Shown in pieces: positions 1-64,000 of a stretch of DNA of 64,000 bases (the stretch's first letter is position 1; the number at the start of each line of letters is the position of its first letter). Below the pieces are notes generated by a model. The model saw only the letters and a program-made list of their open reading frames with translations, had not been told where the DNA came from and searched no databases. The position numbers and the translations under genes were made by a program. Source of the DNA: Dyella subtropica (GTDB lineage: Bacteria > Pseudomonadota > Gammaproteobacteria > Xanthomonadales > Rhodanobacteraceae); contig NZ_JAPDPD010000001.1 in NCBI RefSeq assembly GCF_026283965.1, forward strand, positions 310,001-374,000, written 5' to 3'.

Positions 1-17
1 CGGCGTCGATCCAGAAA

Positions 18-50
18 GCAAAAAGCCGCGGACTGCGCCGCGGCTTTTGC
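18..50. terminator. Bidirectional rho-independent terminator
   Basis: A 7-bp GC stem (25-31 with 38-44) and a 6-base loop are flanked by five A on the left and four T on the right, so it can end transcription from either side. It lies just past the stop of the minus-strand isocitrate dehydrogenase gene and probably serves it and a gene to the left of the window. Confidence 0.75.
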
Positions 51-70
51 ATCATCCGGGAAGGTGAAAC

Positions 71-1084
71 TCAGCCCTTGACGCGCTTGACGATAGCGTC
101 ACCAAAGCTGGTGGTGCTGCCCTTGCCACCGAGGTCCGGCGTCACGCTGTCGCGATCGTGCTCCATCGTGTCGCGAATGGCCTGACGCAGCTTGCTGCCC
201 TTCGCCACCATGCCGAGGTGGTCGAGCATGTCGGCCGCAGCCAGCAGCAGCGCGCACGGATTGGCAATGCCCTTGCCGGCAATATCCGGCGCCGAACCGT
301 GCACCGCTTCAAAGATCGCCGCGTCGGCACCAATGTTGTCGCCTGGGGCCAAACCGAGACCACCGACCAGACCGGCACACAGATCCGAAAGAATGTCACC
401 GAACAGGTTGGTGGTAACGATCACGTCGAACTGTTCCGGCTTCATCACCAACTGCATGCAGGTGTTGTCCACGATCATCTCGTTGAACTCGATCTGCGGG
501 TATTCCTTGGCCACCTCGCGGGCGACGTTGAGGAACAGACCCGAGCTGGTCTTCATGATGTTCGCCTTGTGCACGGCGGTGACCTTCTTGCGGCCTTTCT
601 TCACGGCCATTTCGAAGGCGTAGCGCACGATGCGGGTACTGCCCTTGCGGGTATTGCGCACCATCGAGATCGCCGTCTCGCCGTCCTCGGACAGCGTCTG
701 TCCTTCGGACAGGTACGCGCCCTCGGTGTTCTCGCGTACGGTGATGATGTCAATGTTCTCGAAACGCGCCTTGGTACCCGGGAAGCTGATCGCCGGGCGC
801 ACGTTCGCGTAAAGATCGAAGTGACGGCGCAGCGTGACGTTGATCGAGGTGAAGCCGCCGCCGATCGGCGTGGTCAGCGGCCCCTTCAGTGCCACCTTGT
901 GCTTGGCGATGGTGTCCAGCGTGCCCTGCGGCAACAGATCACCATGCTTGTCGAGCGCCACCATGCCGGCATCGACGGTGTCGTAGGACAGGCCGCAGTC
1001 CAACGCGTCGAGCACGCGCAGCGTGGCGGTCATGATCTCCGGACCGATACCGTCACCAGGGATTACGGCGATGGTCTTGCTCAT
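71..1084 (-). CDS. icd: NAD-dependent isocitrate dehydrogenase (isocitrate/isopropylmalate dehydrogenase family)
   Basis: 337-residue beta-decarboxylating dehydrogenase, expected to convert isocitrate to 2-oxoglutarate in the TCA cycle. The N-terminus IAVIPGDGIGPEI is the family nucleotide-side signature. The segment GGGFTSINVTLRR carries the Ser-x-Asn substrate site typical of NAD-type isocitrate dehydrogenases, and VRENTEGAYL plus DILSDLCAGLVGGLGLAPG are the conserved central motifs. The length matches the short NAD-dependent form found in Xanthomonadales, not the ~416-residue E. coli NADP enzyme. Homoisocitrate or tartrate dehydrogenase are alternatives that cannot be fully excluded. The gene is monocistronic as far as can be seen and ends at a strong hairpin. 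The start ATG at 1084 follows a GGAGTT ribosome-binding sequence. Confidence 0.88.
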   Translation of the reverse strand: MSKTIAVIPGDGIGPEIMTATLRVLDALDCGLSYDTVDAGMVALDKHGDLLPQGTLDTIAKHKVALKGPLTTPIGGGFTSINVTLRRHFDLYANVRPAISFPGTKARFENIDIITVRENTEGAYLSEGQTLSEDGETAISMVRNTRKGSTRIVRYAFEMAVKKGRKKVTAVHKANIMKTSSGLFLNVAREVAKEYPQIEFNEMIVDNTCMQLVMKPEQFDVIVTTNLFGDILSDLCAGLVGGLGLAPGDNIGADAAIFEAVHGSAPDIAGKGIANPCALLLAAADMLDHLGMVAKGSKLRQAIRDTMEHDRDSVTPDLGGKGSTTSFGDAIVKRVKG

Positions 1085-1276
1085 GGGGGGGAACTCCTCA
1101 AAGGAAAGAATCGAGCAGCCGGGCTGGGGACGCCTGGGCTATAAATCCTTTCAATTATCCCACGATGCTGCGTGAAGCGGCCAGAGCGAAACCCTTGCGA
1201 GGCGTTGCAAATCCTCGCATGGAGCGTTGCAAAAACTCGCACGGAGGGGGCCGTCGCGGCAGAGGCCCCACCCACC

Positions 1277-1672
1277 TCAAGCGTGGCTGGTGCAGCCTTC
1301 GCCGGCAGCGGATTCGCCGGATTCCAGCTGGTCCAGAAAATCCACAGCGCGGCGCAGGTGCGGGATCACGATCGAACCGCCCACCACCAGACCGACGCTG
1401 AACGTCTCGAAGAACTCCTCGCGCGTCACACCGGCTTCCTTGCACTGAGCCACGTGATAGCTGATGCAATCGTCGCAGCGCAGCACCATGGAGGCGACCA
1501 GGCCAAGCAGTTCCTTGGTCTTCACGTCCAATGCGCCGGGCTTGTAGGTCTGCGTGTCCAGCGCGAAGAAGCGGCGCACGACCTGATTGTCCTCGGACAG
1601 AATCCGCTCGTTCATGCGCTGGCGGAAGGCGGTGAATTCGGCGACGCGATCCTTGCCTTTATCGGCGCTCAT
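1277..1672 (-). CDS. Carboxymuconolactone decarboxylase / AhpD-like family protein
   Basis: 131-residue protein of the CMD/AhpD fold. The AhpD-type peroxidase arrangement is visible: Glu54, Cys66-Asp-Asp-Cys69 and His73, followed by the helix VTREEFFETFSVGLVVGG. The CxxC pair suggests a thiol peroxidase or disulfide reductase role rather than gamma-carboxymuconolactone decarboxylation, since no aromatic catabolism genes are nearby. Its start codon overlaps the stop of the upstream glutaredoxin gene by four bases (TCAT on the plus strand, 1669-1672), so the two are translationally coupled and probably act in the same thiol redox pathway. The actual electron donor or substrate is unknown. Confidence 0.8.
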   Translation of the reverse strand: MSADKGKDRVAEFTAFRQRMNERILSEDNQVVRRFFALDTQTYKPGALDVKTKELLGLVASMVLRCDDCISYHVAQCKEAGVTREEFFETFSVGLVVGGSIVIPHLRRAVDFLDQLESGESAAGEGCTSHA

Positions 1673-1932
1673 GCGGCGCTACCCAGCAGTTCGGCCAACT
1701 TGCCGCTGCGATCGGCGGCCACGAGATCGTCGAAGCCACCCACGTGCTGATCGTTGATGAAGATCTGCGGCACGGTACGGCGACCGCCGCTTCGCGCCAG
1801 CATCAAATCACGCTGAGCCGGGTCGGTGTCGACGCGGATTTCGATCCATTCCAGCCCTTTCGACTTGAGCAGGTTCTTGGCGGACACGCAATAAGGGCAG
1901 ACGGCGGTGGAATAGACCTCAATTTTGGGCAC
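1669..1932 (-). CDS. grxC: Glutaredoxin 3
   Basis: 87-residue class I glutaredoxin with the dithiol active site Cys12-Pro-Tyr-Cys15, the cis-proline motif TVPQIFIND and the glutathione-binding GGFDDL segment. It should reduce protein disulfides and glutathione mixed disulfides. I place the start at a GTG (1930-1932), because a GGAG lies eight bases upstream and the protein then begins PKIEVYSTAVCPYC like other GrxC proteins; the open frame continues further upstream to 2055 without family similarity. It is coupled to the downstream AhpD-like gene by a four-base stop/start overlap. Confidence 0.85.
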   Translation of the reverse strand: MPKIEVYSTAVCPYCVSAKNLLKSKGLEWIEIRVDTDPAQRDLMLARSGGRRTVPQIFINDQHVGGFDDLVAADRSGKLAELLGSAA

Positions 1933-2057
1933 GACAACACTCCGGAGCAGAAAACGACCATGGCCGGCTACCTGGGGGTAAGCACCCCAAAAACAAGCGA
2001 TAGCCTTATGAACCGACACCGCTGGACAGCGGTCACAAGTGATATTGTCACCCACCT

Positions 2058-3749
2058 ATGCGCATGGCACCACGCACCTTCCCCACCCGTCTCCTGACCG
2101 CCCTGATCTGCGCCGGCCTGACCTTCGGAGCCGGCGCCCAGGAACACACGGTCCGCCTGCCCGACCTGGGCAGCTCGGCCAACGCCCTGGTCTCCCCGCA
2201 GGAGGCGCAGGACTACGGCGCCGCCATGCTGCGGCAGATGCGGGCCATGGACATGGTGGTGGACGACGCCTTGCTGGACGACTACGTCAACGACCTGGGC
2301 TACCGCCTGGTCGCCAGCAGCGACAAGCCGAAAGATCATTTCTCGTTCTTCATCGTGAAGGACTCGGTGATCAACGCCTTTGCCGCACCCGGCGGCTATA
2401 TCGCGGTGAATTCGGGCCTGATCACCATCACCAACAGCGAAAGCGAACTGGCCGGTGTGATCGCCCACGAAATCGGCCACATCACCCAGAATCACCTGCA
2501 GCGAGCCTTCGAAGCGTCGAAAAAAGATGCGCCGTTGCTGGCCCTGGTGCTGCTGGGCGCTATCGCCGCTGGCGCGGGCGCCGGAGCGGGTGATGCCGGT
2601 GCCGCTGTGCTGATGAGTGGCCAGGGCTTGATGATGCAGCGGCAGATCAACTTCACCCGCAAGGACGAAGTCGAGGCCGACCGTGCCGGCATCCAGACCT
2701 TGGCCAATGCCGGCTTCGATCCCAACGCCATGGCCAGCTTCTTCGAGCGCATGCAGGACACCTTGCGCGCAGGCTCTGCTGGCGACCGCGATGTGCCCGA
2801 ACTGCTACAGACCCATCCGGTGACGTTGTCGCGCATCAGCGACGCCAAGTCGCGCGCCAGCGCGCTGGTCGCCGAGCAGAAGCAGCGCCCCGCCTCCCCC
2901 ACGCTGGTCAAGAGCCAGTGGGAAAAAAACACCGCGCCGATCGCTTACGTGAAGGATCCGACCGCTCTCAGCAGCCGCAACAGCAAGGGCGGCCTCGACA
3001 CCTATGCGCTCATGCGCGAACGCGTCCGGGTGTTGTCCGAAGACGCCCTGCAGCAGAGCACCTACTACGCCTCCAATCTGGAAAAGCAGCGCGGATTCGA
3101 CACACCGGCCAACCGCTACGGCTACGCGCTTGCTCTCACTCGCAGCGGTCGCGGCGCCAAGGCCATCGACGAACTGCAGCCACTGCTCAAGTCCAACCCT
3201 GACAACCAGATCCTGCAGCTCGCCCTGGCCGACGCCAAGCTCCAGGCCGGTCACCGTGCGGAAGCGCTTTCGCTGTACGCCGAGCTCAACCGGGAGTCGC
3301 CTCGCAACCACGCCATCGCCCTCGGCTATGCGAAAGCACTTACCGATGGCGGGGCCACCGCCGAAGCGGTCCAGGCCGCCGATATGCTGCGCCCCATGCT
3401 GGACAACGCCGTGGAGCCGGAGCTGTACCGCAGCTACGCTCGCGCCAGCGACAAGGCCGGTGACCCGGTTCGCGCCGGCGAGGCCTACGCCGACGCCAGC
3501 TACCTGTCGGGCCGCCCCTTCGACGCCATGGAGCAGCTCAAACGGCTGCTGAAACGCCCCGATTTGGACTACTACGCCCGCGCCCGCATCCAGGCACGCA
3601 TCAGCGACCTCACCCCCCTGGTGATGGAGCTACGCAAGCGCAAGGTGCAGACCGAAGACAACCCCGATGGCCACTCCCAGCAGCTGCGGAAGCCCTCGGA
3701 CAGCTGCACCGGCCGCCTCTGCTTCAACGTGATGGGCGACTCGCACTGA
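2058..3749 (+). CDS. bepA: BepA-like periplasmic M48 metalloprotease with TPR region
   Basis: 563-residue exported protease/chaperone of the BepA (YfgC) family, which assists outer-membrane protein and LptD assembly and degrades misfolded forms. Residues 1-28 form a signal peptide (RLLTALICAGLTFGAGAQ). The zinc site HEIGH is at 137-141 and the third ligand region DEVEADRAGIQTL follows at about 205. A Gly/Ala-rich segment (AIAAGAGAGAG) lies between them. The C-terminal half, from about residue 330, is an alpha-helical TPR domain, as in BepA. It is somewhat longer than the E. coli protein (487 residues). A short hairpin (ggcggg/cccgcc, 3757-3770) follows the stop. The gene is separate from the phoB unit downstream. 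Confidence 0.85.
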   Translation: MRMAPRTFPTRLLTALICAGLTFGAGAQEHTVRLPDLGSSANALVSPQEAQDYGAAMLRQMRAMDMVVDDALLDDYVNDLGYRLVASSDKPKDHFSFFIVKDSVINAFAAPGGYIAVNSGLITITNSESELAGVIAHEIGHITQNHLQRAFEASKKDAPLLALVLLGAIAAGAGAGAGDAGAAVLMSGQGLMMQRQINFTRKDEVEADRAGIQTLANAGFDPNAMASFFERMQDTLRAGSAGDRDVPELLQTHPVTLSRISDAKSRASALVAEQKQRPASPTLVKSQWEKNTAPIAYVKDPTALSSRNSKGGLDTYALMRERVRVLSEDALQQSTYYASNLEKQRGFDTPANRYGYALALTRSGRGAKAIDELQPLLKSNPDNQILQLALADAKLQAGHRAEALSLYAELNRESPRNHAIALGYAKALTDGGATAEAVQAADMLRPMLDNAVEPELYRSYARASDKAGDPVRAGEAYADASYLSGRPFDAMEQLKRLLKRPDLDYYARARIQARISDLTPLVMELRKRKVQTEDNPDGHSQQLRKPSDSCTGRLCFNVMGDSH

Positions 3750-3816
3750 GCATTCAGGCGGGCTCCCGCCCCATCCAACGCACGTTCACGGGGATTTTTC
3801 GTACCGATATTGTGAA

Positions 3817-3836
3817 ATGTCATCGCGACGTAACAT
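3817..3836 (+). promoter_or_regulatory. Possible Pho box upstream of phoB
   Basis: ATGTCAT-CGCG-ACGTAACAT resembles the PhoB consensus of two 7-bp repeats (CTGTCAT) separated by four bases. The first repeat matches 6 of 7; the second is degenerate. It lies about 50 bases before the phoB GTG start, where an autoregulatory Pho box is usual. This is a pattern match by eye only. Confidence 0.4.
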
Positions 3837-3887
3837 TGGACCGCTGCAATATTTGCGTCATAGGCCAACCCGAGCGGACCACATCGC

Positions 3888-4577
3888 GTGCACAAACGCA
3901 TACTGATCGTTGAAGATGAAGCATCGATCCGCGACATGGTCGCCTTTGCCTTGCGCAAAGCCGGCATGGACGCGGCCCACGCCGCCGACGCGCGAGCCGC
4001 CCAGATATCCATCGCCGAGCAGGTCCCCGACCTGATCTTGCTCGACTGGATGCTGCCCGGTACCAGCGGTCTCGAACTGGCTCGCCGCCTGCGCAAGGAG
4101 GAGCTGAGCCGGGAAATCCCGATCATCATGCTCACCGCCCGCGGCGAGGAAATGGACCGGGTCAACGGGCTCGAGGCCGGTGTGGACGACTACGTCGTCA
4201 AGCCGTTCTCTACCCGCGAACTGGTCGCGCGCATCAAGGCGGTGCTGCGGCGCAGCCAGGGCGACGACGGTTCCGGCATGGTCGAACTCGGTGGCCTGCG
4301 TATCGACGGCCCCGCCCATCGCGTGTTCGCCAGCGATGACGCGGTGCCAATCGGCCCCACCGAATACCGCCTGCTTTACTTTTTCATGACTCACCCGGAA
4401 CGGGTCTACTCCCGCGCCCAACTGCTCGACCACGTATGGGGCGGCAGCGTGTACGTGGAAGAGCGCACCGTCGACGTGCACATCCGCCGCCTGCGCAAGA
4501 CGCTGGAACCGTGGAAGCTCGACGACATGGTGCAGACCGTGCGCGGTGCCGGCTACCGCTTCTCAGCCAGCGTCTGA
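3888..4577 (+). CDS. phoB: Phosphate regulon response regulator PhoB
   Basis: 229-residue OmpR-family regulator that activates phosphate-starvation genes. The receiver domain (about 1-120) has the acidic pocket IVEDE at 7-11, the phosphoacceptor Asp53 in LLDWMLPG and the VVKPFS lysine motif. The C-terminal winged helix (about 130-229) ends in [16 protein letters not shown] and VRGAGYRF. Translation starts at GTG 3888-3890; the next residues [10 protein letters not shown] align with PhoB. phoR follows after 73 bases, so the pair is probably one transcript, possibly self-regulated through the Pho-box-like site upstream. The presence of ppk and ppx downstream supports the phosphate role. Confidence 0.93.
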
Positions 4578-4650
4578 TCCGGTTTGGGGGCTCGGCGGCG
4601 TTTGCCGATATGCTTGCTCGCCATTTTGGCGTCCACGGCTTAACTCCCTC

Positions 4651-5919
4651 ATGTCCCAGCCCTCCGACCGCTTCTGGAAACTGCCGGCCGCACTCGCGGC
4701 CGGCCTGGTTGTCGGTGGACTGCTGGGATGGCTGGCCGGGGGGCATGTCGCCACTGGCGTCGCGCTGGTCGCTTTCGCCGAAATCGTCTTGCTGCTGACT
4801 CGAATCCGTCATGTAACACGGCACATCATGCCGGCGAACCCCACTATCAGCCCCTTGCAACATGACCGCTTCATGACGCGCTCCCGTCGCATCGCTTCCA
4901 GTCTGCGCGATTTGCGCAGCGCCGCCGGCAGTCTGCCCGACGCCGTCGTGCTACTCGACAATGACCAACACGTGCGCTGGTTCAACCACGCTGCCGAAGA
5001 TTTGCTCGGCCTGCGTCGCCCCCAGGATCGCGGCACTGCGTTGCACGAGCGGATGGGCACCACCGAATTGGCCGGCTGGCTGCATGATGGCGCGCACGAG
5101 CCGCTCAACGACGTGATCGCCCCCGGCCATCCAAACCGGCACATCAATGTCACCCTGTTGCCGTTTGGCCGTCGCCAGCGCTTGCTGCTCGCCCGCGACA
5201 TCAGCCATCTGACCCGGCTTGAGCAGATCCGCCGCGACTTCGTGGCCAACGTATCGCACGAGCTGCGCACGCCACTCACCGTCATTCATGGCTATCTCGA
5301 GCTGATCGATCCGGAAGACGTTCCGGAACTGGCGCCCGTACTCGGCGAAATGCGTGCGCAGTCCAAGCGCATGGGCCAGATCGTGGAAGATTTGCTGACC
5401 CTGTCGCGCCTGGAAACCCAGGACCATGTGACCGACGAACGCGTGCCCATGACGCCCCTGCTGGCGACCATCCGCAAGGAAGCCGAGGCGCTGAGCCAGG
5501 GGCGCCACCACATCGCCATCGAATCCATCGCCGAAGCCGATCTGCTCGGTTCGCCCAAGGACCTGCACAGCGCGTTGTCCAACCTGGTGAGCAACGCCGT
5601 GCGCTACACCCCTACGGGCGGCAGCATCACCATCCGCTGGAAGCGCACGCCCGCAGGCGCCACGTATTCGGTCAGCGATACCGGCTTCGGCATCCCCGCT
5701 ACCCATCTGGCGCGATTGACCGAACGCTTTTATCGCGTGTCCTCCAGCCGCTCGCGCGACAGCGGCGGCACCGGCCTGGGCCTGTCGATCGTCAAGCACG
5801 TGTTGAACCTGCATCAGGCGCGACTGGAGATCGAGAGCGAACCCGGTCAGGGCTCGACCTTCTCGTGTTGCTTCGGCCACGAACGCTTACTGAAACCCGG
5901 CATGCAGGACGACGTCTAA
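4651..5919 (+). CDS. phoR: Phosphate regulon sensor histidine kinase PhoR
   Basis: 422-residue membrane kinase. Two hydrophobic segments lie at about 11-30 and 34-50, followed by a PAS-like domain (about 90-185). The HisKA box VANVSHELRTPLT has the phosphorylated His203. The ATPase N box is NLVSNAVRYTP, and the G boxes are SDTGFGIP and SGGTGLGLSIV. The short N-terminal anchor without a large periplasmic domain is typical of PhoR, which senses through the Pst transporter and PhoU. I choose ATG 4651 because the protein then starts with SQPSDRFWK followed by the first membrane segment; a longer frame opening at 4546 overlaps phoB and adds 35 residues of implausible sequence. Confidence 0.92.
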   Translation: MSQPSDRFWKLPAALAAGLVVGGLLGWLAGGHVATGVALVAFAEIVLLLTRIRHVTRHIMPANPTISPLQHDRFMTRSRRIASSLRDLRSAAGSLPDAVVLLDNDQHVRWFNHAAEDLLGLRRPQDRGTALHERMGTTELAGWLHDGAHEPLNDVIAPGHPNRHINVTLLPFGRRQRLLLARDISHLTRLEQIRRDFVANVSHELRTPLTVIHGYLELIDPEDVPELAPVLGEMRAQSKRMGQIVEDLLTLSRLETQDHVTDERVPMTPLLATIRKEAEALSQGRHHIAIESIAEADLLGSPKDLHSALSNLVSNAVRYTPTGGSITIRWKRTPAGATYSVSDTGFGIPATHLARLTERFYRVSSSRSRDSGGTGLGLSIVKHVLNLHQARLEIESEPGQGSTFSCCFGHERLLKPGMQDDV

Positions 5920-5929
5920 TCGCTGGCCC

Positions 5930-5956
5930 GTAGGAGCGCACAGGGTGCGCTCCTAC
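5930..5956. repeat. GTAG-type REP-like palindrome
   Basis: Perfect 11-bp inverted repeat, gtaggagcgca and its complement, around a 5-base loop. Elements opening with GTAG and forming one stem are the common REP class in Xanthomonadales and Pseudomonas and are mobilised by RAYT transposases in those groups. It sits between phoR and ppk and could also act as a weak terminator, although no T tract follows. Only this copy was seen in the window. Confidence 0.7.
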
Positions 5957-6055
5957 AAAGACCCGTGCGGCCTGGGTGAACAACCGCCGAGCAGCCCATC
6001 ACACTACGCGGCGCTGCCGCATGTGCTTCCTGGCGCTATCGGCCAGAATGATCTC

Positions 6056-8158
6056 ATGCGTCGTAAACCTGTCACATCGTCCCCCGTGATCGACCGAGCT
6101 GCCCCCGAGCTGTACCTCAGCCGCGAACTGGCCGCCCTCGAATTCAATTTCCGCGTACTCGCCCAGGCGCGCGACACACGCGTGCCGTTGCTGGAGCGCC
6201 TGCGCTACCTGAGCATCGTCGCCAACAATCTGGACGAATTCTTCGAGGTGCGCGTGGCGATGCTCAAGCATCACCACAGTTTCGGCTCGGCCGCGCCCGG
6301 ACCGGACGGGTTACCTTCCGGCGAGTTGCTCACGCGCATCCGCAAGCGTGTGCTGGACCTGGTCTCCGAGCAGTACGCCACCTGGCAGGACGAGTTGAAG
6401 CCGGCACTGGACGCCGAAGGTATCCACTTCCTCACGCGCGACCGCTGGAATGAACGCCAGCACCGCTGGCTGCAAGGCTACTTCGAAAATGAAGTGCTGC
6501 CGGTACTGTCGCCGCTGGGGTTGGACCCAGCGCATCCGTTCCCGCGCATTCTCAACAAGACGCTGAACATCGCCGTGGTGTTGAAAGGCCGCGACGCGTT
6601 CGGGCGTGAAGGCCACATGGCGCTGGTGCGCGCGCCGCGCTCGCTGCCACGCATCATCCGCCTGCCCAATGAAGTGTGCGGGCCGGGCGACCACTACGTC
6701 TTTCTCGCCGAGCTGCTGCAGGGTTTTGTCGACCAGATGTTCCCCGGCTTCAAAGTGGCTGGCTCGTACCAGTTCCGCGTTACCCGCAACAGCGAGCTGA
6801 TGGTGGAAGAAGCCGAGGTGGACAACCTCGCTCGCGCGCTCAGCGAGGAACTGCTGGGCCGCGGCTACGCCCGCCCGGTGCGACTGGAGATCGGCACCGA
6901 TTGCCCGAAGGCGATCGTGTCCATGTTGATCGCGAACTTCGAGCTGGAAGAGAGCGACGTCTACCGTTGCGACGGCCCGGTCAATATCATCCGCGCCGCT
7001 ACCATCTACGATGGCCTGGACCGTCCCGCGCTGAAATTCCCGCGTTTCACGCCCCAGCTACCTAAGGCCTTCGACGCCAGCAAGTGCAAGTTCGAAGTAC
7101 TGCGCGAACGCGACGTGTTGCTGCATCACCCGTATGAGTCGTTCGCCGCCGTGGTGGATCTGCTGCGCCAAGCTTCGCAGGATGCGGAGGTGCTGGCGAT
7201 CAAGCAGACCCTGTACCGCGCCGGTGCCGACACACCGCTGGTGGATCTGTTGGTCGAGGCCGCGCGCAACGGCAAGGACGTCACCGTGGTAATCGAGCTG
7301 CGCGCGCGTTTCGACGAGGAAGCCAACATCCGCCTTGCCACGCGTCTTCAAGAAGCCGGTGTGCAGGTGGTCTACGGCGTGGTGGGCTACAAAACCCACG
7401 CCAAGATGCTGCTGATCGTGCGCCGCGAAGGTGAGTTGCTGCGCCGCTATGTGCATCTATCCACCGGCAACTACCACCAGGCCAACAGCCGCGCCTACAC
7501 CGACATCGGCCTGATGACGGCCAACCCGGAGATCGGCGAGGATCTGCACAAGATCTTCCAGCAGCTCTCCGGGCTGGGTCCGATGATCCAGCTCAAGCGT
7601 TTGCTGCATTCGCCGTTCACGCTGTACAAGAGCGTGGCCGCCAAGATCGAGCGCGAAACAGCGCATGCCTTGGCCGGCCGACCGGCGCGGATCGTCGCCA
7701 AGCTCAATGCCCTGAACGAAGCACACGTGATCGAAGCGCTCTACCGCGCTTCGCAGGCCGGCGTGGAGATCGACCTGATCGTGCGGGGCGCCTGCACCCT
7801 GCGCCCGGGTCTGCCGGGCATCTCCGAGCGCATCCGTGTGCGTTCCATTGTCAGCCGCTTTCTCGAACACAGCCGCGTGTACTGGTTCGCCAACAACGGT
7901 GCGCCAGAGACTTACTGCGCCAGTGCTGACTGGATGGAGCGCAACCTGATGCGTCGCATCGAGGTGGCTTTCCCCATTCTCGACCCGGTCCTGGCGCAGC
8001 GCGTGTATGACGAAACCCTGGTCAATTACTTGGAAGACAACACCCAAGCCTGGTTGTTGGAAAGCGACGGTCATTACATCCGCGCCCAGCCGTCCGAAGC
8101 CGCGCCACACGACGCGCAGCAGTTCCTGCTGGACAAGCTCAGCCCGACGACGGCCTGA
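6056..8158 (+). CDS. ppk1: Polyphosphate kinase 1
   Basis: 700-residue PPK1, which polymerises the gamma-phosphate of ATP into inorganic polyphosphate. The N-terminal domain opens ELYLSRELAALEFNFRVL. The autophosphorylated histidine is His448 in GYKTHAKMLL, and the second catalytic histidine region is RYVHLSTGNYHQANSR. The phospholipase-D-like C-terminal domains include IDLIVRGACTLRPGLPG. The length fits PPK1 (about 690 residues). I start at ATG 6056 (MRRKPVTSS); the open frame reaches 5945 but would begin inside the REP-like palindrome. It is preceded by phoBR and followed after 90 bases by ppx, giving a phosphate-storage block. Confidence 0.93.
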   Translation: MRRKPVTSSPVIDRAAPELYLSRELAALEFNFRVLAQARDTRVPLLERLRYLSIVANNLDEFFEVRVAMLKHHHSFGSAAPGPDGLPSGELLTRIRKRVLDLVSEQYATWQDELKPALDAEGIHFLTRDRWNERQHRWLQGYFENEVLPVLSPLGLDPAHPFPRILNKTLNIAVVLKGRDAFGREGHMALVRAPRSLPRIIRLPNEVCGPGDHYVFLAELLQGFVDQMFPGFKVAGSYQFRVTRNSELMVEEAEVDNLARALSEELLGRGYARPVRLEIGTDCPKAIVSMLIANFELEESDVYRCDGPVNIIRAATIYDGLDRPALKFPRFTPQLPKAFDASKCKFEVLRERDVLLHHPYESFAAVVDLLRQASQDAEVLAIKQTLYRAGADTPLVDLLVEAARNGKDVTVVIELRARFDEEANIRLATRLQEAGVQVVYGVVGYKTHAKMLLIVRREGELLRRYVHLSTGNYHQANSRAYTDIGLMTANPEIGEDLHKIFQQLSGLGPMIQLKRLLHSPFTLYKSVAAKIERETAHALAGRPARIVAKLNALNEAHVIEALYRASQAGVEIDLIVRGACTLRPGLPGISERIRVRSIVSRFLEHSRVYWFANNGAPETYCASADWMERNLMRRIEVAFPILDPVLAQRVYDETLVNYLEDNTQAWLLESDGHYIRAQPSEAAPHDAQQFLLDKLSPTTA

Positions 8159-8248
8159 AAAACCGCGACATCCCGACCTGCGCCGGGCTGACGCGTCTGG
8201 TTCCGTGCGTGCGAGAATCCACTCTCATCTGCACGGAACGAGCCCCGC

Positions 8249-9766
8249 ATGAGCCAAGGCGATCAGATCCAGATCAAGGACGGCGAACTGATCGCCGCCG
8301 TGGACATGGGCTCCAACAGCTATCACATGGTGGTGGCGCGGGTGGAGCACGGCGAGCCGCGCGTGATCGACCGCCTGCGCGAAACCGTGCGCATGGCCGC
8401 CGGCCTGCGCGCCGACGGCACGCTCGACGCCGAACATCGCGCCCGCGCATTGAACTGTCTGGCCCGCTTCGGCCAACGCATTGCCGGTGTGCCGTCGATC
8501 CGCGTACGCGCCGTGGCCACCAATACCGTGCGACGACTGGCTTCGCCCCAAGCGTTCCTGACCGCAGCGGAGACCGCACTCGGCCATCCGGTGGAAATCG
8601 TCTCCGGCCGCGAGGAGGGCCGCCTGATCTTCCTGGGCGCCTCGCATGATTTGCCTGCGTCGCGTGAAAACCGGCTAGTGATCGACGTGGGCGGCGGCAG
8701 CACCGAGTTCATCATCGGCCGCGGCCTGGCCCCAATGCATACCGAAAGCGTGCAGGCGGGCTGTATTGCCTCCACTTTGCGTTTCTTTCCCGGCGGCAAG
8801 CTCAACCGCAAACGCTGGCAACGCGCCAGCAGCGAAATCGGCGTGCTGCTGCAGCAGTTCGCCGAGGACTATCGCGAAGCAAGCTGGGTAGAGGCCTTCG
8901 GCTCCTCCGGCACGGCCAAGGCGATCGGCTCGGTGGTGCAGGCCATGAAGTTCTCCGACGAAGGCGTCACGCCTGCGTCGCTCGCCTTGCTGCGCGACGC
9001 GCTGATCGACCAAGGGCAGATCAGCACCCTCAAGCTGCCCGGCCTGGCCGAGGATCGCGCACCGGTGATTGCCGGCGGCGTAGTGATCTTCGAGGCCGCT
9101 TTCGAAGCCCTGGGCATCGAGCGCCTGCGCGTGTGCGAAAGCTCGATGCGCGAAGGGCTGTTGTGGGACTTGCTGGGCCGCGCCGGCGGCACCGACCCGC
9201 GCACCGCCAGCATCGACGCGCTGGCCTCGCGCTACGGCGTGGACCGTGCGCAGGCACGACGTGTGGAATCCACCGCCCTGATGCTGTTCGATCAAGTCGC
9301 CAAGGCCTGGAAGCTGGACGGCGAGGCGCGCGAGTGGCTGTCGTGGGTGTCTCGCGTGCACGAGATCGGCCTGGCTATCGCGCACAGCCAGCATCACCAT
9401 CACGGCGCCTACATCCTGCGCCATGCGGATCTCGCAGGCTTCTCCCGGCAGGAGCAGCAATTGCTGGCTGCTGTCGTGGAGTCGCATCGCCGCAAGCCGG
9501 ACAAGGCGCAGTTCTCGGCCCTGCCGCAGCGCCACCGCACACTGGCCCGCCAGATCACTGCCCTGCTCCGTCTGGCCGTGCTATTCCGCCGCGCCCGTCG
9601 TGCCGAATCATTGCCGCAGATGCGCCTCGCAGCCACCACCCAGCGGCTGCGCCTGGCGCTGCCTGGCACTTGGCTGGAACAGCATCCGCTCACCGAGGCC
9701 GACCTCGAACAGGAGCAGGCTCCCATGTCGGAGCTTGGCCTGAGCCTCGCCCTTTCGGCCGTCTGA
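8249..9766 (+). CDS. ppx: Exopolyphosphatase
   Basis: 505-residue member of the Ppx/GppA family, which removes terminal phosphate from polyphosphate. The ASKHA nucleotide-binding motifs are clear: AAVDMGSNSYHMVVARV near the N-terminus, DVGGGSTEFIIG in the middle, and IAGGVVIFEA later. The C-terminal HD-like region contains HEIGLAIAHSQHHHHGAYI. The long C-terminus matches Ppx/GppA rather than the short Ppx2 form. GppA (pppGpp hydrolase) is a possible alternative, but the position next to ppk favours Ppx. An 8-bp inverted repeat (8201-8208 with 8231-8238) ends 10 bases before the start; its role is unknown. Confidence 0.9.
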   Translation: MSQGDQIQIKDGELIAAVDMGSNSYHMVVARVEHGEPRVIDRLRETVRMAAGLRADGTLDAEHRARALNCLARFGQRIAGVPSIRVRAVATNTVRRLASPQAFLTAAETALGHPVEIVSGREEGRLIFLGASHDLPASRENRLVIDVGGGSTEFIIGRGLAPMHTESVQAGCIASTLRFFPGGKLNRKRWQRASSEIGVLLQQFAEDYREASWVEAFGSSGTAKAIGSVVQAMKFSDEGVTPASLALLRDALIDQGQISTLKLPGLAEDRAPVIAGGVVIFEAAFEALGIERLRVCESSMREGLLWDLLGRAGGTDPRTASIDALASRYGVDRAQARRVESTALMLFDQVAKAWKLDGEAREWLSWVSRVHEIGLAIAHSQHHHHGAYILRHADLAGFSRQEQQLLAAVVESHRRKPDKAQFSALPQRHRTLARQITALLRLAVLFRRARRAESLPQMRLAATTQRLRLALPGTWLEQHPLTEADLEQEQAPMSELGLSLALSAV

Positions 9767-9859
9767 ATCATGCCGTCCATCAAATGGCCCGCTCGTTTTA
9801 AGCCTAGCCTCACTCCTGCCGCGTATGATGCTCCGATGCCCGACGCCGCCCGAACCGCC

Positions 9860-10576
9860 ATGCAACGATTCCTGCTCGCCGCCCTGCTGCTGATCCTGCC
9901 ATTCACGCTCGCTGCACAAGCCGTCAAACCAGCGGCCATGCCAGCAGTCCAGGCCCACCCACAGGTGGTGGTGCACACCTCGATGGGCGACGTCACCCTT
10001 GAGCTGTATCCGGACAAGGCGCCCAAGAGCGTTGCCAACTTTCTGCAGTACGTACGGGACGGCTACTACAGCAGCACCGTGATGCACCGGGTGATTGCCG
10101 GCTACATGGTGCAGGGCGGCCTGTACACCCGCGACCTGCAGCCCAAGCGCACCCGCTCGGCCGTGCCCAGCGAAGCGGACAACGGTCTTTCCAACCTACG
10201 CGGCACCATCGCTGTGGCGCGCGGAGCCGATCCGAATTCCGGCACGTCCCAGTTCTTCTTCAATCTGGTCGACAACCGTCGACTGGACTTCGTGGGCAAC
10301 CAGAGTGGCCTCACCTGGGGCTTCACCGTCTTCGGCAAGGTGGTGAAGGGCATGGATGTGGTCGACAAGATCGCCACCCTGCCCGTTCGCGCCCTCGGCC
10401 CGTTCGCCAATGACGTGCCCAACCCTCTGGTGATCATCAACGGCGCCAACGTGGTTGGCGAAGAAACCCCTGCTTCAGCCGCCACCAGCGCTGCGCCTCC
10501 TGCACCCGCCAAGATCGCGCCAGCACCAGCACCGGCCTCCAAGCCGGACAAGAAGCACAGCAAAACCAAGGGCTGA
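9860..10576 (+). CDS. Cyclophilin-type peptidyl-prolyl cis-trans isomerase, exported
   Basis: About 238 residues. An N-terminal signal peptide (RFLLAALLLILPFTLAAQA) directs it to the periplasm. The cyclophilin core follows: VVVHTSMGDVTLELYPDKAP, VMHRVIAGYMVQGG, GTSQFFFNLVDN and LTWGFTVFGKVVKGMDVVDKI. The catalytic HRVI and QFF motifs are kept. The tail of about 40 residues is rich in Ala, Pro and Lys and probably disordered. The start is uncertain: ATG 9860 or ATG 9836 both precede the signal sequence, and neither has a strong ribosome-binding site. The lpxH start is only eight bases after the stop, a pairing (ppi-lpxH) known from other gammaproteobacteria. Confidence 0.87.
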   Translation: MQRFLLAALLLILPFTLAAQAVKPAAMPAVQAHPQVVVHTSMGDVTLELYPDKAPKSVANFLQYVRDGYYSSTVMHRVIAGYMVQGGLYTRDLQPKRTRSAVPSEADNGLSNLRGTIAVARGADPNSGTSQFFFNLVDNRRLDFVGNQSGLTWGFTVFGKVVKGMDVVDKIATLPVRALGPFANDVPNPLVIINGANVVGEETPASAATSAAPPAPAKIAPAPAPASKPDKKHSKTKG

Positions 10577-10584
10577 TCCACCCG

Positions 10585-11316
10585 ATGCACACCCTGTTCA
10601 TCGCCGACCTGCATCTGGACGCCAGCCGCCCGCAGATCACCCGGCTATTCGAGGATTACCTCGCCAGCGGCGAAGCACGCCAAGCCGATGCGCTCTATAT
10701 CCTCGGCGACCTCGTCGAAGCCTGGATCGGCGACGACGACGATGCCGAGTTGCCGCAGCGCATCGCCCATGCGACCGGATTGCTGCGCGAGTCCGGCGTA
10801 CCGGTGTACTTCATGGTGGGCAATCGCGACTTCCTGCTCGGCGAAGACTTCGCTCGCCGCGCCGGCCTCACCCTGCTCGAGGACGGCACCGTACACACCC
10901 TGTACGGCCGCCCCACACTCATCATGCATGGCGACGTGCTGTGCACCGATGACATCGCCTACCAGGCCGTGCGCAAGCAAGTGCGCACGCCGGAGTGGAA
11001 GGCACAGATCCTGTCCATGTCATTGGCAGCGCGCCGCGCCTTCGCTGCCAAGGCGCGCGAAGACAGCCGCGCGCATACGGGCAGCACCATGGAGACCATC
11101 ATGGACGTGAATGATGGGGCGGTCGCCGCGGCGATGCGCCATGCCGGCGTGACGCGCCTGATTCATGGACATACCCATCGACCGGCCATCCATCGCTTCG
11201 ATCTGGACGGTCGGGAGGCCGAGCGGATCGTACTGGGCGATTGGTATGAGCAGGGGTCGGTGTTGCGGGTGACGGTGGAAGGAACAGAGTTGCGGGGATT
11301 GGCGCTAGGCGATTAG
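10585..11316 (+). CDS. lpxH: UDP-2,3-diacylglucosamine diphosphatase
   Basis: 243-residue calcineurin-like metallophosphoesterase of lipid A synthesis that cleaves UDP-2,3-diacylglucosamine to lipid X and UMP on the inner face of the inner membrane. All metal-binding motifs are present in order: FIADLHLDAS (8-17 region), ILGDLVEAWIGDDD, MVGNRDFLLG, IMHGDVLCTDD and RLIHGHTHRPAIH. The length matches LpxH (about 240). It directly follows the cyclophilin gene and is probably co-transcribed with it. Confidence 0.93.
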   Translation: MHTLFIADLHLDASRPQITRLFEDYLASGEARQADALYILGDLVEAWIGDDDDAELPQRIAHATGLLRESGVPVYFMVGNRDFLLGEDFARRAGLTLLEDGTVHTLYGRPTLIMHGDVLCTDDIAYQAVRKQVRTPEWKAQILSMSLAARRAFAAKAREDSRAHTGSTMETIMDVNDGAVAAAMRHAGVTRLIHGHTHRPAIHRFDLDGREAERIVLGDWYEQGSVLRVTVEGTELRGLALGD

Positions 11317-11428
11317 CCCCTCAAACGTCATCGCTCCGCCGCACGAAGGTCTCAGCGCTTCAGCACCATTGCTCGCTTGGGTGTGCCCTCTTGCACATCC
11401 GCACACAGGCCATCGGTGAAGCGAGCTC

Positions 11429-12364
11429 ATGGAGACCCCAGGCTTCAAGCAAAGGATCGCGCGCTACATAGGGCGTGCCCTGCGCCACCTGCTCTTTCTG
11501 GCTATCGCGGGTGCTGTCGCGCTTTGGGGTGCGGGCTTTGCCCTGACCCATCCAGCTCAGCGCGACGTCGGCCAACCGCCGCCAGACCTGCCTGCCCAGA
11601 CCATCGTCTTTCCGAGTGCTTCCGGGCAGCTTGTGCACGGCTGGCTTGTTCCCGGCATCAAGGGCCAGGGCGCCATCCTCCTTCTGCACGGAGTGCGCGC
11701 CAACCGGCTCAGCATGCTTGGGCGCGCGCGATTCCTTCACGCGTCCGGGTACGCGGTTTTGCTGATCGACTTTCAGGCCTCTGGTGAAAGTCCAGGGCAA
11801 GCTATCAGCTTCGGCTACCGAGAAGCAGGGGATATTGAAGGGGCTCTTCGATACCTGAGGGAGGCCGCACCGGGAGAACGCGTCGGTATCGTGGCAACCT
11901 CCATGGGCGGCGCAGCTAGCTTGCTCGCCGAGCCCTTGCCTGACGTCGACGCCATCGTGCTCGAACAGGTTTATCCCACGATAGAGCAAGCATTGAAGGA
12001 TCGGTTGAAGCTCCACCTCGGCGTGCCCGGGACATGGCTGGCGCCGCTCATGCTGGCGACATTGCCGATTCACCTGGGTATTTCACCAGCTCAGCTTCGG
12101 CCGATTGATCGCATTGGCAGGCTGCAGGCACCCAAGCTGCTTATCGCTGGCGATCAGGATCAACACACGCTGATCGACGAATCGCGTGCCATGTTTGAAG
12201 CTGCTGCGGAGCCGAAGGAGTTTTGGGTTGTCGAGGGGGCGGCGCATGTCGATTTGTATCGTTATGCGGGAGGGGCTTATGAGCAGCGAGTGGGCTGCTT
12301 TCTGGGGCGTTGGTTGCGGGATGAAGTGGCGAGCAGCAAGTGTGCTTTCGTGGCGAATCGCTGA
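11429..12364 (+). CDS. Membrane-anchored alpha/beta hydrolase
   Basis: 311-residue protein with one N-terminal hydrophobic segment (about residues 20-40), then an alpha/beta-hydrolase fold. The oxyanion strand is LLLHGVRANR (85-94). The nucleophile elbow is VATSMGG with Ser158, where Ala replaces the usual first Gly. The acid is probably Asp242 or Asp244 in LIAGDQDQHT, and the histidine is His273 in EGAAHVDLY. It resembles the uncharacterised membrane hydrolases related to BEM46/YfhR. The substrate is unknown. It stands alone, between lpxH and a repeat array. Confidence 0.75.
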   Translation: METPGFKQRIARYIGRALRHLLFLAIAGAVALWGAGFALTHPAQRDVGQPPPDLPAQTIVFPSASGQLVHGWLVPGIKGQGAILLLHGVRANRLSMLGRARFLHASGYAVLLIDFQASGESPGQAISFGYREAGDIEGALRYLREAAPGERVGIVATSMGGAASLLAEPLPDVDAIVLEQVYPTIEQALKDRLKLHLGVPGTWLAPLMLATLPIHLGISPAQLRPIDRIGRLQAPKLLIAGDQDQHTLIDESRAMFEAAAEPKEFWVVEGAAHVDLYRYAGGAYEQRVGCFLGRWLRDEVASSKCAFVANR

Positions 12365-12389
12365 TAGCAAAATCGCAGGCGACGCGCGG

Positions 12390-12936
12390 ACTTCGATGAA
12401 GCGCATCATGGCGTGAAGGGAGGGATTGTTCGGCCCATCCATGGGCCTCACCCCTACGCGCGTTGCGCTTCGGGGCCAGCCTGCGGCTGTCCTTGTCGTT
12501 CCAGACGAATTTGTCGAACCGGTGGGTTCGTCCACACCTCTCTCTCCGCCAGATACGCAAAACGCCCCTCCACTTCGATGAAGCGCGTCATGGCGTGAAG
12601 GGAGGGATTGTTCGGCCCATCCATGGGCCTCACCCCTACGCGCGTTGCGCTTCGGGGCCAGCCTGCGGCTGTCCGAATTCGTTCCTGACGAATTCGTCGA
12701 ACCGGTGGGTTCGTCCACACCTCATCTCTCCGCCAGATACGCAAAACGCCCCTCCACTTCGATGAAGCACGTCATGGCGTGAAAGGAGGGATTGTTCGGC
12801 CCATCCATGGGCCTCACCCCTACGCGCGTTGCGCTACGGGGCCAGCCTGCGGCTGTCCAAATTCGTTCCAGACGAATTTGTCGAACCGGTGGGTTCGTCC
12901 ACACCTCTCTCTCCGCCAGATACGCAAAACGCCCCA
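12390..12936. repeat. Three tandem ~183-bp repeats ending in tRNA-Ser 3'-end copies
   Basis: Units run 12390-12571, 12572-12755 and 12756-12936. Each starts acttcgatgaagc, contains the palindrome ggcccatccatgggcc, a second stem-loop around gacgaatt, the stem-loop cgaaccggtgggttcg, and ends in ctctccgccagatacgcaa plus aacgcccc. That last part equals, in inverted orientation, the acceptor 3' strand, CCA and downstream flank of the tRNA-Ser at 12958-13050. In units 2 and 3 the second stem is gaattcgt/acgaattc versus aaattcgt/acgaattt, a compensatory change. Small open frames across the array are by-products of the repetition and are not called as genes. Confidence 0.9.
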
Positions 12937-12972
12937 CTAGGGGGCGTTTTGCGTATCTGGCGGAGAGAGAGG
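12904..12972. repeat. 32-bp perfect inverted repeat overlapping the tRNA-Ser 3' end
   Basis: Positions 12904-12935 and 12941-12972 are perfect complements around the 5-base loop actag. The right arm includes the last 15 bases of the tRNA gene (CCA, discriminator, acceptor 3' strand and part of the T arm). On the minus strand this is immediately downstream of the tRNA and may act in termination, but a transcript would also let the tRNA 3' end pair with the copy. Confidence 0.85.
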
Positions 12973-13050
12973 GATTCGAACCCTCGATAAGGCTTTTGAC
13001 CCTATACTCCCTTAGCAGGGGAGCCCCTTCGGCCTCTCGGGCATCTCTCC
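12958..13050 (-). tRNA. tRNA-Ser (anticodon GCT)
   Basis: 93 bases including an encoded CCA (tgg at 12958-12960 on the plus strand). The acceptor stem GGAGAGA pairs with TCTCTCC, and the discriminator is G, as expected for tRNA-Ser. The anticodon loop CTGCTAA gives GCT, reading AGC/AGU codons. A long variable arm (GGGAGTATAGGG region) and the T loop TTCGAATC are present. It lies after csrA on the same strand, the classic alaS-csrA-tRNA-Ser order. Confidence 0.95.
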
Positions 13051-13081
13051 GTTTTTATTCCGCATCTCTGCGGAGCCGGCA

Positions 13082-13110
13082 AGGATACTGACCGGCGCGG
13101 TCGAGGTAAA
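13082..13110 (-). promoter_or_regulatory. Possible sigma-70 promoter of tRNA-Ser(GCT)
   Basis: Reading the minus strand, TTTACC (13110-13105) is followed after 17 bases by TATCCT (13087-13082). Each hexamer matches the consensus at 4 of 6. The predicted start is about 25 bases before the tRNA 5' end, and the site lies just after the csrA stop. Confidence 0.4.
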
Positions 13111-13122
13111 GCTTTTTGATCG

Positions 13123-13329
13123 TCAGTGTTCGCCGTTACCGCCGGAGTTGCCGCCATCCGGCTCGTGCTCGTTCTTGATCCGCTGATAGATCTCTTCGCG
13201 ATGCACGGCTACGTTCTTGGGCGCATTGATGCCGATACGCACCTGGTTGCCCTTCACGCCCAGGACGGTGACGGTCACCTCGTCGCCAATCATCAGGGTT
13301 TCACCGACCCTGCGGGTCAGAATCAACAT
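13123..13329 (-). CDS. csrA: Carbon storage regulator CsrA
   Basis: 68-residue RNA-binding post-transcriptional regulator, which binds GGA motifs in mRNA leaders. The sequence [18 protein letters not shown] through [19 protein letters not shown] contains the strand-1 residues (LTRR) and the strand-5 VAVHREEI that form the two RNA-binding faces of the dimer. The tail ([12 protein letters not shown]) is variable and Gly/Asn-rich. I start at ATG 13329, preceded by GGAG eight bases upstream; an in-frame GTG nine bases earlier is less likely. It follows alaS at 261 bases, with its own leader. Confidence 0.95.
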
Positions 13330-13486
13330 GTTTGCCACTCCATGAAAGCTATGTGGTCATAGGCCATCAGATGGTGAAACCTCACCCCTGAGCAACACCA
13401 TCTGTAGTTCGACGAACTGTCCATCGAAGGCCCTACCGCCTTCCCCGGCTCAACGGCAAGTTACCCTAAGGGACCCTCGCCGCCTA

Positions 13487-13511
13487 TCGGCACCGCAACA
13501 AACGGTGCCGA
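13487..13511. repeat. Short inverted repeat between alaS and csrA
   Basis: Nine-bp arms tcggcaccg and cggtgccga enclose a 7-base loop. It lies between the alaS stop and the csrA start on the minus strand and could be a weak alaS terminator or a csrA leader hairpin; there is no T tract. Nothing else was recognised in 13330-13590. Confidence 0.4.
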
Positions 13512-13590
13512 CATTCATCCGATACTAGCCGAGCGCAAGTGCCCTGCGCAATGCATCCGACCTGTGGTAAGAGGCCCGTTCACCTTGGTT

Positions 13591-16227
13591 TTAGCCGGCC
13601 AGGCGCCCGCCGATCCAGCCCGGCAAACCGGCCAGCAGCGCGGGAAGCTGCGCTGTGTCGGTACCGCCGCCCTGGGCCATGTCGGGGCGACCGCCGCCCT
13701 TGCCGTCGATCTGACTGGCCACGTGCGCCACTACATCGCCTGCCTTGACGCGCCCCAGCGCCTTGCCGTGTACGCCCGCCACCAGGGATACGCGGCCATC
13801 GACCGCGCCAGCGAGCAGGACCACACAATCCGCAAGCTGCTGCTTGAGCTGGTCGACGCTGTCGCGCAGTGCCTTAGCGTCCAGGCCCTCAAGACGCGCC
13901 GCCACGACCTTGATGCCGTCCACGTCATGCGCGGAGGAAGCAAGATCCGCGGTGGCCGAACCGGCCGCCTTGGCGCGCAGGGACTCCAGCTCGCGCTCGA
14001 GCTTCTTCTGCTTGTCGAGCAACTGACGCAGCTTCTCCACCACCTCGTCGCCGCTGGTGGAGAGCAGCTGGGAGAGTTCGCCCAGACGGCGCTCCTCGTC
14101 GACCACGTAGGCCAGTGCACCAGCACCCGTGACCGCCTCGATTCGGCGTACACCGGAGGCCACGCCGGCTTCGCTGACGATCTTGAACAGGCCGATGTCA
14201 CCGGTGTGGCCGACATGAGTACCGCCGCAGAGTTCGGTAGAGAACTCACCCATCTTCAAAACTCGGACCTCGTCGCCGTATTTCTCGCCGAACAGGGCCA
14301 TCGCACCGAAGTCGATCGCATCGTTGTAGCCCATGTGGTGCACTTCGGCCGGCACGTTGCGGCGCACCTCGGCATTCACGATGTCCTCGATGCGGGCCAG
14401 CTCCTCGTGGCTCATCGGCTTGAAATGGGAGAAATCGAAACGCAGGCGATCAGGCGCGACCAGCGAACCCTTCTGCGTGACATGCGCGCCCAGCACCTGA
14501 CGCAACGCGGCATGCAGCAAATGCGTGGCGGAGTGGTTGAGCACCGTGGACTGGCGCCGTGCGGCGTCGACGTCCGCTTCGACGCTGTCGCCGGTACGCA
14601 GTGGCTGTGCACCGTGCCAGCGCCCGGCATGACCGTGGAACACGCCACCCATTTTGAGCGTATTGATCACCTCAAAACGGCCGGCACTGTTCGACAACCT
14701 GCCTGTGTCGCCAATCTGGCCACCGGATTCGGCATAGAACGGGGTGCGATCGAGGATCACCAGGCCTTCGTCGCCCTCGGCAAGCTGCTCGACCTGCTTG
14801 CCGCCGCGCACGATGCCGACCACCTTGCTGCCCTGGCTCCACAAGGTTTCATAGCCTAGAAACTCCGTGGGCTTGAGCTGGCTGGCCAGCTCGGCCGGCA
14901 TTTGGCCCTTGGCTTCGAAGCGGCCGCCTTCGCGGCTGCGCTCCTGCTGTTCCTTCATGGCCTGCTCGAAGCCTTCCATGTCCACCATGAGCCCGCGCTC
15001 ACGCGCGATGTCGGCGGTGAGGTCGACCGGGAAGCCGTAGGTGTCGTACAGGCGGAACGCATCGGCGCCGGGGATGGTGCCGCTAGCCTTCAACGCAACC
15101 GCATCGAACAGGCGCATTCCATTTTCCAGCGTCTCGCCGAAGCGCCGCTCCTCCGTGCGCAGCGCCTCTTCCACGAAGGCCTGCTTGGCAGCCAGTTCCG
15201 GATACGCCTCGCCCATCTCCTCGACCAGCGGCTTCACCATCTTCCAGAAGAAGTCGCCGCGCACGCCGAGCATCCAGCCATGACGCAAAGCCCGGCGGAT
15301 GATCCGGCGCAGCACATAGCCACGACCTTCGTTGGACGGAAGCACACCGTCGACGATAAGGAACGAGCAGGCGCGAATGTGATCCGCGATCACGCGCAGT
15401 GACTTATTGCCCAAGTCCTTGGTGCCAGTGAGCTGGCTCGCCACGCGAATCAGGTGCGCGAACAGGTCGATCTCGTAGTTGGAATGCACGTGCTGCAGCA
15501 CGGCGGCCAGGCGCTCCAGGCCCATGCCAGTGTCCACGCACGGTGCCGGCAGCGGTGACAGCGTGCCGTCGGGCGCGCGGTCGAACTGCATGAACACGAG
15601 GTTCCAGATCTCGATATAACGGTCGCCATCTTCGTCCGGCGAACCGGGCGGGCCACCGGCGATCTCCTCGCCGTGGTCGAAGAAGATTTCGGTGCAAGGA
15701 CCGCAAGGGCCGGTATCGGCCATCTGCCAGAAGTTATCGGAAGCGTACGGCGCGCCCTTGTTGTCACCGATGCGCACGATGCGTTCGGCAGGCACGCCAA
15801 CTTCCTGGTTCCAGATGCCGTAGGCCTCGTCATCCGTGTGGTAGACGGTGACCCACAGCTTGTCCTTGGGCAGCTTGAAAACGTCGGTCAGCAGCTCCCA
15901 GGCGTAACGGATCGCGTCGCGCTTGAAATAGTCACCGAACGACCAGTTGCCCAGCATCTCGAAGAAGGTGTGATGGCGGGCGGTATAACCCACCGAATCG
16001 AGATCGTTGTGCTTGCCACCGGCACGCAGGCAGCGCTGCACGTCGGCCGCGCGCGCGTACGGCAATTTCTCGCTGCCGAGAAACACGTTCTTGAACTGCA
16101 CCATGCCCGAGTTGGTAAACAACAGGGTCGGGTCGCTGGCCGGCACCAGCGAGCTGGAGGGCACGATGGTGTGGTCCTTGGAGCGGAAATAGTCGAGGAA
16201 GGCGGAGCGGATTTCTGCAGTTTTCAT
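13591..16227 (-). CDS. alaS: Alanyl-tRNA synthetase
   Basis: 878-residue class II synthetase that charges tRNA-Ala and edits mischarged Ser and Gly. The catalytic domain opens [20 protein letters not shown] with motif 2 region [18 protein letters not shown]. The editing domain carries the zinc-site signatures [12 protein letters not shown] and [13 protein letters not shown]. The C-terminal region has the coiled coil ([20 protein letters not shown]) and the C-Ala domain ending [13 protein letters not shown]-like motif ([15 protein letters not shown]). The start is ATG 16227; a frame opening at 16257 adds ten atypical residues. The order recA-recX-alaS-csrA is standard for gammaproteobacteria. 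Confidence 0.96.
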
Positions 16228-16278
16228 CGGTTCGTGGCGGCAAGCTGCGGAGGCCACACCACGGCCGTGTTGGCGCGA

Positions 16279-16791
16279 TCAGTCGCTTTCGTCGCCCAAC
16301 TCGTCCACTTCGGCGTGGGTAAGACCTCTTACTGTGGCGGCGGGAAAGCCTCTACGCAAGAGAAATTGCGCCCGGCGAGCCCTTTCGGCGGGGTCCGCTA
16401 CGGCGACGGTGCCGTAGCGGCGGCGCAACTGGGCGGCCGCGGACTCGGCCCAGTCGACATCGGCCTCATCCAGCAGCTGACGGATGCGCGCGTCGGACAG
16501 GCCGTGACTTTTCAGCTCGGCGCGCAGGCGCAGTGGACCGTAGCCCTGGGCGGCACGACTGCGCACCAGCATCTCAGCGAAGCGATCGTCGTCCTGATAG
16601 TGCTGCTCGCCGAGGCGGTCGAGGGCATCGGTAGCTTCGTTGCCGGCGTAACCGCCTTGGTTGAGTTTCCGTTTGAGCTCGCGGCGGGAATGTTCACGGC
16701 GCGCGAGCAAACCCAGCGCCTTGTCGTAGGCGCTGCGCTTGGGCTTGGGCTTGGGCTTTTCTTCGCTGGATTTGTCGCGGTTACGGCTCAT
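16279..16791 (-). CDS. recX: Regulatory protein RecX
   Basis: 170-residue RecX, which binds RecA filaments and limits their extension. It has an unusually basic N-terminus (SRNRDKSSEEKPKPKPKRS), followed by the repeated three-helix units: AYDKALGLLARREHSRRELKRKL, then FAEMLVRSRAAQGYGPLRLRAELKSHGLS, and the last unit with RARRAQFLLRRGFPAATVRGL. It lies 110 bases downstream of recA on the same strand, with a GC-rich hairpin between them that may reduce readthrough and so lower RecX relative to RecA. Confidence 0.9.
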   Translation of the reverse strand: MSRNRDKSSEEKPKPKPKRSAYDKALGLLARREHSRRELKRKLNQGGYAGNEATDALDRLGEQHYQDDDRFAEMLVRSRAAQGYGPLRLRAELKSHGLSDARIRQLLDEADVDWAESAAAQLRRRYGTVAVADPAERARRAQFLLRRGFPAATVRGLTHAEVDELGDESD

Positions 16792-16846
16792 GGCGTGAAG
16801 CCGTGTCGGAAGCGCATGCAGGCGTGTCGCAAGGGTTTACCCCTCC

Positions 16847-16878
16847 CTACCCCTCCCCCGCAAGCAGGGGAGGGGTAG
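16847..16878. repeat. C-rich palindrome between recA and recX
   Basis: Perfect 12-bp arms ctacccctcccc and ggggaggggtag enclose 8 bases. It lies downstream of recA and upstream of recX on the minus strand, so it could attenuate readthrough, although there is no T tract. The flank (gtcgcaagggtttacccctcc) and arms resemble the larger element at 26795-26933, so this is a dispersed repeat family. Confidence 0.6.
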
Positions 16879-16901
16879 GGCTTATTGATCCCAGGGGGAG
16901 A

Positions 16902-17939
<1,038 letters not shown>

Positions 17940-18028
17940 CGTCTTGTATCCCGAGTTGCTGAAAGGGTTGGCTGTTGTATCCATGATGCGCTGGCCGTGT
18001 CTCATGGGCTGCGATCATCCAGATGGGG

Positions 18029-18043
18029 CAGTATCCCATACTG
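18029..18043. promoter_or_regulatory. Palindrome upstream of recA, possible LexA operator
   Basis: CAGTATcccATACTG is a perfect 6-bp palindrome about 90 bases before the recA start. Xanthomonadaceae LexA boxes use TTAG/TACTA-type half sites, not the E. coli CTGT/ACAG pair, and AGTA/TACT at this spacing is similar. This is an inference from pattern and position only. Confidence 0.4.
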
Positions 18044-18073
18044 ATCAAGCGGGTCCCGTGGCCGACACGCGCA

Positions 18074-18583
18074 TCATTCCGTCAGCGCTTTCCTTACACC
18101 CGTGAGCGCCGCAGCCACGGTCTGGCGTCGGATCGCTTCGCGGTCGCCATCGAAATGGAACTGTCGGGCATGGGCATAACCGCCACGGCGCTTCCAGCCG
18201 ATCCATACCGTGCCAACAGGCTTCTCTGGGGTGCCGCCACTGGGGCCGGCAATACCGGTCACCGCCACGGCCACGCCGGCGCCAAATCGGGCCAGTGCGC
18301 CGGAGACCATTTCCAACACGGTCTCCTCGCTCACCGCGCCGGTCTGTTCCAGCGTGCGCGGATTGACGCCCAGCAGCGCCTCTTTGGCCTCGTAGCTGTA
18401 GGTCACCACGCCAGCGTCGAACCAGGCCGAACTACCGGGCAGATCGGTCAAGCTCTTGGCAATCCAGCCGCCAGTGCACGATTCGGCCGTAACCAGCATC
18501 AACTTGGCTGCCTGCACCGCGGCGGCTACGTCACTGGCTAGCGCCAAAAGCTCGGCATCGGTAGGAACGGACAACAACTGCAT
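18074..18583 (-). CDS. pncC: Nicotinamide-nucleotide amidase (CinA C-terminal family)
   Basis: 169-residue stand-alone CinA C-terminal domain that deamidates nicotinamide mononucleotide to nicotinate mononucleotide in NAD recycling. The active-site motif AESCTGGW lies at 33-40. [23 protein letters not shown] and [22 protein letters not shown] are the other conserved blocks. The gene lies directly upstream of recA on the same strand (134-base gap), the usual cinA-recA arrangement. Confidence 0.9.
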
Positions 18584-18703
18584 AAGGAACTCTCACTAAT
18601 TTGAACGTCACAGCCCGCCATCGCGTGAAGCCGCCCGTTCTACCCTCTAAACACAGCAACGCCAAGACTTGACGATGGGCAACACTTGCTCAACCTGCCG
18701 CTC

Positions 18704-21100
18704 TCAGAACGCATAGGTCCCCGTGAGCAGAACCGTACGACGCCGATAGAGCGGCACGAAGGTTTCGTCAAAATCTTCGCCGTACAAACGCCGTCCCCAT
18801 AAGTTCTTTGCGCCGAGCGTCACGCTCCAGTTTTTCGCGTGATAGAACACATTGGCATCCACGCTGGCCTGCCCCGGATTGTTGAACGTCGTGGTGCCAT
18901 CCGTGAACAGCCCGACGGCACGGCTGCGGGCATGCACGCCTCCAGCCACGCCCCAGCCGTGCAGCGCCGCCGATTGAAATGCGTAGCTGGTCCACAGATG
19001 AAACCGTTGCCGGGGCGCTCCCGTGGCCAGTGAACCATCGTGGTTGTGGATGCGCGCATACGTGTAACTGGCACTGACATCCCAACCCGCAACCAACTGG
19101 CCGTTGAACTCCACCTCCACCCCCTTGTTCGTCTGGCCAGGACCGGGAATACCGAAATAGGGCGGCTTGGGCGAATAAGCATCCGTGCTGTGGTCAAGCA
19201 TGATGCGATACCACGACATCGTCAGGCGGGCGCGATTCTGGAAAAGGTCGAACTTGACCCCCGCCTCAACCTGTCGGGACAGCGCCGGCAGCAGCGGACG
19301 GCCGCTCTGTCCAAGCACCGTATCGGGCTGGAAGCCACTGGTAGTGCTGGCGTAGACGGAAATACCCGGGCTGGCCTTGTAGACCACACCCGCATTGGGC
19401 ACCCAATGCACCTGATGCCTGACCCAAGGCGAGCCGTCGAGATGGTTGGTGGAGAGCAGGTAGGCTGCACGCCGCAACGCCAGCAACACATCCCAGCGTT
19501 CGCCGAGCTTGACCTGATCCTGGAGAAACAGGCCGCTGTCGGTCACCCATGGCTCGCCGGACGTACTGCTACTACTCGAAGGTACGACCAGCGTGCTCAC
19601 TGGCGGCAATCGCCCCCCGGAAAAAAAGTTGTACGTGCCGTCACCGATGCTCGCCTGAGCGTCATCGATACGACCGATACGAGCGCGCGAATAGTCGAAG
19701 CCGACCACGACCGTATGCCGCACGCGCCCCTGGTCGAATGTCGCCACCACATCGTTCTGCAAGGTGTAGAACGCATCCGAATAGCGATACAGGTCGGCGG
19801 TTGCGTAGACGTCGCCCGAGGGCGATGGACTATCCAGGTACCAGCTCTGCTCGTTAGCGATTTCATGCACGTACTGGCCGCGGCTACGGAACGACCAGGT
19901 GTCACCGAACGCGTGCTCGAACAAGTAGTAGTACCGGCTGGTCCTGAACTTGGAATGCTCTTGCGCGTTGCCCAGCAGGATCCCGTCCGGCGAGGCCGAA
20001 GACAACGAGTCGCCCAGCAGCATCGTGTGATCGGGCACCGGAACCCGGTTGACGGTGCGCGCCATGCCCACGATCAGCTGCGTGCCCTGCCCCTCCCAGC
20101 CGAGCGACGGTGCCACGTAGTTATTGCGCTGCCCCACATAGCCCTGCGCCGTACGATCTGTACGTTCGCCGGAAACCACCAGCCGGTACATCAGCCCATG
20201 GTTCGCGCTCAGCGCGCCGGCAAAGTCCGCGCCCAACTGGGCATCGCCGTGGTCACCCACGGCGTAAGTCAGCATGTGAATGGGCTCGCGCTGCGGCTTC
20301 TTCATGACCAGATTGATCAGGCCGCCGAAATTATTGTTAGAGGAGACGTCGCCGAGGATGGCCTGCGGCCCCTTCAGCACTTCGATCCGCTCCACGCCGA
20401 TCAACGGCGGCAGATCCCCTACTCCGGCAATGCTGTTGGGCATGCCGTCGGTCATGCCGTTGCCCGTATGAAAGCCGCGTATCTGGAACTGGGGCAAGCC
20501 GATGGAGCCATTGATATATTGGACGCCGGCAATACCCTTAACCGCTTCGGCCACCGTACGGGCCTGTTCCGAGTCCATCAGGTCGCGAGTCACCACACCG
20601 ATCGACTCCGGCACATCGCCCAGATCGGAATCGATGCGGGTCGTGCTACTCGTGGCGTCGCCCCGATACCCGCTCTCAAACAAACCCAGCGCATGCACCG
20701 GCGCAAGCTGCTTCGCCTCGGTCACGGATGCCACCGGCGATGCCGTCTTGGCCGGAGCAGCGGCAACAGCTGCGGGCAGCGGCCTCACCACCACCGTGCC
20801 CTCATCGATGTACTCGAAGCCCAGGCCCGTGCCTTCCAGCAGCAAGGACAGCGCCGCATCAGCGGTAAAACTGCCCTGCACGCCGGTAGACCTCAGCCCG
20901 GCGACCACATGGCCTGCGGTAAGCACCTGCACATTGGCTCGCTTGCCAAAGGCGAACAACGCCGTGGAAAGCGGTTGCGCCGGAATGGCGAAATCCATTC
21001 GCGCGTGCAAAGTCGTCCCATCTGCCGTGCCAGTCGCCGCTCCCCATGCGGGCGACGACGCCAACCAACTGCAAGCGAACAGCAACGCGAACCGACTCAT
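18704..21100 (-). CDS. TonB-dependent receptor with STN signalling domain (FecA-like)
   Basis: 798-residue outer-membrane receptor. A signal peptide (RFALLFACSWLASSPAWGA) precedes an STN domain at about 30-108 (FAIPAQPLSTALFAFGKRANV ... FEYIDEGTVVVRPLP, split here). A TonB plug follows (VPESIGVVTRDLMDSEQARTV is the start; GVERIEVLKGPQAILGD its end), then a 22-strand barrel ending in the aromatic GTYAF. The STN domain is the part that signals to a FecR-type protein, and fecR and a FecI-type sigma gene lie immediately upstream. The ligand is probably a ferric siderophore by family, but it cannot be read from sequence. I prefer ATG 21100; a TTG/ATG at 21145-21139 is possible. Confidence 0.88.
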   Translation of the reverse strand: MSRFALLFACSWLASSPAWGAATGTADGTTLHARMDFAIPAQPLSTALFAFGKRANVQVLTAGHVVAGLRSTGVQGSFTADAALSLLLEGTGLGFEYIDEGTVVVRPLPAAVAAAPAKTASPVASVTEAKQLAPVHALGLFESGYRGDATSSTTRIDSDLGDVPESIGVVTRDLMDSEQARTVAEAVKGIAGVQYINGSIGLPQFQIRGFHTGNGMTDGMPNSIAGVGDLPPLIGVERIEVLKGPQAILGDVSSNNNFGGLINLVMKKPQREPIHMLTYAVGDHGDAQLGADFAGALSANHGLMYRLVVSGERTDRTAQGYVGQRNNYVAPSLGWEGQGTQLIVGMARTVNRVPVPDHTMLLGDSLSSASPDGILLGNAQEHSKFRTSRYYYLFEHAFGDTWSFRSRGQYVHEIANEQSWYLDSPSPSGDVYATADLYRYSDAFYTLQNDVVATFDQGRVRHTVVVGFDYSRARIGRIDDAQASIGDGTYNFFSGGRLPPVSTLVVPSSSSSTSGEPWVTDSGLFLQDQVKLGERWDVLLALRRAAYLLSTNHLDGSPWVRHQVHWVPNAGVVYKASPGISVYASTTSGFQPDTVLGQSGRPLLPALSRQVEAGVKFDLFQNRARLTMSWYRIMLDHSTDAYSPKPPYFGIPGPGQTNKGVEVEFNGQLVAGWDVSASYTYARIHNHDGSLATGAPRQRFHLWTSYAFQSAALHGWGVAGGVHARSRAVGLFTDGTTTFNNPGQASVDANVFYHAKNWSVTLGAKNLWGRRLYGEDFDETFVPLYRRRTVLLTGTYAF

Positions 21101-21217
21101 GGCATCCGCAATCCCCAGGCGAAACCACAAGTGTGGCATGCGCAAGAAGCAAGCGGACGTGCGATCAGGGCTGCCTATGGCGTGGAAGACCGGCTGACAG
21201 CCCTCGAACCTTACGCC

Positions 21218-22210
21218 TTACTGACGCGACTCTTGTGCAGCCCTGGAAAGAACCACTTCGCCCGGGCTGGCACTGACTCGAACCGGAAGAACTTGCGGCA
21301 GCGCATCCAGCCAATGATCGATGGCATCGGTCTTGATGGTGCCGGTAAACGCCAGGTTCTCCAGACCCGCATCGGCAATCCGAACAGGGCGTGCCGCGTA
21401 GCGATTGAGGTTGGCAACCACCCTGCCCAGCGGCTCGTTGTCGAACTCGAGGCGATCGTCGCGCCAGGCTGTGGCCTGCCCAGGCTGGAGGTTGCCAACA
21501 CGCATCGCCTGCATGTCGGGATCGTACGAAATCTGCTGGCCTGCGACCGCTTCAACCGTACCTTGCGCGCTGTCTCCCGCCGCCACCTGCACACGCCCTT
21601 CCGTGACCGCAATCGTCACGCTCCGCCCCGTGCGGCGCACGTCGAACGCCGTTCCCACATCGCGAATGGTCAGTGCGCCCGCCGTCACCACAAACGGCTT
21701 TTGCGCATCGTGCGCCACCTGGAAGAACGCCTCGCCCTCGCTCAGCTCGACCTGCCGACGATCACGCGTAAAACGCATCGCAAACCGGGATGCGCCGCCA
21801 AGCGCCACCTGAGTCCCGTCCGGCAACAGGATGTCGCGATTCTGCGCCACAGCGCTGGTGTAACTCTGCGAAACGACACCCGGGGCCAAGACACTCCAGA
21901 CAAGGTAGCCGCCCAGCACCAGCGCCACCATGCTCGCCGCCGCCGCGATGGGCAGCCAGCGACGCGCGGGTGCCGCCGGTAGAGCGAACGCCTTGGCGAA
22001 CGAGCGCCGTGTCACCTCATCGAGCGTTCCCATCTGCTCACCCAGGGCACTTATGCGCTCGAATGCCTCGAGGTGACGCACATCCGCGTGAGCCCATTCG
22101 AGCCATTCCTGCATGGTCTCTTCCGCAATTTCCGGCTCGCGCAGGCGCAGCCACCAGTCCGCCGCTGTCTGCAGTATGTGTTCGTCGATCATCCATCCGG
22201 CCTTGGACAT
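21218..22210 (-). CDS. FecR-family anti-sigma/transmembrane signal sensor
   Basis: 330-residue inner-membrane protein. The cytoplasmic N-terminus (DUF4880-like, DEHILQTAADWWLRLREPEI) contacts the sigma factor. One transmembrane helix lies at about 87-107 (AAASMVALVLGGYLVWSVL). The periplasmic FecR domain includes LPDGTQVALGGASRFAMRFT and LSEGEAFFQVAHDAQKPFVV, and the C-terminal secretin-like domain ends LPVRVSASPGEVVLS. It would relay the signal from the STN domain of the downstream receptor. Its ATG overlaps the sigma-factor stop by one base (TGATG), so the two are translationally coupled. Confidence 0.9.
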   Translation of the reverse strand: MSKAGWMIDEHILQTAADWWLRLREPEIAEETMQEWLEWAHADVRHLEAFERISALGEQMGTLDEVTRRSFAKAFALPAAPARRWLPIAAAASMVALVLGGYLVWSVLAPGVVSQSYTSAVAQNRDILLPDGTQVALGGASRFAMRFTRDRRQVELSEGEAFFQVAHDAQKPFVVTAGALTIRDVGTAFDVRRTGRSVTIAVTEGRVQVAAGDSAQGTVEAVAGQQISYDPDMQAMRVGNLQPGQATAWRDDRLEFDNEPLGRVVANLNRYAARPVRIADAGLENLAFTGTIKTDAIDHWLDALPQVLPVRVSASPGEVVLSRAAQESRQ

Positions 22211-22746
22211 CAGGGCATCTCCAATTCGTCGAGCCGCGCGCGGCAATGCGCAAGAGCACGGGTCACGTGATAGCGCACCATGCGCTCGCTAAGTTTCATC
22301 GCCTGCGCGACCACACCAAAGTCGCGCCCTTCGATCACATGCTCCCGAAAGGCGTAACTCGTCTTGTGCGGCAGTTCGCGCAGCGCCTCGTGCAGACCAT
22401 GCAGTTGTTCCACGGCCATCGCTTGCTGCTCCGGCGCCGGGGCCATGGGAATCTCATCCGGCCTCGGTTCGGCGGCCACGCGGGCACGCACCGCATGCCG
22501 GCGCATGCGATCCACGGCAAGATTCATCGCTGTGCGGAACAGATAGGCCCGAAGGTCATCGACCTGCTCCGGACGCTCCATCGTTAGCATGCGCACGTAG
22601 GCCTCCTGCGCCACTTCCTGCGCATCGGACAACGACCGGAGCCGGCACTGCAGAAACGCGACCAGAGCGCGATGGTGCTCCCGGCACAGCTGCTCGACCT
22701 GCGCCACGTGCGACGGCGCCGTGGCGTTCGTTGCGGAATGGACCAT
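22210..22746 (-). CDS. FecI-type ECF sigma factor
   Basis: 178-residue extracytoplasmic-function sigma factor. Region 2 includes LVAFLQCRLRSLSDAQEVAQEAYVRML and LRAYLFRTAMNLAVDRMRR; region 4 includes FREHVIEGRDFGVVAQAMKLS and ERMVRYHVTRALAHCRARL. It should direct transcription of the adjacent receptor gene when the FecR-like sensor is triggered. I place the start at ATG 22746; the frame is open to 22815 but would then overlap the DUF535 gene. Only five bases separate the DUF535 stop from this start, so all four genes may be one transcript. Confidence 0.88.
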   Translation of the reverse strand: MVHSATNATAPSHVAQVEQLCREHHRALVAFLQCRLRSLSDAQEVAQEAYVRMLTMERPEQVDDLRAYLFRTAMNLAVDRMRRHAVRARVAAEPRPDEIPMAPAPEQQAMAVEQLHGLHEALRELPHKTSYAFREHVIEGRDFGVVAQAMKLSERMVRYHVTRALAHCRARLDELEMP

Positions 22747-22751
22747 TGGTT

Positions 22752-23876
22752 TCAAGGTATCCAAGCGACTTCCAATGAGAGACGTGGCATGGGTTCGGAA
22801 CGCGGTCCCACGCATCTCTCGTCCATAGCGAGATTCCCCGACGCGCCCTCGCCTAGCGCAAGGGTCAACAACCGATCCGCTTCAGCGCGCATCGCCTCGC
22901 GTCGGCGAAACGCAGAACGGTGATGGCTTGGCACGTCAGCCTCGGTTTTCCGGTCAAGCGTTGCGGGGAGCAGGAACCAGCCGTCGTCACCCTGGACGCC
23001 CTTCTGCTCCTGCCAGAACGCATCGTAGTCTGCCTGAAACCGGCGGCCACGGCGGCGTAGCGGATGGGCATCGTTACCCACGGCAAGGATATGCCCGATC
23101 CCACCATGCTTGGCGAACGCATACGCCAGAGACAGCATCAGCTGCTTCGGTCGCAGGCCATGCATCTGACGCGTGAGGTCGCGAACCATATCTCTGCTGT
23201 CCGCCCCATCCGGCCCCTGCAAGCAACCGATCGCCAGGGTGGAGCCGTCGTCGATCACAGTGAACACCAAGCGGTACAACACGCGGCCTTCGGCATTGCT
23301 GAGAACAAGGCCCAGCTCGCCCTCACATCCCTTGAAAATCGACGGGCGCAAGCTCAGCGTCAACACGCGGCCATCCTTCATCACCAGTTCGCCCAGCGAT
23401 GCCTCGCCGTTGACATAGATCGCCTCGAACAGCGGAGCCGGCAAGCGGGCCAACATGAACCGGTAGTGCGACAACAAGCACAGCAAGCGTACGCGGCGAC
23501 TCCAATGCGTGTTCACGAAACGATGCAGATGCCGCTCCAGCAGGCGGGGATCGCGGAGCCGACAGGCGTACATGCGTGGATCGTCGTGGATGAAATCCAC
23601 GTACCACCGGTGCAAGACCGGGAGGCTGGCACAGCGACCAAGGTACTTGACCGCCGCGCTGCAGCGCTCATAAAAACTGCCGGACCAATCATGACGACCG
23701 CGCAACGACACGAACCAGCGGGATGTCGCGCGATGAGACACGCCAGCACCACGGATGGACTGGCCTGATCCCTGGCCCAGCCACCGTTGACCGGCGCCAT
23801 CTCCCGGGCCTACCCAAAGGAATCCGACGTCCGCCCCAAGCGCCTCGGGGCCAAGTTGATGGATGGATGCGTTCAA
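22752..23876 (-). CDS. DUF535 (VirK/YbjX family) protein
   Basis: About 374 residues. The family blocks are visible: FVNTHWSRRVRLLCLLSHYRF, EASLGELVMKDGRVLTLSLRP, LTRQMHGLRPKQLMLSLAYAF, then GHILAVGNDAHPLR and DYDAFWQEQKGVQGDDGWFLLP. Members such as VirK and YbjX affect outer-membrane properties and peptide resistance in enterobacteria; the biochemical role is unknown. Translation start is uncertain: the frame opens at a TTG (23876) and no later ATG precedes the conserved part. It is the first gene of the sigma/FecR/receptor group, a position worth noting. Confidence 0.75.
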   Translation of the reverse strand: MNASIHQLGPEALGADVGFLWVGPGDGAGQRWLGQGSGQSIRGAGVSHRATSRWFVSLRGRHDWSGSFYERCSAAVKYLGRCASLPVLHRWYVDFIHDDPRMYACRLRDPRLLERHLHRFVNTHWSRRVRLLCLLSHYRFMLARLPAPLFEAIYVNGEASLGELVMKDGRVLTLSLRPSIFKGCEGELGLVLSNAEGRVLYRLVFTVIDDGSTLAIGCLQGPDGADSRDMVRDLTRQMHGLRPKQLMLSLAYAFAKHGGIGHILAVGNDAHPLRRRGRRFQADYDAFWQEQKGVQGDDGWFLLPATLDRKTEADVPSHHRSAFRRREAMRAEADRLLTLALGEGASGNLAMDERCVGPRSEPMPRLSLEVAWIP

Positions 23877-24195
23877 CGCCGACTCTCAACGTAATCATTC
23901 GATCCTTCCATGACGCGCGAGTCGACCGATCTTGAAATGGCGACGCGAAATCCGCCTCCAAAGCCCGCAACGAGGCGAACCTTGGTGCGCAGGACGAGGC
24001 TCTCCACCGCTTCGCGGGCCCGTTCCGGCATACTCTGCAGCCTTGCACGCCCTCGCCTGTTCCTCGGGCTACGCCAAGGCAGCAAGTTCCCCAACAGCGA
24101 TGACGAGCCGCACGGCCTGTTCGCCGCACGTCCATGACGTCCAGGCCGCACGCACCGCGCCGGCTCCACCACAAAATGATGTGACTCAATCAGCG
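23877..24195. other. Divergent intergenic region between DUF535 gene and mutS
   Basis: 319 bases with no convincing gene. The open frame that continues upstream of the mutS ATG through this stretch has no MutS similarity. Divergent promoters must lie here, but I could not assign a clear -10/-35 pair; a stretch near 23889-23905 (gtaatcattcgatc) is only weakly Fur-box-like. Confidence 0.6.
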
Positions 24196-26769
24196 ATGAC
24201 GATCGAAAAAACGCCAGAGCACACGCCGTTCATGCGGCAATACCTGTCGGCCAAGGCCGAGCACCCGGAAGTGCTGCTGTTCTTCCGCATGGGCGATTTC
24301 TACGAGTTGTTCTACGACGACGCCCGCAAGGCGGCACGACTGCTCGACATTACCTTGACCCAGCGCGGCCAGTCGGCCGGCCAACCGATTCCGATGGCCG
24401 GCGTGCCGTACCACGCAGCGGAAAACTACTTGGCCCGGCTGGTACGCCTGGGCGAATCGGTGGCGATCTGCGAGCAGATCGGCGACCCCGCCCTGTCCAA
24501 GGGGCCAGTGGAACGCAAGGTGGTGCGCATCGTCACGCCGGGTACGGTGACCGACGCCGCACTGCTGGAAGAACGCCGCGACAATCTGCTGCTCGCCATC
24601 GCTGCCGGTGCACAAGGCGCCTACGGCCTCGCCTGGGTAGACCTGACCAGCGGCCGTTTCCTCCTGAGCGAAGTGCCGAGCGCCGAAGCGCTCGCCGCGG
24701 AGCTTGCGCGGCTGCAACCCGCCGAGACACTGGTAGACGAAAGCGTGGCCTGGCCGAAACTCGTCAGCGCCCTGCCCGGCCTGCGCAAGCGCCCACCGTG
24801 GCATTTCGACAGCGACGCCGCACGACGCGAGCTGAATCGATTCTTTGGCACGCGCGACCTCGGCGGCTTCGGTGTCGACAACCTGCCCATGGCCATCGCC
24901 GCAGCCGGCTGTCTGCTGGGCTACGTCGAGGAAACCCAGAAAAGCGCGCTGCCGCACCTCTCCGGCATGGCGGTGGAAAGCGCCAGCGAAACCATCGCAC
25001 TGGACGCCGCCACGCGTCGCAATCTGGAACTGGACACCCATCCCAGCGGCCGCACCGAACACACTCTGCTCGGCGTGCTCGACGAAAGCGTCACGCCGAT
25101 GGGCGCGCGTCTGCTACGCCGGTGGTTGAATCGCCCCTTACGTTCGCGCGAGCTGCTGCGCCGCCGCCATCAGGCTATCGGCGCACTGATCGACACTCGC
25201 CGCCATGAAAGCCTGCGCGACCAGCTGCGCGGCATCGGCGACCTGGAACGTATCCTGGCCCGCGTCGCCTTGCGCTCTGCGCGGCCACGCGACCTTTCCA
25301 CTCTGCGCGACGGCCTCGCCGCCGCGCCCGTGTTGCGCGCTGAGATCACCACGCTGGACAGCCCGCTGCTGCACGCCTTGGTCGAGCGCATCGGCGACCA
25401 CGCGGACCACGCCGCGCTACTCACTCGCGCCATCGTGGCGCAGCCGCCGGTGCTGCAACGCGACGGTGGCGTCATCGCCGACGGCTACGACGCCGAGCTG
25501 GACGAATTGCGCCGCCTGGCCACCAACGCCGATCAATACCTGGTCGAGCTGGAAGAGCGCGAAAAGGCCGCCAGCGGCATCGCAACGCTCAAGGTTGGCT
25601 ACAACCGCGTGCACGGCTATTACATCGAGATCAGCAAGGGCCAGGCCGACAAGGCCCCCACGCATTACACGCGTCGCCAGACCACCAAGAACGCCGAGCG
25701 CTACATTACCGAGGAACTGAAGACCTTCGAGGACAAGGTGCTTTCGGCCAAGGAGCGCTCGCTGATGCGCGAGCGTGCACTGTACGAAGCGCTACTCGAC
25801 ACGCTCACCGAAAAACTCGAGCCACTGAAGTCCGCCGCCGCCGCGATGGCCGAGCTGGACGTACTCGCCACGCTGGCCGAACGCGCCACCGCGCTGGACT
25901 GGAGCGAGCCGGTATTGACTGACGAGCCAGGCATCGCCATCGAGCGTGGCCGTCATCCGGTGGTGGAGAAAGTCCGCGCGGAGCCGTTCGAACCGAACGA
26001 CCTGAAGCTCGACGATGCGCGCCGCATGCTGGTGGTCACCGGCCCGAACATGGGCGGTAAGTCCACCTACATGCGCCAGAACGCGCTGGTCGTGCTGCTG
26101 GCACATATCGGCAGTTACGTGCCGGCGAGTCGCGCAGTGATTGGTCCGATCGACCGTATCTTCACCCGCATCGGTGCGGGCGATGATCTCTCGCGCGGCC
26201 AATCCACCTTCATGGTGGAAATGAGCGAGACGGCGAACATCCTGCACAACGCTACCGAACTGAGCCTGGTGCTGATGGATGAAGTCGGTCGCGGCACCAG
26301 CACCTACGATGGCCTCGCGCTCGCACGTGCCGCCGCCGTGCATCTGGCGGCCAGCAGCCGCGCCTATACCTTGTTCGCTACGCACTACTTCGAGTTGACC
26401 GAGCTGGCCAACGAATACACCACCATCGCCAACGTGCACCTCGACGCAGTCGAATATGGCGAGCAACTGGTCTTCATGCATGCCGTGAAGGAAGGCCCCG
26501 CCAATCGCAGTTTCGGCTTGCAGGTGGCCGCCTTGGCCGGACTACCGAAATCGGTGATCGCCGATGCGCGACGCACGCTGGCTGAGCTGGAACGCGGCAT
26601 GCATCAGCAAGCTTCTGCGCCGAACCCCAAGGCAGAGAACTCACCGCAGCTGGGTTTGTTTGCGTCGGCGCCGTCGGCTGCCGAGCGTGCGCTGGGGGAA
26701 GTCGATCCGGACGCACTGACGCCACGCGAAGCGCTTGAAGTGGTTTATCGGTTGAAGGCGTTGCTTTGA
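24196..26769 (+). CDS. mutS: DNA mismatch repair protein MutS
   Basis: 857-residue mismatch sensor and ATPase, acting with MutL. The N-terminal mismatch-binding motif is GDFYELF with Phe35 and Glu37. The connector, lever and clamp domains follow. The ATPase has Walker [14 protein letters not shown], Walker [17 protein letters not shown] and signature [11 protein letters not shown]. The C-terminus ends [17 protein letters not shown], the tetramerisation helix pair. The ATG at 24196 gives [16 protein letters not shown], as in homologues; the longer open frame from 23932 is spurious. The length is close to E. coli MutS (853). Confidence 0.96.
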
Positions 26770-26794
26770 GCGTTTGAGATGGGAGGGCTTGCCA

Positions 26795-26933
26795 CAAGGG
26801 CTTACCCCCTCCCAGCCTCCCCCTGTCCCACGGGACTAGCTTCGCGTCGCAAGCAAGGGGAGGAGCTAGAAGCTCGCGACGACCTACTCCCTCCCTTGCT
26901 CGCAGGGGAGGGCTGGGGAGGGGTAGGCCCTTG
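26795..26933. terminator. Large C-rich inverted repeat between mutS and GST gene
   Basis: Arms of about 28 bp (26795-26822 and 26905-26933) pair with few mismatches, from caagggcttacccc to ggggtaggcccttg. Inside are further C/G-rich segments. It lies between two convergent genes and probably blocks readthrough both ways. The sequence is related to the palindrome at 16847-16878. Confidence 0.6.
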
Positions 26934-26950
26934 CGATAACGCCACCCAGA

Positions 26951-27580
26951 TCAAGCCGCCGCAGACATCGGCTCCGGGAACGGCTCCCGCCATGCCGGAA
27001 TCTCCATCAACCGCTCGTGCCAGCGCGCGATGTTGGCGAACCCTTCCACCGGCAGGTGTGATTCCTTCGCCCACGGCAGCAGCGTGCCGGCGCCGAAGTC
27101 CGCAATGGTCAAGCGATCGCCGACCAGGTAGGTGCGATTCGCGAGATGGGCATCGAGCACGGCGGCGAAGCGCCTGTAGAACTTGGTGGCTTCTTCCACC
27201 GCGGTGGGATTCGGTTGACCCAGGCCCAAATACGGCTTGACGTGATTCTCGAAGTACAGCGTGCCGCCATGGCGCGAGAAATGCGCGATGTCCCAGGACA
27301 GCCAGCGCAGCACTTCCACCTGCTGCGCGGCTTCGCTCGGCCACAGGTCCGAGCCGGCTTTCACCGCCAGATGCGCCATGATCGCCGTGCTCTCCCACAG
27401 CCGCAGGTCGCCATCGACCAGGACCGGCACCTTGCCGTTGGGATTTTCGGCAAGGAAATCGGGCTTCATCTGTTCGCCCTTGCCCAAGTCGACCCGGATG
27501 TACTCCACCGGCGAACCGAGATACTTGGCAACCGCGCAGGCTTTGCGCGGGTTCATCGTCTCTGCGTAGTACAGCTTCAT
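26951..27580 (-). CDS. Glutathione S-transferase
   Basis: 209-residue soluble GST. The N-terminal thioredoxin-like domain (1-80) has MKLYYAETMNPRKACAVAKY and the glutathione-binding NPNGKVPVLVDGDLRLWES with the cis-Pro and the Glu-Ser pair. The helical C-terminal domain includes YLVGDRLTIADFGAGTLLPW, with the conserved folding-nucleus Asp. The exact class and substrate are not clear. It is transcribed divergently from a TetR-type regulator, with a 20-bp palindrome between the two starts, so it is probably induced by an electrophile that releases that repressor. Confidence 0.9.
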   Translation of the reverse strand: MKLYYAETMNPRKACAVAKYLGSPVEYIRVDLGKGEQMKPDFLAENPNGKVPVLVDGDLRLWESTAIMAHLAVKAGSDLWPSEAAQQVEVLRWLSWDIAHFSRHGGTLYFENHVKPYLGLGQPNPTAVEEATKFYRRFAAVLDAHLANRTYLVGDRLTIADFGAGTLLPWAKESHLPVEGFANIARWHERLMEIPAWREPFPEPMSAAA

Positions 27581-27658
27581 GGCACTGCCTCCATCCAGGG
27601 TTGGGGGAACTAGGCGCCACCCGGGAAGCGGCGCTGCCGGCAGTCTGGCAGCGGACAA

Positions 27659-27678
27659 AATATGTTCAAGAACATATT
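27659..27678. promoter_or_regulatory. Palindromic operator between GST and TetR genes
   Basis: Arms AATATGTTC and GAACATATT are perfect complements separated by AA. The site is in the divergent promoter region, 78 bases before the GST start and 53 bases before the tetR start. Its length and symmetry are typical of a TetR-dimer operator, and its AT-rich sequence stands out from the GC-rich surroundings. Confidence 0.75.
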
Positions 27679-27730
27679 CATTCGCCGGAGTAGGCTTCGG
27701 CCGTCCCCTGTTCCCACGCGAGCACCCGCC

Positions 27731-28318
27731 ATGCCCTATACCGCCGAGCACAAGCTGAAAACTCGCGCGCGCATCGTCGAGTGCGCGCGCGAACTGTTCA
27801 ATCGCCGTGGTTTCGCCGACGTGTCCATCGACGAAATCATGCAGCGCGCCGGACTGACACGCGGCGGTTTCTATAACCACTTCAAGGCCAAGGAAGAGCT
27901 GTTCGCCGAAGCGATTGCCGCCTACCAGAACTTCAACCCGGCACAACGCTGGAAGGAGTTCACCTTCGACACTGCGCACGGCGGCGGCCCACATGCCCGG
28001 CAGATGGTGAACGCCTACCTCTCGAATGCGCACCTGGAAGACATCGAAGGCCATTGCCCGATGATTGCCCTGCCCTCCGACACCGCCCGCGCGGGTCCGC
28101 AGGTCAGGCAGGCCTATGGCGACCTGCTGGAGCGCATGGCTGGCATCCTCGCGGAGGGCATGTCGGTGCCGGACGATATCGACAAACGTCAGCGCGGGCT
28201 CGCTGTGGCCGCGCTTTGTGTGGGAGGCATGGTGCTCTCGCGCACCATCGACGACCTTGCCTTCAGCAATGAGATCCGGGAAGCCGCACGCGCGATCGCG
28301 CTCGAATTGGTGGGCTGA
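27731..28318 (+). CDS. TetR/AcrR-family repressor
   Basis: 195-residue one-component regulator. The DNA-binding domain covers about 8-55: TRARIVECARELFNRRGFADV, then VSIDEIMQRAGLTRGGFYNHF, the helix-turn-helix, and KAKEELFAEAI. The C-terminal ligand domain has a Cys in EGHCPMIALPSDT, a feature seen in several thiol- or electrophile-sensing TetR proteins (NemR-like), so redox sensing is possible. ATG 27731 is chosen; a frame opening at 27662 would start within the operator palindrome. It likely represses itself and the divergent GST gene. Confidence 0.88.
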   Translation: MPYTAEHKLKTRARIVECARELFNRRGFADVSIDEIMQRAGLTRGGFYNHFKAKEELFAEAIAAYQNFNPAQRWKEFTFDTAHGGGPHARQMVNAYLSNAHLEDIEGHCPMIALPSDTARAGPQVRQAYGDLLERMAGILAEGMSVPDDIDKRQRGLAVAALCVGGMVLSRTIDDLAFSNEIREAARAIALELVG

Positions 28319-28437
28319 ACGCATCCGCCGTCATCCCGTCGTGTTACCCACGGGAAGCAACGGATCCGTCACGTGAACTTCACCGTGGCGATGGTGAATG
28401 GCGGAGCCGATCGCCGTGCATTCGCCGCAGCGCATTC

Positions 28438-28452
28438 ATAGCCATAGCCTAT
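28438..28452. promoter_or_regulatory. Partial OxyR-like site upstream of catalase
   Basis: ATAG-N7-CTAT at 28438-28452 matches half of the OxyR consensus (four ATAG/CTAT quarter sites spaced by seven bases). The third quarter (ATCG at 28460) matches 3 of 4 and the fourth is poor. It lies about 110 bases before the catalase start. Function is inferred. Confidence 0.4.
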
Positions 28453-28559
28453 TGGGTATATCGAAACAATCGAATTCAATCTATGGTCCTACCTGCGTAG
28501 ATTCGAACCCAAGCCAGCCGACGCCAGCCCTTCCCCACAGCGCCAACCAGGAGCCCCGC

Positions 28560-30002
28560 ATGAGCGCCCACCGACGTACTCTCACCACCTCTTCCGGTGC
28601 CCCTGTCGCCGACAACCAGAACAGCCTCACGGCCGGTCCGCGTGGCCCACTGCTGGTGCAGGACCACCAGCTTTTCGAGAAGCACGCCCACTTCAATCGC
28701 GAGCGCATCCCCGAGCGCGTCGTGCATGCCAAGGGTTCCGCGGCGTTCGGTACGCTCACCATCACTCACGACATCACGAAGTATTCCCGCGCCAAGGTGT
28801 TCAAGCCGGGCAGCACAACGCCGCTGTTGCTGCGCTTCTCAACCGTCGCCGGCGAGCGCGGCGCAGCCGATGCCGAGCGCGACGTGCGCGGCTTCGCCAT
28901 CAAGTTCTACACCGAGGAAGGCAACTGGGATCTGGTGGGCAACAACACGCCGGTGTTCTTCGTGCGTGACCCGTACAAGTTCCCTGACTTCATCCACACA
29001 CAGAAGCGCGATCCGCGCACCAATATGCGCAACAGCACCGCGATGTGGGATTTCTGGTCGCTGTCGCCGGAATCGCTGCATCAGGTCACCATCCTGATGA
29101 GCGACCGCGGTTTGCCCGCCAGCCTGCGCCATATGCACGGCTTCGGCAGCCACACCTTCAGCTTCTGGAACGACCAGGGCGAGCGCTTCTGGGTGAAGTT
29201 CCACTTCAAGACCCAGCAAGGCATCGAGAACTGGACGAACGAACACGCCGCCAAGGTCATCGGCGAGGATCGCGAATCGCACCAGCGCGACCTGTACGAA
29301 GCGATCGAGCGCAAGGCATTCCCGCGCTGGACCATGTACGTGCAAATCATGCCCGAGGCCGATGCGGAGAAGACTTCATACAACCCGTTCGACCTCACCA
29401 AGGTGTGGCCGCACAAGGATTACCCGCTGATCGAAGTGGGTGTAATGGAACTCAACCAGAATCCCGCGAACTACCACGCCGAGGTCGAGCAATCGAGCTT
29501 CTCGCCGGCCAACGTGGTACCCGGCATCAGCCACAGCCCGGACAAGATGCTGCAGTTCCGCATCTTCTCCTACGCCGACGCGGCGCGTTACCGCTTGGGC
29601 ACCAATCACGAGCAGCTGGAAGTGAATCGCCCGCGTTGCCCGGTGCACAACTACTACCGCGACGGCCAGATGCGCTTCGACGGCAACGGCGGCGGCAGCG
29701 TGAATTACGAGCCGAACTCGTTCGGCGGCCCGATCGAAGACAAGTCGGTGAAGGAGCCGCCGCTGAAGATTTCCGGCGATGCCGACCGCTACGATCATCG
29801 CGCGGGCAACGATGACTACACGCAAGCTGGCGATCTGTTCCGACTGATGGATGCCGGCCAGAAACAGCAGCTGTTCGACAACATCGCCGCAGCGATGCAA
29901 GGCGTGCCGGAAGAAATCGTGCGACGCCAGCTAGGCCATTTCGCCAAGGCCGACCCCGCCTATGCGGCAGGTGTAGCGAAGGCGCTCGGCCTCAAGCTCT
30001 GA
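28560..30002 (+). CDS. katA: Heme catalase, small-subunit type
   Basis: 480-residue monofunctional catalase that dismutates hydrogen peroxide. The catalytic histidine is His56 in [16 protein letters not shown], the distal Asn motif GNNTPVFF lies at about 128-135, and the proximal heme tyrosine is in the [14 protein letters not shown] motif. The length and absence of a C-terminal flavodoxin-like domain place it in the small-subunit group. ATG 28560 follows AGGAG; the frame is open to 28398 without similarity. A partial OxyR-like site is present upstream and a terminator follows. The letter in the gene symbol is conventional, not proven. Confidence 0.92.
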
Positions 30003-30022
30003 CGCTGGCAACTACGTAGACG

Positions 30023-30053
30023 CCAACGGCCCGCCAAGCGGGTCGTTGGTTTT
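30023..30053 (+). terminator. Rho-independent terminator of catalase gene
   Basis: Stem ccaacggcccg/cgggtcgttgg (11 bp with one G-U pair), 5-base loop and TTTT tail, 20 bases after the catalase stop. Confidence 0.8.
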
Positions 30054-30079
30054 GTCACGCGGAAACCTAAAACAGGCTC

Positions 30080-30631
30080 TTAGGCAGCGATACTGGCGAC
30101 CGTCGTCTCCGGCACGACGCCCCCTTCAGTCATCCGTACCGGCACGACTTCACGCGCGATTTCGCGGGCGGCAAGACGTCCCGACAACACCAGTTTGTGG
30201 ATGCAGGTCGTGACTTCCGCACGGCCGAACGGCTTTTTGATGAAATCGTCAGCACCGAACCGCTGTACGTAGAACTGCTCAGTGGCCTGTTGGTTACCAC
30301 TGATCATCACGATCGGAATATCCCGCGTCATGGGGTCGTGACGCAGCGCGCGTAGCACAGCAAAGCCATTGATACCCGGCAGCACGATATCCAGGAAGAT
30401 CATCGCGGGCTGCTCGTCGCGGGCCAGCTCCAGGGCGCTTTCGCCATCGAAGGCCTTCAATGGGGCATAGCCTTCCTGATCAAGCATCTTGCCCAACACG
30501 GCCAACAGCGTGGGAGAGTCGTCGACCATCAACACGCGGCTACCCTCCGGCGCCTGCAGCCGAAGTGGCGTGACGCGCTCGTGCGTAGCCGTACTGCCAA
30601 GCAGGCGTTTCAAAAAACCGATTCCAGTCAT
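30080..30631 (-). CDS. Single-domain response regulator (PilG/PilH-like)
   Basis: 183 residues: a 30-residue N-terminal extension, then one receiver domain (about 31-155) and a short tail. The phosphorylation site is Asp81 in FLDIVLPGING, with acidic pair Asp37-Asp38 and the lysine motif DDFIKKPF. No output domain is present. It resembles CheY-like regulators of type IV pili and twitching chemosensory systems, but none of those genes are nearby, so the partner kinase is unknown. I start at ATG 30631. Confidence 0.8.
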   Translation of the reverse strand: MTGIGFLKRLLGSTATHERVTPLRLQAPEGSRVLMVDDSPTLLAVLGKMLDQEGYAPLKAFDGESALELARDEQPAMIFLDIVLPGINGFAVLRALRHDPMTRDIPIVMISGNQQATEQFYVQRFGADDFIKKPFGRAEVTTCIHKLVLSGRLAAREIAREVVPVRMTEGGVVPETTVASIAA

Positions 30632-30737
30632 GACGTGCTCCCCCGCAGGTGCTCTTGCGCATGAAACGGTACATCGCGTAGCCGCTTCTTTGCGCAAATG
30701 CTCCCTCAGATTGGCACCACAAACTGCGATGCGTTGC

Positions 30738-31136
30738 TCAACTGGAGCCCTTCAAACGCCGTAATTCCCTCCTATCCTGCTTATCAGGACGCCCTGCAGG
30801 GGCATTCGCGCCGATCAAACGGCGTTGCTCGCGCATGGCGTCGCGTGCCAACTGGCTCGCTTCGGTCTCGCGATAGAGGGCTTGTGCCACGCTCGCCGGG
30901 CCGCGCCGTTCAGACAAGGCCAGCACCTCGACCTCCAGACGCTCCTCGCCACGGGTGATCTTCAACCTGTCGCCCACATGCAGGGCTTTGGCAGGCTTGC
31001 AGCCGGCATCATTCACATCGATCCTGCCGCCATCGATCGCCTGTTTGGCGAGGCTGCGGGTCTTGAAAAAGCGGGCAGCCCACAGCCAGACGTCGGCGCG
31101 GACTTCGTTCGTGGCAGGAACAGACGGGGATGGCAT
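30738..31136 (-). CDS. hslR: Heat shock protein 15, S4-domain RNA-binding protein
   Basis: 132-residue Hsp15 homologue, which binds free 50S subunits carrying nascent chains and helps recycle stalled ribosomes. The S4 domain is ADVWLWAARFFKTRSLAKQA, continuing IDGGRIDVNDAGCKPAKALHVGD, and the C-terminal basic tail ends DRRELRRLKGSS. The ATG at 31136 gives the usual length (E. coli 133). A longer frame upstream to 31283 is not conserved. Confidence 0.88.
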   Translation of the reverse strand: MPSPSVPATNEVRADVWLWAARFFKTRSLAKQAIDGGRIDVNDAGCKPAKALHVGDRLKITRGEERLEVEVLALSERRGPASVAQALYRETEASQLARDAMREQRRLIGANAPAGRPDKQDRRELRRLKGSS

Positions 31137-31209
31137 GACTGCATTATCGGTCAGGCAGCTACAGCTGACATGATCGGCCCACCGAAAGTCTGACCGACGA
31201 GGCATCACG

Positions 31210-31473
31210 ATGGATGGGACAGCATACCCATGGGTTTGGGCGGCCCTCACGTTCGTTGCAGGCTTCCAACTGGCCAGAGCCATCTATCGCCGCGATAGCC
31301 CGCACACGACGCACCCCCTGCAGGAGGTCAGCGATGGTGATATCGATGCGGCGATTCGAGCAAAGCAGACGATTGAAGCCATCAAGCTTTATCGCCAGCG
31401 CACTGGCTGTGATTTGAAGGAAGCACGGCAGGCGATCCAGACACGTGCAGGACAACTGGACGTTACCCTCTAG
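31210..31473 (+). CDS. Small membrane protein with L7/L12 C-terminal-like domain
   Basis: 87 residues. An N-terminal hydrophobic stretch (YPWVWAALTFVAGFQLARAIY, about 6-26, slightly split by polar residues) suggests a membrane anchor. The C-terminal part, IDAAIRAKQTIEAIKLYRQ and RTGCDLKEARQAI, matches the fold pattern of the ribosomal protein L7/L12 C-terminal domain (I-x-AIK-x-YR-x-x-TG-x-LKEA). Such stand-alone proteins are known in proteobacteria without a defined role. Its stop codon overlaps that of the convergent AEC gene in the tetramer CTAG. Confidence 0.65.
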   Translation: MDGTAYPWVWAALTFVAGFQLARAIYRRDSPHTTHPLQEVSDGDIDAAIRAKQTIEAIKLYRQRTGCDLKEARQAIQTRAGQLDVTL

Positions 31474-32375
31474 ACACCGCCTAGCCATGCACTGCCCAGC
31501 GGCACGGTCAAGAGCGACAGCACGATACCTGCGCCCAAAACAGTGTTCGCCAACGGCGGCTCCAGACCGTATTCGTCCGCCAGGATCGCCGCAGAGATCA
31601 TCGGCGCCATCGCCGCTTGCAGCACGCCTACTGTCAGCACCAGGCCGCCCACGCCTGCCGCCGCGCCCATCGCCAGGCACAGTAAAGGCGCCAGCACCAG
31701 CTTCCAGCCCAGCCCCATACCCAGGGCGATGGCCTGGCGCTCGCCCAGATGGAATTTGAACTGCAGCCCCACCGAGAACAGGGCCAGCGGCGTGAGCGTG
31801 GCACCGATCGGCGCGAATACGCCGTCGAACAACGCTGGCCAACCGCCGAGCAAGCCGACAACGATGCCCACCACGAGCGAAAGAAAAGCCGGAAAAGTAA
31901 GGACGCGCCGCACGATCACGCGAGGCTGTGGGGTGCGCCCCGCATACAGCGAAGCCACCACCACGCCGGCCGAGGCAAGCAACGGGAAACAGCCAAGCTG
32001 GTCGGCCACCACGGCCAGCGCCAGCCCTTCCTTGCCATGCATCGCCTGCATCATGGGGTAGCCCATGAACGAGGTATTGCCCAGACCACAGACCACCGTC
32101 AGCGCGCCGATGCGGCCGCGCGACCAGCCCAGCCAGCGCCCCAGCAACGCGAACAACAGCCACGCCCCGAAGAACACGACCCACATCGTCGCCACGAGGA
32201 ACCATAGCTGCGCGTCGAACGCCACCTTCGGTATCAACGCCAACACCAGCGCCGGCAAGGCGACGTGGACAACCCACCAATTGATGCCGTGGACGATGCC
32301 AGCTGGCGGTTTGGCGAAACGTGCAACCAGCACGCCAAGCACCAGACAGGCGAACAGCATCAGCAGCGAGGCCAT
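31470..32375 (-). CDS. AEC-family transporter (auxin efflux carrier family)
   Basis: 301-residue membrane protein with about ten hydrophobic helices. Typical AEC features are the N-terminal helix LMLFACLVLGVLVARFAKPP, the central GLGNTSFMGYPMMQAM motif with Asn and Pro in the unwound helix, and the C-terminal LQAAMAPMISAAILA. Family members export carboxylic acids or related anions; the substrate here is unknown. It ends tail-to-tail with the small L7/L12-like gene. Confidence 0.85.
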   Translation of the reverse strand: MASLLMLFACLVLGVLVARFAKPPAGIVHGINWWVVHVALPALVLALIPKVAFDAQLWFLVATMWVVFFGAWLLFALLGRWLGWSRGRIGALTVVCGLGNTSFMGYPMMQAMHGKEGLALAVVADQLGCFPLLASAGVVVASLYAGRTPQPRVIVRRVLTFPAFLSLVVGIVVGLLGGWPALFDGVFAPIGATLTPLALFSVGLQFKFHLGERQAIALGMGLGWKLVLAPLLCLAMGAAAGVGGLVLTVGVLQAAMAPMISAAILADEYGLEPPLANTVLGAGIVLSLLTVPLGSAWLGGV

Positions 32376-32390
32376 GGTGCTCTCTTCAAG

Positions 32391-32423
32391 AAAAAAGGCG
32401 GCCGCAGTATAGCGGCCGCCTTT
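32391..32423 (-). terminator. Rho-independent terminator of htpG
   Basis: Arms aaaggcggccgc and gcggccgccttt (12 bp) with a 6-base loop. On the minus strand the stem is followed by six T, 28 bases after the htpG stop. It also lies 16 bases before the AEC gene start, so it separates the two genes. Confidence 0.85.
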
Positions 32424-32450
32424 CGGGTCCTCGTGGATGTCCCGCGTGAG

Positions 32451-34322
32451 CTAACCGAGCAGCACCCGATTCATGCGCTGCACGAAGGCCGAGGGATCGG
32501 GCAGCGGCGCACCGGCTGCAATCTCTGCCTGCTCCAGCAGCAGATTGGCGAGATCCTTGGCCTTGCCTTCGTCGGCCTCAGCCTCGACTCGCATTAGCAG
32601 TGCGTGCTGCGGATTGATCTCCAGCGTGGGCTTGCTCTCTGGCATGTCGTGGCCGGCTTCGCGCAGCAAGCGCGCCAGATGCGGCGCCATTTCATAGTCG
32701 GACAGGGCCAGGCAGGACGGCGAATCGGTCAGGCGCGCCGAGACACGCACGTCGGAGACGCGATCGCCCAGCAGGTCCTTGAGCTTCTTGAGCAGCGGTT
32801 CGGCCGCCTTGCTGGCCTCTTCTTGCTGCTTCTTATCCGCCTCATCCAGTGCCAGCTCGCCCTTGGCGACGTTTTTCAGCTTCTTGCCGGCGTACTCGTT
32901 GAGGCTGCCGAGCATCCACTCATCGATGCGGTCGGACATCAGCAGCACTTCGATGCCCTTGGCCTTGAACGCTTCGAGCTGCGGGCTGCCAATAGCCGCG
33001 GCATGACTGTCGGCAGTGATGTACCAGAGGGTGTCCTGGCCCACGGCCATGCGCCCGATGTAATCGTCGAGCGACACGCTCTGCGCACTGCCCTCGCCCT
33101 TGGTCGAGGCGAAACGCAGCAATTTGGCGATGCGCTCGCGGTTCGCGTGATCCTCGGCAATGCCTTCCTTCAGCGTGTTGCCGAAGGCTTTGTAGAAGGT
33201 GGTGAACTTCTCGGGCTCATCGCGAGCCAGCTTCTCGATCAGGTCGAGCACGCGCTTTACGCACGCCGCCTTGATGCGATCCAGCTGACGATTTTGCTGC
33301 AGGATTTCGCGGCTCACGTTGAGCGGCAGGTCGTCCGCGTCCACCACGCCGCGCACGAAGCGCAGGTAGTTCGGCAGCAACTCTTCAGCCGCGTCCATGA
33401 TGAAGACGCGCTTGATGTAGAGCTTGAGTCCCTTGCGCTCGTCGCGCCCGCCCATCATCAGATCGAACGGTGGCTGCGAGGGCAAGTAGAGCAGCGTGGT
33501 GAAGCTCTGGCTGCCTTCAACGCGGTTGTGCGTCCAGGTCAGTGCATCGTTGAAATCGTGGCCGAGCGATTTGTAGAAGCTCTGGTAGTCCTCGTCGCTG
33601 ATCTCGGACTTCGGCTTGGTCCATAGTGCGGAGGCGGCGTTCACCGTCTCCCCTTCGTCGCCGGGCTTGCCGTCCTTTTCGAGCGGCAGACGGATCGGGA
33701 AAGCCACGTGGTCGGAGTAGCGGGTAATCAGGGATTTGAGCGTCCAGGGCTTGAGGAACTCGTCCTCGTCGGCCTTCAGATGCAGGATCACGGTCGTGCC
33801 GCGCTGAGCCAGTTCCACTTGCTCGAGCGAATACTCGCCCTTGCCGTCGCTCTCCCACTTCACGCCCTCGCCAGCCGGCGCATCAGCGCGGCGGCTCAGC
33901 ACGGTGACGCGGTCGGCCACGACGAAGGCGGAATAGAAACCCACGCCGAACTGGCCGATCAGATGCGCGTCGGTTTTCTGTTCGGCGCTCATCGCTTCAA
34001 GGAAGCGGCGCGTGCCGGAACTGGCGATGGTGCCGATGTTGGCGACCACCTCGTCGCGGTTCATGCCTACGCCGTTGTCGCGCACGGTAACGGTGCGCGC
34101 TTCCGGATCCCAGCTCACGTCGATGTGCAGCTCGCCGTCACCAGCCACCAGCTCCGGCTTGGCGATCGACTCGAAGCGCAGCTTGTCGCAGGCGTCGGAG
34201 GCGTTGGAGATCAGCTCGCGCAGGAAAATTTCCTTGTGCGAGTACAGCGAGTGGGTGACCAGGTGCAGCACCTGGGCGACTTCGGCTTCGAATTTGCGGG
34301 TTTCGGCGGGTGCGAAGGTCAT
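32451..34322 (-). CDS. htpG: Molecular chaperone HtpG (Hsp90)
   Basis: 623-residue Hsp90. The N-terminal ATPase has the GHKL motifs ELISNASDACDKLR, VRDNGVGMNRDEV and GQFGVGFYSAFVVAD. The middle domain carries the catalytic arginine region (LNVSREILQQNRQLDRIK), and the C-terminal dimerisation domain ends FVQRMNRVLLG. The length matches E. coli HtpG (624). htpX lies 64 bases upstream on the same strand, so two heat-shock genes may share a transcript; no clear sigma-32 promoter was recognised in the gap. Confidence 0.96.
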   Translation of the reverse strand: MTFAPAETRKFEAEVAQVLHLVTHSLYSHKEIFLRELISNASDACDKLRFESIAKPELVAGDGELHIDVSWDPEARTVTVRDNGVGMNRDEVVANIGTIASSGTRRFLEAMSAEQKTDAHLIGQFGVGFYSAFVVADRVTVLSRRADAPAGEGVKWESDGKGEYSLEQVELAQRGTTVILHLKADEDEFLKPWTLKSLITRYSDHVAFPIRLPLEKDGKPGDEGETVNAASALWTKPKSEISDEDYQSFYKSLGHDFNDALTWTHNRVEGSQSFTTLLYLPSQPPFDLMMGGRDERKGLKLYIKRVFIMDAAEELLPNYLRFVRGVVDADDLPLNVSREILQQNRQLDRIKAACVKRVLDLIEKLARDEPEKFTTFYKAFGNTLKEGIAEDHANRERIAKLLRFASTKGEGSAQSVSLDDYIGRMAVGQDTLWYITADSHAAAIGSPQLEAFKAKGIEVLLMSDRIDEWMLGSLNEYAGKKLKNVAKGELALDEADKKQQEEASKAAEPLLKKLKDLLGDRVSDVRVSARLTDSPSCLALSDYEMAPHLARLLREAGHDMPESKPTLEINPQHALLMRVEAEADEGKAKDLANLLLEQAEIAAGAPLPDPSAFVQRMNRVLLG

Positions 34323-34386
34323 GGAGGCTTCGTTGATAGGTGGTGTTGATAAGGAATGGAAACGGCGTGAAGGGGCTACTCGCCCA

Positions 34387-35271
34387 TCATCCCTGTCGTT
34401 GCAATGCGGCGACGCGCTCTTCCAGCGGCGGGTGGCTCATGAACAGGCGTTTGAAGCCCGGGGCCAGGTGTCCGGCAATACCGAACGCCGCCATGGTCTG
34501 CGGGAGGGTGCTTTCGCCGTGATTGGCCTGCAGGCGCTGCAGGGCCGAGATCATCGAACCGCGACCGGCCAGCTTGGCGCCAGCGGCGTCGGCGCGGAAC
34601 TCGCGCCAGCGCGAGAACGCCATCACGATCATCGAGGCGAACAGGCCGAACACCAGCTGCAGCACCATCACCGACACGAAGTAGCCGATGCCGCCGCCAC
34701 GCTCGCGTCCGCCGGAGAGCCAGCTGTCCACCAGCCGGCCAACGATGCGCGCGGCCACGATCACCAGCGTGTTGAGCACGCCCTGGATCAGGGTCAGCGT
34801 GACCATGTCGCCGTTGGCGACGTGGCCGATCTCGTGGCCGAGCACGGCGGAAACCTGCTCGCGATCCATCTGCTGCAGCAGACCGCTGCTCACTGCCACC
34901 AGCGAGCTGTTCTTGGTCATGCCGGTGGCGAACGCGTTCATCTCCGGCGCGTCGTAGATGGCGACCTCGGGCATGCCGATGCCGGCGTTCTGGGCATGGC
35001 GGCGCACGGTGTCGACCAGCCAGCGCTCGGCGTCGTTCTGCGGCTGCTCGATGACCCGGGCGCCGGTGGACATCTTGGCGGTCCACTTGGACATGGCCAG
35101 CGAGATGAAAGCGCCGCCCATGCCGAACACAGCGGCATAAGCGAGCAGGCCTCCCATACCGCCATAACCACGGGCGGCGGCCCACTGATCAATGCCGAAC
35201 AAACGGCACACGATGGTGAGCAGGGCAAGAACGGCGATATTGGTAAACAGGAACAATGCGATGCGACGCAT
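34387..35271 (-). CDS. htpX: Protease HtpX
   Basis: 294-residue inner-membrane M48 metalloprotease that degrades damaged membrane proteins. Two N-terminal transmembrane segments (about 5-25 and 40-60) precede the zinc motif HEIGH at 146-150; two more hydrophobic segments lie around 157-215, followed by the third zinc ligand in FRADAAGAKLAG. ATG 35271 gives MRRIALFLFTN, as in homologues. The order htpX-htpG suggests coordinated stress expression. A repeat element begins about 87 bases upstream of the start. Confidence 0.94.
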   Translation of the reverse strand: MRRIALFLFTNIAVLALLTIVCRLFGIDQWAAARGYGGMGGLLAYAAVFGMGGAFISLAMSKWTAKMSTGARVIEQPQNDAERWLVDTVRRHAQNAGIGMPEVAIYDAPEMNAFATGMTKNSSLVAVSSGLLQQMDREQVSAVLGHEIGHVANGDMVTLTLIQGVLNTLVIVAARIVGRLVDSWLSGGRERGGGIGYFVSVMVLQLVFGLFASMIVMAFSRWREFRADAAGAKLAGRGSMISALQRLQANHGESTLPQTMAAFGIAGHLAPGFKRLFMSHPPLEERVAALQRQG

Positions 35272-35358
35272 GGCTGTCTCTCGGGCAGTCATGAAAGGGG
35301 ATGCGGCTTTCGCCGCAGGGAAAGGATCGTGGCGATGCGCCGCGGTTTCAAGGGTTAA

Positions 35359-35641
35359 GGATGCTCTGATCTATTCCACGTACCCGGCATGACGTCCAGA
35401 AGGCCCGCGGGGTGTGTTGCGTGGCGCAGGGCAGACTGGCTGTCTGTTCAAGCCGCGCGGCGCAGCCTGCAGGCCTTCTGGACGTCACCCCATCATTCAA
35501 TTCAACACGTGGGGCCGCCCTGTATGCGCGCAGCGCTTCGCCCCAGCGGCTCGACAGACAGCCAGTCTGCCTTCACCGCTGCGACAAACCGCTGCGCGCA
35601 TACAGGGCGGTGACGGGTGCGTGGAATAGATCAGAGCATCC
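35359..35641. repeat. Nested palindromic element, copy 1
   Basis: 283 bp between GGATGC and GCATCC ends. Terminal inverted repeats of 23 bp are perfect (35356-35378 with 35622-35644). Inside are two hairpins: A with 15-bp arms 35391-35405/35472-35486, and B with 21-bp arms 35515-35535/35590-35610. Hairpin tips are AGAC-TGGCT-GTCT (35433-35445) and AGAC-AGCCA-GTCT (35556-35568). It encodes no credible protein. It lies between htpX and gluQ and ends 23 bases before the gluQ ATG. Confidence 0.9.
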
Positions 35642-35667
35642 TTATGTCTGGACCGTAGAATGGAAGG

Positions 35668-36534
35668 ATGAGTTACCGCGGACGCTTCGCCCCCTCTCCG
35701 ACCGGCCACCTCCATTTCGGTTCCCTGATCGCCGCCCTGGCGAGCTGGCTGTGCGCGCGCCGAGCCGGCGGCCACTGGCTGGTCCGGATGGAGGACATCG
35801 ACCCGCCACGCGAAGTCCCCGGCTCGGCGTCGAGCATCCTCGCCACCCTGCCTGCCTTCGGCCTCGTCGCCGACGGGCCGGTGCTCTACCAATCTCAGCG
35901 CATGGCGGCCTATGACGCGGCCTTCGAGCAACTACGGGCGGCCGACCAGGTATTCCCTTGCTGGTGCAGCCGGTCGGACTTGGCCGAAGTGGACGGCATG
36001 CACCGGGATGGACGCTGCGTAGCGGCACCGGACCACGATCGGCCGCCAGCGTGGCGCCTGCGGGTGCCGGATATGGATATCCGGTTCGACGACGCGCTAC
36101 AGGGCCCGCAACGGCAGAATCTGCGCGAATCCGCCGGCGACTTCGTGATCAAACGGGTCGAGGGTTTCTACGCCTACCAGCTCGCCTGCGTGGTGGACGA
36201 TGCCTGGCAGGGCATCACGCAAGTGGTGCGCGGTAACGACCTGCTCGACTCCACGCCGCGACAAATCTGGCTGCAGCGCTGTCTCGGGTTAGCGACGCCG
36301 AGTTATCTGCACCTGCCACTGGCGCTGGATGCCAGTGGCCGCAAATTATCCAAGACCGAGCGCGCCCATCCCGTGGACCCGGACGAACCGCTACCGGCTC
36401 TGCGTCGGGCGCTGAGCTTCCTCGATCAATCGGTAGCGAAAGATCCCGCGAGCGTCGAGGCGTTGTTGAACCACGCGCTCGCGCATTTCGACGCTGCATC
36501 TTTGCCGCACTGCAGCGACCGTTCGGCGGCATAA
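35668..36534 (+). CDS. gluQ: Glutamyl-Q tRNA(Asp) synthetase
   Basis: 288-residue truncated GluRS paralogue that attaches glutamate to the queuosine base of tRNA-Asp. The HIGH-type motif is in PSPTGHLHFGSL, the KMSKS equivalent is KLSKTE, and the catalytic core has RMEDIDPPRE. The Cys-containing CWCSRSD is part of the zinc site. The anticodon-binding domain of GluRS is absent, as expected. GGAAGG sits directly before the ATG. Because repeat copy 1 ends 23 bases upstream, the promoter must lie in or beyond the repeat. Confidence 0.93.
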   Translation: MSYRGRFAPSPTGHLHFGSLIAALASWLCARRAGGHWLVRMEDIDPPREVPGSASSILATLPAFGLVADGPVLYQSQRMAAYDAAFEQLRAADQVFPCWCSRSDLAEVDGMHRDGRCVAAPDHDRPPAWRLRVPDMDIRFDDALQGPQRQNLRESAGDFVIKRVEGFYAYQLACVVDDAWQGITQVVRGNDLLDSTPRQIWLQRCLGLATPSYLHLPLALDASGRKLSKTERAHPVDPDEPLPALRRALSFLDQSVAKDPASVEALLNHALAHFDAASLPHCSDRSAA

Positions 36535-36606
36535 ACCGCTATAAAGAAACCGCTGCCATGACCCGACGCACAACGCGACCGGCAGCGTGCTTCCCGTAGA
36601 CGAATT

Positions 36607-36631
36607 GCCATGTTGAACCTGTAAACATGGC
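36607..36631. repeat. Inverted repeat upstream of phaB
   Basis: Arms GCCATGTT and AACATGGC enclose nine bases, between gluQ and phaB. It may be a gluQ terminator or a regulator site for phaB; no T tract follows. Confidence 0.35.
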
Positions 36632-36687
36632 GCGGCCCGGTAGCACGATCGGGTCGAATAGATATTACGGACTACTGGAGACAAGGC

Positions 36688-37428
36688 ATGACGCAGCGTA
36701 CGGCATTGGTCACGGGTGGCACGGGTGGCATCGGCACCGCCATCGTTCGGTATCTGGCCCGTCAGGGGCATCGTGTTGCCACCAATTATCGTGACTCAGC
36801 CAAGGCAGACGCCTGGCGCCAAGCGATGACACAGGAAGGGATCGACGTGCTCTTGGTGCAGGGCGACGTCGCCGATCCGGCATCTTGCGAAACCATGGTG
36901 CGAGAAGTGGAGGCCAAACTCGGCCCGATTGAAATTCTCATCAACAACGCTGGCATCACACGTGACACCACCTTCCACAAGATGACCTATCAGCAGTGGA
37001 CGGATGTGGTGAACACCAATCTCAATGCCTGCTTCAACGTCACCCGTCCGGTGATCGAGAGCATGCGTTCGCATAAGTGGGGCCGCATCGTGCAGATCAG
37101 CTCGATCAACGGCCAGAAGGGCCAGTACGGCCAGGCCAACTACGCGGCGGCCAAGGCCGGCATGCATGGCTTCACCATCTCGCTGGCGCAGGAGAATGCC
37201 AAGTTCGGCATCACCGTGAACACCGTCTCGCCCGGCTACGTCGGTACCGACATGGTGATGGCCGTGCCGGAGGAGGTGCGCGAGAAAATCGTCGCGCAGA
37301 TTCCCATCGGCCGTCTCGGCAAGCCAGAGGAAATCGCCCATGCGGTCGCCTTCCTCACCGGCGAAGAAGCAGGCTGGATCACCGGCACCAACCTGGCCAT
37401 CAATGGCGGCCACTATATGGGGTGGTAA
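36688..37428 (+). CDS. phaB: Acetoacetyl-CoA reductase
   Basis: 246-residue short-chain dehydrogenase expected to reduce acetoacetyl-CoA to (R)-3-hydroxybutyryl-CoA for polyhydroxybutyrate. The cofactor motif is TGGTGGIG, NNAGITRD the central motif, and the catalytic Ser-Tyr-Lys set is in ISSINGQKGQYGQANYAAAK. The stretch FGITVNTVSPGYVGTDMVMA is strongly PhaB-like and distinguishes it from the FabG at 53066. No phaC or phaA is nearby, so the polymer role is inferred from similarity. GGAG precedes the ATG. Confidence 0.85.
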   Translation: MTQRTALVTGGTGGIGTAIVRYLARQGHRVATNYRDSAKADAWRQAMTQEGIDVLLVQGDVADPASCETMVREVEAKLGPIEILINNAGITRDTTFHKMTYQQWTDVVNTNLNACFNVTRPVIESMRSHKWGRIVQISSINGQKGQYGQANYAAAKAGMHGFTISLAQENAKFGITVNTVSPGYVGTDMVMAVPEEVREKIVAQIPIGRLGKPEEIAHAVAFLTGEEAGWITGTNLAINGGHYMGW

Positions 37429-37438
37429 GAGGTAAGAG

Positions 37439-37491
37439 GTGAGAAGTGAGAGAGGAACTCGCTAGTGCGTGGCTTCTATCTCGCTTCTCAC
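37439..37491. terminator. Inverted repeat between convergent phaB and tcdA
   Basis: Arms gtgagaagtgaga and tctcgcttctcac (13 bp, one mismatch) are separated by 27 bases, in a short gap between two convergent genes. It probably acts as a weak bidirectional terminator. Confidence 0.45.
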
Positions 37492-37494
37492 TCA

Positions 37495-38283
37495 CTACTC
37501 ACTCCCTAGCAGCTTCTCCATCACCTTGCCGACCGCCGCAAAGGCGAATGCACCGGTGACGTGGGTCGCAGCGCCGAGACCACCGCCGCAAGCGAGATTG
37601 AGCGCATCGCCACCCGGCGGTCGCGTGCCGCATACCGTGCCGTCAGGCTGCGGGTACTGCACGTTCTGCAGCGAATACACGGCCGACACACCGAAGTAGC
37701 GGTCCGGATTGCGCGGAAAGCCGAAGTCCTGGCGGAGCTTCTTGCGGATCAGACTGAACATCGCATCGTGTTCGGTGCGGGAAAGATCGCGCACGCGGAT
37801 CTGGGTGGGGTCAGTGCGGCCACCCGCCGAACCCACCGTCACCACCGGCAATTTGCGTCGGCGGCACCAGGCGATCGCCTCCAGTTTCACGCGGAAGGCA
37901 TCGCAGGCGTCGAGCACTACGTCATAGCCGCGATCGAGCAGCTCATCCAAGGTGGAAGGCGTCAGGAAACGCTCGATCGCATCGATCTCGATCGCTGGAT
38001 TGATGGCCTTGGCGCGCGCGGCGATCACCCCGACCTTGGACTTGCCGTACTCGCCATCCAGCGCGTGCAACTGCCGGTTGGTATTGGACACGCAGACTTC
38101 GTCCGCATCGATCAGCGTGAGCTTGCCAACGCCGCTGCGCGCCAACGCCTCTGCCGCCCACGACCCCACGCCGCCAATACCGATCACGCAGACGTGGCCC
38201 TGCTGCAGCTTGTCGACGCTGCCGACGCCATAGAGACGCTCCACGCCCTGGAAGCGCTCGGCCGGAAATACGACCTCGCTCAT
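37495..38283 (-). CDS. tcdA: tRNA threonylcarbamoyladenosine dehydratase
   Basis: 262-residue E1-like enzyme (TcdA/CsdL) that uses ATP to cyclise t6A37 of tRNAs to ct6A. The nucleotide-binding motif is GIGGVGSWAAEAL, followed by LIDADEVCVSNTNRQLHAL, with the Arg finger. DACDAFRVKLEAI and RRRKLPVVTVGSAGGRTDPTQI are family blocks. The catalytic Cys expected in the C-terminal part is in the LACGGGLGA region. I start at ATG 38283 (MSEVVFPAERF). Confidence 0.9.
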   Translation of the reverse strand: MSEVVFPAERFQGVERLYGVGSVDKLQQGHVCVIGIGGVGSWAAEALARSGVGKLTLIDADEVCVSNTNRQLHALDGEYGKSKVGVIAARAKAINPAIEIDAIERFLTPSTLDELLDRGYDVVLDACDAFRVKLEAIAWCRRRKLPVVTVGSAGGRTDPTQIRVRDLSRTEHDAMFSLIRKKLRQDFGFPRNPDRYFGVSAVYSLQNVQYPQPDGTVCGTRPPGGDALNLACGGGLGAATHVTGAFAFAAVGKVMEKLLGSE

Positions 38284-38457
38284 GCCGTCACCACGACGGA
38301 TGCACCGTGCCGGGTTGAGCAAAGGAATCGATGGCCAGACATCACGAACACACTCCAGAGACTTGCGGGACTCGCCATTCTATCCGAGCACGGGACAGGC
38401 GCTCGAAAGGCCTGTGCTACCCTCCCCGCTCCTTCAAACCACGTATGGGTACCACGC

Positions 38458-38847
38458 ATGCGCGCAGCGCTCTTGATCGTCCTGGGACTGGCGATAGGCA
38501 TCATCGGCACGGTCTTCGCCATGAACGCCATCAAGCAGCGCAACCCGTTTCCGCATGCCGTGATGGTGGTGATGGCGCATCATCTGGGCGATCTGCGCAA
38601 CGCTGTGAAAACGCAGCGTTGCGAGGCCACGCAGAATCGCGAACAGCTGGAGCGCCTGCTGGCCGCTTCGTCGGATATCGCGCCGGCTTTCCCTGGTGTC
38701 GAACAGGGCTTCGTCGACGAGGCGCGGCATCTGCACAACCAACTCCAGGCCGCCGTACAGGCCGCGCCAACAGATTGCGCCACGCTCACCGCGGCTATCA
38801 AGCCGGTGGGTGAGGCTTGCCAGTCCTGCCATCAGAAATACCGCTGA
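38458..38847 (+). CDS. Membrane-anchored cytochrome c, class II-like
   Basis: 129 residues. An N-terminal hydrophobic helix (about 4-22, LLIVLGLAIGIIGTVFAM) works as a signal anchor, placing the rest in the periplasm. The single heme motif Cys121-Gln-Ser-Cys-His125 is four residues from the C-terminus, as in cytochrome c' and other four-helix-bundle (class II) cytochromes. The helical region between has two extra Cys (in TQRCEATQ and TDCATL), which may form a disulfide. Redox partners are unknown, as no oxidase or reductase genes are nearby. Confidence 0.75.
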   Translation: MRAALLIVLGLAIGIIGTVFAMNAIKQRNPFPHAVMVVMAHHLGDLRNAVKTQRCEATQNREQLERLLAASSDIAPAFPGVEQGFVDEARHLHNQLQAAVQAAPTDCATLTAAIKPVGEACQSCHQKYR

Positions 38848-38859
38848 GCGCCTGCGGCT

Positions 38860-39162
38860 TTAGATCCGAACTTTGCCGCGCAAGATCTGCCAATACATCA
38901 CCCAATCGCCCATCAAGCTGTAAAGCGGATGACGAAAGGTGGCAGGTCGGTTCTTCTCGAACGCGAAGTGCCCCACCCAGGCAAAGCCATACCCGGCGAC
39001 CGGTGCAAGCCACAGCCAGGCCATGCGTCCTCTGACCAGCGCCAGCGCGACCACCAGCAACACCAGCGTGCTGCCGACGAAGTGCATGCGTCGGCAGTTC
39101 CGGTTGCTGTGTTCGCCCAGATAGTACGGATAGAACTCGCGGAAGCTGGCAAAGCCGGACAT
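38860..39162 (-). CDS. Mpo1-like (DUF962) membrane protein
   Basis: 100-residue protein of the Mpo1/YGL010w family. The conserved His-rich motifs are EHSNRNCRRMHFVGS near the N-terminus and GYGFAWVGHFAFEKNRPATF in the second half, around two or more transmembrane segments (VLLVVALALVRG, AWLWLAPVAG). Yeast Mpo1 is an Fe-dependent dioxygenase acting on 2-hydroxy fatty acids; bacterial members are uncharacterised. Its stop codon lies close to the convergent cytochrome gene. Confidence 0.85.
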   Translation of the reverse strand: MSGFASFREFYPYYLGEHSNRNCRRMHFVGSTLVLLVVALALVRGRMAWLWLAPVAGYGFAWVGHFAFEKNRPATFRHPLYSLMGDWVMYWQILRGKVRI

Positions 39163-39237
39163 GCGTTTTCCCCGTGGTGCAACGATGTCAGCGTAATCCG
39201 CAGGCCGCTACGATGCATGCGCGGCCGCAGCATTTAA

Positions 39238-39521
39238 GGATGCTCTGATCTATTCAACGCAGGCGGCATGATGCCCAGAAGGCTCGCGGTGCGTGTCGCG
39301 TGGCGCCGGGAAGGCTGGCCGCCTTAGCAAGCTGCGCGACACGCACCGCGAGCCTTCTGGACATCACCCCGTCTTTTAGAATTCACATGTGCGGCCGCTG
39401 CGTCAGCTCGCCTGCGGCCCGGGCGCCGCCTCGACAGACAGCCAGTCTGCCTTCGCCGTCGCCCGGGCCGCAGGCGAGCTGACACAGCGGTGACGCCTAC
39501 GTTGAATAGATCAGAGCATCC
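39238..39521. repeat. Nested palindromic element, copy 2
   Basis: 284 bp with 21-bp perfect terminal inverted repeats (39238-39258 and 39501-39521) almost identical to those of copy 1. Hairpin A has 26-bp perfect arms (39275-39300/39335-39360) and hairpin B has 23-bp perfect arms (39403-39425/39460-39482). Tips are AAGGC-TGGCC-GCCTT (39311-39325) and AGAC-AGCCA-GTCT (39436-39448). It lies between the Mpo1-like gene and the tRNA-Ser(GGA) promoter. Confidence 0.9.
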
Positions 39522-39549
39522 CTTGGGTGCCTGAAATACGCAGTCCGGC

Positions 39550-39578
39550 TTGTCTGAATTCCGGCCTGCCATTATCAT
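39550..39578 (+). promoter_or_regulatory. Possible sigma-70 promoter of tRNA-Ser(GGA)
   Basis: TTGTCT (39550-39555), 17 bases, TATCAT (39573-39578). The -10 box matches 5 of 6, the -35 box 4 of 6. The tRNA begins about 45 bases after the predicted start, leaving room for a 5' leader. Confidence 0.5.
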
Positions 39579-39628
39579 CTCCTCTCTTTGCCGGGCCTTG
39601 ATGACCGGCAAGGCGATTTCACCATCGC

Positions 39629-39721
39629 GGAGAGGTGTCCGAGTGGTTGAAGGAGCACGCCTGGAAAGTGTGTATACGGCTTATCCCCGTATCGCGGGTT
39701 CGAATCCCGCCCTCTCCGCCA
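39629..39721 (+). tRNA. tRNA-Ser (anticodon GGA)
   Basis: 93 bases with encoded CCA. Acceptor stem GGAGAGG/CCTCTCC with discriminator G, anticodon loop CTGGAAA giving GGA (reads UCC/UCU), long variable arm (GTATACGGCTTATCCCCGTATC region) and T arm GCGGGTTCGAATCCCGC. It lies directly upstream of the SRP RNA gene. Confidence 0.95.
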
Positions 39722-39779
39722 GTGAGTGAAATCGCACAACGGTCCTGACCGTTGTTCTGGGCAGCAGCCCAACGTCTAT

Positions 39780-39892
<113 letters not shown>

Positions 39893-39998
39893 TTTCTGGC
39901 GGTCGCAATGTCCGTGGTTACCCACATGATGCTGAGGTCAATACTGACTTGCTAGTGTCGACTTGGCACAATCGGTTCTCGCCCCAAGGTAATCCGGC

Positions 39999-41681
39999 AT
40001 GTCCTATCAGGTACTCGCGCGCAAATGGCGCCCCCGCAAGTTCGCCGAACTCGTCGGGCAGGAGCATGTGGTCCGCGCGCTCACCAATGCACTCGACACC
40101 GGGCGCATGCATCACGCCTATCTGTTCACTGGCACTCGCGGCGTCGGCAAGACCACGATCGCGCGCATCTTCGCCAAGTCGCTGAACTGCGAGCGCGGCG
40201 AGTCGGCCGATCCGTGCGGTGAGTGCGCCGTCTGCACGGCGGTCGATGCCGGCCGCTTCGTCGATCTTCTGGAAATCGATGCGGCCAGCAACACCGGCGT
40301 GGACGATGTGCGCGAGGTGATCGAGAACGCGCAGTACGCGCCAGCCCGCGGCCGCTTCAAGGTGTACCTGGTCGACGAGGTGCACATGCTTTCCAAGCCA
40401 GCCTTCAACGCCTTGCTGAAGACGCTGGAAGAGCCGCCGCCACATGTGAAGTTCCTGCTCGCCACCACCGATCCGCAGAAGCTGCCGGTGACGGTGTTGT
40501 CGCGCTGCTTGAAGTTCAACCTCAAGCGATTGCTGCCGGAACAGATCTCCGGCCAGATGCGACACATCCTGGGTGCCGAGAACATCCAGTACGAAGATGC
40601 CGCGATCGGCGAGCTGGCGCGCGCTGCCGACGGCTCGCTGCGCGACGGCCTGTCGCTGCTCGACCAGGCCATTGCCTACGGCGGCGGCTCGCTGCAGGCC
40701 GATGACGTACGCGCCATGCTGGGCAGCGTCGCGCGCGGTCAGGTGCTCGGCGTGCTCGAAGCGTTGGCCGTGGGCGACGGCACTCAATTGATGGACGAGT
40801 GCGCACGCATTGCTTCTTTCTCGCCAGATTTCGGTGGCGTGCTGGACGATCTCGCCAGCGTGCTGCACCGGATTCAGTTGATGCAGTTGGTGCCCGGTTA
40901 TCGCACCGAGGGCGACGCTAGCGATGACAGCCTCCTGGCCTCGCTAGCCGAGCGCATGGGGCCGGAGGACGTGCAGCTCTATTACCAGATCGCCACGGGC
41001 GGACGCCGCGATCTGTCGTTGGCGCCGGATGCGCGCACCGGTTTCGAAATGGCTTTGCTGCGGATGTTGGCCTTCCGCCCGCAGGGTGGTGGTGACGGCT
41101 CACGTGCGGAGCAGTCTGCTGCTACCAGTGCGACACCACGGGCACCTGCCGCGCCGGTGCGTTCGGCACCTTCTGCGCCTGCGGCCATCGAGCGGCCTGC
41201 AGCAATAAGAACGCCAGAATCCGCGCCGTCTCGCGTCGAACCGGCTCCCGTGCCGCAAGCGCCCGCGCGAACGGCACCCGTGCTGGACGCGAATGGCTTG
41301 CCCAACTGGGACAAGATGATCGACCAGGCGGGTCTGCGTGGCCCACTGGGTCAGCTGGCGCAGAACGCCGCCCTGCGCGAGCGCGAGGGCCAGACCCTGG
41401 TGCTGGCCTTGCAACCGATACACATGCACCTGGCCGTCGAACCGATGGTGAGCCAGATGGAAGAGCGGGTCAGCCAGGCCATGGGCGAACGCATCCGGCT
41501 TCGCTTCGTCAGCGACCAGGGCGGTGGCGCGGAAACGCCAGCTGCGCGCGCGGCCAATGCGCGTTCGGCGGCGCAGTCCGCAGCGGAACAATCCATTGAA
41601 GACGACCCGCTGGTGCAATCGCTGCGTCGCGAATTCGGCGCACGCGTACTGCCGCAGTCGGTCAAGCCCTTTGAACAGTAA
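39999..41681 (+). CDS. dnaX: DNA polymerase III subunits gamma/tau
   Basis: 560-residue clamp-loader ATPase. The start MSYQVLARKWRPRKFAELVGQ is the family signature. The P-loop is GTRGVGKT at 45-52, the zinc site is Cys64, Cys73, Cys76, Cys79, and Walker B plus sensor lie in YLVDEVHMLSKPAFNALLKTLEEPP. A Pro/Ala-rich linker at about 365-430 precedes the tau C-terminal region. No slippery A-rich heptamer like the E. coli gamma frameshift site was noticed, so a separate gamma form is not predicted. Confidence 0.95.
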   Translation: MSYQVLARKWRPRKFAELVGQEHVVRALTNALDTGRMHHAYLFTGTRGVGKTTIARIFAKSLNCERGESADPCGECAVCTAVDAGRFVDLLEIDAASNTGVDDVREVIENAQYAPARGRFKVYLVDEVHMLSKPAFNALLKTLEEPPPHVKFLLATTDPQKLPVTVLSRCLKFNLKRLLPEQISGQMRHILGAENIQYEDAAIGELARAADGSLRDGLSLLDQAIAYGGGSLQADDVRAMLGSVARGQVLGVLEALAVGDGTQLMDECARIASFSPDFGGVLDDLASVLHRIQLMQLVPGYRTEGDASDDSLLASLAERMGPEDVQLYYQIATGGRRDLSLAPDARTGFEMALLRMLAFRPQGGGDGSRAEQSAATSATPRAPAAPVRSAPSAPAAIERPAAIRTPESAPSRVEPAPVPQAPARTAPVLDANGLPNWDKMIDQAGLRGPLGQLAQNAALREREGQTLVLALQPIHMHLAVEPMVSQMEERVSQAMGERIRLRFVSDQGGGAETPAARAANARSAAQSAAEQSIEDDPLVQSLRREFGARVLPQSVKPFEQ

Positions 41682-41702
41682 CGAGCATTTGGAGTCAGGA
41701 TC

Positions 41703-42026
41703 ATGAGAGGACAGATCGGCCAGCTGATGCAGCAAGCCCAGCGCATGCAGGAAGAAATGAAGCGTGCGCAGGAAGAGATCGCCAAGCTGGAAGTCACCGG
41801 AAGCTCGGGTGGCGGCCTGGTCAGCGTCACCATGAACGGTGCGCACGAAGTGCGCCGCGTGCAGATCGACCGCAAGCTGTTCGCCGACGATCCGGAAATG
41901 GCCGAGGACCTGGTGGCGGCCGCTATCAACGACGCGGTCAACAAGGTGGCTGAGGTGAGTAAGAACAAGCTCGGCGGCGTGACCTCCGGCCTGAACCTGC
42001 CGCCCGGTTTCAAGATGCCGTTTTGA
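41703..42026 (+). CDS. ybaB: Nucleoid-associated protein YbaB/EbfC
   Basis: 107-residue DNA-binding protein. The coiled N-terminus ([21 protein letters not shown]) and the core [22 protein letters not shown], then [14 protein letters not shown], are characteristic. It starts 21 bases after dnaX and is followed 19 bases later by recR, the conserved dnaX-ybaB-recR operon. Confidence 0.95.
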
Positions 42027-42045
42027 GTGAGTATTCGTTGGACGT

Positions 42046-42636
42046 ATGAGCAAGTTGCTTAGCGACCTGATCGAAGCGCTGCGCTGCCTACCCGGCGTGG
42101 GCGGCAAGAGCGCACAGCGGATGGCTTTTCATCTGTTGGAGCGCGAGCGTGAGCGCGGCTTGCGCCTGGCCAGTGCACTGGAGCAAGCCATGCAGCGCAT
42201 CGGCAATTGCACGCGTTGCCGCAATTTCAGCGAGGAGCCGGTGTGCTCGATCTGCGCCAGCAGCAGTCGCGATCGCCATGTGTTGTGCGTGGTGGAATCG
42301 CCGACCGAGCTGGCCGCGATCGAGCAGGCCACGGGTTACCGCGGGCAGTACTTCGTGCTGCTCGGGCGTCTTTCGCCGCTGGATGGCCTGGGCCCGGAAG
42401 AACTCGGACTGGGTCTGCTGACGGAGCGGCTGGGTGAGGGCGAGATCGAGGAAATGATCATCGCCACCAACCCGACCGTGGAGGGTGAGGCGACGGCGCA
42501 CTACCTTGGACAGTTGGCGCGGGCCGCAGGTGTAAAGCCCACCCGTCTGGCCCATGGTGTGCCGCTGGGCGGAGAGCTGGAATATGTCGACCGTGGCACG
42601 TTGGCGCATGCCTTCGGTAGCCGGCAAAGTTTGTGA
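42046..42636 (+). CDS. recR: Recombination protein RecR
   Basis: 196-residue RecFOR component, loading RecA at gaps. The N-terminal helix-hairpin-helix ([19 protein letters not shown]) is followed by the zinc finger [16 protein letters not shown], the Toprim domain with [14 protein letters not shown], and the C-terminal Walker-like region [12 protein letters not shown]. It overlaps the open frame upstream of hinT but not the chosen hinT start. Confidence 0.96.
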
Positions 42637-42668
42637 CCCAAACGTTTATTGACCCTGGGAGCCGAGAC

Positions 42669-43013
42669 ATGGGCGACACGATTTTCGGAAAGATCATCCG
42701 CCGCGAAATTCCGGCCGACATTGTTTATGAAGACGACGATGTGTTGGCCTTTCGCGATCTGAATCCGCAGGCGCCGGTGCATGTGCTGTTCGTACCCAAG
42801 CGCGCGATCGCTACGCTCGACGAGGCCAAGGCGTCCGATGCGGAATTGCTGGGCAAGTTGCTTCTGGCGACGGCCGCTTATGCACGGCAGCAAGGCATCG
42901 CCGAACAGGGTTATCGCACGGTGATCAACTGCAACGAGCATGGCGGGCAGACGGTGTTCCATCTGCATGCGCATCTGCTGGCAGGTCGCCGGATGCATTG
43001 GCCGCCGGGCTGA
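42669..43013 (+). CDS. hinT: HIT-family purine nucleoside phosphoramidase
   Basis: 114-residue histidine-triad hydrolase acting on adenosine 5'-phosphoramidates. The N-terminus TIFGKIIRREIPADIVYEDD and the triad His98-Leu-His100-Ala-His102 are clear, with TVINCNEHGGQTVFHLHAHLL. ATG 42669 has GGGAG upstream and matches homologue length; the frame from 42633 overlaps recR. A strong hairpin terminator follows 16 bases after the stop. Confidence 0.93.
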   Translation: MGDTIFGKIIRREIPADIVYEDDDVLAFRDLNPQAPVHVLFVPKRAIATLDEAKASDAELLGKLLLATAAYARQQGIAEQGYRTVINCNEHGGQTVFHLHAHLLAGRRMHWPPG

Positions 43014-43029
43014 TCCGGGACTCGCATAT

Positions 43030-43062
43030 ATGAAAACGCCGGCGCAAGGCCGGCGTTTTCAT
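43030..43062. terminator. Bidirectional terminator between hinT and slp
   Basis: Perfect 13-bp arms atgaaaacgccgg and ccggcgttttcat with a 7-base loop; A and T tracts on both sides serve both convergent genes. Confidence 0.88.
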
Positions 43063-43075
43063 GAAAGAGCTTTGC

Positions 43076-43660
43076 TTATCTGGGACGCGGCGGCGGCAAC
43101 GGACGCGGTACCACGATGACGCGCGGCTGATACCAGAACGGGTCGCCCCACGGGCCCCAGTACGGACCCCAGCCCGGGCCCCAGAACGGGTCGTAGTAGC
43201 CCGGCGGGTAGCGCACGGCCACGCGCTTCGGCCACAGATAGACTACATCGGCTTCCACTCGCGGATAGGCGTAGTCGTACTCGCCCACTTTCTGCGACAC
43301 GGCGCCGTGCAGGGTGCCGGTGACGGTCACTTCGCGACCGCGTGCGAACACTTCAGGGTCGTAGAAGCCAGCGCGACAGGCGACGAAGCGTCCCTGGTTG
43401 TCGTTGTTATTGCTGTCCATCTTCGGCCGCGCTTGGTCGTCCAACGGACGCGACAGCATGTAGAAACAGGTTTCCTGCGGGCCGGGTTCGGTCTTGATGA
43501 TTTCGCCGCCCCAGCGCACCTTGGCTCCGCCGGCGCCACCTTGCTGCGCCGAGGCCGTGCTGAGGTCGGTGTAAGTGCCCTGCAGTGGTTGAGGAACCGT
43601 TGCGCAGGCGGCCAGCGAAGCTGTAACGGCTGCCAGAGCGAGGGTTTTGTACATGGACAT
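43076..43660 (-). CDS. slp: Slp-family outer-membrane lipoprotein
   Basis: 194-residue lipoprotein. A signal peptide ends in the lipobox Leu16-Ala-Ala-Cys19. The Slp domain includes VRWGGEIIKTEP, GRFVACRAGFYDPEVFARGR and VTVTGTLHGAVSQKVGEYDYAYP. The C-terminus is unusual, rich in Gly, Trp, Tyr and Pro (GYYDPFWGPGWGPYWGPWG), and ends Pro/Arg-rich. ATG 43660 has GGAGA upstream. It follows the transglutaminase gene by 58 bases on the same strand and may be co-transcribed. The function of Slp proteins is linked to stationary phase and acid stress in E. coli. Confidence 0.85.
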   Translation of the reverse strand: MSMYKTLALAAVTASLAACATVPQPLQGTYTDLSTASAQQGGAGGAKVRWGGEIIKTEPGPQETCFYMLSRPLDDQARPKMDSNNNDNQGRFVACRAGFYDPEVFARGREVTVTGTLHGAVSQKVGEYDYAYPRVEADVVYLWPKRVAVRYPPGYYDPFWGPGWGPYWGPWGDPFWYQPRVIVVPRPLPPPRPR

Positions 43661-43718
43661 GACCGCTTTCTCCATCGTCGGGCGGATACTCCTGTATCCG
43701 CGAATCAACTGCTTCGGT

Positions 43719-45686
43719 TCATTTGACCACGTGTCGTGGTCGGAAATCCCGCACCGCCTGACAAAAGCCACGAAGAGATTCAGGCGGCGGAACGGCGTGG
43801 GCATAGCGCAGGTCGAGGTAGCTCTTCATCAGTCGATCGAGTTCCACACGCTGGGTAGGCAGTGCCCGCGCCGCGCGCAGCAGAAAGTGCTGTGGGCCCT
43901 CACTGCTTCGTCGCATGACACCGACCCGCGCCAGTTTTCGCTCAAGTGTCTGCATGGCGGCCCGCAAGGGGTCGGTGTCGCGTCGCTGCCACAAAGCCCA
44001 GGTAAGCCCGAGGATGGCAAACAACACGCTGCCGATGGCGAGCAGCACACTCAAGGTGGTCGTGTCGGTGTCGTGGACGCCGAAGGGCGTGAGGAGCCCG
44101 CGTTGCCTTAGTGCATCAAAGCCGATAACGCCTTGACTCCACCAGCGGTTGACCACGTCCCAGCGGTTGCGGAACTCCTGCAGCCAGTTCAGACCTTGCC
44201 AGGCCGCTTGGCTGGCAGCGACGGCGGAAGCTCCCAGGCTGACCCGCTCGGGCCGTACGGCAGCGGTGGGGTCGATGCGCACCCAGCCGCGCCCCGCCAG
44301 CCACACCTCACTCCAGGCATGGGCGTCGGATTGGCGCACCAGCAAGTAGTTGCCCAGCTTGTTCCAGTAGCCACCCTGATAGCCGGTAACTACTCGCGCC
44401 GGAATGCCGGCTGCACGCATCAGCACGGTGAAGGCGGAAGCATAGTGTTCGCAGAAGCCCTCATGGGTGGCGAACAGGAAATCATCCACCGCGTCCCGGC
44501 CCAGCGGCGCGGGAGCCAGTGTGTAGTTGAAGCCACCATTGTGAAACAGCGATAGCGCCGTCTGTACGATGGTGTCGTCATGGTTGCCGTAGTGCTCGCG
44601 CCACTGTGTGGCAAGCGCTTGGGTGCGGGGGTTGAAGCCGGTCGGCAATTGCAGGGTGCGCCGACGCGTAGCGTCGTCCAGTTCGGCCTGGAGGCGATAG
44701 TGGAGAGCCGACCGCAATGCATAAGTCAGCGGGTCTTGTATTGACTTGCTGCTCATCACTTCGCGGTCTGCCCCGAGCGCGGCCGCGGGCGGTGCTTCCA
44801 GCGGCACGTCCAGTGCAGGCAGCACGCGCTGGTCGTTGGGTTCGAGGGTAACGCGATAGGCCACGCTGTCGGTCGACTCGAGCGGAGCCGGCTGGCGCCC
44901 GGTTTGCGCGGAGGTCCAGCGGCGGCCGTCGTAATGCGACATGACATAAGCGCGGAAATAGCGCTGAGCAGGGGAAGGTGCTGCCTGTTCGAAGCTGATG
45001 CGCATGGCGGGTCGGTCATCGGTCAGCAGGTCGACGAAGTCCCCTGGCGACATGCGGTCGCTGAGCCCCGTGCGTGCCTGCTGGGCCGGCGGGGCACCCC
45101 ATAGCGGGGAATCCAGCCGTGGCACCAGTACAAACGCAAGCAGGGAGAGCGGGATCGCTGCGGCGAGCAGACCGAGTCCCGGCAGCAACTCACGTAGGAA
45201 GCTGGCGGCTAGGCGCGCCGGCTGCAGCGCGCGCAGCGCGGCCAGCGCCGGCAACAGGCCGAGTGCGACCACGAAGGTGGCGACCATGCCCTGGTCGGCC
45301 AGCAGCGCGGCCATCAAGGTGAAGCAGGCGAATGCGGCTCCGACTTTGGCGTCGCGTGGTGTTTCGGTTTCCAGCAACTTCAGTATCAATAGGCCGACGG
45401 CCAGTGCGGAGCCCGGTTCGCGTCCGAAGATGTTGCCGTAATAGAAGATCACCGTGACGGCCAGCAGCACGACCAACGGTAGCTTGAGGTAGATCGGCGC
45501 GCGCCCCGGCTTGCGTTGCCGTTGCCACCAGCGCAGACCCAGCACCGCGGCCAAGCCGGCGGTCAGCCATAGCGGTAGGTGAACGGCATGCAAGCACAAC
45601 ACCACCGCCGCGGTCAGGCAAAGCAGGTCGAAAGCGCGGTTGTCGAGCAGCGCTTCCTTACGCTGGGTTCGACGCAGGCGGATCAC
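43719..45686 (-). CDS. Transglutaminase-like membrane protein (TgpA type)
   Basis: 655 residues. About six N-terminal transmembrane helices (to about residue 200, DUF3488) precede a periplasmic transglutaminase domain with the Cys-His-Asp triad in EGFCEHYASAFTVLMRAAG, SDAHAWSEVWLAG and VRIDPTA. A further helix (about 555-575) and a C-terminal cytoplasmic DUF4129-like region follow. The Pseudomonas homologue TgpA is essential. Its start overlaps the DUF58 stop by four bases; with moxR the three form a conserved AAA/DUF58/transglutaminase set. Confidence 0.9.
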   Translation of the reverse strand: MIRLRRTQRKEALLDNRAFDLLCLTAAVVLCLHAVHLPLWLTAGLAAVLGLRWWQRQRKPGRAPIYLKLPLVVLLAVTVIFYYGNIFGREPGSALAVGLLILKLLETETPRDAKVGAAFACFTLMAALLADQGMVATFVVALGLLPALAALRALQPARLAASFLRELLPGLGLLAAAIPLSLLAFVLVPRLDSPLWGAPPAQQARTGLSDRMSPGDFVDLLTDDRPAMRISFEQAAPSPAQRYFRAYVMSHYDGRRWTSAQTGRQPAPLESTDSVAYRVTLEPNDQRVLPALDVPLEAPPAAALGADREVMSSKSIQDPLTYALRSALHYRLQAELDDATRRRTLQLPTGFNPRTQALATQWREHYGNHDDTIVQTALSLFHNGGFNYTLAPAPLGRDAVDDFLFATHEGFCEHYASAFTVLMRAAGIPARVVTGYQGGYWNKLGNYLLVRQSDAHAWSEVWLAGRGWVRIDPTAAVRPERVSLGASAVAASQAAWQGLNWLQEFRNRWDVVNRWWSQGVIGFDALRQRGLLTPFGVHDTDTTTLSVLLAIGSVLFAILGLTWALWQRRDTDPLRAAMQTLERKLARVGVMRRSSEGPQHFLLRAARALPTQRVELDRLMKSYLDLRYAHAVPPPESLRGFCQAVRDFRPRHVVK

Positions 45687-46651
45687 GGCAAGCGCGCCAG
45701 CGCGCTCATGCAGCGCGCATAGTGGGCGGGGCCGGCGCCGTGGCTGATGTCATCGCCGGGTAGCCATAGGCTGCTTGGGCGCCCTTGTGCCTCGGCTTCA
45801 CCCAGCCATCGGGCCAGGCGTGCAATGCGCGCTTCGTTGTCCAGGCCGGGCAGGTGGCGCCAATCCAGGCGCCATTCCTGGCGCGGCAGGGGTTGTTCAA
45901 AATCCTTCACCAGCAGGCTGTCGTGCCGAGCACTGGCTTTCCAGGCGATGCGGCGTTGCGGATCGCCCGCGCGGTAGTCGCGTAATGCGGCCAGATCCTC
46001 GCCGTGATGGAGGCGTTGGTGCATGGGGTCGTCAGCCGGCAAGCGCGGCGGTGGTCCACCCGTTTCGGGGCGCGGCCAGACCAGGACGGACTGTTCCGGA
46101 TACAGCCAACTCCACGCCTGAAACAGGCCGAGTGGCCAACTGCTCCATAGCCGCAGGCGCGGTAGCGGCTGCCAACCTCGCCGCGTGGTGGCGATGGCGA
46201 GCGGCAAGGCGAGCTGGCCATGGGCCGGCATAGCGAAGGCCTGGGTTTGGCCGTCTATATCAACGCGGATCGCCTGGCGAACGCGCGTGCCCGCGTCCAG
46301 ATGCAGCTGTAGGATCAGCGGCTGTCCGGCGATGGCGTGATTTGGCTGGATGGCGGTCAGCCGCAGGCCATCCAGGCTGCGGAAAGCCACCAGCATGCTC
46401 GTCGCGCAGGCCGCACCCAAGAGACAGGTAAGCAACAGGGCAGCGTTGTTCGCATAGTTTAATGCGCCGGCCAGCATCACTATCAGCAGCACACCGAAGG
46501 CCATGCCTAGGCCCGTGGGCACGATATAGATGCGCCGGCGATGCAGCTCGATCGGCAGGCTTTCAGGGCGCCGGTAGCGAGTGAGCGCCGGTAGCCGACG
46601 CTCGGCCCAGTTCTGCATGCGTCGAGTGGCTTCGGCCAGTGGCATGGTCAT
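45683..46651 (-). CDS. DUF58 protein of a MoxR cluster
   Basis: 322-residue protein with two N-terminal transmembrane segments (about 40-80) and the DUF58 core motif GEDLAALRDYRAGDPQRRIA, continuing WKASARHDSLLVKDFEQ. DUF58 proteins contain a von Willebrand A-like fold and are thought to be targets of MoxR ATPases. The start is taken at ATG 46651, eleven bases after the moxR stop; the open frame further upstream runs into moxR. It overlaps the transglutaminase gene downstream by four bases. Confidence 0.85.
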   Translation of the reverse strand: MTMPLAEATRRMQNWAERRLPALTRYRRPESLPIELHRRRIYIVPTGLGMAFGVLLIVMLAGALNYANNAALLLTCLLGAACATSMLVAFRSLDGLRLTAIQPNHAIAGQPLILQLHLDAGTRVRQAIRVDIDGQTQAFAMPAHGQLALPLAIATTRRGWQPLPRLRLWSSWPLGLFQAWSWLYPEQSVLVWPRPETGGPPPRLPADDPMHQRLHHGEDLAALRDYRAGDPQRRIAWKASARHDSLLVKDFEQPLPRQEWRLDWRHLPGLDNEARIARLARWLGEAEAQGRPSSLWLPGDDISHGAGPAHYARCMSALARLP

Positions 46652-46662
46652 GCGGCAGGCTC

Positions 46663-47604
46663 CTAACCTACCACCACCTCGGCAAGCAGTTGACGAGCCA
46701 GTGTGTCGCCGTTGGCGCCACGTGCGGGGACCAGGCGATGGGCGGCTAGTGGCACGAACAAGGCCTGGATGTCTTCCGGCAATACGTGCGTGCGACCGCT
46801 GAGCATGGCCCACGCGCGCGCTGCGTTGAGTAAGGCGAGACCGGCACGTGGCGACAGGCCCACGCGGATATCGGCATGTCGCCGGCTGGCACCGAGCAGG
46901 GCCTGCAGGTAATCCAGCAGCGCTGGGCTGGCGGTGATCGCCTGCGACTGCCGGTGCAGCGCGGTGAGACCGGGGCCATCCAGTTGCGGCACCAATTGAG
47001 CGAGCAGGTCGCGGCGGTCGCTACCGGTGAGCAGTGATCGTTCGGCCGCGGCATCGGGATAGTCCAGCGATAGCCTTAGCATGAAGCGGTCAAGCTGCGA
47101 ATCCGGCAGTGGGAAGGTGCCGGCGAGATCAAGCGGGTTCTGTGTGGCCACCACGAAGAAGGGCTGCGACAGCACATGCGTTTGGCCGTCTACGGTGACC
47201 TGACCTTCGGCCATCGCCTCCAGTAGCGCGCTCTGCGTCTTCGGCGTGGCGCGGTTGATTTCGTCGGCCAACAGCAGACCAGTGAAGATCGGGCCGGAAT
47301 GGAATCGGAACTGTCCGGTCTCGCGCTCGTAGACGCTCACCCCGATGATGTCCGATGGCAGCAAGTCGCTGGTGAACTGCACGCGCTGGAAGTCCAGCGC
47401 AAAGCTCGCGGCGAGCGCGTGCGCCAGCGTGGTCTTACCGACCCCAGGCACGTCTTCCAGCAACAGGTGTCCACCCGCGATCAGGCAGGTAAAAGCCAGT
47501 TTGACCTGGCGTGGCTTGCCCAGCAGCACTTGATTGACCTGCGCCATGGCGGCATCCAGGCGTGGGCGCAATGCATCATCTTGAAGCGGCGTGATGGCGG
47601 ACAT
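46663..47604 (-). CDS. MoxR-family AAA+ ATPase
   Basis: 313-residue AAA+ chaperone. The Walker A motif is EDVPGVGKTTLAHALA, Walker B is GLLLADEINRATPKTQSALLEAM, and sensor 1 is VVATQNPLDLAGTFPLPDSQLDRF. The C-terminal lid contains VGLSPRAGLALLNAARAWA. It heads the moxR-DUF58-transglutaminase cluster and would remodel the DUF58 partner. Start ATG 47604; a frame opening at 47649 adds 15 residues lacking similarity. Confidence 0.93.
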   Translation of the reverse strand: MSAITPLQDDALRPRLDAAMAQVNQVLLGKPRQVKLAFTCLIAGGHLLLEDVPGVGKTTLAHALAASFALDFQRVQFTSDLLPSDIIGVSVYERETGQFRFHSGPIFTGLLLADEINRATPKTQSALLEAMAEGQVTVDGQTHVLSQPFFVVATQNPLDLAGTFPLPDSQLDRFMLRLSLDYPDAAAERSLLTGSDRRDLLAQLVPQLDGPGLTALHRQSQAITASPALLDYLQALLGASRRHADIRVGLSPRAGLALLNAARAWAMLSGRTHVLPEDIQALFVPLAAHRLVPARGANGDTLARQLLAEVVVG

Positions 47605-47756
47605 GAAGTTTGGGCGGTAGGTGAGTGGGGCAGGGGATGGCCCATGCATGATCGCGGCAGTGTAGTCTTCGGCTTCGCGCGCTGGTGAGCCGTGTTTCTC
47701 ATGGCTTTCGTGTTTGCGGCCCTGCCGCCTTGCAAGCGCGGCCCGTTGACCAGGCT

Positions 47757-48341
47757 TCAGGGCAGTGGAAACCCCGCCTCACGCAGTAGCCGGGCCAGCG
47801 CAATCAGCGGCAAGCCGATCAAGGCGCTGGGGTCCTCGTTGTCGATGCCATCGAACAGGCTGATGCCCAGCCCCTCGCATTTGAAGCTGCCTGCGCAATC
47901 CAGTGGCTGCTCGCGTTCTATATAGCGGGTGATCTCGCTGTCGGTCAGTGCACGGAAACGGACCCGGGTGTGATCCACATGGGTATGGCGCTCGCCGGTG
48001 CGCGTGTCGAGTAGGCACAGCGCGGTGTGGAACTGCACCGCATGTCCCGAGCTGGCCGTTAGCTGGGCGTGGGCGCGTTCGATGGTGCCGGGCTTGTCCA
48101 GCATCGTCCCGTCCAGTTCGGCAACTTGGTCGGAACCGATGATCAGCGCATCGGCTTGTCCTTCGGCGGCGGCTTCGGCCTTGGCGATGGCGAGTCGCAA
48201 GGCCCGTTCCGCCGGAGATTCTGCAGGCAGTGCGGTTTCATCTGTGCCGGGAGCGCGCTGGTCGAAATGCGGATACAGGCGGCGCAGCAGCTCGGCGCGG
48301 TAACGGGAGGTGGAGCCGAGCACCAGCCGAGGTGCGCTCAT
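47757..48341 (-). CDS. maf: Maf-family nucleoside triphosphate pyrophosphatase
   Basis: 194-residue house-cleaning enzyme that hydrolyses non-canonical nucleotides (YceF subgroup, probably 7-methyl-GTP). LVLGSTSRYRAELLRRL is the N-terminal signature; LIIGSDQVAELDG and KPGTIERAHAQL follow, and the C-terminus has SFKCEGLGISLFDGIDNED. The ATG overlaps the stop of the upstream small gene by four bases. The divergent yceD-rpmF unit makes this the usual maf/yceD/rpmF neighbourhood. Confidence 0.92.
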   Translation of the reverse strand: MSAPRLVLGSTSRYRAELLRRLYPHFDQRAPGTDETALPAESPAERALRLAIAKAEAAAEGQADALIIGSDQVAELDGTMLDKPGTIERAHAQLTASSGHAVQFHTALCLLDTRTGERHTHVDHTRVRFRALTDSEITRYIEREQPLDCAGSFKCEGLGISLFDGIDNEDPSALIGLPLIALARLLREAGFPLP

Positions 48342-48796
48342 GCCTCGGGCCCGCGCTGGATGATGTGTTCGCGCATGGCGTCGTCGAGCGCGTGCTGGGC
48401 CTGTTCGAGCGCCTTCAGCAAGGGTGCCAGTCGGCCGCGCGTCTCGGTCATAGTCGAGACGGCTCGATTCAGCTGCTGCTGGCTGGCGCGGGGAGCTTCG
48501 TCGCGGATCCAGATGCGTTGCTGCAGCAATGACCGCAGGCCAGCTTCGATGGCGTGGCGCGCTTCCTGCTCGCTGGCCGCGGGCAGGTCGGGATTGAGGG
48601 ACATCACGGCGTGAGCCTGTTGCAGGCCGGCGCGGCAGGTCTTCAGGTCGGCCTCCAGGCGGTCGGCCAGTTCCAGCAACTGGTGCAGGCTGCGGGAGCG
48701 TTGGTCGCCACGTCGCCGAAACCACAAGGTAGCCAGGGCGGCGAGCACCAAGGCAAGGAACAGTCCGGCCATGCCGAGCGTCAGATAGGCATTCAC
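48338..48796 (-). CDS. Small membrane-anchored coiled-coil protein, unrecognised
   Basis: 152 residues, not assigned to a family. A single N-terminal helix (about 4-24, LTLGMAGLFLALVLAALATLW) is followed by a basic RRRGDQRSR and a long helical, probably coiled-coil region rich in Leu, Gln, Arg and Glu (LHQLLELADRLEADLKTCRAG; split here; then TRGRLAPLLKALEQAQHALDD). The start is a GTG at 48796, chosen because the membrane segment follows directly. It is translationally coupled to maf by a four-base overlap. The topology suggests a cytoplasmic helical domain tethered to the inner membrane. Confidence 0.65.
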   Translation of the reverse strand: MNAYLTLGMAGLFLALVLAALATLWFRRRGDQRSRSLHQLLELADRLEADLKTCRAGLQQAHAVMSLNPDLPAASEQEARHAIEAGLRSLLQQRIWIRDEAPRASQQQLNRAVSTMTETRGRLAPLLKALEQAQHALDDAMREHIIQRGPEA

Positions 48797-48933
48797 GTGG
48801 GCGGTTCGGCTCAGGGGCGATGGAGCCGGCAGTCTGCCGCATGGGAGCTGTTCAGGCAAAATGCGGGGATGGCTATCGCAAATGGCGGATTGTGGTTGAC
48901 TTCAATCGCTTGCAAACCTAAGATTTCGCGATT

Positions 48934-49452
48934 ATGTCCGTGACACTGCCAGAGTCCGTGGACGCTTGGCGCATGGTCTCGGCGCGGCGTTCGTTCCAAG
49001 GGTTGTTGCCCATTGCCGCTATGCAGCGCTTGGGCGGGCTCCTTGCTGGCACCGAAGGCGAGGTCCGGTTCGAGCTGGATTTCGGTCGTGACGAGTTCGG
49101 TACGGCGTACCTCGACGTTCGCGTCCAGGCCCCGCTTACACTGATATGCCAACGTTCCTTGGAGCCGTTTGTGCTGCCGGTGACGGTGGACAGCCGACTG
49201 GGTCTGATCCGGCAGGAGCGCGAGGAATCGGCCCTGCCGCCGGGTAGCGAACCGTTGTTGGTCGCTGAGGACGGCAAGCTGAGCCTGGCGGACGTGATCG
49301 AAGATGAATTGCTGTTGGCGCTGCCGCTGGTTCCGGTGAATCCGGACAGTACGTTGCCCGACGAAGTAGTAGCCCCTGCGCCGGAGGAGTCATCCATCGG
49401 CGAGGGTCGTTCCGATAACCCGTTCGCGATTCTGCGCGAACTCAAGAAATAA
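48934..49452 (+). CDS. yceD: YceD family protein (DUF177)
   Basis: 172-residue DUF177 protein, required for 23S rRNA accumulation in E. coli and plants. MQRLGGLLAGTEGEVRFELDF, LDVRVQAPLTLICQRSLEPF and GLIRQEREESALPPGSEPLL are the family blocks; the C-terminus ends NPFAILRELKK, the conserved PFAxL motif. It is followed by rpmF after 36 bases, the conserved yceD-rpmF pair. Confidence 0.92.
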   Translation: MSVTLPESVDAWRMVSARRSFQGLLPIAAMQRLGGLLAGTEGEVRFELDFGRDEFGTAYLDVRVQAPLTLICQRSLEPFVLPVTVDSRLGLIRQEREESALPPGSEPLLVAEDGKLSLADVIEDELLLALPLVPVNPDSTLPDEVVAPAPEESSIGEGRSDNPFAILRELKK

Positions 49453-49488
49453 CGTCGATTTTAATAATCGCTTAGCTGGAGACTCACC

Positions 49489-49683
49489 ATGGCCGTTGCC
49501 AAGAGCCGCAAAACCCCGTCCACCCGCGGCATGCGTCGTTCGCACGATGCGCTGAAGACCGTGCAGCTGGCCACCGATCAGACCAGCGGCGAGGTGCATC
49601 TGCGCCACCACGTCACCAAGGACGGCTACTACCGTGGCAAGAAGGTCATCGACACCAACACCTCGGTGGTCGAAGAGGATTGA
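49489..49683 (+). CDS. rpmF: 50S ribosomal protein L32
   Basis: 64-residue L32. The N-terminus [21 protein letters not shown] is diagnostic, and the C-terminus has [20 protein letters not shown]. The zinc-binding cysteines of some L32 proteins are absent (Cys-minus form). The ribosome-binding site GGAG precedes the ATG. plsX, which usually follows in many gammaproteobacteria, is not present; a terminator and fabH come next. Confidence 0.96.
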
Positions 49684-49708
49684 TCGTTCCCGCAAGGGAT
49701 ACGGTTCC

Positions 49709-49738
49709 GCAAAGCGGCGCGGCGACGCGCCGCTTTGC
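49709..49738 (+). terminator. Terminator after rpmF
   Basis: Perfect 13-bp arms gcaaagcggcgcg and cgcgccgctttgc with a GCGA loop; followed by GTTT. It separates yceD-rpmF from the fab cluster. Confidence 0.8.
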
Positions 49739-49838
49739 GTTTAGGCGCTCACGAACGTAACTTTGCTGTCTTGGTGCGGGCGATCATCCCTAGACTGGAT
49801 GAGGTGCCGTGTGCGCCGATTCTGCTGATGGATAACCC

Positions 49839-50813
49839 ATGGCCCCGATCTACGCCCGCATCACTGGTACCGGCAGCGCGCTGCCCGAGCGCGTTCTGAC
49901 CAACGCCGACCTGGAGCAATTCGTCGATACCAGCGACGAATGGATCCAGACCCGCACCGGCATTCGTCAGCGTCACGTTGCCGTCGAGGGTCAGACCACT
50001 GGCGATCTCGCTTTCCTCGCCGCGCAGCGCGCGCTGGAAGCGGCTGGCGTGAAGGCGTCCGAGCTGGACCTGATCGTGCTTGGTACGACCACGCCCGACA
50101 TCATTTTTCCGTCCACCGCATGTCTGGTGCAGCACCGCCTGGGCGCGAACGGCTGCGCGGCGTTCGACGTCAATGCCGCCTGCTCGGGCTTCGTCTATGC
50201 CTTGGGCATTGCTGACAAGTTCATCCGCAGCGGGCAGTCGAAGAAAGTGCTGGTGATCGGTGCCGAGACGCTTACCCGCATGGTCGACTGGAGCGAACGC
50301 GAAACCTGCGTGCTGTTCGGCGATGGTGCTGGTGCGGTGGTGCTCGAGGCTTCCAGTGAGCCTGGCATCTACGCCACCTGCCTGCATGCCGATGGTGGCT
50401 ATAAAGAGCTGCTGTGGAATCCGGTGGGCGTCTCCGTAGGTTTCAAGGACGAGCCGAATCACGGCGTGCGCATCAATATGAGCGGCCGCGAAGTGTTCAA
50501 AGTGGCCGTGAAGACGCTCGACTCTCTGGTGGAGGAGACTCTGCGGGCCGGCGGCATGGAGGCTTCGCAGCTGGACTGGCTGATCCCGCACCAGGCCAAC
50601 CTGCGCATCATCGAGGCCACCGCCAAGCGCCTGAACATGCCGATGGAGCAGGTGATCGTCACTGTCGACAAGCACGCCAACACCTCGTCCGGTTCGGTGC
50701 CGCTCGCGCTGGACTACGCCGTGCGCTCGGGCAAGGTGCAGCGCGGCCAGAACCTGCTGCTGGAAGCTTTTGGCGGCGGCTTCACTTGGGCCTCGGCATT
50801 GTTGCGCTTTTGA
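49839..50813 (+). CDS. fabH: 3-oxoacyl-ACP synthase III
   Basis: 324-residue initiating condensing enzyme, joining acetyl-CoA and malonyl-ACP. Catalytic residues are Cys115 in NAACSGFVYAL, His251 in LIPHQANLR and Asn281 in KHANTSSGSVPLA. The length is standard. It starts 101 bases after the rpmF terminator, so it probably has its own promoter. An antisense methyltransferase gene separates it from fabD, interrupting the usual fabH-fabD order. Confidence 0.95.
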   Translation: MAPIYARITGTGSALPERVLTNADLEQFVDTSDEWIQTRTGIRQRHVAVEGQTTGDLAFLAAQRALEAAGVKASELDLIVLGTTTPDIIFPSTACLVQHRLGANGCAAFDVNAACSGFVYALGIADKFIRSGQSKKVLVIGAETLTRMVDWSERETCVLFGDGAGAVVLEASSEPGIYATCLHADGGYKELLWNPVGVSVGFKDEPNHGVRINMSGREVFKVAVKTLDSLVEETLRAGGMEASQLDWLIPHQANLRIIEATAKRLNMPMEQVIVTVDKHANTSSGSVPLALDYAVRSGKVQRGQNLLLEAFGGGFTWASALLRF

Positions 50814-50837
50814 AGATCTAAGAACGTAGCGCAAGTT

Positions 50838-50901
50838 GGGACGAGCGTGAGCGAATCCCAATACGTGTACGCCTCTTTTGAGATTCGCTCACGTTCATCC
50901 C
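50838..50901. terminator. Inverted repeat between fabH and the antisense methyltransferase
   Basis: 20-bp arms gggacgagcgtgagcgaatc and gattcgctcacgttcatccc pair with two mismatches around 24 bases. Placed between convergent genes, it probably works as a bidirectional terminator. Confidence 0.6.
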
Positions 50902-50919
50902 GGCCCACACGTTCATCGA

Positions 50920-51891
50920 TCAGGCTTTCGCCACAGCGGAACGTTGATTGGCATCGGAGCAATGCCGGTAGATCGCATCGACGTGACGTATATCGGTGCC
51001 GCAGCAACCGCCTACTACGGCGAGCTGCGGCAGCAATGGAAGCAGGTCGGAGTGCGCGCGCCCGAGTGCTTCAGGGTCGCCGCAATCCAGTTTTCCGCAG
51101 TTATCGAGCTCGGCATGGCTGCGGCATGACGCGTTCACGCGCAGGCCGCGGATGCGTTCACGGCATTGATCGGAGTCACGCAATATGGGCTCGAAATGCC
51201 CGGGGTGTGCGCAGTTGACCATGTAGTACGCCGGGTAGCCGCCAGTGCAGTCGTCTGTTCGGGCAATGGCGTCAGGCAAGGACTCTCCGGAGGGCAACCG
51301 TCCATCGGTTTCGACAGTGAAGGAAACGATCGCCGGAATAGCGCTGGAGCGCGCGGCCAGGGCGATGCCGATCGCTTCTTGCGGATAGTTCATCGTCAGT
51401 GCGGAAATCTGGTCGACGCCCGCGTCGACCAGGGTTTCGATCTGCCGGCGATGATAGTCGGTGGCTTCCCTGGGGATCATCTTGCGACTAAGGCGATAAC
51501 CATAGCCGCGCGGGCCGACATTGCCTCCGATCACGATGGGATTGGCAGGGGTCGCATAGTGCGAACGAATGTTCTGCAGTAATGCAATGCTTTGGACATT
51601 GGCCTGGAACAGGGCATGTGCGTCATAACCCAGGGTTTCGCCCCAGTCGCGGTTGGCGCGCCAGGTTGGGCTGTCCAGCACCAGGCCGGTGGCGTGGGTT
51701 CGCGCCAGTTCGGCGTAACTAGCATAGTAATGCTGCAGCGCCGCCCGGCCCCGCTCATGGGACAGCAGCAAGAACGAAGCGAATTCAGGCAGTTCCATGC
51801 CATGGTGAAAGGTGATCGTGGTGCCCAGGCCGCCGTCGGTCATAAACAGGCGACCCTGCAGTTGAGGCAGGTCTGCGTGCTTGCTTTGCAT
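50920..51891 (-). CDS. mmuM: Homocysteine S-methyltransferase
   Basis: 323-residue zinc methyltransferase of the Hcy-binding family, transferring a methyl group from S-methylmethionine or S-adenosylmethionine to homocysteine. The N-terminal strand is FMTDGGLGTTITF; the zinc cysteines lie in YYMVNCAHPGHFE and LAVVGGCCGTDIRHV (Cys-Cys pair). It is transcribed against the fab genes on both sides, an insertion in the conserved fabH-fabD order. A divergent gap of 171 bases separates it from fabD and should contain promoters for both. No met regulatory motif was recognised. Confidence 0.88.
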   Translation of the reverse strand: MQSKHADLPQLQGRLFMTDGGLGTTITFHHGMELPEFASFLLLSHERGRAALQHYYASYAELARTHATGLVLDSPTWRANRDWGETLGYDAHALFQANVQSIALLQNIRSHYATPANPIVIGGNVGPRGYGYRLSRKMIPREATDYHRRQIETLVDAGVDQISALTMNYPQEAIGIALAARSSAIPAIVSFTVETDGRLPSGESLPDAIARTDDCTGGYPAYYMVNCAHPGHFEPILRDSDQCRERIRGLRVNASCRSHAELDNCGKLDCGDPEALGRAHSDLLPLLPQLAVVGGCCGTDIRHVDAIYRHCSDANQRSAVAKA

Positions 51892-52062
51892 GGGAGAGCT
51901 TCCGGCTCAGAAAGACCAGAACGAACGGCAGGATCACGGTGATTTCGACGATTGATATTCCGGGCCTGGTAGTGAAGCCGCAGTGAAACGAGAGGGATAC
52001 GGCTGCGTACGGTCGGCGATGCTGGCACCATTCCGGTTTTCGTCGATGGAAATCTTCAGTAC

Positions 52063-53010
52063 ATGAGTCAGAACGTTGCATCGCTCGCTTTCGTCTTTCC
52101 AGGGCAAGGCTCGCAGTCCGTGGGCATGCTGGCCGAGTTGGCTGCGACCTACGCGGAAGTGAAAGCCACCTTCGACGAGGCCTCGCAAGGCGCCGGTACC
52201 GACCTATGGGTGCTGAGCCAGCAGGGGCCGGAAGAACAGCTCAACCGCACCGAAAACACCCAGCCCGCTTTGCTGGCCGCCAGCGTGGCAGCATGGCGCG
52301 TGTGGCAGAAGCTCGGCGGTGCGCAGCCGGCGCAGCTGGCCGGTCATAGCCTCGGAGAGTACAGCGCACTGGTTTGCGCGGGTGCCTTGTCGCTGCACGA
52401 CGCCGCGGCGCTGGTCGCCGAGCGCGGCCGTTTGATGCAGGCGGCCGTGCCGCCGGGCGTTGGTGCGATGGCCGCGATTCTGGGCGGCGACGATGCGCAG
52501 ATCGCTGCGGTCTGCGAGGAGGTCGCACAAGGGCAGGTGGTGTCGCCCGCCAACTTCAATTCGCCCGGTCAGTTGGTGATCGCTGGCAACGCCGAGGCCG
52601 TGGATCGCGCGCTCGTGAAACTCGCCGAACTGGGTGTGAAGAAGGCCATCAAATTGGCTGTGTCGGTGCCCTCGCACTGTGCACTGATGCGCGACGCGGC
52701 CGACAAGCTGGGCGAGCGGATGGCCTCGCTGCAATGGCAGCAGCCATCCATCCCGGTGGTGCAGAACGCCGAGGCGCGCAGCTATGGCCATGTCGACGAC
52801 ATCCGCGCCGCCCTGCAGCGCCAGCTGTACCTGCCGGTGCGCTGGACCGAATGCGTGCAGGCCCTCGCCGCCGGTGGCGCCACGCGCGTGGCCGAATGCG
52901 GCCCGGGCAAGGTGCTGGCTGGCCTGATCAAGCGCATTGACAAGAGTGTCGACGCGCGCGCCATCGGCGCGCCGGCCGATCTGGATGCCGTTCGTGCCGA
53001 ATGGACCTGA
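52063..53010 (+). CDS. fabD: Malonyl-CoA:ACP transacylase
   Basis: 315-residue enzyme loading malonyl groups onto ACP. VFPGQGSQSVGML is the N-terminal signature, the nucleophile is Ser96 in AGHSLGEYSAL, and the catalytic His is in VSVPSHCALM. VVQNAEARSYG and VAECGPGKVLAGLIKRI close the domain. It is followed 55 bases later by fabG. Confidence 0.95.
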   Translation: MSQNVASLAFVFPGQGSQSVGMLAELAATYAEVKATFDEASQGAGTDLWVLSQQGPEEQLNRTENTQPALLAASVAAWRVWQKLGGAQPAQLAGHSLGEYSALVCAGALSLHDAAALVAERGRLMQAAVPPGVGAMAAILGGDDAQIAAVCEEVAQGQVVSPANFNSPGQLVIAGNAEAVDRALVKLAELGVKKAIKLAVSVPSHCALMRDAADKLGERMASLQWQQPSIPVVQNAEARSYGHVDDIRAALQRQLYLPVRWTECVQALAAGGATRVAECGPGKVLAGLIKRIDKSVDARAIGAPADLDAVRAEWT

Positions 53011-53065
53011 GCGGCGCCTCGCGCGACGCATGACCTTTTCCGTTGAGCTATAGGAAGCGATACAG

Positions 53066-53809
53066 ATGAGCAAGACTCTGCAAGGGGAAATCGCCCTCGT
53101 CACCGGCGCCAGCCGCGGCATCGGTGCGGCGATCGCCGACGAACTGGCGGCACAGGGTGCCACCGTGATCGGCACGGCGACCAGCGAAAGCGGCGCGGCC
53201 GCGATCGGTGATCGGCTTGCGGCGCATGGTGGCCATGGCCGTGTGCTCAATGTGGTGGATGGCGCTGCCGTCGACGGGCTGATCGAGTCGATCGGCAAGG
53301 AATTCGGCCCGGTGTCGATCCTGGTCAACAACGCTGGCATCACCCGTGACCAACTGCTGATGCGCATGCGTGACGAGGACTGGCAAGCCATCCTCGACAC
53401 CAATCTCACCTCGGTGTATCGCACTTCCAAGGCGGTGATGCGCGGCATGATGAAAGCGCGCAAGGGCCGCATCATCTCGATCGCGTCGGTGATCGGTCTG
53501 ACCGGTAATCCGGGACAGTCCAACTATGCGGCGGCCAAGGCCGGCATCATCGCGTTCTCCAAATCGTTGGCGCGCGAGATCGGTAGCCGCGGCATCACCG
53601 TCAATGTGGTGGCGCCGGGCTTCATCGACACCGACATGACTCGTGCGCTGCCGGAAGAGTCGAAGCAGGCGTTGCTCGGCCAGATCGCCTTGGGGCGATT
53701 GGGCGAGGCGAACGATATTGCCAAGGCCGTGGCTTTCCTGGCTTCGCCATCGGCGGCCTACATCACCGGCGAAACGCTGCACGTCAACGGTGGCATGTAC
53801 ATGGCGTGA
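53066..53809 (+). CDS. fabG: 3-oxoacyl-ACP reductase
   Basis: 247-residue NADPH-dependent reductase of the elongation cycle. The cofactor motif is TGASRGIG (13-20), the catalytic residues are Ser141, Tyr154 and Lys158, and PGFIDTDMTRAL is a FabG hallmark. It follows fabD directly. Downstream a GC hairpin and a glycosyltransferase gene separate it from acpP, which usually comes next. Confidence 0.95.
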   Translation: MSKTLQGEIALVTGASRGIGAAIADELAAQGATVIGTATSESGAAAIGDRLAAHGGHGRVLNVVDGAAVDGLIESIGKEFGPVSILVNNAGITRDQLLMRMRDEDWQAILDTNLTSVYRTSKAVMRGMMKARKGRIISIASVIGLTGNPGQSNYAAAKAGIIAFSKSLAREIGSRGITVNVVAPGFIDTDMTRALPEESKQALLGQIALGRLGEANDIAKAVAFLASPSAAYITGETLHVNGGMYMA

Positions 53810-53814
53810 CGCTC

Positions 53815-53841
53815 GGGGCCGGCCTTGCACGGGCCGGCCTT
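53815..53841 (+). terminator. GC-rich hairpin after fabG
   Basis: ggccggcc (53817-53824) and ggccggcc (53832-53839) pair around a short loop, six bases after the fabG stop, followed by TTAT. Likely terminator or attenuator. Confidence 0.6.
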
Positions 53842-53930
53842 ATCCTGCGTGGCGGGATCGTGATAGGGCTCTCACCGCGACCCTGCTCAAGCTAAGATCG
53901 ACCTAAGTGCGACTACCGAGACTGGGCACT

Positions 53931-55556
53931 ATGAATGCCCTGATGCGTTTGAAAGCAGGCCTGGATGCCACCCCCTGGCTGGTTATGCTTCTGCTATTGC
54001 CTTTCCTGGGGATACTGCCACCCGTCCCGATCGACGAGACGCGCTACCTCAGCATCGCCTGGGAAATGCGCCAGTCGGGTGAGTTGATCACGCTGCATCT
54101 CAACGGCTCTCCTTATTTCGACAAGCCGCCGCTGCTGTTCTGGCTGCTCAATCTCGATTGGAGTCTGTTCGGCGTGTCGCTGTGGGGCGCGCGCGTGCTG
54201 CCGCTGTTGTTCGGTGCTGGCTGTATCGCCTTGTTGCAGAAGCTCGAGCGCGAGCTCGATGGTACGGCGACGGGGCAGGCGCCCTGGCTGATGCTCGGCT
54301 TCATGTATTTCGAGCTGTTCTCCGGCGTGGTGATGTTCGACGTCATGTTGTGCTTCTTCGTGCTGCTCGCTTTCGTAGCGATCATGCAGTGGATGCGCGA
54401 CGGAACGCGTCGCGCGCTGGGGCTGCTTTTTTTGGCGAGTGCGCTGGGCATGCTGGCGAAAGGGCCGGTAGCGCTGCTGCATTTGCTTCCGCCTGTGCTC
54501 CTCGCTCGTTGGTGGATGCGGCCCACAGGAACGCAACCATCGTGGAAGCGCATAGGTGCGGCGCTACTGGTCTGCGTGCTGGGTGGTCTGCCGGTGTTGC
54601 TATGGGCGTTGGCTGCCGTGCAGCACCTGGGGCAGGCCGAGGCAAAGGAGTTGCTGGTCACGCAAACCGCTGGGCGCGTGGTCGAAAGTTTTGCGCACAA
54701 CCGCGCGTTATGGTGGTACCTGCAATGGCTGGTTCCGCTGCTTTTGCCGTGGCCGCTGGTGTTGCGCTTGACTCGGTTGCGGACGGCCTTTGCTTCCGCC
54801 ATGCCGTCGCTGGCTGCGCGTTTCGGATGGTGCGCCACGCTGCCGGCTTTCGTGGGCTTCAGTGTGGTGAGCGGTAAACAGCTGCATTATCTGATTCCGC
54901 TGTTCCCCGGTTTGGCGTTGTTGCTGGGCACGATGTTGCGTGCCGAACCGCAGCTGTTTGTTTCGCGTCGCATGCTGGCGTTCTCCGTGTTGGTGCTGGG
55001 GTTGTTGTTGTGGGCGATCCTGCGCCCCGGCGACACGAGTCCAGCACCTATCGCGCCAGGCGCATTGAAAGGCTTGTTCGCGTTGACGGTCGTACTGGCG
55101 TTGTCGTCGATAGGGTTGCTGATGAGGCGCAGCGAACAGGCACCCGAGCGGCGCGTGGCATGGGTGATGCTGCTATTGACCGTTGCGTTACTGCCGGTGA
55201 TCCGTGCGCAGGTCTTGGGAGCGATGGATTTGCGTGGCCTAGCGCAATCGGTCGAGCAGATGCGCCAGCAGGGTGTGCCGCTGGCGCGCACCGGCAACGA
55301 GCCGGGATTGATCACCTTCCTTGCGCGGTTGCCCGAACCCTTGCCCACCACCGCCGATCCGACGCAATGGGCGCAGCAGCATCCGGCCGGCTTCGTGTTG
55401 GTGTGGTCTTCGCGTGAGACGCCGCCTGGCACGTTGCACAAAGTCAGAGCGGCGAATGGTTGGGTCGCCTTGTGGCCAGCATCCGCATGGCGCAACCCGC
55501 CAAGCGGGGTGGTGGCTTCTCAGGTTGCGGTGGCATCCTTGGGATGCTCTGAATAA
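53931..55556 (+). CDS. Integral-membrane glycosyltransferase (ArnT/PMT family)
   Basis: 541-residue GT-C fold protein with 10 or more transmembrane helices. The N-terminal loop PIDETRYLSIAWEM carries the conserved acidic pair, and GSPYFDKPPLLFWLLN is the ArnT/PMT motif. It would transfer a sugar from an undecaprenyl- or polyprenyl-linked donor to a lipid or protein in the periplasm; lipid A is possible but not shown, since no arn genes are nearby. The last codons (GGA TGC TCT GAA TAA) lie in the terminal repeat of element copy 3, so the C-terminus GCSE is repeat-derived. GTG 53907 is an alternative start. Confidence 0.82.
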   Translation: MNALMRLKAGLDATPWLVMLLLLPFLGILPPVPIDETRYLSIAWEMRQSGELITLHLNGSPYFDKPPLLFWLLNLDWSLFGVSLWGARVLPLLFGAGCIALLQKLERELDGTATGQAPWLMLGFMYFELFSGVVMFDVMLCFFVLLAFVAIMQWMRDGTRRALGLLFLASALGMLAKGPVALLHLLPPVLLARWWMRPTGTQPSWKRIGAALLVCVLGGLPVLLWALAAVQHLGQAEAKELLVTQTAGRVVESFAHNRALWWYLQWLVPLLLPWPLVLRLTRLRTAFASAMPSLAARFGWCATLPAFVGFSVVSGKQLHYLIPLFPGLALLLGTMLRAEPQLFVSRRMLAFSVLVLGLLLWAILRPGDTSPAPIAPGALKGLFALTVVLALSSIGLLMRRSEQAPERRVAWVMLLLTVALLPVIRAQVLGAMDLRGLAQSVEQMRQQGVPLARTGNEPGLITFLARLPEPLPTTADPTQWAQQHPAGFVLVWSSRETPPGTLHKVRAANGWVALWPASAWRNPPSGVVASQVAVASLGCSE

Positions 55557-55828
55557 GTCTACGCAGCCGTCACCGGCTCTGTCTGCTCACCGATGCGTGG
55601 TGCGTTGGCGCAGGCAGACTGGCCGTCTTTCAAGCCAGCGCGCCGCGGAGCTGTAGGCAGACAGAGCCGGCCCTCACACTTTGAATATCAATGACAGGGT
55701 GATGTGTGGGAGGCCCGCAGGCTGCAGCCCACGTCTAGGCAAGGCAGCCAGCCTTGCCGTCGCCGCGCGTCACACCCTACGAACCTCCCACACATCATGA
55801 CGGCTGCGTAGACTTGTTCAGAGCATCC
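55542..55828. repeat. Nested palindromic element, copy 3
   Basis: 287 bp. Terminal inverted repeats are longer here, about 32 bp with one mismatch (from 55541 and ending 55829). Hairpin A has 14-bp arms (55573-55586/55657-55670) and hairpin B has 13-bp arms (55701-55713/55784-55796). Tips are AGAC-TGGCC-GTCT (55616-55628) and CAAGGC-AGCCA-GCCTTG (55740-55756). The ends GGATGCTCTGA are shared with copies 1 and 2 but most of the stem sequence is different. The left end overlaps the glycosyltransferase stop codon. Confidence 0.88.
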
Positions 55829-55999
55829 CAGTGGCCGGTTTCCCAGGGCCTGTCGCCAGCGGCACGTTTTTAGGCGACAATTGCCCTTTCGCGCCGGTCC
55901 CCAGGGCCTGCGCCTTACCAACGATGGCGGACCATGGCGGCCTCGGGGCTTAGCCACTACAATCCGCCAGCTATTTTGTCCTTGGGAGGTATTGGCAAC

Positions 56000-56239
56000 A
56001 TGAGCACCATCGAAGAGCGCGTCAAGAAAATCGTCGTCGAGCAGCTGGGTGTGAAGGAAGATGAAGTCCAGGCGAGCTCCTCGTTCGTGGACGATCTGGG
56101 CGCGGATTCGCTGGACACCGTCGAGCTGGTGATGGCTCTCGAGGAAGAGTTCGAGTGCGAAATCCCGGACGAAGAGGCTGAGAAGATCACCACGGTGCAG
56201 CAGGCTGTCGATTACATCAAGGCCCACACCAAGGAGTGA
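56000..56239 (+). CDS. acpP: Acyl carrier protein
   Basis: 79-residue acidic carrier of fatty acid synthesis. The phosphopantetheine attachment site is Ser37 in [13 protein letters not shown]. The ATG has a strong GGGAGGT ribosome-binding site. It is preceded by repeat copy 3 and about 170 bases that should hold its promoter, and followed by a hairpin terminator before fabF, consistent with high independent expression. Confidence 0.97.
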
Positions 56240-56296
56240 TCGACTCGTGGCGGGCTGGCGCATTTGGCGCATTCCCGCTCGTTCACGAAGCGATAC

Positions 56297-56327
56297 CGAA
56301 AGCTGCGCCTCCTTGGCGCAGTTTTCG
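56297..56327 (+). terminator. Terminator/attenuator between acpP and fabF
   Basis: Arms cgaaagctgcgcc and ggcgcagttttcg (13 bp, one G-U) with a 5-base loop and TTT run, 57 bases after the acpP stop. It would let acpP be expressed above fabF. Confidence 0.75.
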
Positions 56328-56473
56328 TTTCTGCATTTTGCAACGTCCGATCCCGTATGGTTTGCGGATACGCGCCACGCGGTTAAGACGACCGTTCCGT
56401 TAAGACGACATTCGCGACCGCCGCGGAACGGCTGCCTCACGGCAGAACCACGGATCCATGAAGGAAGATCAGC

Positions 56474-57712
56474 ATGAGCAAACGACGTGTGGTTGTAACC
56501 GGCCTCGGCATCATTTCGCCGGTCGGCAACGATATCGCTACCGCTTGGGACAACATTCTCAAGGGCGTGAGCGGCATCGGTCAGGTTACCCATTTCGACG
56601 CCACGGCCTATGCCACCCGCATTGCCGGTCAGGTGCGTGATTTCGTCCCAGCGGACTGGATTGCCGCGAAAGACATCAAGAAGATGGACCCCTTCATCCA
56701 CTACGGCATTGCCGCGGGCACGCAGGCCTTGCGCGATTCCGGACTGGAAGTGACAGAAGCCAACGCGCCGCGCATCGGCGTGGCGGTCGCTGCCGGCATC
56801 GGCGGGCTGCATACCATCGAACACACATCGATCGAGTTGCACGACAAGGGGCCGCGTCGCGTGTCGCCGTTCTTCGTGCCCAGTTCGATCATCAACATGG
56901 TGTCGGGCCATCTCTCGATCATGTTCGGCCTGAAGGGGCCGAACATCGCCTGCGTCACCGCCTGCACCACGGCCACGCACAACATTGGTTTGGCCGCGCG
57001 CATGATCCAGTACGGCGATGCCGACGCGATGATTGCCGGCGGTGCCGAGTTCGCCACCACCGGCACGGCGATGGCTGGCTTCTGTTCTGCCAAAGCCATG
57101 TCCACCCGTAACGACGAGCCGGGCAAGGCCAGTCGTCCCTGGGACAAGGATCGCGACGGCTTCGTGCTGTCCGATGGCGCCGGTGTGCTGATGCTGGAGG
57201 AGTACGAACACGCCAAGGCGCGCGGCGCGAATATCTATGCGGAACTGGTCGGTTTCGGCATGAGCGGCGACGCGTACCACATCACCGCACCGAGCGAGGG
57301 TGGCGAAGGCGCGGCGCGCTGCATGGAGAGCACACTGCGTGACGCTGGCCTCAACCCGGCTGACGTGCAGTACATCAATGCGCACGGTACCTCGACGCCG
57401 CTGGGCGATCTGGGTGAAGTGATGGCCGCCAAGCGTGTATTCGGTGATCACGCCTACAAGCTGGCAATGAGCTCGACCAAGTCGATCACCGGCCACCTGC
57501 TTGGTGCGGCCGGCGGCGTGGAGGCGATCTTCTCGATCCTGGCGCTGCGCGACCAGGTGCTGCCGCCGACGATCAACCTGGACGAGCCGGGCGAAGGCTG
57601 CGATCTCGACTTCGTGCCGCATACCGCGCGCGAGGCCAAGCTCGACGTGGTGTTGTCCAACTCCTTCGGCTTTGGCGGCACCAACGGCACGCTGGCGTTC
57701 CGTCGCGCTTGA
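56474..57712 (+). CDS. fabF: 3-oxoacyl-ACP synthase II
   Basis: 412-residue elongating condensing enzyme. The nucleophile is Cys164 in [13 protein letters not shown]; the two catalytic histidines are in [12 protein letters not shown] and [12 protein letters not shown]. The C-terminus ends [22 protein letters not shown] precedes the ATG. It is 234 bases after acpP and seven bases before pabB, linking fatty-acid and folate precursor genes. Confidence 0.95.
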
Positions 57713-57719
57713 GCGACGC

Positions 57720-59069
57720 GTGAACAACCTTAGTCGTACTTTGCACGGCCGGCGCGACTTGCTCGCGCCGGCCGCTGCATTTCCAGAGCGCTATCCCTGC
57801 CTGTTGCAGAGCGTGGTGCGCGGTACACCGCAAACGCGCTTCGACATCCTGTTCGCATTTCCGCAAGACAGTCTGACGCTGCGTGCGGACGGCCGTTTGT
57901 TTGACGGACAGGGGCGTGATCGCTCCGGTCGCTTCCTCGATGCCCTCGATGCCGCATGGCATGCCGAGCGCTTGCCGCGGGAAGTCGACGACGGATTGCC
58001 GTTCCACGGCGGCTGGGTGCTGATGTTGGCCTACGAATTGGCCGGCGAGATCGAACCGCGCCTGCGACTTCGCGATCCACAGACGCTGCCTGTTGCGTTG
58101 GCGCTGCGTTGTCCGGCAGCAGTGATTGTGGATCACGCGCGGGAATGCACGGTGTTGATCGTCGAGCCTGGCCACGAAGCGTTGCTCGATGCGTTGGAGG
58201 CCGACCTTTCCGTGTCGCCGGCTATTCCCGCCTTGCCTGCGCCCATGCAGTGGGGTGAAGACGATCCACAGCAGTTTCTCGACGGCGTCGCGCGCATCCA
58301 CGAACACCTGCACGCCGGGGATATCTTCCAGGTCAACTTGTCGCGGGCCTGGCATGCGCGGTACGCACCATCGCCTTCACCAGCGTCGCTCTATGCCTCG
58401 TTGCGAGAGGCGAACCCCGCGCCATTCGCCGGCCTGTTGCAGCAGCCGGAGTGGGCGGTAGTAAGTTCCTCGCCGGAACGCCTGGTCGAAGTGCGCGACG
58501 GCATGGCGCAGACTCGCCCGATTGCAGGCACCCGTCCGCGCACGCCGTCGGACGACGAGCTGGCACGCATCCGCGAGCTGCGCACGCATCCCAAAGAGCG
58601 CGCCGAGCACGTGATGCTGATCGACCTGGAGCGCAACGATCTCGGTCGTGTCTGCGTGCCCGGCACGGTGGAGGTGGACGAGCTGATGGTGGTGGAGAGT
58701 TACGCTCACGTGCATCACATCGTGTCCAATGTGCGCGGCCAGTTGCGCGCTGGCGTGACGCCTGGGCAGGTGATTGCCGCGACCTTTCCGGGCGGCACCA
58801 TCACCGGCTGCCCGAAAGTGCGTTGCATGGAAATCATCGCTGCGCTGGAGGATGCCCCGCGCGGAGCCTACACGGGGGCGATGGGTTACCTCGACCGCAA
58901 CGGCGACCTCGATTTGAACATCCTCATTCGTACGCTCACGCTTGCCGGCCAGGACGTGACCCTGCGTGCTGGCGCGGGCATCGTGACGGATTCGGTGGCG
59001 GAGAAGGAGCTGGACGAGACGCGTGCCAAGGCCAGAGGCCTGCTGCGCGCGCTCGGAGTAGCGGGCTGA
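57720..59069 (+). CDS. pabB: Aminodeoxychorismate synthase component I
   Basis: 449-residue chorismate-utilising enzyme making 4-amino-4-deoxychorismate for folate. The C-terminal catalytic domain has [22 protein letters not shown] (267-275), [19 protein letters not shown] and the signature [20 protein letters not shown]. In E. coli PabB the corresponding motif is PIKGT with a catalytic lysine; here Ala269 replaces it, as in anthranilate synthase and some other PabB proteins. The adjacent pabC decides the assignment. Translation starts at GTG 57720. Component II (pabA) is not in the window. Its stop overlaps the pabC start by one base. Confidence 0.88.
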
Positions 59070-59899
59070 TGGCCGCGGCGACGGCACGCATCCTGGTCAA
59101 CGGTCGGCCGGACGATGCACTGCCGGTGCTGGATCGCGGCCTGGCCTACGGCGATGGCCTGTTTGAAACGATTCGCTTCGTCGATGGCATGGCGCCGCTG
59201 TGGGCGAGGCATATGGAACGTCTGCGCCACAGCTGTGCGCGGCTGCATCTGCCTGCTCCCGCCGCGGAGCTTCTTCTGGCTGAGGCTCGGCAGGTTGTGC
59301 AGGGCCTGTTTCAGGCGGTAGTGCGGGTCACCGTCACTCGCGGTATCGGCGAGCGCGGCTATGCGTTGCCGATCATCACGCGTCCCCACCGCATCGTTGC
59401 TGGTTTTGCGCTGCCGGAGCTCTCTCCGGACCACTATGTTCAAGGGGTGCGGCTTCGGATCTGCGACATCCGGCTGGCCGAGCAGCCGCTGTTGGCTGGC
59501 ATGAAGCACCTCAATCGTTTGGAGCAGGTGCTGGCCCGCGCCGAATGGAGCGATCCGGCGGTGGCCGATGGCTTGCTGCTCGATGCCTCCGGCCGGATCG
59601 TCTCGACCACCATGGCCAACCTGTTCGCGGTGATCGACGGCACGCTGGTCACGCCGTCGCTCGAACGCTGTGGTGTGGCTGGCGTGGCACGCGCCGAGGC
59701 GTTGGCTGTGCAGCCCGCACAGGTGCGGGATCTTGTGTTGGATGACCTGCGGCTTGCCAGCGAACTCTTCCTCAGCTCCAGCGTTCGCGGCATCCTGCCA
59801 GTTCAGGCCGTGGCCGATACCGTGTATGTTCCCGGCCCGGTCACCCGCGCGATGCAACGGCATTGGCGCGACCTGGGTTTTCCGATGGAGCAGGCATGA
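59069..59899 (+). CDS. pabC: Aminodeoxychorismate lyase
   Basis: 276-residue class IV PLP enzyme, releasing p-aminobenzoate and pyruvate. VLDRGLAYGDGLFETIR is the N-terminal signature, the PLP lysine is Lys146 in MKHLNRLEQVLAR, and DASGRIVSTTMANLFAV follows. Start and stop overlap the neighbours (TGATG with pabB, ATGA with mltG), so translation is coupled through pabB-pabC-mltG. A D-amino-acid or branched-chain transaminase is an alternative by family only. Confidence 0.93.
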   Translation: MAAATARILVNGRPDDALPVLDRGLAYGDGLFETIRFVDGMAPLWARHMERLRHSCARLHLPAPAAELLLAEARQVVQGLFQAVVRVTVTRGIGERGYALPIITRPHRIVAGFALPELSPDHYVQGVRLRICDIRLAEQPLLAGMKHLNRLEQVLARAEWSDPAVADGLLLDASGRIVSTTMANLFAVIDGTLVTPSLERCGVAGVARAEALAVQPAQVRDLVLDDLRLASELFLSSSVRGILPVQAVADTVYVPGPVTRAMQRHWRDLGFPMEQA

Positions 59900-60933
59900 G
59901 TCGAAACACGATGCATGGTCGCGCCTTGTGGCGTGGCCTGGTTCTCCTGGTGTTGCTGGCGCTGGCCGGTGGGCTGGCCTATGTCTGGCAGGACTTCTCC
60001 CGCTTCAGTCAAACGCCACTCAACGTGGCAGCGCAGGGGCAGAGCATCGACGTTGGTCGAGGCAGCAGCCTGAAAGACATCGTGGCCCAGCTGCGTCAGC
60101 AGGGTGTCAGTACCGGACAGCCTTTGTACTGGCGTTTGCTGGCAGAGCAAGGGCGCGTAGCCGGCAAGCTGCACGCCGGTGAGTACGCACTCACTGCCGG
60201 CATGACGCCGCGCGACCTGCTCGCCAACATGGCCGCCGGTAAGGTGCTGCAGCGCAATTTCACCATCGTCGATGGCTGGACTTTCCGCGACCTTCGCCAA
60301 GCCCTGGTCAAGGCCGACAAGCTGCGCCAGGACGGCGCCGAGCTGGACGAGGCGGCGGTGATGCAAAAGATCGGTGCGGAAGGTGAGGCGCCGGAGGGGC
60401 GGTTTCTTCCTGAGACCTATGCCTATGTCAAAGGCGATAGCGATCTGGACATTCTCAGGCGCGCCCATGCTGCCATGAGCAAGACGCTGGAAAGCCTCTG
60501 GCCGCAGCGCGATAAGAGCTTGCCGCTGGCCACGCCCTACGATGCGCTGATCCTCGCCTCCATCGTGGAGAAGGAAACCGGCCGCGCCGACGAACGGCCG
60601 CGCATCGCCGGTGTGTTCGTGCGGCGCCTGCAGACGCGCATGTTGCTGCAGACCGATCCCACGGTGATCTACGGCATGGGCGAGAGCTACGCGGGCAATA
60701 TCCACAAGCGCGACCTCACCACCGATACGCCGTACAACACCTATACGCGTCCCGGATTGCCGCCGACACCCATCGCCTTGCCGGGCAAGCCAGCGCTTGA
60801 GGCAGCGTTGCATCCCGCCGCAGGAAGCGAGCTCTACTTTGTAGCGCGTGGCGATGGCAGCCATGTGTTCTCCAGTACGCTGGACGAACACAATCGCAAC
60901 GTCGCCTGTTATCAGTTGAAGCGGTGTCCATGA
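59896..60933 (+). CDS. mltG: Endolytic murein transglycosylase
   Basis: 345-residue inner-membrane lytic transglycosylase that terminates nascent glycan strands. A transmembrane helix lies at about 13-31 (RGLVLLVLLALAGGLAYVW), then a LysM-like region and the YceG catalytic domain with the catalytic Glu in LASIVEKETG. ERPRIAGVFVRRLQTRMLLQ and TDTPYNTYTRPGLPPTPI are family motifs. It overlaps pabC by four bases and tmk by four bases. Confidence 0.94.
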   Translation: MSRNTMHGRALWRGLVLLVLLALAGGLAYVWQDFSRFSQTPLNVAAQGQSIDVGRGSSLKDIVAQLRQQGVSTGQPLYWRLLAEQGRVAGKLHAGEYALTAGMTPRDLLANMAAGKVLQRNFTIVDGWTFRDLRQALVKADKLRQDGAELDEAAVMQKIGAEGEAPEGRFLPETYAYVKGDSDLDILRRAHAAMSKTLESLWPQRDKSLPLATPYDALILASIVEKETGRADERPRIAGVFVRRLQTRMLLQTDPTVIYGMGESYAGNIHKRDLTTDTPYNTYTRPGLPPTPIALPGKPALEAALHPAAGSELYFVARGDGSHVFSSTLDEHNRNVACYQLKRCP

Positions 60934-61568
60934 GCAAGCAGCGCGGAACATTCATCAGCCTGGAAGGCGGCGAAGGCGCCGGAAAGAGCACCTTGCTGGC
61001 CGGCCTGCGCGACTACATCGCGGCCCAGGGCGTGGATCTTGTGCTGACCCGCGAGCCGGGCGGCACCGCCTTGGGTGAGGCGGTACGCGCCATTGTGCTG
61101 GATCCGGCCCGTCATGGCATGGCGGCCGAAACCGAACTGCTGCTGATGTTCGCCTCCCGCGCGCAACTGGTGCGCGAGTTGATTGAACCCGCGCTGACCG
61201 CTGGGCAATGGGTGCTGTGCGATCGGTTCACTGATGCGAGCTTTGCCTATCAGGGAGGCGGACGTGGCCAGCCAGTGGAGCGCATCGCTGAGTTGGAGCG
61301 CTGGGCTACCGATGGTCTGTCGCCGGACATGACCCTGCTGCTTGACTTGCCAGTGGCCACCGGACGCGCTCGCGCTGCTGGTCGCGGCGAAGCCGATCGG
61401 ATCGAGGTCGAAGCCGATGTTTTCTTTGAGCGGGTTCGCGAGGCCTATCGCGCGCGTGCCGCGGCGGAGCCGAAACGCTTCCAGATCATCGACGCCAGTC
61501 TGACGCCGGTCGAGGTCCTGCATGCGGCGATAGCCGCTATCGCGCCGCTGTTCGAGGTCAAGGCATGA
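60930..61568 (+). CDS. tmk: Thymidylate kinase
   Basis: 212-residue dTMP kinase. The P-loop is LEGGEGAGKSTLL, the DRX/substrate motif is CDRFTDASFAYQGGGRG, and TREPGGTALGEAVR binds the base. ATG 60930 overlaps the mltG stop (ATGA); a GTG at 60924 is in frame but less likely. The gene ends in a four-base overlap with holB. Confidence 0.96.
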   Translation: MSKQRGTFISLEGGEGAGKSTLLAGLRDYIAAQGVDLVLTREPGGTALGEAVRAIVLDPARHGMAAETELLLMFASRAQLVRELIEPALTAGQWVLCDRFTDASFAYQGGGRGQPVERIAELERWATDGLSPDMTLLLDLPVATGRARAAGRGEADRIEVEADVFFERVREAYRARAAAEPKRFQIIDASLTPVEVLHAAIAAIAPLFEVKA

Positions 61569-62500
61569 GCGTGATGCCGTGGCATGCCGAGCATTGGGCG
61601 CGTTTGCAGGCGCGACGCCAACGCGATGCCATGCCACATGCCTTGCTGCTATGTGGCCCGGCAGGGTTAGGCAAGCGTGACTTCATGCGCCGCTTCGTGC
61701 GCGGTTTGTTGTGCGAGCAGGCGGTGGATGGCGAGGCATGCGGTCGCTGTCGCAGTTGCCTGCTGCTGGCTGCGGGTACGCATCCTGACGTGGTTGCGCT
61801 GACTTATGGTTTGCGCAAAGACGGCGTCCAGCGTAGCGAGATCGTGGTGGATCAGATCCGTGATTTGTCGGCGCGGTTGGCGATGTCCAGTCAGTTCGGC
61901 GGCTGGCAGGTGGTCAGCATCGATCCGGCCGACGCGATGAATGCGGCCGCCGCCAACGCACTGCTGAAGACATTGGAAGAGCCGTCGCAGAATACGCTGC
62001 TGTTGCTTGTTGCTGACGCGCCATGGCGCTTGCCGCAGACCATCCGCAGCCGCTGCCAGCGCATCGAGTTCCAGCTGCCGTCGCGCGACGAAGCCCTGGC
62101 CTGGCTGCAGGCCGAGGGTGTGAAAGATGCCGCCATGGCGCTCGAAGCAGCGGGCGGTAATCCCGGCATGGCGAAAGCCTGGTCGGAAGAGGGCGCGCTC
62201 ACCCGCCGCCAGGAAGTGCGCAAAGATCTTGCCGCATTGGCTGCGGGTCGCGGTGAGGCCATGGACGTGGTGCGTCGCTGGTTGGACAACGAGCCGGAAC
62301 AGCGGCTGTGGTTCGCTGCCCAGGCGGCGGCCGATGAGGCGCGAGCGCAGGCAGGTGCCGCCGGTGGGCCGTTGTCCAGCACGCTTGACGCCGAAGCGCT
62401 CGGCGATTGGTACATCGCTGCCAATCGGGCGCGCGATGCCTTGCGTGGCCCGCTGCGCGGCGATTTGCTGCTGCTTGAGCTGCTTGCGCGCTGGCGTTGA
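61565..62500 (+). CDS. holB: DNA polymerase III delta-prime subunit
   Basis: 311-residue clamp-loader stator. The degenerate P-loop is CGPAGLGKRDFMRRF, and a zinc-type cluster CGRCRSCLLLAAGTHPD follows. AAAANALLKTLEEPSQNTLLLL is the SRC-like region. It overlaps tmk by four bases, the common tmk-holB arrangement. Confidence 0.94.
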   Translation: MSVMPWHAEHWARLQARRQRDAMPHALLLCGPAGLGKRDFMRRFVRGLLCEQAVDGEACGRCRSCLLLAAGTHPDVVALTYGLRKDGVQRSEIVVDQIRDLSARLAMSSQFGGWQVVSIDPADAMNAAAANALLKTLEEPSQNTLLLLVADAPWRLPQTIRSRCQRIEFQLPSRDEALAWLQAEGVKDAAMALEAAGGNPGMAKAWSEEGALTRRQEVRKDLAALAAGRGEAMDVVRRWLDNEPEQRLWFAAQAAADEARAQAGAAGGPLSSTLDAEALGDWYIAANRARDALRGPLRGDLLLLELLARWR

Positions 62501-62510
62501 GAGGAATGGC

Positions 62511-63431
62511 ATGCCGATGAAGCTGGACGCGCAGACTCGTCTGCTGGTCATCGCGCCCCATCCGGATGACGAGTCCATCGCCACGGGCGAGCTGATCCAG
62601 CATGTTCATCTGGCTGGCGGCACGGTGGACATCCTGCTGCTCACCGATGGCGACAACAACCCCTGGCCGCAGCGCTGGCTGGAGCGGCGCCCGTACATCG
62701 GACCGGCCGAGCGCGAACGCTGGGGCCGCCGCCGCCGTGGCGAAGTAGGGCAGGCGCTTCGTCAGCTCGGCCTGCCGCCGGAAGTGCTGCATGCCTTGGG
62801 CCTGCCGGACATGGGGGTGACAGCCCGCCTGCGCGACGATCTGTCGGGCTTATTGCGGCTATGGCTTGCCCGGCTGGAAGCATGTCGCCCCACGGTCATT
62901 GCGTTTCCGGCCTTGGCCGACCGCCATCCTGATCACAGCGCGGCGCACGTGCTGACGCGGCTGGCGGTGGCGCAGTGGCCGGGTGGCGCGCCGCAGCTGC
63001 TCAGCTATCTCGTCCATGGATACGCGGAGGAGCATGGAGGGCTGCTTGCCATTCCATCCTCCGAGCATGTCCACACGAACAAGCTGTCCGCCTTGCGCGA
63101 GCACCGCAGCCAGATGGCTCTCAGCGGCAAGCGTATGCACAGGCTCGCTGATCGGGCGGAACACTATCGGCAGCTGAGCGGCGTGGAGCAGGGGTGTAGC
63201 CTGCCTTGGCAGCCCGCCCCGGTCCTGCGGCCATGGCTGAAGCTGACTTTGGTGGATAGCCATGGTGTGTGTAGCTGGTCCTGGCAGGACGCGCCGCTCG
63301 AGCGGGACGAAGCCGGTCGGTTCAGGCTGTGCCTTCCATCGACAGAGCACGTCGGGCCGCGGTTCGTGAAGCTGCATATGGATCTGCCGTCGCCCTGGAT
63401 CTTCGATCGCTGGGGTTGGTGCGAGCTTTGA
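62511..63431 (+). CDS. PIG-L/LmbE-family deacetylase
   Basis: 306-residue predicted zinc N-deacetylase. The metal motif is APHPDDESI (15-23) with the distal histidines in ADRHPDHSAAH. Family members deacetylate N-acetylglucosaminyl substrates; the substrate here is not known, and no sugar-conjugate pathway is nearby. The extra C-terminal beta-rich region of about 90 residues (after YRQLSGVEQ) is not typical of short PIG-L proteins. GAGG precedes the ATG 62511. It sits between holB and pilZ, where the two genes are normally adjacent. Confidence 0.82.
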   Translation: MPMKLDAQTRLLVIAPHPDDESIATGELIQHVHLAGGTVDILLLTDGDNNPWPQRWLERRPYIGPAERERWGRRRRGEVGQALRQLGLPPEVLHALGLPDMGVTARLRDDLSGLLRLWLARLEACRPTVIAFPALADRHPDHSAAHVLTRLAVAQWPGGAPQLLSYLVHGYAEEHGGLLAIPSSEHVHTNKLSALREHRSQMALSGKRMHRLADRAEHYRQLSGVEQGCSLPWQPAPVLRPWLKLTLVDSHGVCSWSWQDAPLERDEAGRFRLCLPSTEHVGPRFVKLHMDLPSPWIFDRWGWCEL

Positions 63432-63566
63432 ACAGGCTCTAAGCATCGCGGGTGCCTGTGAAGCAGCTCCCAGACATGGCGCTTTTTGCTTTACGCCCGG
63501 CGCCGCGGCTCGCTACGATGCGGCACATCGGACCGTTTCCGTCCCACGGTCTGCGGGGGAGTAGGC

Positions 63567-63923
63567 ATGAGTCCGGTCGTTGCAGCCCGTCAGGGCATCA
63601 TTTCTTTGAAGATCAAGGACACGGCCGCGCTCTATAACGCGTACATGCCGTTTCTCAAGCACGGTGGCCTGTTTGCCCCCACCGCTCAGAGCTACTCGCT
63701 CGGCGACGAAGTGGTATTGCTGGTGAATCTGGCCGACGAGGGCGAGCGCCTGTCGGTCGCCGGCAAGGTGGTCTGGGTGACCCCGGTGGGCGCTCAGGGC
63801 AACCGCACGGCCGGAATCGGGGTGCAGTTCAATGATTCCTCCGATGGCGAGGTCGCAAGAGCCCGCATCGAGAACATCCTGGTCGGCATGAGCGGCTCGG
63901 AACGCCCGACTCACACCATGTAA
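63567..63923 (+). CDS. pilZ: PilZ domain protein
   Basis: 118-residue type IV pilus PilZ. ARQGIISLKIKDTAALYNAYM and FLKHGGLFAPT start the domain; GDEVVLLVNLADEGERLSVAG and GIGVQFND complete it. The canonical c-di-GMP-binding RxxxR motif is absent at the N-terminus, as in the PilZ protein itself, which acts on PilB/FimX rather than binding c-di-GMP. GGGGGAG precedes the ATG. The holB-pilZ order (tatD usually follows) is conserved. Confidence 0.93.
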   Translation: MSPVVAARQGIISLKIKDTAALYNAYMPFLKHGGLFAPTAQSYSLGDEVVLLVNLADEGERLSVAGKVVWVTPVGAQGNRTAGIGVQFNDSSDGEVARARIENILVGMSGSERPTHTM

Positions 63924-63953
63924 CGCCAGGCCGCGTTGACATCGGCTTACCAT

Positions 63954-63970
63954 GCCTTGCGAGACAAGGC
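63954..63970. terminator. Small hairpin after pilZ
   Basis: gccttg and caaggc pair around five bases, 31 bases after the pilZ stop. No T tract; weak evidence. The rest of 63924-64000 holds no recognised feature. Confidence 0.25.
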
Positions 63971-64000
63971 GTAAGGCGATTGCAACATCGGTACCAAACC

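Follow-up and report, generated by a model that had tools for sequence, protein, structure and literature searches.

The tandem repeats of the Escherichia coli tyrT locus have been known for decades, and are reportedly treated in older work by Egan and Landy and by Bosl and Kersten. They consist of tandem units of ~178 bp located 3' of tRNA-Tyr, and are represented in Rfam by RtT (RF00391), which is annotated as a small RNA (sRNA) in E. coli and has copies in 4680 of 5426 E. coli genomes, at 1 to 9 places in each. RtT is named as having a tandem GA motif where PMC7657543 refers to it, and a 175-bp VNTR at the rtT RNA in Salmonella is mentioned in PMC2658671. In a search of the literature outside subscription journals, we recognised no paper as describing the repeats reported here, beyond passing mentions of RtT.

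Other catalogued families invite comparison. AaHKsRNA22 (RF02902, Aggregatibacter sRNA 22) has the status of an sRNA gene in Rfam rather than that of a tRNA-linked repeat, and sX4 (RF02223) is a proteobacterial sRNA. Rickettsia palindromic elements (RPEs) belong to another bacterial class and include insertions in RNA genes. RPEs are described in PMC10969869 as small, palindromic elements that lie within unrelated protein genes and encode part of them.

Here we describe three repeat units beside a tRNA-Ser(GCT) gene in the window, by which we mean the whole 64,000-nucleotide stretch of Dyella subtropica DNA that was analysed. This array is probably an RtT-type tRNA-linked repeat, a relative of the E. 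coli tyrT repeats, and its anatomy is shared by loci at several other tRNAs and at tmRNA.

Results

Layout of the array

The array spans 12390-12935 and is made of three units of ~183 bp each, arranged head-to-tail (Tandem Repeats Finder: 3.0 copies, period 184, 95% matches). Its tRNA side leads to csrA, with alaS beside it, and its opposite flank is occupied by an alpha/beta hydrolase gene in convergent orientation, with its end at 12364. The features are as follows.

13126..13329, minus strand: csrA, upstream of the tRNA (Pfam CsrA, E 1.6e-26)
12958..13050, minus strand: tRNA-Ser(GCT), the intact host gene (ARAGORN; Rfam tRNA)
12941..12957, minus strand: trailer arm A, GATACGCAAAACGCCCC, immediately after CCA (sequence)
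12936..12940, no strand: 5-nt loop of the 32-bp hairpin (inverted-repeat comparison)
12919..12935, plus strand: trailer arm B of unit 3, the inverted copy of arm A
12904..12918, plus strand: unit 3, inverted copy of the acceptor 3' strand and CCA of the tRNA
12888..12905, plus strand: unit 3, inverted T-arm relic ggtgggttcgtccacacc
12881-12887, minus strand: unit 3, direct T-loop start GGTTCGA, adjoining the inverted T-arm relic
12788..12886, minus strand: unit 3, hairpin module HP1-HP4, GTTCGAC...AATCCC (model R1, E 1.7e-22)
12775..12793, minus strand: unit 3, decayed direct copy of the tRNA 3' end, AATCCCTCCTTTCACGCCA (sequence; comparison with L026, L164 and L186)
12766..12920, minus strand: unit 3 according to the class-wide model R2 (E 6.9e-29)
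12725..12752, plus strand: unit 2, inverted tRNA end and arm B, 28-bp match to the tRNA
12604..12702, minus strand: unit 2, hairpin module (R1, E 1.3e-22)
12591..12609, minus strand: unit 2, decayed direct copy of the tRNA 3' end (sequence)
12582..12736, minus strand: unit 2 according to R2 (E 1.1e-27)
12537..12568, plus strand: unit 1, inverted tRNA end and arm B, 32-bp match to the tRNA
12422..12519, minus strand: unit 1, hairpin module (R1, E 5.4e-18)
12409..12427, minus strand: unit 1, decayed direct copy of the tRNA 3' end (sequence)
12400..12553, minus strand: unit 1 according to R2 (E 8e-21)

A first-pass annotation of this DNA had reported that three ~183-bp units each carry an inverted 3' end of tRNA-Ser(GCT), and that the last of them forms a 32-bp perfect inverted repeat with the tRNA. 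Both observations are confirmed. A 28-nt tail, TCTCTCCGCCAGATACGCAAAACGCCCC, is common to 3/3 units without a single difference and is the reverse complement of the tRNA 3' end and trailer; copy 1 (12537-12568) and copy 3 (12904-12935) each make a perfect inverted repeat of 32 bp with the tRNA and trailer (12941-12972), while the inverted repeat of copy 2 with the tRNA measures 28 bp. Copy 3 and the tRNA are the nearest inverted pair, separated by a loop of 5 nt. The segment previously read as a decayed T arm is an inverted T-arm, and directly adjoining it is the start of a direct T-arm (GGTTCGA, minus strand).

Every unit in the window contains, in addition, a direct copy of the tRNA end that is decayed and has its T-loop split by a hairpin module of ~99 nt (GGTTCGA, module, AATCCC), the identity to the tRNA, counted by eye, being 14/19 in unit 3 and 15/19 in units 1 and 2. 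Read along the tRNA strand, the tRNA end is followed by the hairpin of the trailer, an inverted tRNA end that extends as far as the T-arm, GGTTCGA, hairpins HP1, HP2, HP3 and HP4, and then AATCCC with the remainder of the direct tRNA end. The direct copy, decayed in the window, is intact or nearly intact at loci L026, L164 and L186, and in L164 a trailer hairpin and an inverted end of its own come after it; the unit can therefore be defined as tRNA end, hairpin, inverted end and module.

Three open reading frames run through the repeats, at 12083-12718 (minus), 12463-12765 (plus) and 12792-13091 (plus), the last of which also crosses the tRNA. The first has no Pfam match, and all three are probably spurious gene calls. 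Matches of Rfam miRNA families to the hairpin were taken as chance, caused by the long perfect stem.

Comparison with RtT and other catalogued families

No RtT match was found in window positions 12000-13500 at E<=1, the gathering cut-off of the family being 45 bits; the E. coli tyrT-tyrV-rttR repeats score 133-138 bits with the same model. Because they fall below the Rfam cut-off, the window units are best termed an RtT-type variant rather than members of RF00391. The copies collected across the class (see below) are likewise matched by the RtT model over its full length at sub-threshold scores (L314 at 43 vs 45 bits; L323, L240 and others also below).

The relationship is clearer from models of the new copies. 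R2, built from 22 loci that all score below the RtT cut-off and lie in genomes from outside the window's order, matches all four E. coli K-12 tyrT repeats at rough E-values of 9e-10 to 8e-8 in a 2.8-kb search that placed the tRNA-Tyr genes at E 0.045; over the 64-kb window at E<=0.1 its matches are confined to the three units (E 7e-29 to 8e-21). R1, a covariance model from 33 copies whose E-values are equally rough, gives weak matches to three E. coli repeats (E 0.002-0.03) and scores the fourth at E 0.48.

The E. coli K-12 locus itself reads as an inverted tRNA-Tyr end, GGGGAAGGATGAGAAGCTTCG, then AAGGTTCGA, the core hairpins and AATCCTTCCCCCACCACCA. Both loci therefore have tandem units 3' of a tRNA (~178 bp there, ~183 bp behind tRNA-Ser here) with an inverted tRNA end, GGTTCGA, a hairpin core and an AATCC...CCA direct tRNA end, so that a direct copy of the host tRNA 3' end, CCA included, is present in every unit, albeit decayed in the window. 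They differ in three respects: the hosts found here are tRNA-Ser, tRNA-Gln and more, whereas the E. coli repeats stand behind tRNA-Tyr; the NGGA loops described below are absent from the E. coli repeats; and the perfect 32-bp pairing with the tRNA is not seen at the E. coli locus.

The AaHKsRNA22 model matches one class-wide copy, L323, above its cut-off (45 vs 39.8 bits), and L240, L311, L289 and L244 below it. The sX4 model spans tRNA-Ser and the downstream hairpin at L308:391-582 and L244:34-198, every match being below the cut-off and probably covering only the tRNA and hairpin part; sX4 may be a family that is part tRNA and part RtT-type element.

Copies in the Dyella genome

Searching the genome and its relatives for the unit, as the first-pass annotation had proposed, located it at four tRNAs, namely tRNA-Ser(GCT) with three copies, Ser-TGA with two, Ser-CGA with one and Gln-CTG with one diverged copy, and in 30 of 60 relatives, some matched over the tRNA-end stretch only; a single further match elsewhere in the genome is 23 nt long. 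Units without a tRNA-like end, which that annotation would have taken as a sign of chance adjacency, do occur, but only as distant relatives (27 weak matches, 23 of them inspected), and all close copies (7/7) are tRNA-linked.

A downstream hairpin that reaches 12-15 nt into the tRNA, with arms of 29-32 nt, is present at only 4 of 51 tRNA rows, a number that includes one tRNA-Trp entered twice and one overlapping odd pair. The four long-hairpin tRNAs (Ser-GCT, -TGA, -CGA and Gln-CTG) are exactly the four module carriers, a coincidence with a chance of 4e-6, and the long hairpin is therefore not due to chance. At all four the inverted copy matches its own tRNA, as exemplified by GTCTCCCAGCCA at Gln. 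The window also holds tRNA-Ser(GGA) at 39629-39721 (plus), which is without the unit and has only a short downstream hairpin; several relatives have the unit at Ser-GGA.

The weaker R1 matches (n=27, E 2e-6 to 1e-3) are dispersed. The 23 loci inspected (L137-L159) are REP-like and share with the tRNA-linked units the model, the hairpin order and, in nearly all, the GGA loops; they differ in being mostly joined to REP/BIME sequence of the TGTAGGAGC type and in that no tRNA end was seen at any of these 23 loci. One of them, L146, is flanked by inverted ACTTTCTCTTT/AAAGAGAAAGT.

Copies in the family

At E<=0.001, 152 of 197 family genomes contain a match to R1, a count that includes the Dyella genome itself and takes in the dispersed type, and a tRNA-Ser lies near the copy in 26 of the 29 best family loci inspected. 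The association between hairpin and module was counted over 56 distinct tRNA/tmRNA genes on 58 stretches, fetched for a matching unit or its tRNA end. Among these, hairpins extending at least 10 nt into the tRNA occur 20 times with the module and once without it, and shorter hairpins 20 times with it and 15 times without (Fisher p 0.002), so that 20 of 40 module-bearing tRNAs in relatives have less than 10 nt of pairing; long pairing therefore accompanies the element without being required by it. The one long hairpin without a module match, in L113, has a truncated module start, and L108 has a module and no inverted end. L037, L122 and L123 have a trailer palindrome with the inverted end absent or nearly absent and the module unmatched.

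Several arrangements in relatives are more elaborate. In L174, L177, L180 and L181, more modules follow 3' of the first unit of tRNA-Ser arrays, in the opposite orientation and back to back with direct ones. In L103, L104 and L105 (genomes G007, G023 and G018), a module lies between near-identical short repeated segments on stretches where no tRNA was found. In genome G001 (L129, about 2600-10750), an insert of ~8.4 kb has tRNA-Ser(TGA) and its module on one side and, on the other, a displaced copy of that tRNA's 3' end. The insert encodes a 1514-aa protein, helicase-like by eye, and further open reading frames, and is possibly defence cargo.

Unit ends and the host tRNA

Among 205 module rows, 80 have a same-strand tRNA or tmRNA ending at most 230 nt upstream, which gave 77 distinct tRNA/tmRNA-module pairs. 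For the inverted end the score is 29.2 with the own tRNA vs 21.6 with permuted partners, and for the direct end 25.8 vs 17.3, none of 5000 permutations being as high in either case; the excess for the own tRNA holds within tRNA-Ser only and within non-Ser only. Single pairs vary. The inverted end scores above all 100 shuffles in 58 of the 77 pairs and does not in 19, and when tRNAs are lumped by amino acid, the own tRNA is best for 62/77 inverted ends, with another better in 9/77 and 6 ties, and for 54/77 direct ends, with another better in 21 and 2 ties. Both unit ends thus match the local host tRNA on average, with single loci noisier. The earlier suggestion of repeated capture of a tRNA end, or of a tRNA-derived repeat family, was essentially right, given this host match and the recurrence of the arrangement at tmRNA and at tRNAs for Ser, Gln, Arg, Pro, Glu and Tyr.

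The hairpin module

The core of the element is a palindromic sequence of ~80-105 nt with four hairpins, the stems of which are mostly Watson-Crick paired. In the 33 copies, 91.2% of 972 stem cells are paired vs 79.0% after shuffling, changes on both sides of a stem number 125 vs 32, and the covariation score is 0.338 vs 0.130. The 972 cells comprise 875 Watson-Crick pairs, 11 G-U, 16 A-C and 70 other mismatches, which fall mostly in the outer HP4 pairs. Counts of G-U and A-C cells are 11 and 9 in 49 further family copies, and 7 and 4 in 24 dispersed copies. The near-equal rarity of both argues for a DNA hairpin or two-strand constraint rather than selection on one RNA strand.

GGA or NGGA is found in the HP1 loop of 32/33 copies and in the HP4 loop of 32/33, and GGAC in the linker of 32/33. 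In the window's order, and in most of the class-wide copies examined, the outermost two hairpins of the core each have an NGGA loop. The conserved GGA loops suggest recognition by some factor.

Copies across the class

At E<=1e-8, R1 detects the module in 78 of 369 class genomes (66 of the 314 good ones). Fifty-nine stretches chosen among the best R1 matches, several of them sharing a genome, hold 92 matches and 85 distinct copies, of which 37 have the flanks of a split T-loop, with GTTYGA to the left and AATC or a similar sequence to the right. The core usually lies 3' of ..GA on one strand, most often at GGTTCGA^A in the T-loop of a tRNA copy; the preceding motif is often TCGA or TTGA and is not constant, and insertions carry about one extra base. 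Insertions into T-loops include L231, L233, L238-L241, L243 and L244. In copies of tRNA-Ser, the D-loop is interrupted in L235, L242 and L320 and the anticodon loop in L291 and L299, an intact tRNA-Ser following the split copy in L242, L291 and L299. The host is tmRNA in L247 and L311. Among the copies listed, removal of the module in silico restored a tRNA recognised by ARAGORN in one, L244.

Protein genes also carry the module. At two loci of genome G355, L234 and L284, it forms an in-frame insertion of 25 aa relative to two plasmid-borne homologues without it. This recalls RPEs, in that two proteins carry an in-frame insertion with empty-site homologues, although the likeness concerns the wider family and not the window copy, and is one of character.

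In genome G459 (L231/L271, contig 120), the sole tRNA-Glu(UUC/TTC) found is interrupted in its T-loop by ~120 nt including a module. The loci of 30 of the 37 matches in this draft genome were typed, and no Ile-GAT or Ala-TGC was among the tRNAs found; an rRNA-spacer copy may for this reason be missing from the draft. We do not claim a tRNA intron in G459, where a second tRNA-Glu(UUC) may have escaped assembly, and consider it very improbable that the core is removed from tRNA precursors in some genomes. The interrupted gene is nevertheless unexplained by an account in which the split copy is always extra, unless the draft misses a further copy.

Discussion

We think it fairly likely that the array is an RtT-type palindromic element acting at the DNA level, next to which the end of the host tRNA was duplicated, once in inverted form, before the whole was amplified in tandem. 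Here we infer both the mobility of the core and the duplication step of the host tRNA end. The core would be mobile, or copied to new places, and would behave as an inserted DNA element that usually enters 3' of ..GA, a step offered by T-loops. Insertion into a T-loop would destroy the tRNA, and in a needed tRNA the element would survive only where the target end had been duplicated; the loci seen mostly have a whole tRNA, the split copy being extra. Duplication probably proceeded by hairpin-primed template switching at the trailer palindrome and T-stem, which would leave one copy inverted, as is suggested by inverted copies with tight turn-arounds (e.g., GAACCT-ATT-AGGTTC in L238). Unequal recombination between direct copies would have multiplied the units, as their tandem arrangement suggests. 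The inverted copy beside the trailer may stay identical to the tRNA through the same hairpin copying, or through selection as a two-way terminator. If transcripts read through, the tRNA 3' end is predicted to pair with the inverted copy (z -8.5), and it is possible that such pairing could affect tRNA maturation. Some results weigh against the favoured reading: long pairing is lacking at half of the module-bearing tRNAs in relatives, L113 has the long hairpin with just a truncated module start and L108 the module with no inverted end, the host match fails in a number of single pairs, and 70 of the 972 stem cells are mismatches other than G-U and A-C. The conserved GGA loops point to recognition by some factor and are missing from E. 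coli RtT, the dispersed copies show no preferred strand relative to genes, the tRNA-Glu(UUC) gene of G459 is itself interrupted, and the Y1 searches described below yielded no mobilising enzyme.

Four alternatives were weighed. The first, which we regard as unlikely, is a functional RNA made from the tRNA strand, a read-through or trailer RNA whose GGA loops bind CsrA/RsmA as a sponge downstream of csrA. The near-invariant GGA loops and linker, the strong covariation, the neighbouring csrA, the annotation of RtT as an E. coli sRNA and the placement of the GGA loops on the same strand as the tRNA, in the first copy behind a tRNA, all speak for it. The stem statistics favour no RNA strand, however, and the dispersed copies have no consistent sense: in the 22 usable of 23, the gene lying upstream with respect to the GGA strand, as predicted by a simple script, shares its sense in 11 cases and opposes it in 11, and between tandem genes the split is 2 same to 9 opposite. 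No promoter or canonical terminator appeared in a scan of 12300-13600. The strand evidence and the lack of GGA loops in E. coli RtT led us to reject a CsrA sponge as the main reading.

Slightly less probable still is that selection has favoured a strong hairpin working in both directions between the tRNA and the convergent hydrolase gene, with the inverted end serving as an extended terminator and the tandem units neutral. A need for good pairing on both strands would fit the scarcity of G-U and A-C, and the trailer palindromes of L037, L122 and L123 exist without a module match. Yet the U-tract has only four residues, the same scan found no terminator, the relatives L020 and L091 have copies without a T run, and the direct split copy, the module and the loop insertions elsewhere are left unexplained.

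We give an equally low probability to a REP- or IS200/IS605-like element that a Y1 (RAYT) transposase would move as single-stranded DNA. In its favour are two terminal hairpins that share a loop motif, the absence of strand bias in the stems, and insertion on a fixed strand, with about one extra base, 3' of a short motif that is, however, not constant. Against this, no PF01797 match was found at E<=1e-5 in the Dyella genome (G000) or in G518, both module carriers, and in six other genomes 18 of 19 Y1 loci had no module match at E<=1, one having a weak match nearby. Mobilisation by Y1/RAYT was rejected since no partner gene was found.

The least probable of the four, a scar of integrase-type elements using tRNA 3' ends as attachment sites, which the first-pass annotation had offered, could draw on the direct tRNA end that bounds the unit from T-loop to CCA like an attR and on the G001 insert beside a displaced tRNA end, but is not supported, given the inverted orientation of the copy on which it was based, the ~180-bp units without a gene of their own, and the same core with its GA^A step in D-loops, anticodon loops and protein genes. 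Inspection by eye of the ORFs that overlap 8-18 kb in the window, and of those of at least 120 aa in the G001 insert, revealed no recognisable integrase.

Beyond the DNA-level palindromic element of the RtT type that we favour for the array, the copies elsewhere lead us to propose, tentatively and with rather more reserve, a family of short, palindromic and mobile DNA elements found across the class Gammaproteobacteria, specialised for tRNA loops and tolerated there because the target end is re-made in inverted and direct form. The E. coli tyrT (RtT) repeats, AaHKsRNA22 and the dispersed REP-like repeats of Rhodanobacteraceae would be its descendants. The E. coli tyrT repeats, which already have an Rfam family and an sRNA gene name, gain an anatomy that can be parsed and many relatives at other tRNAs and tmRNA, and with these in hand their origin becomes testable. 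The findings also urge caution, as some of the sRNA families in catalogues, like many small proteins that have been predicted, may represent parts of a single inserted element, and the array offers a natural system for inverted duplication beside essential tRNA genes.
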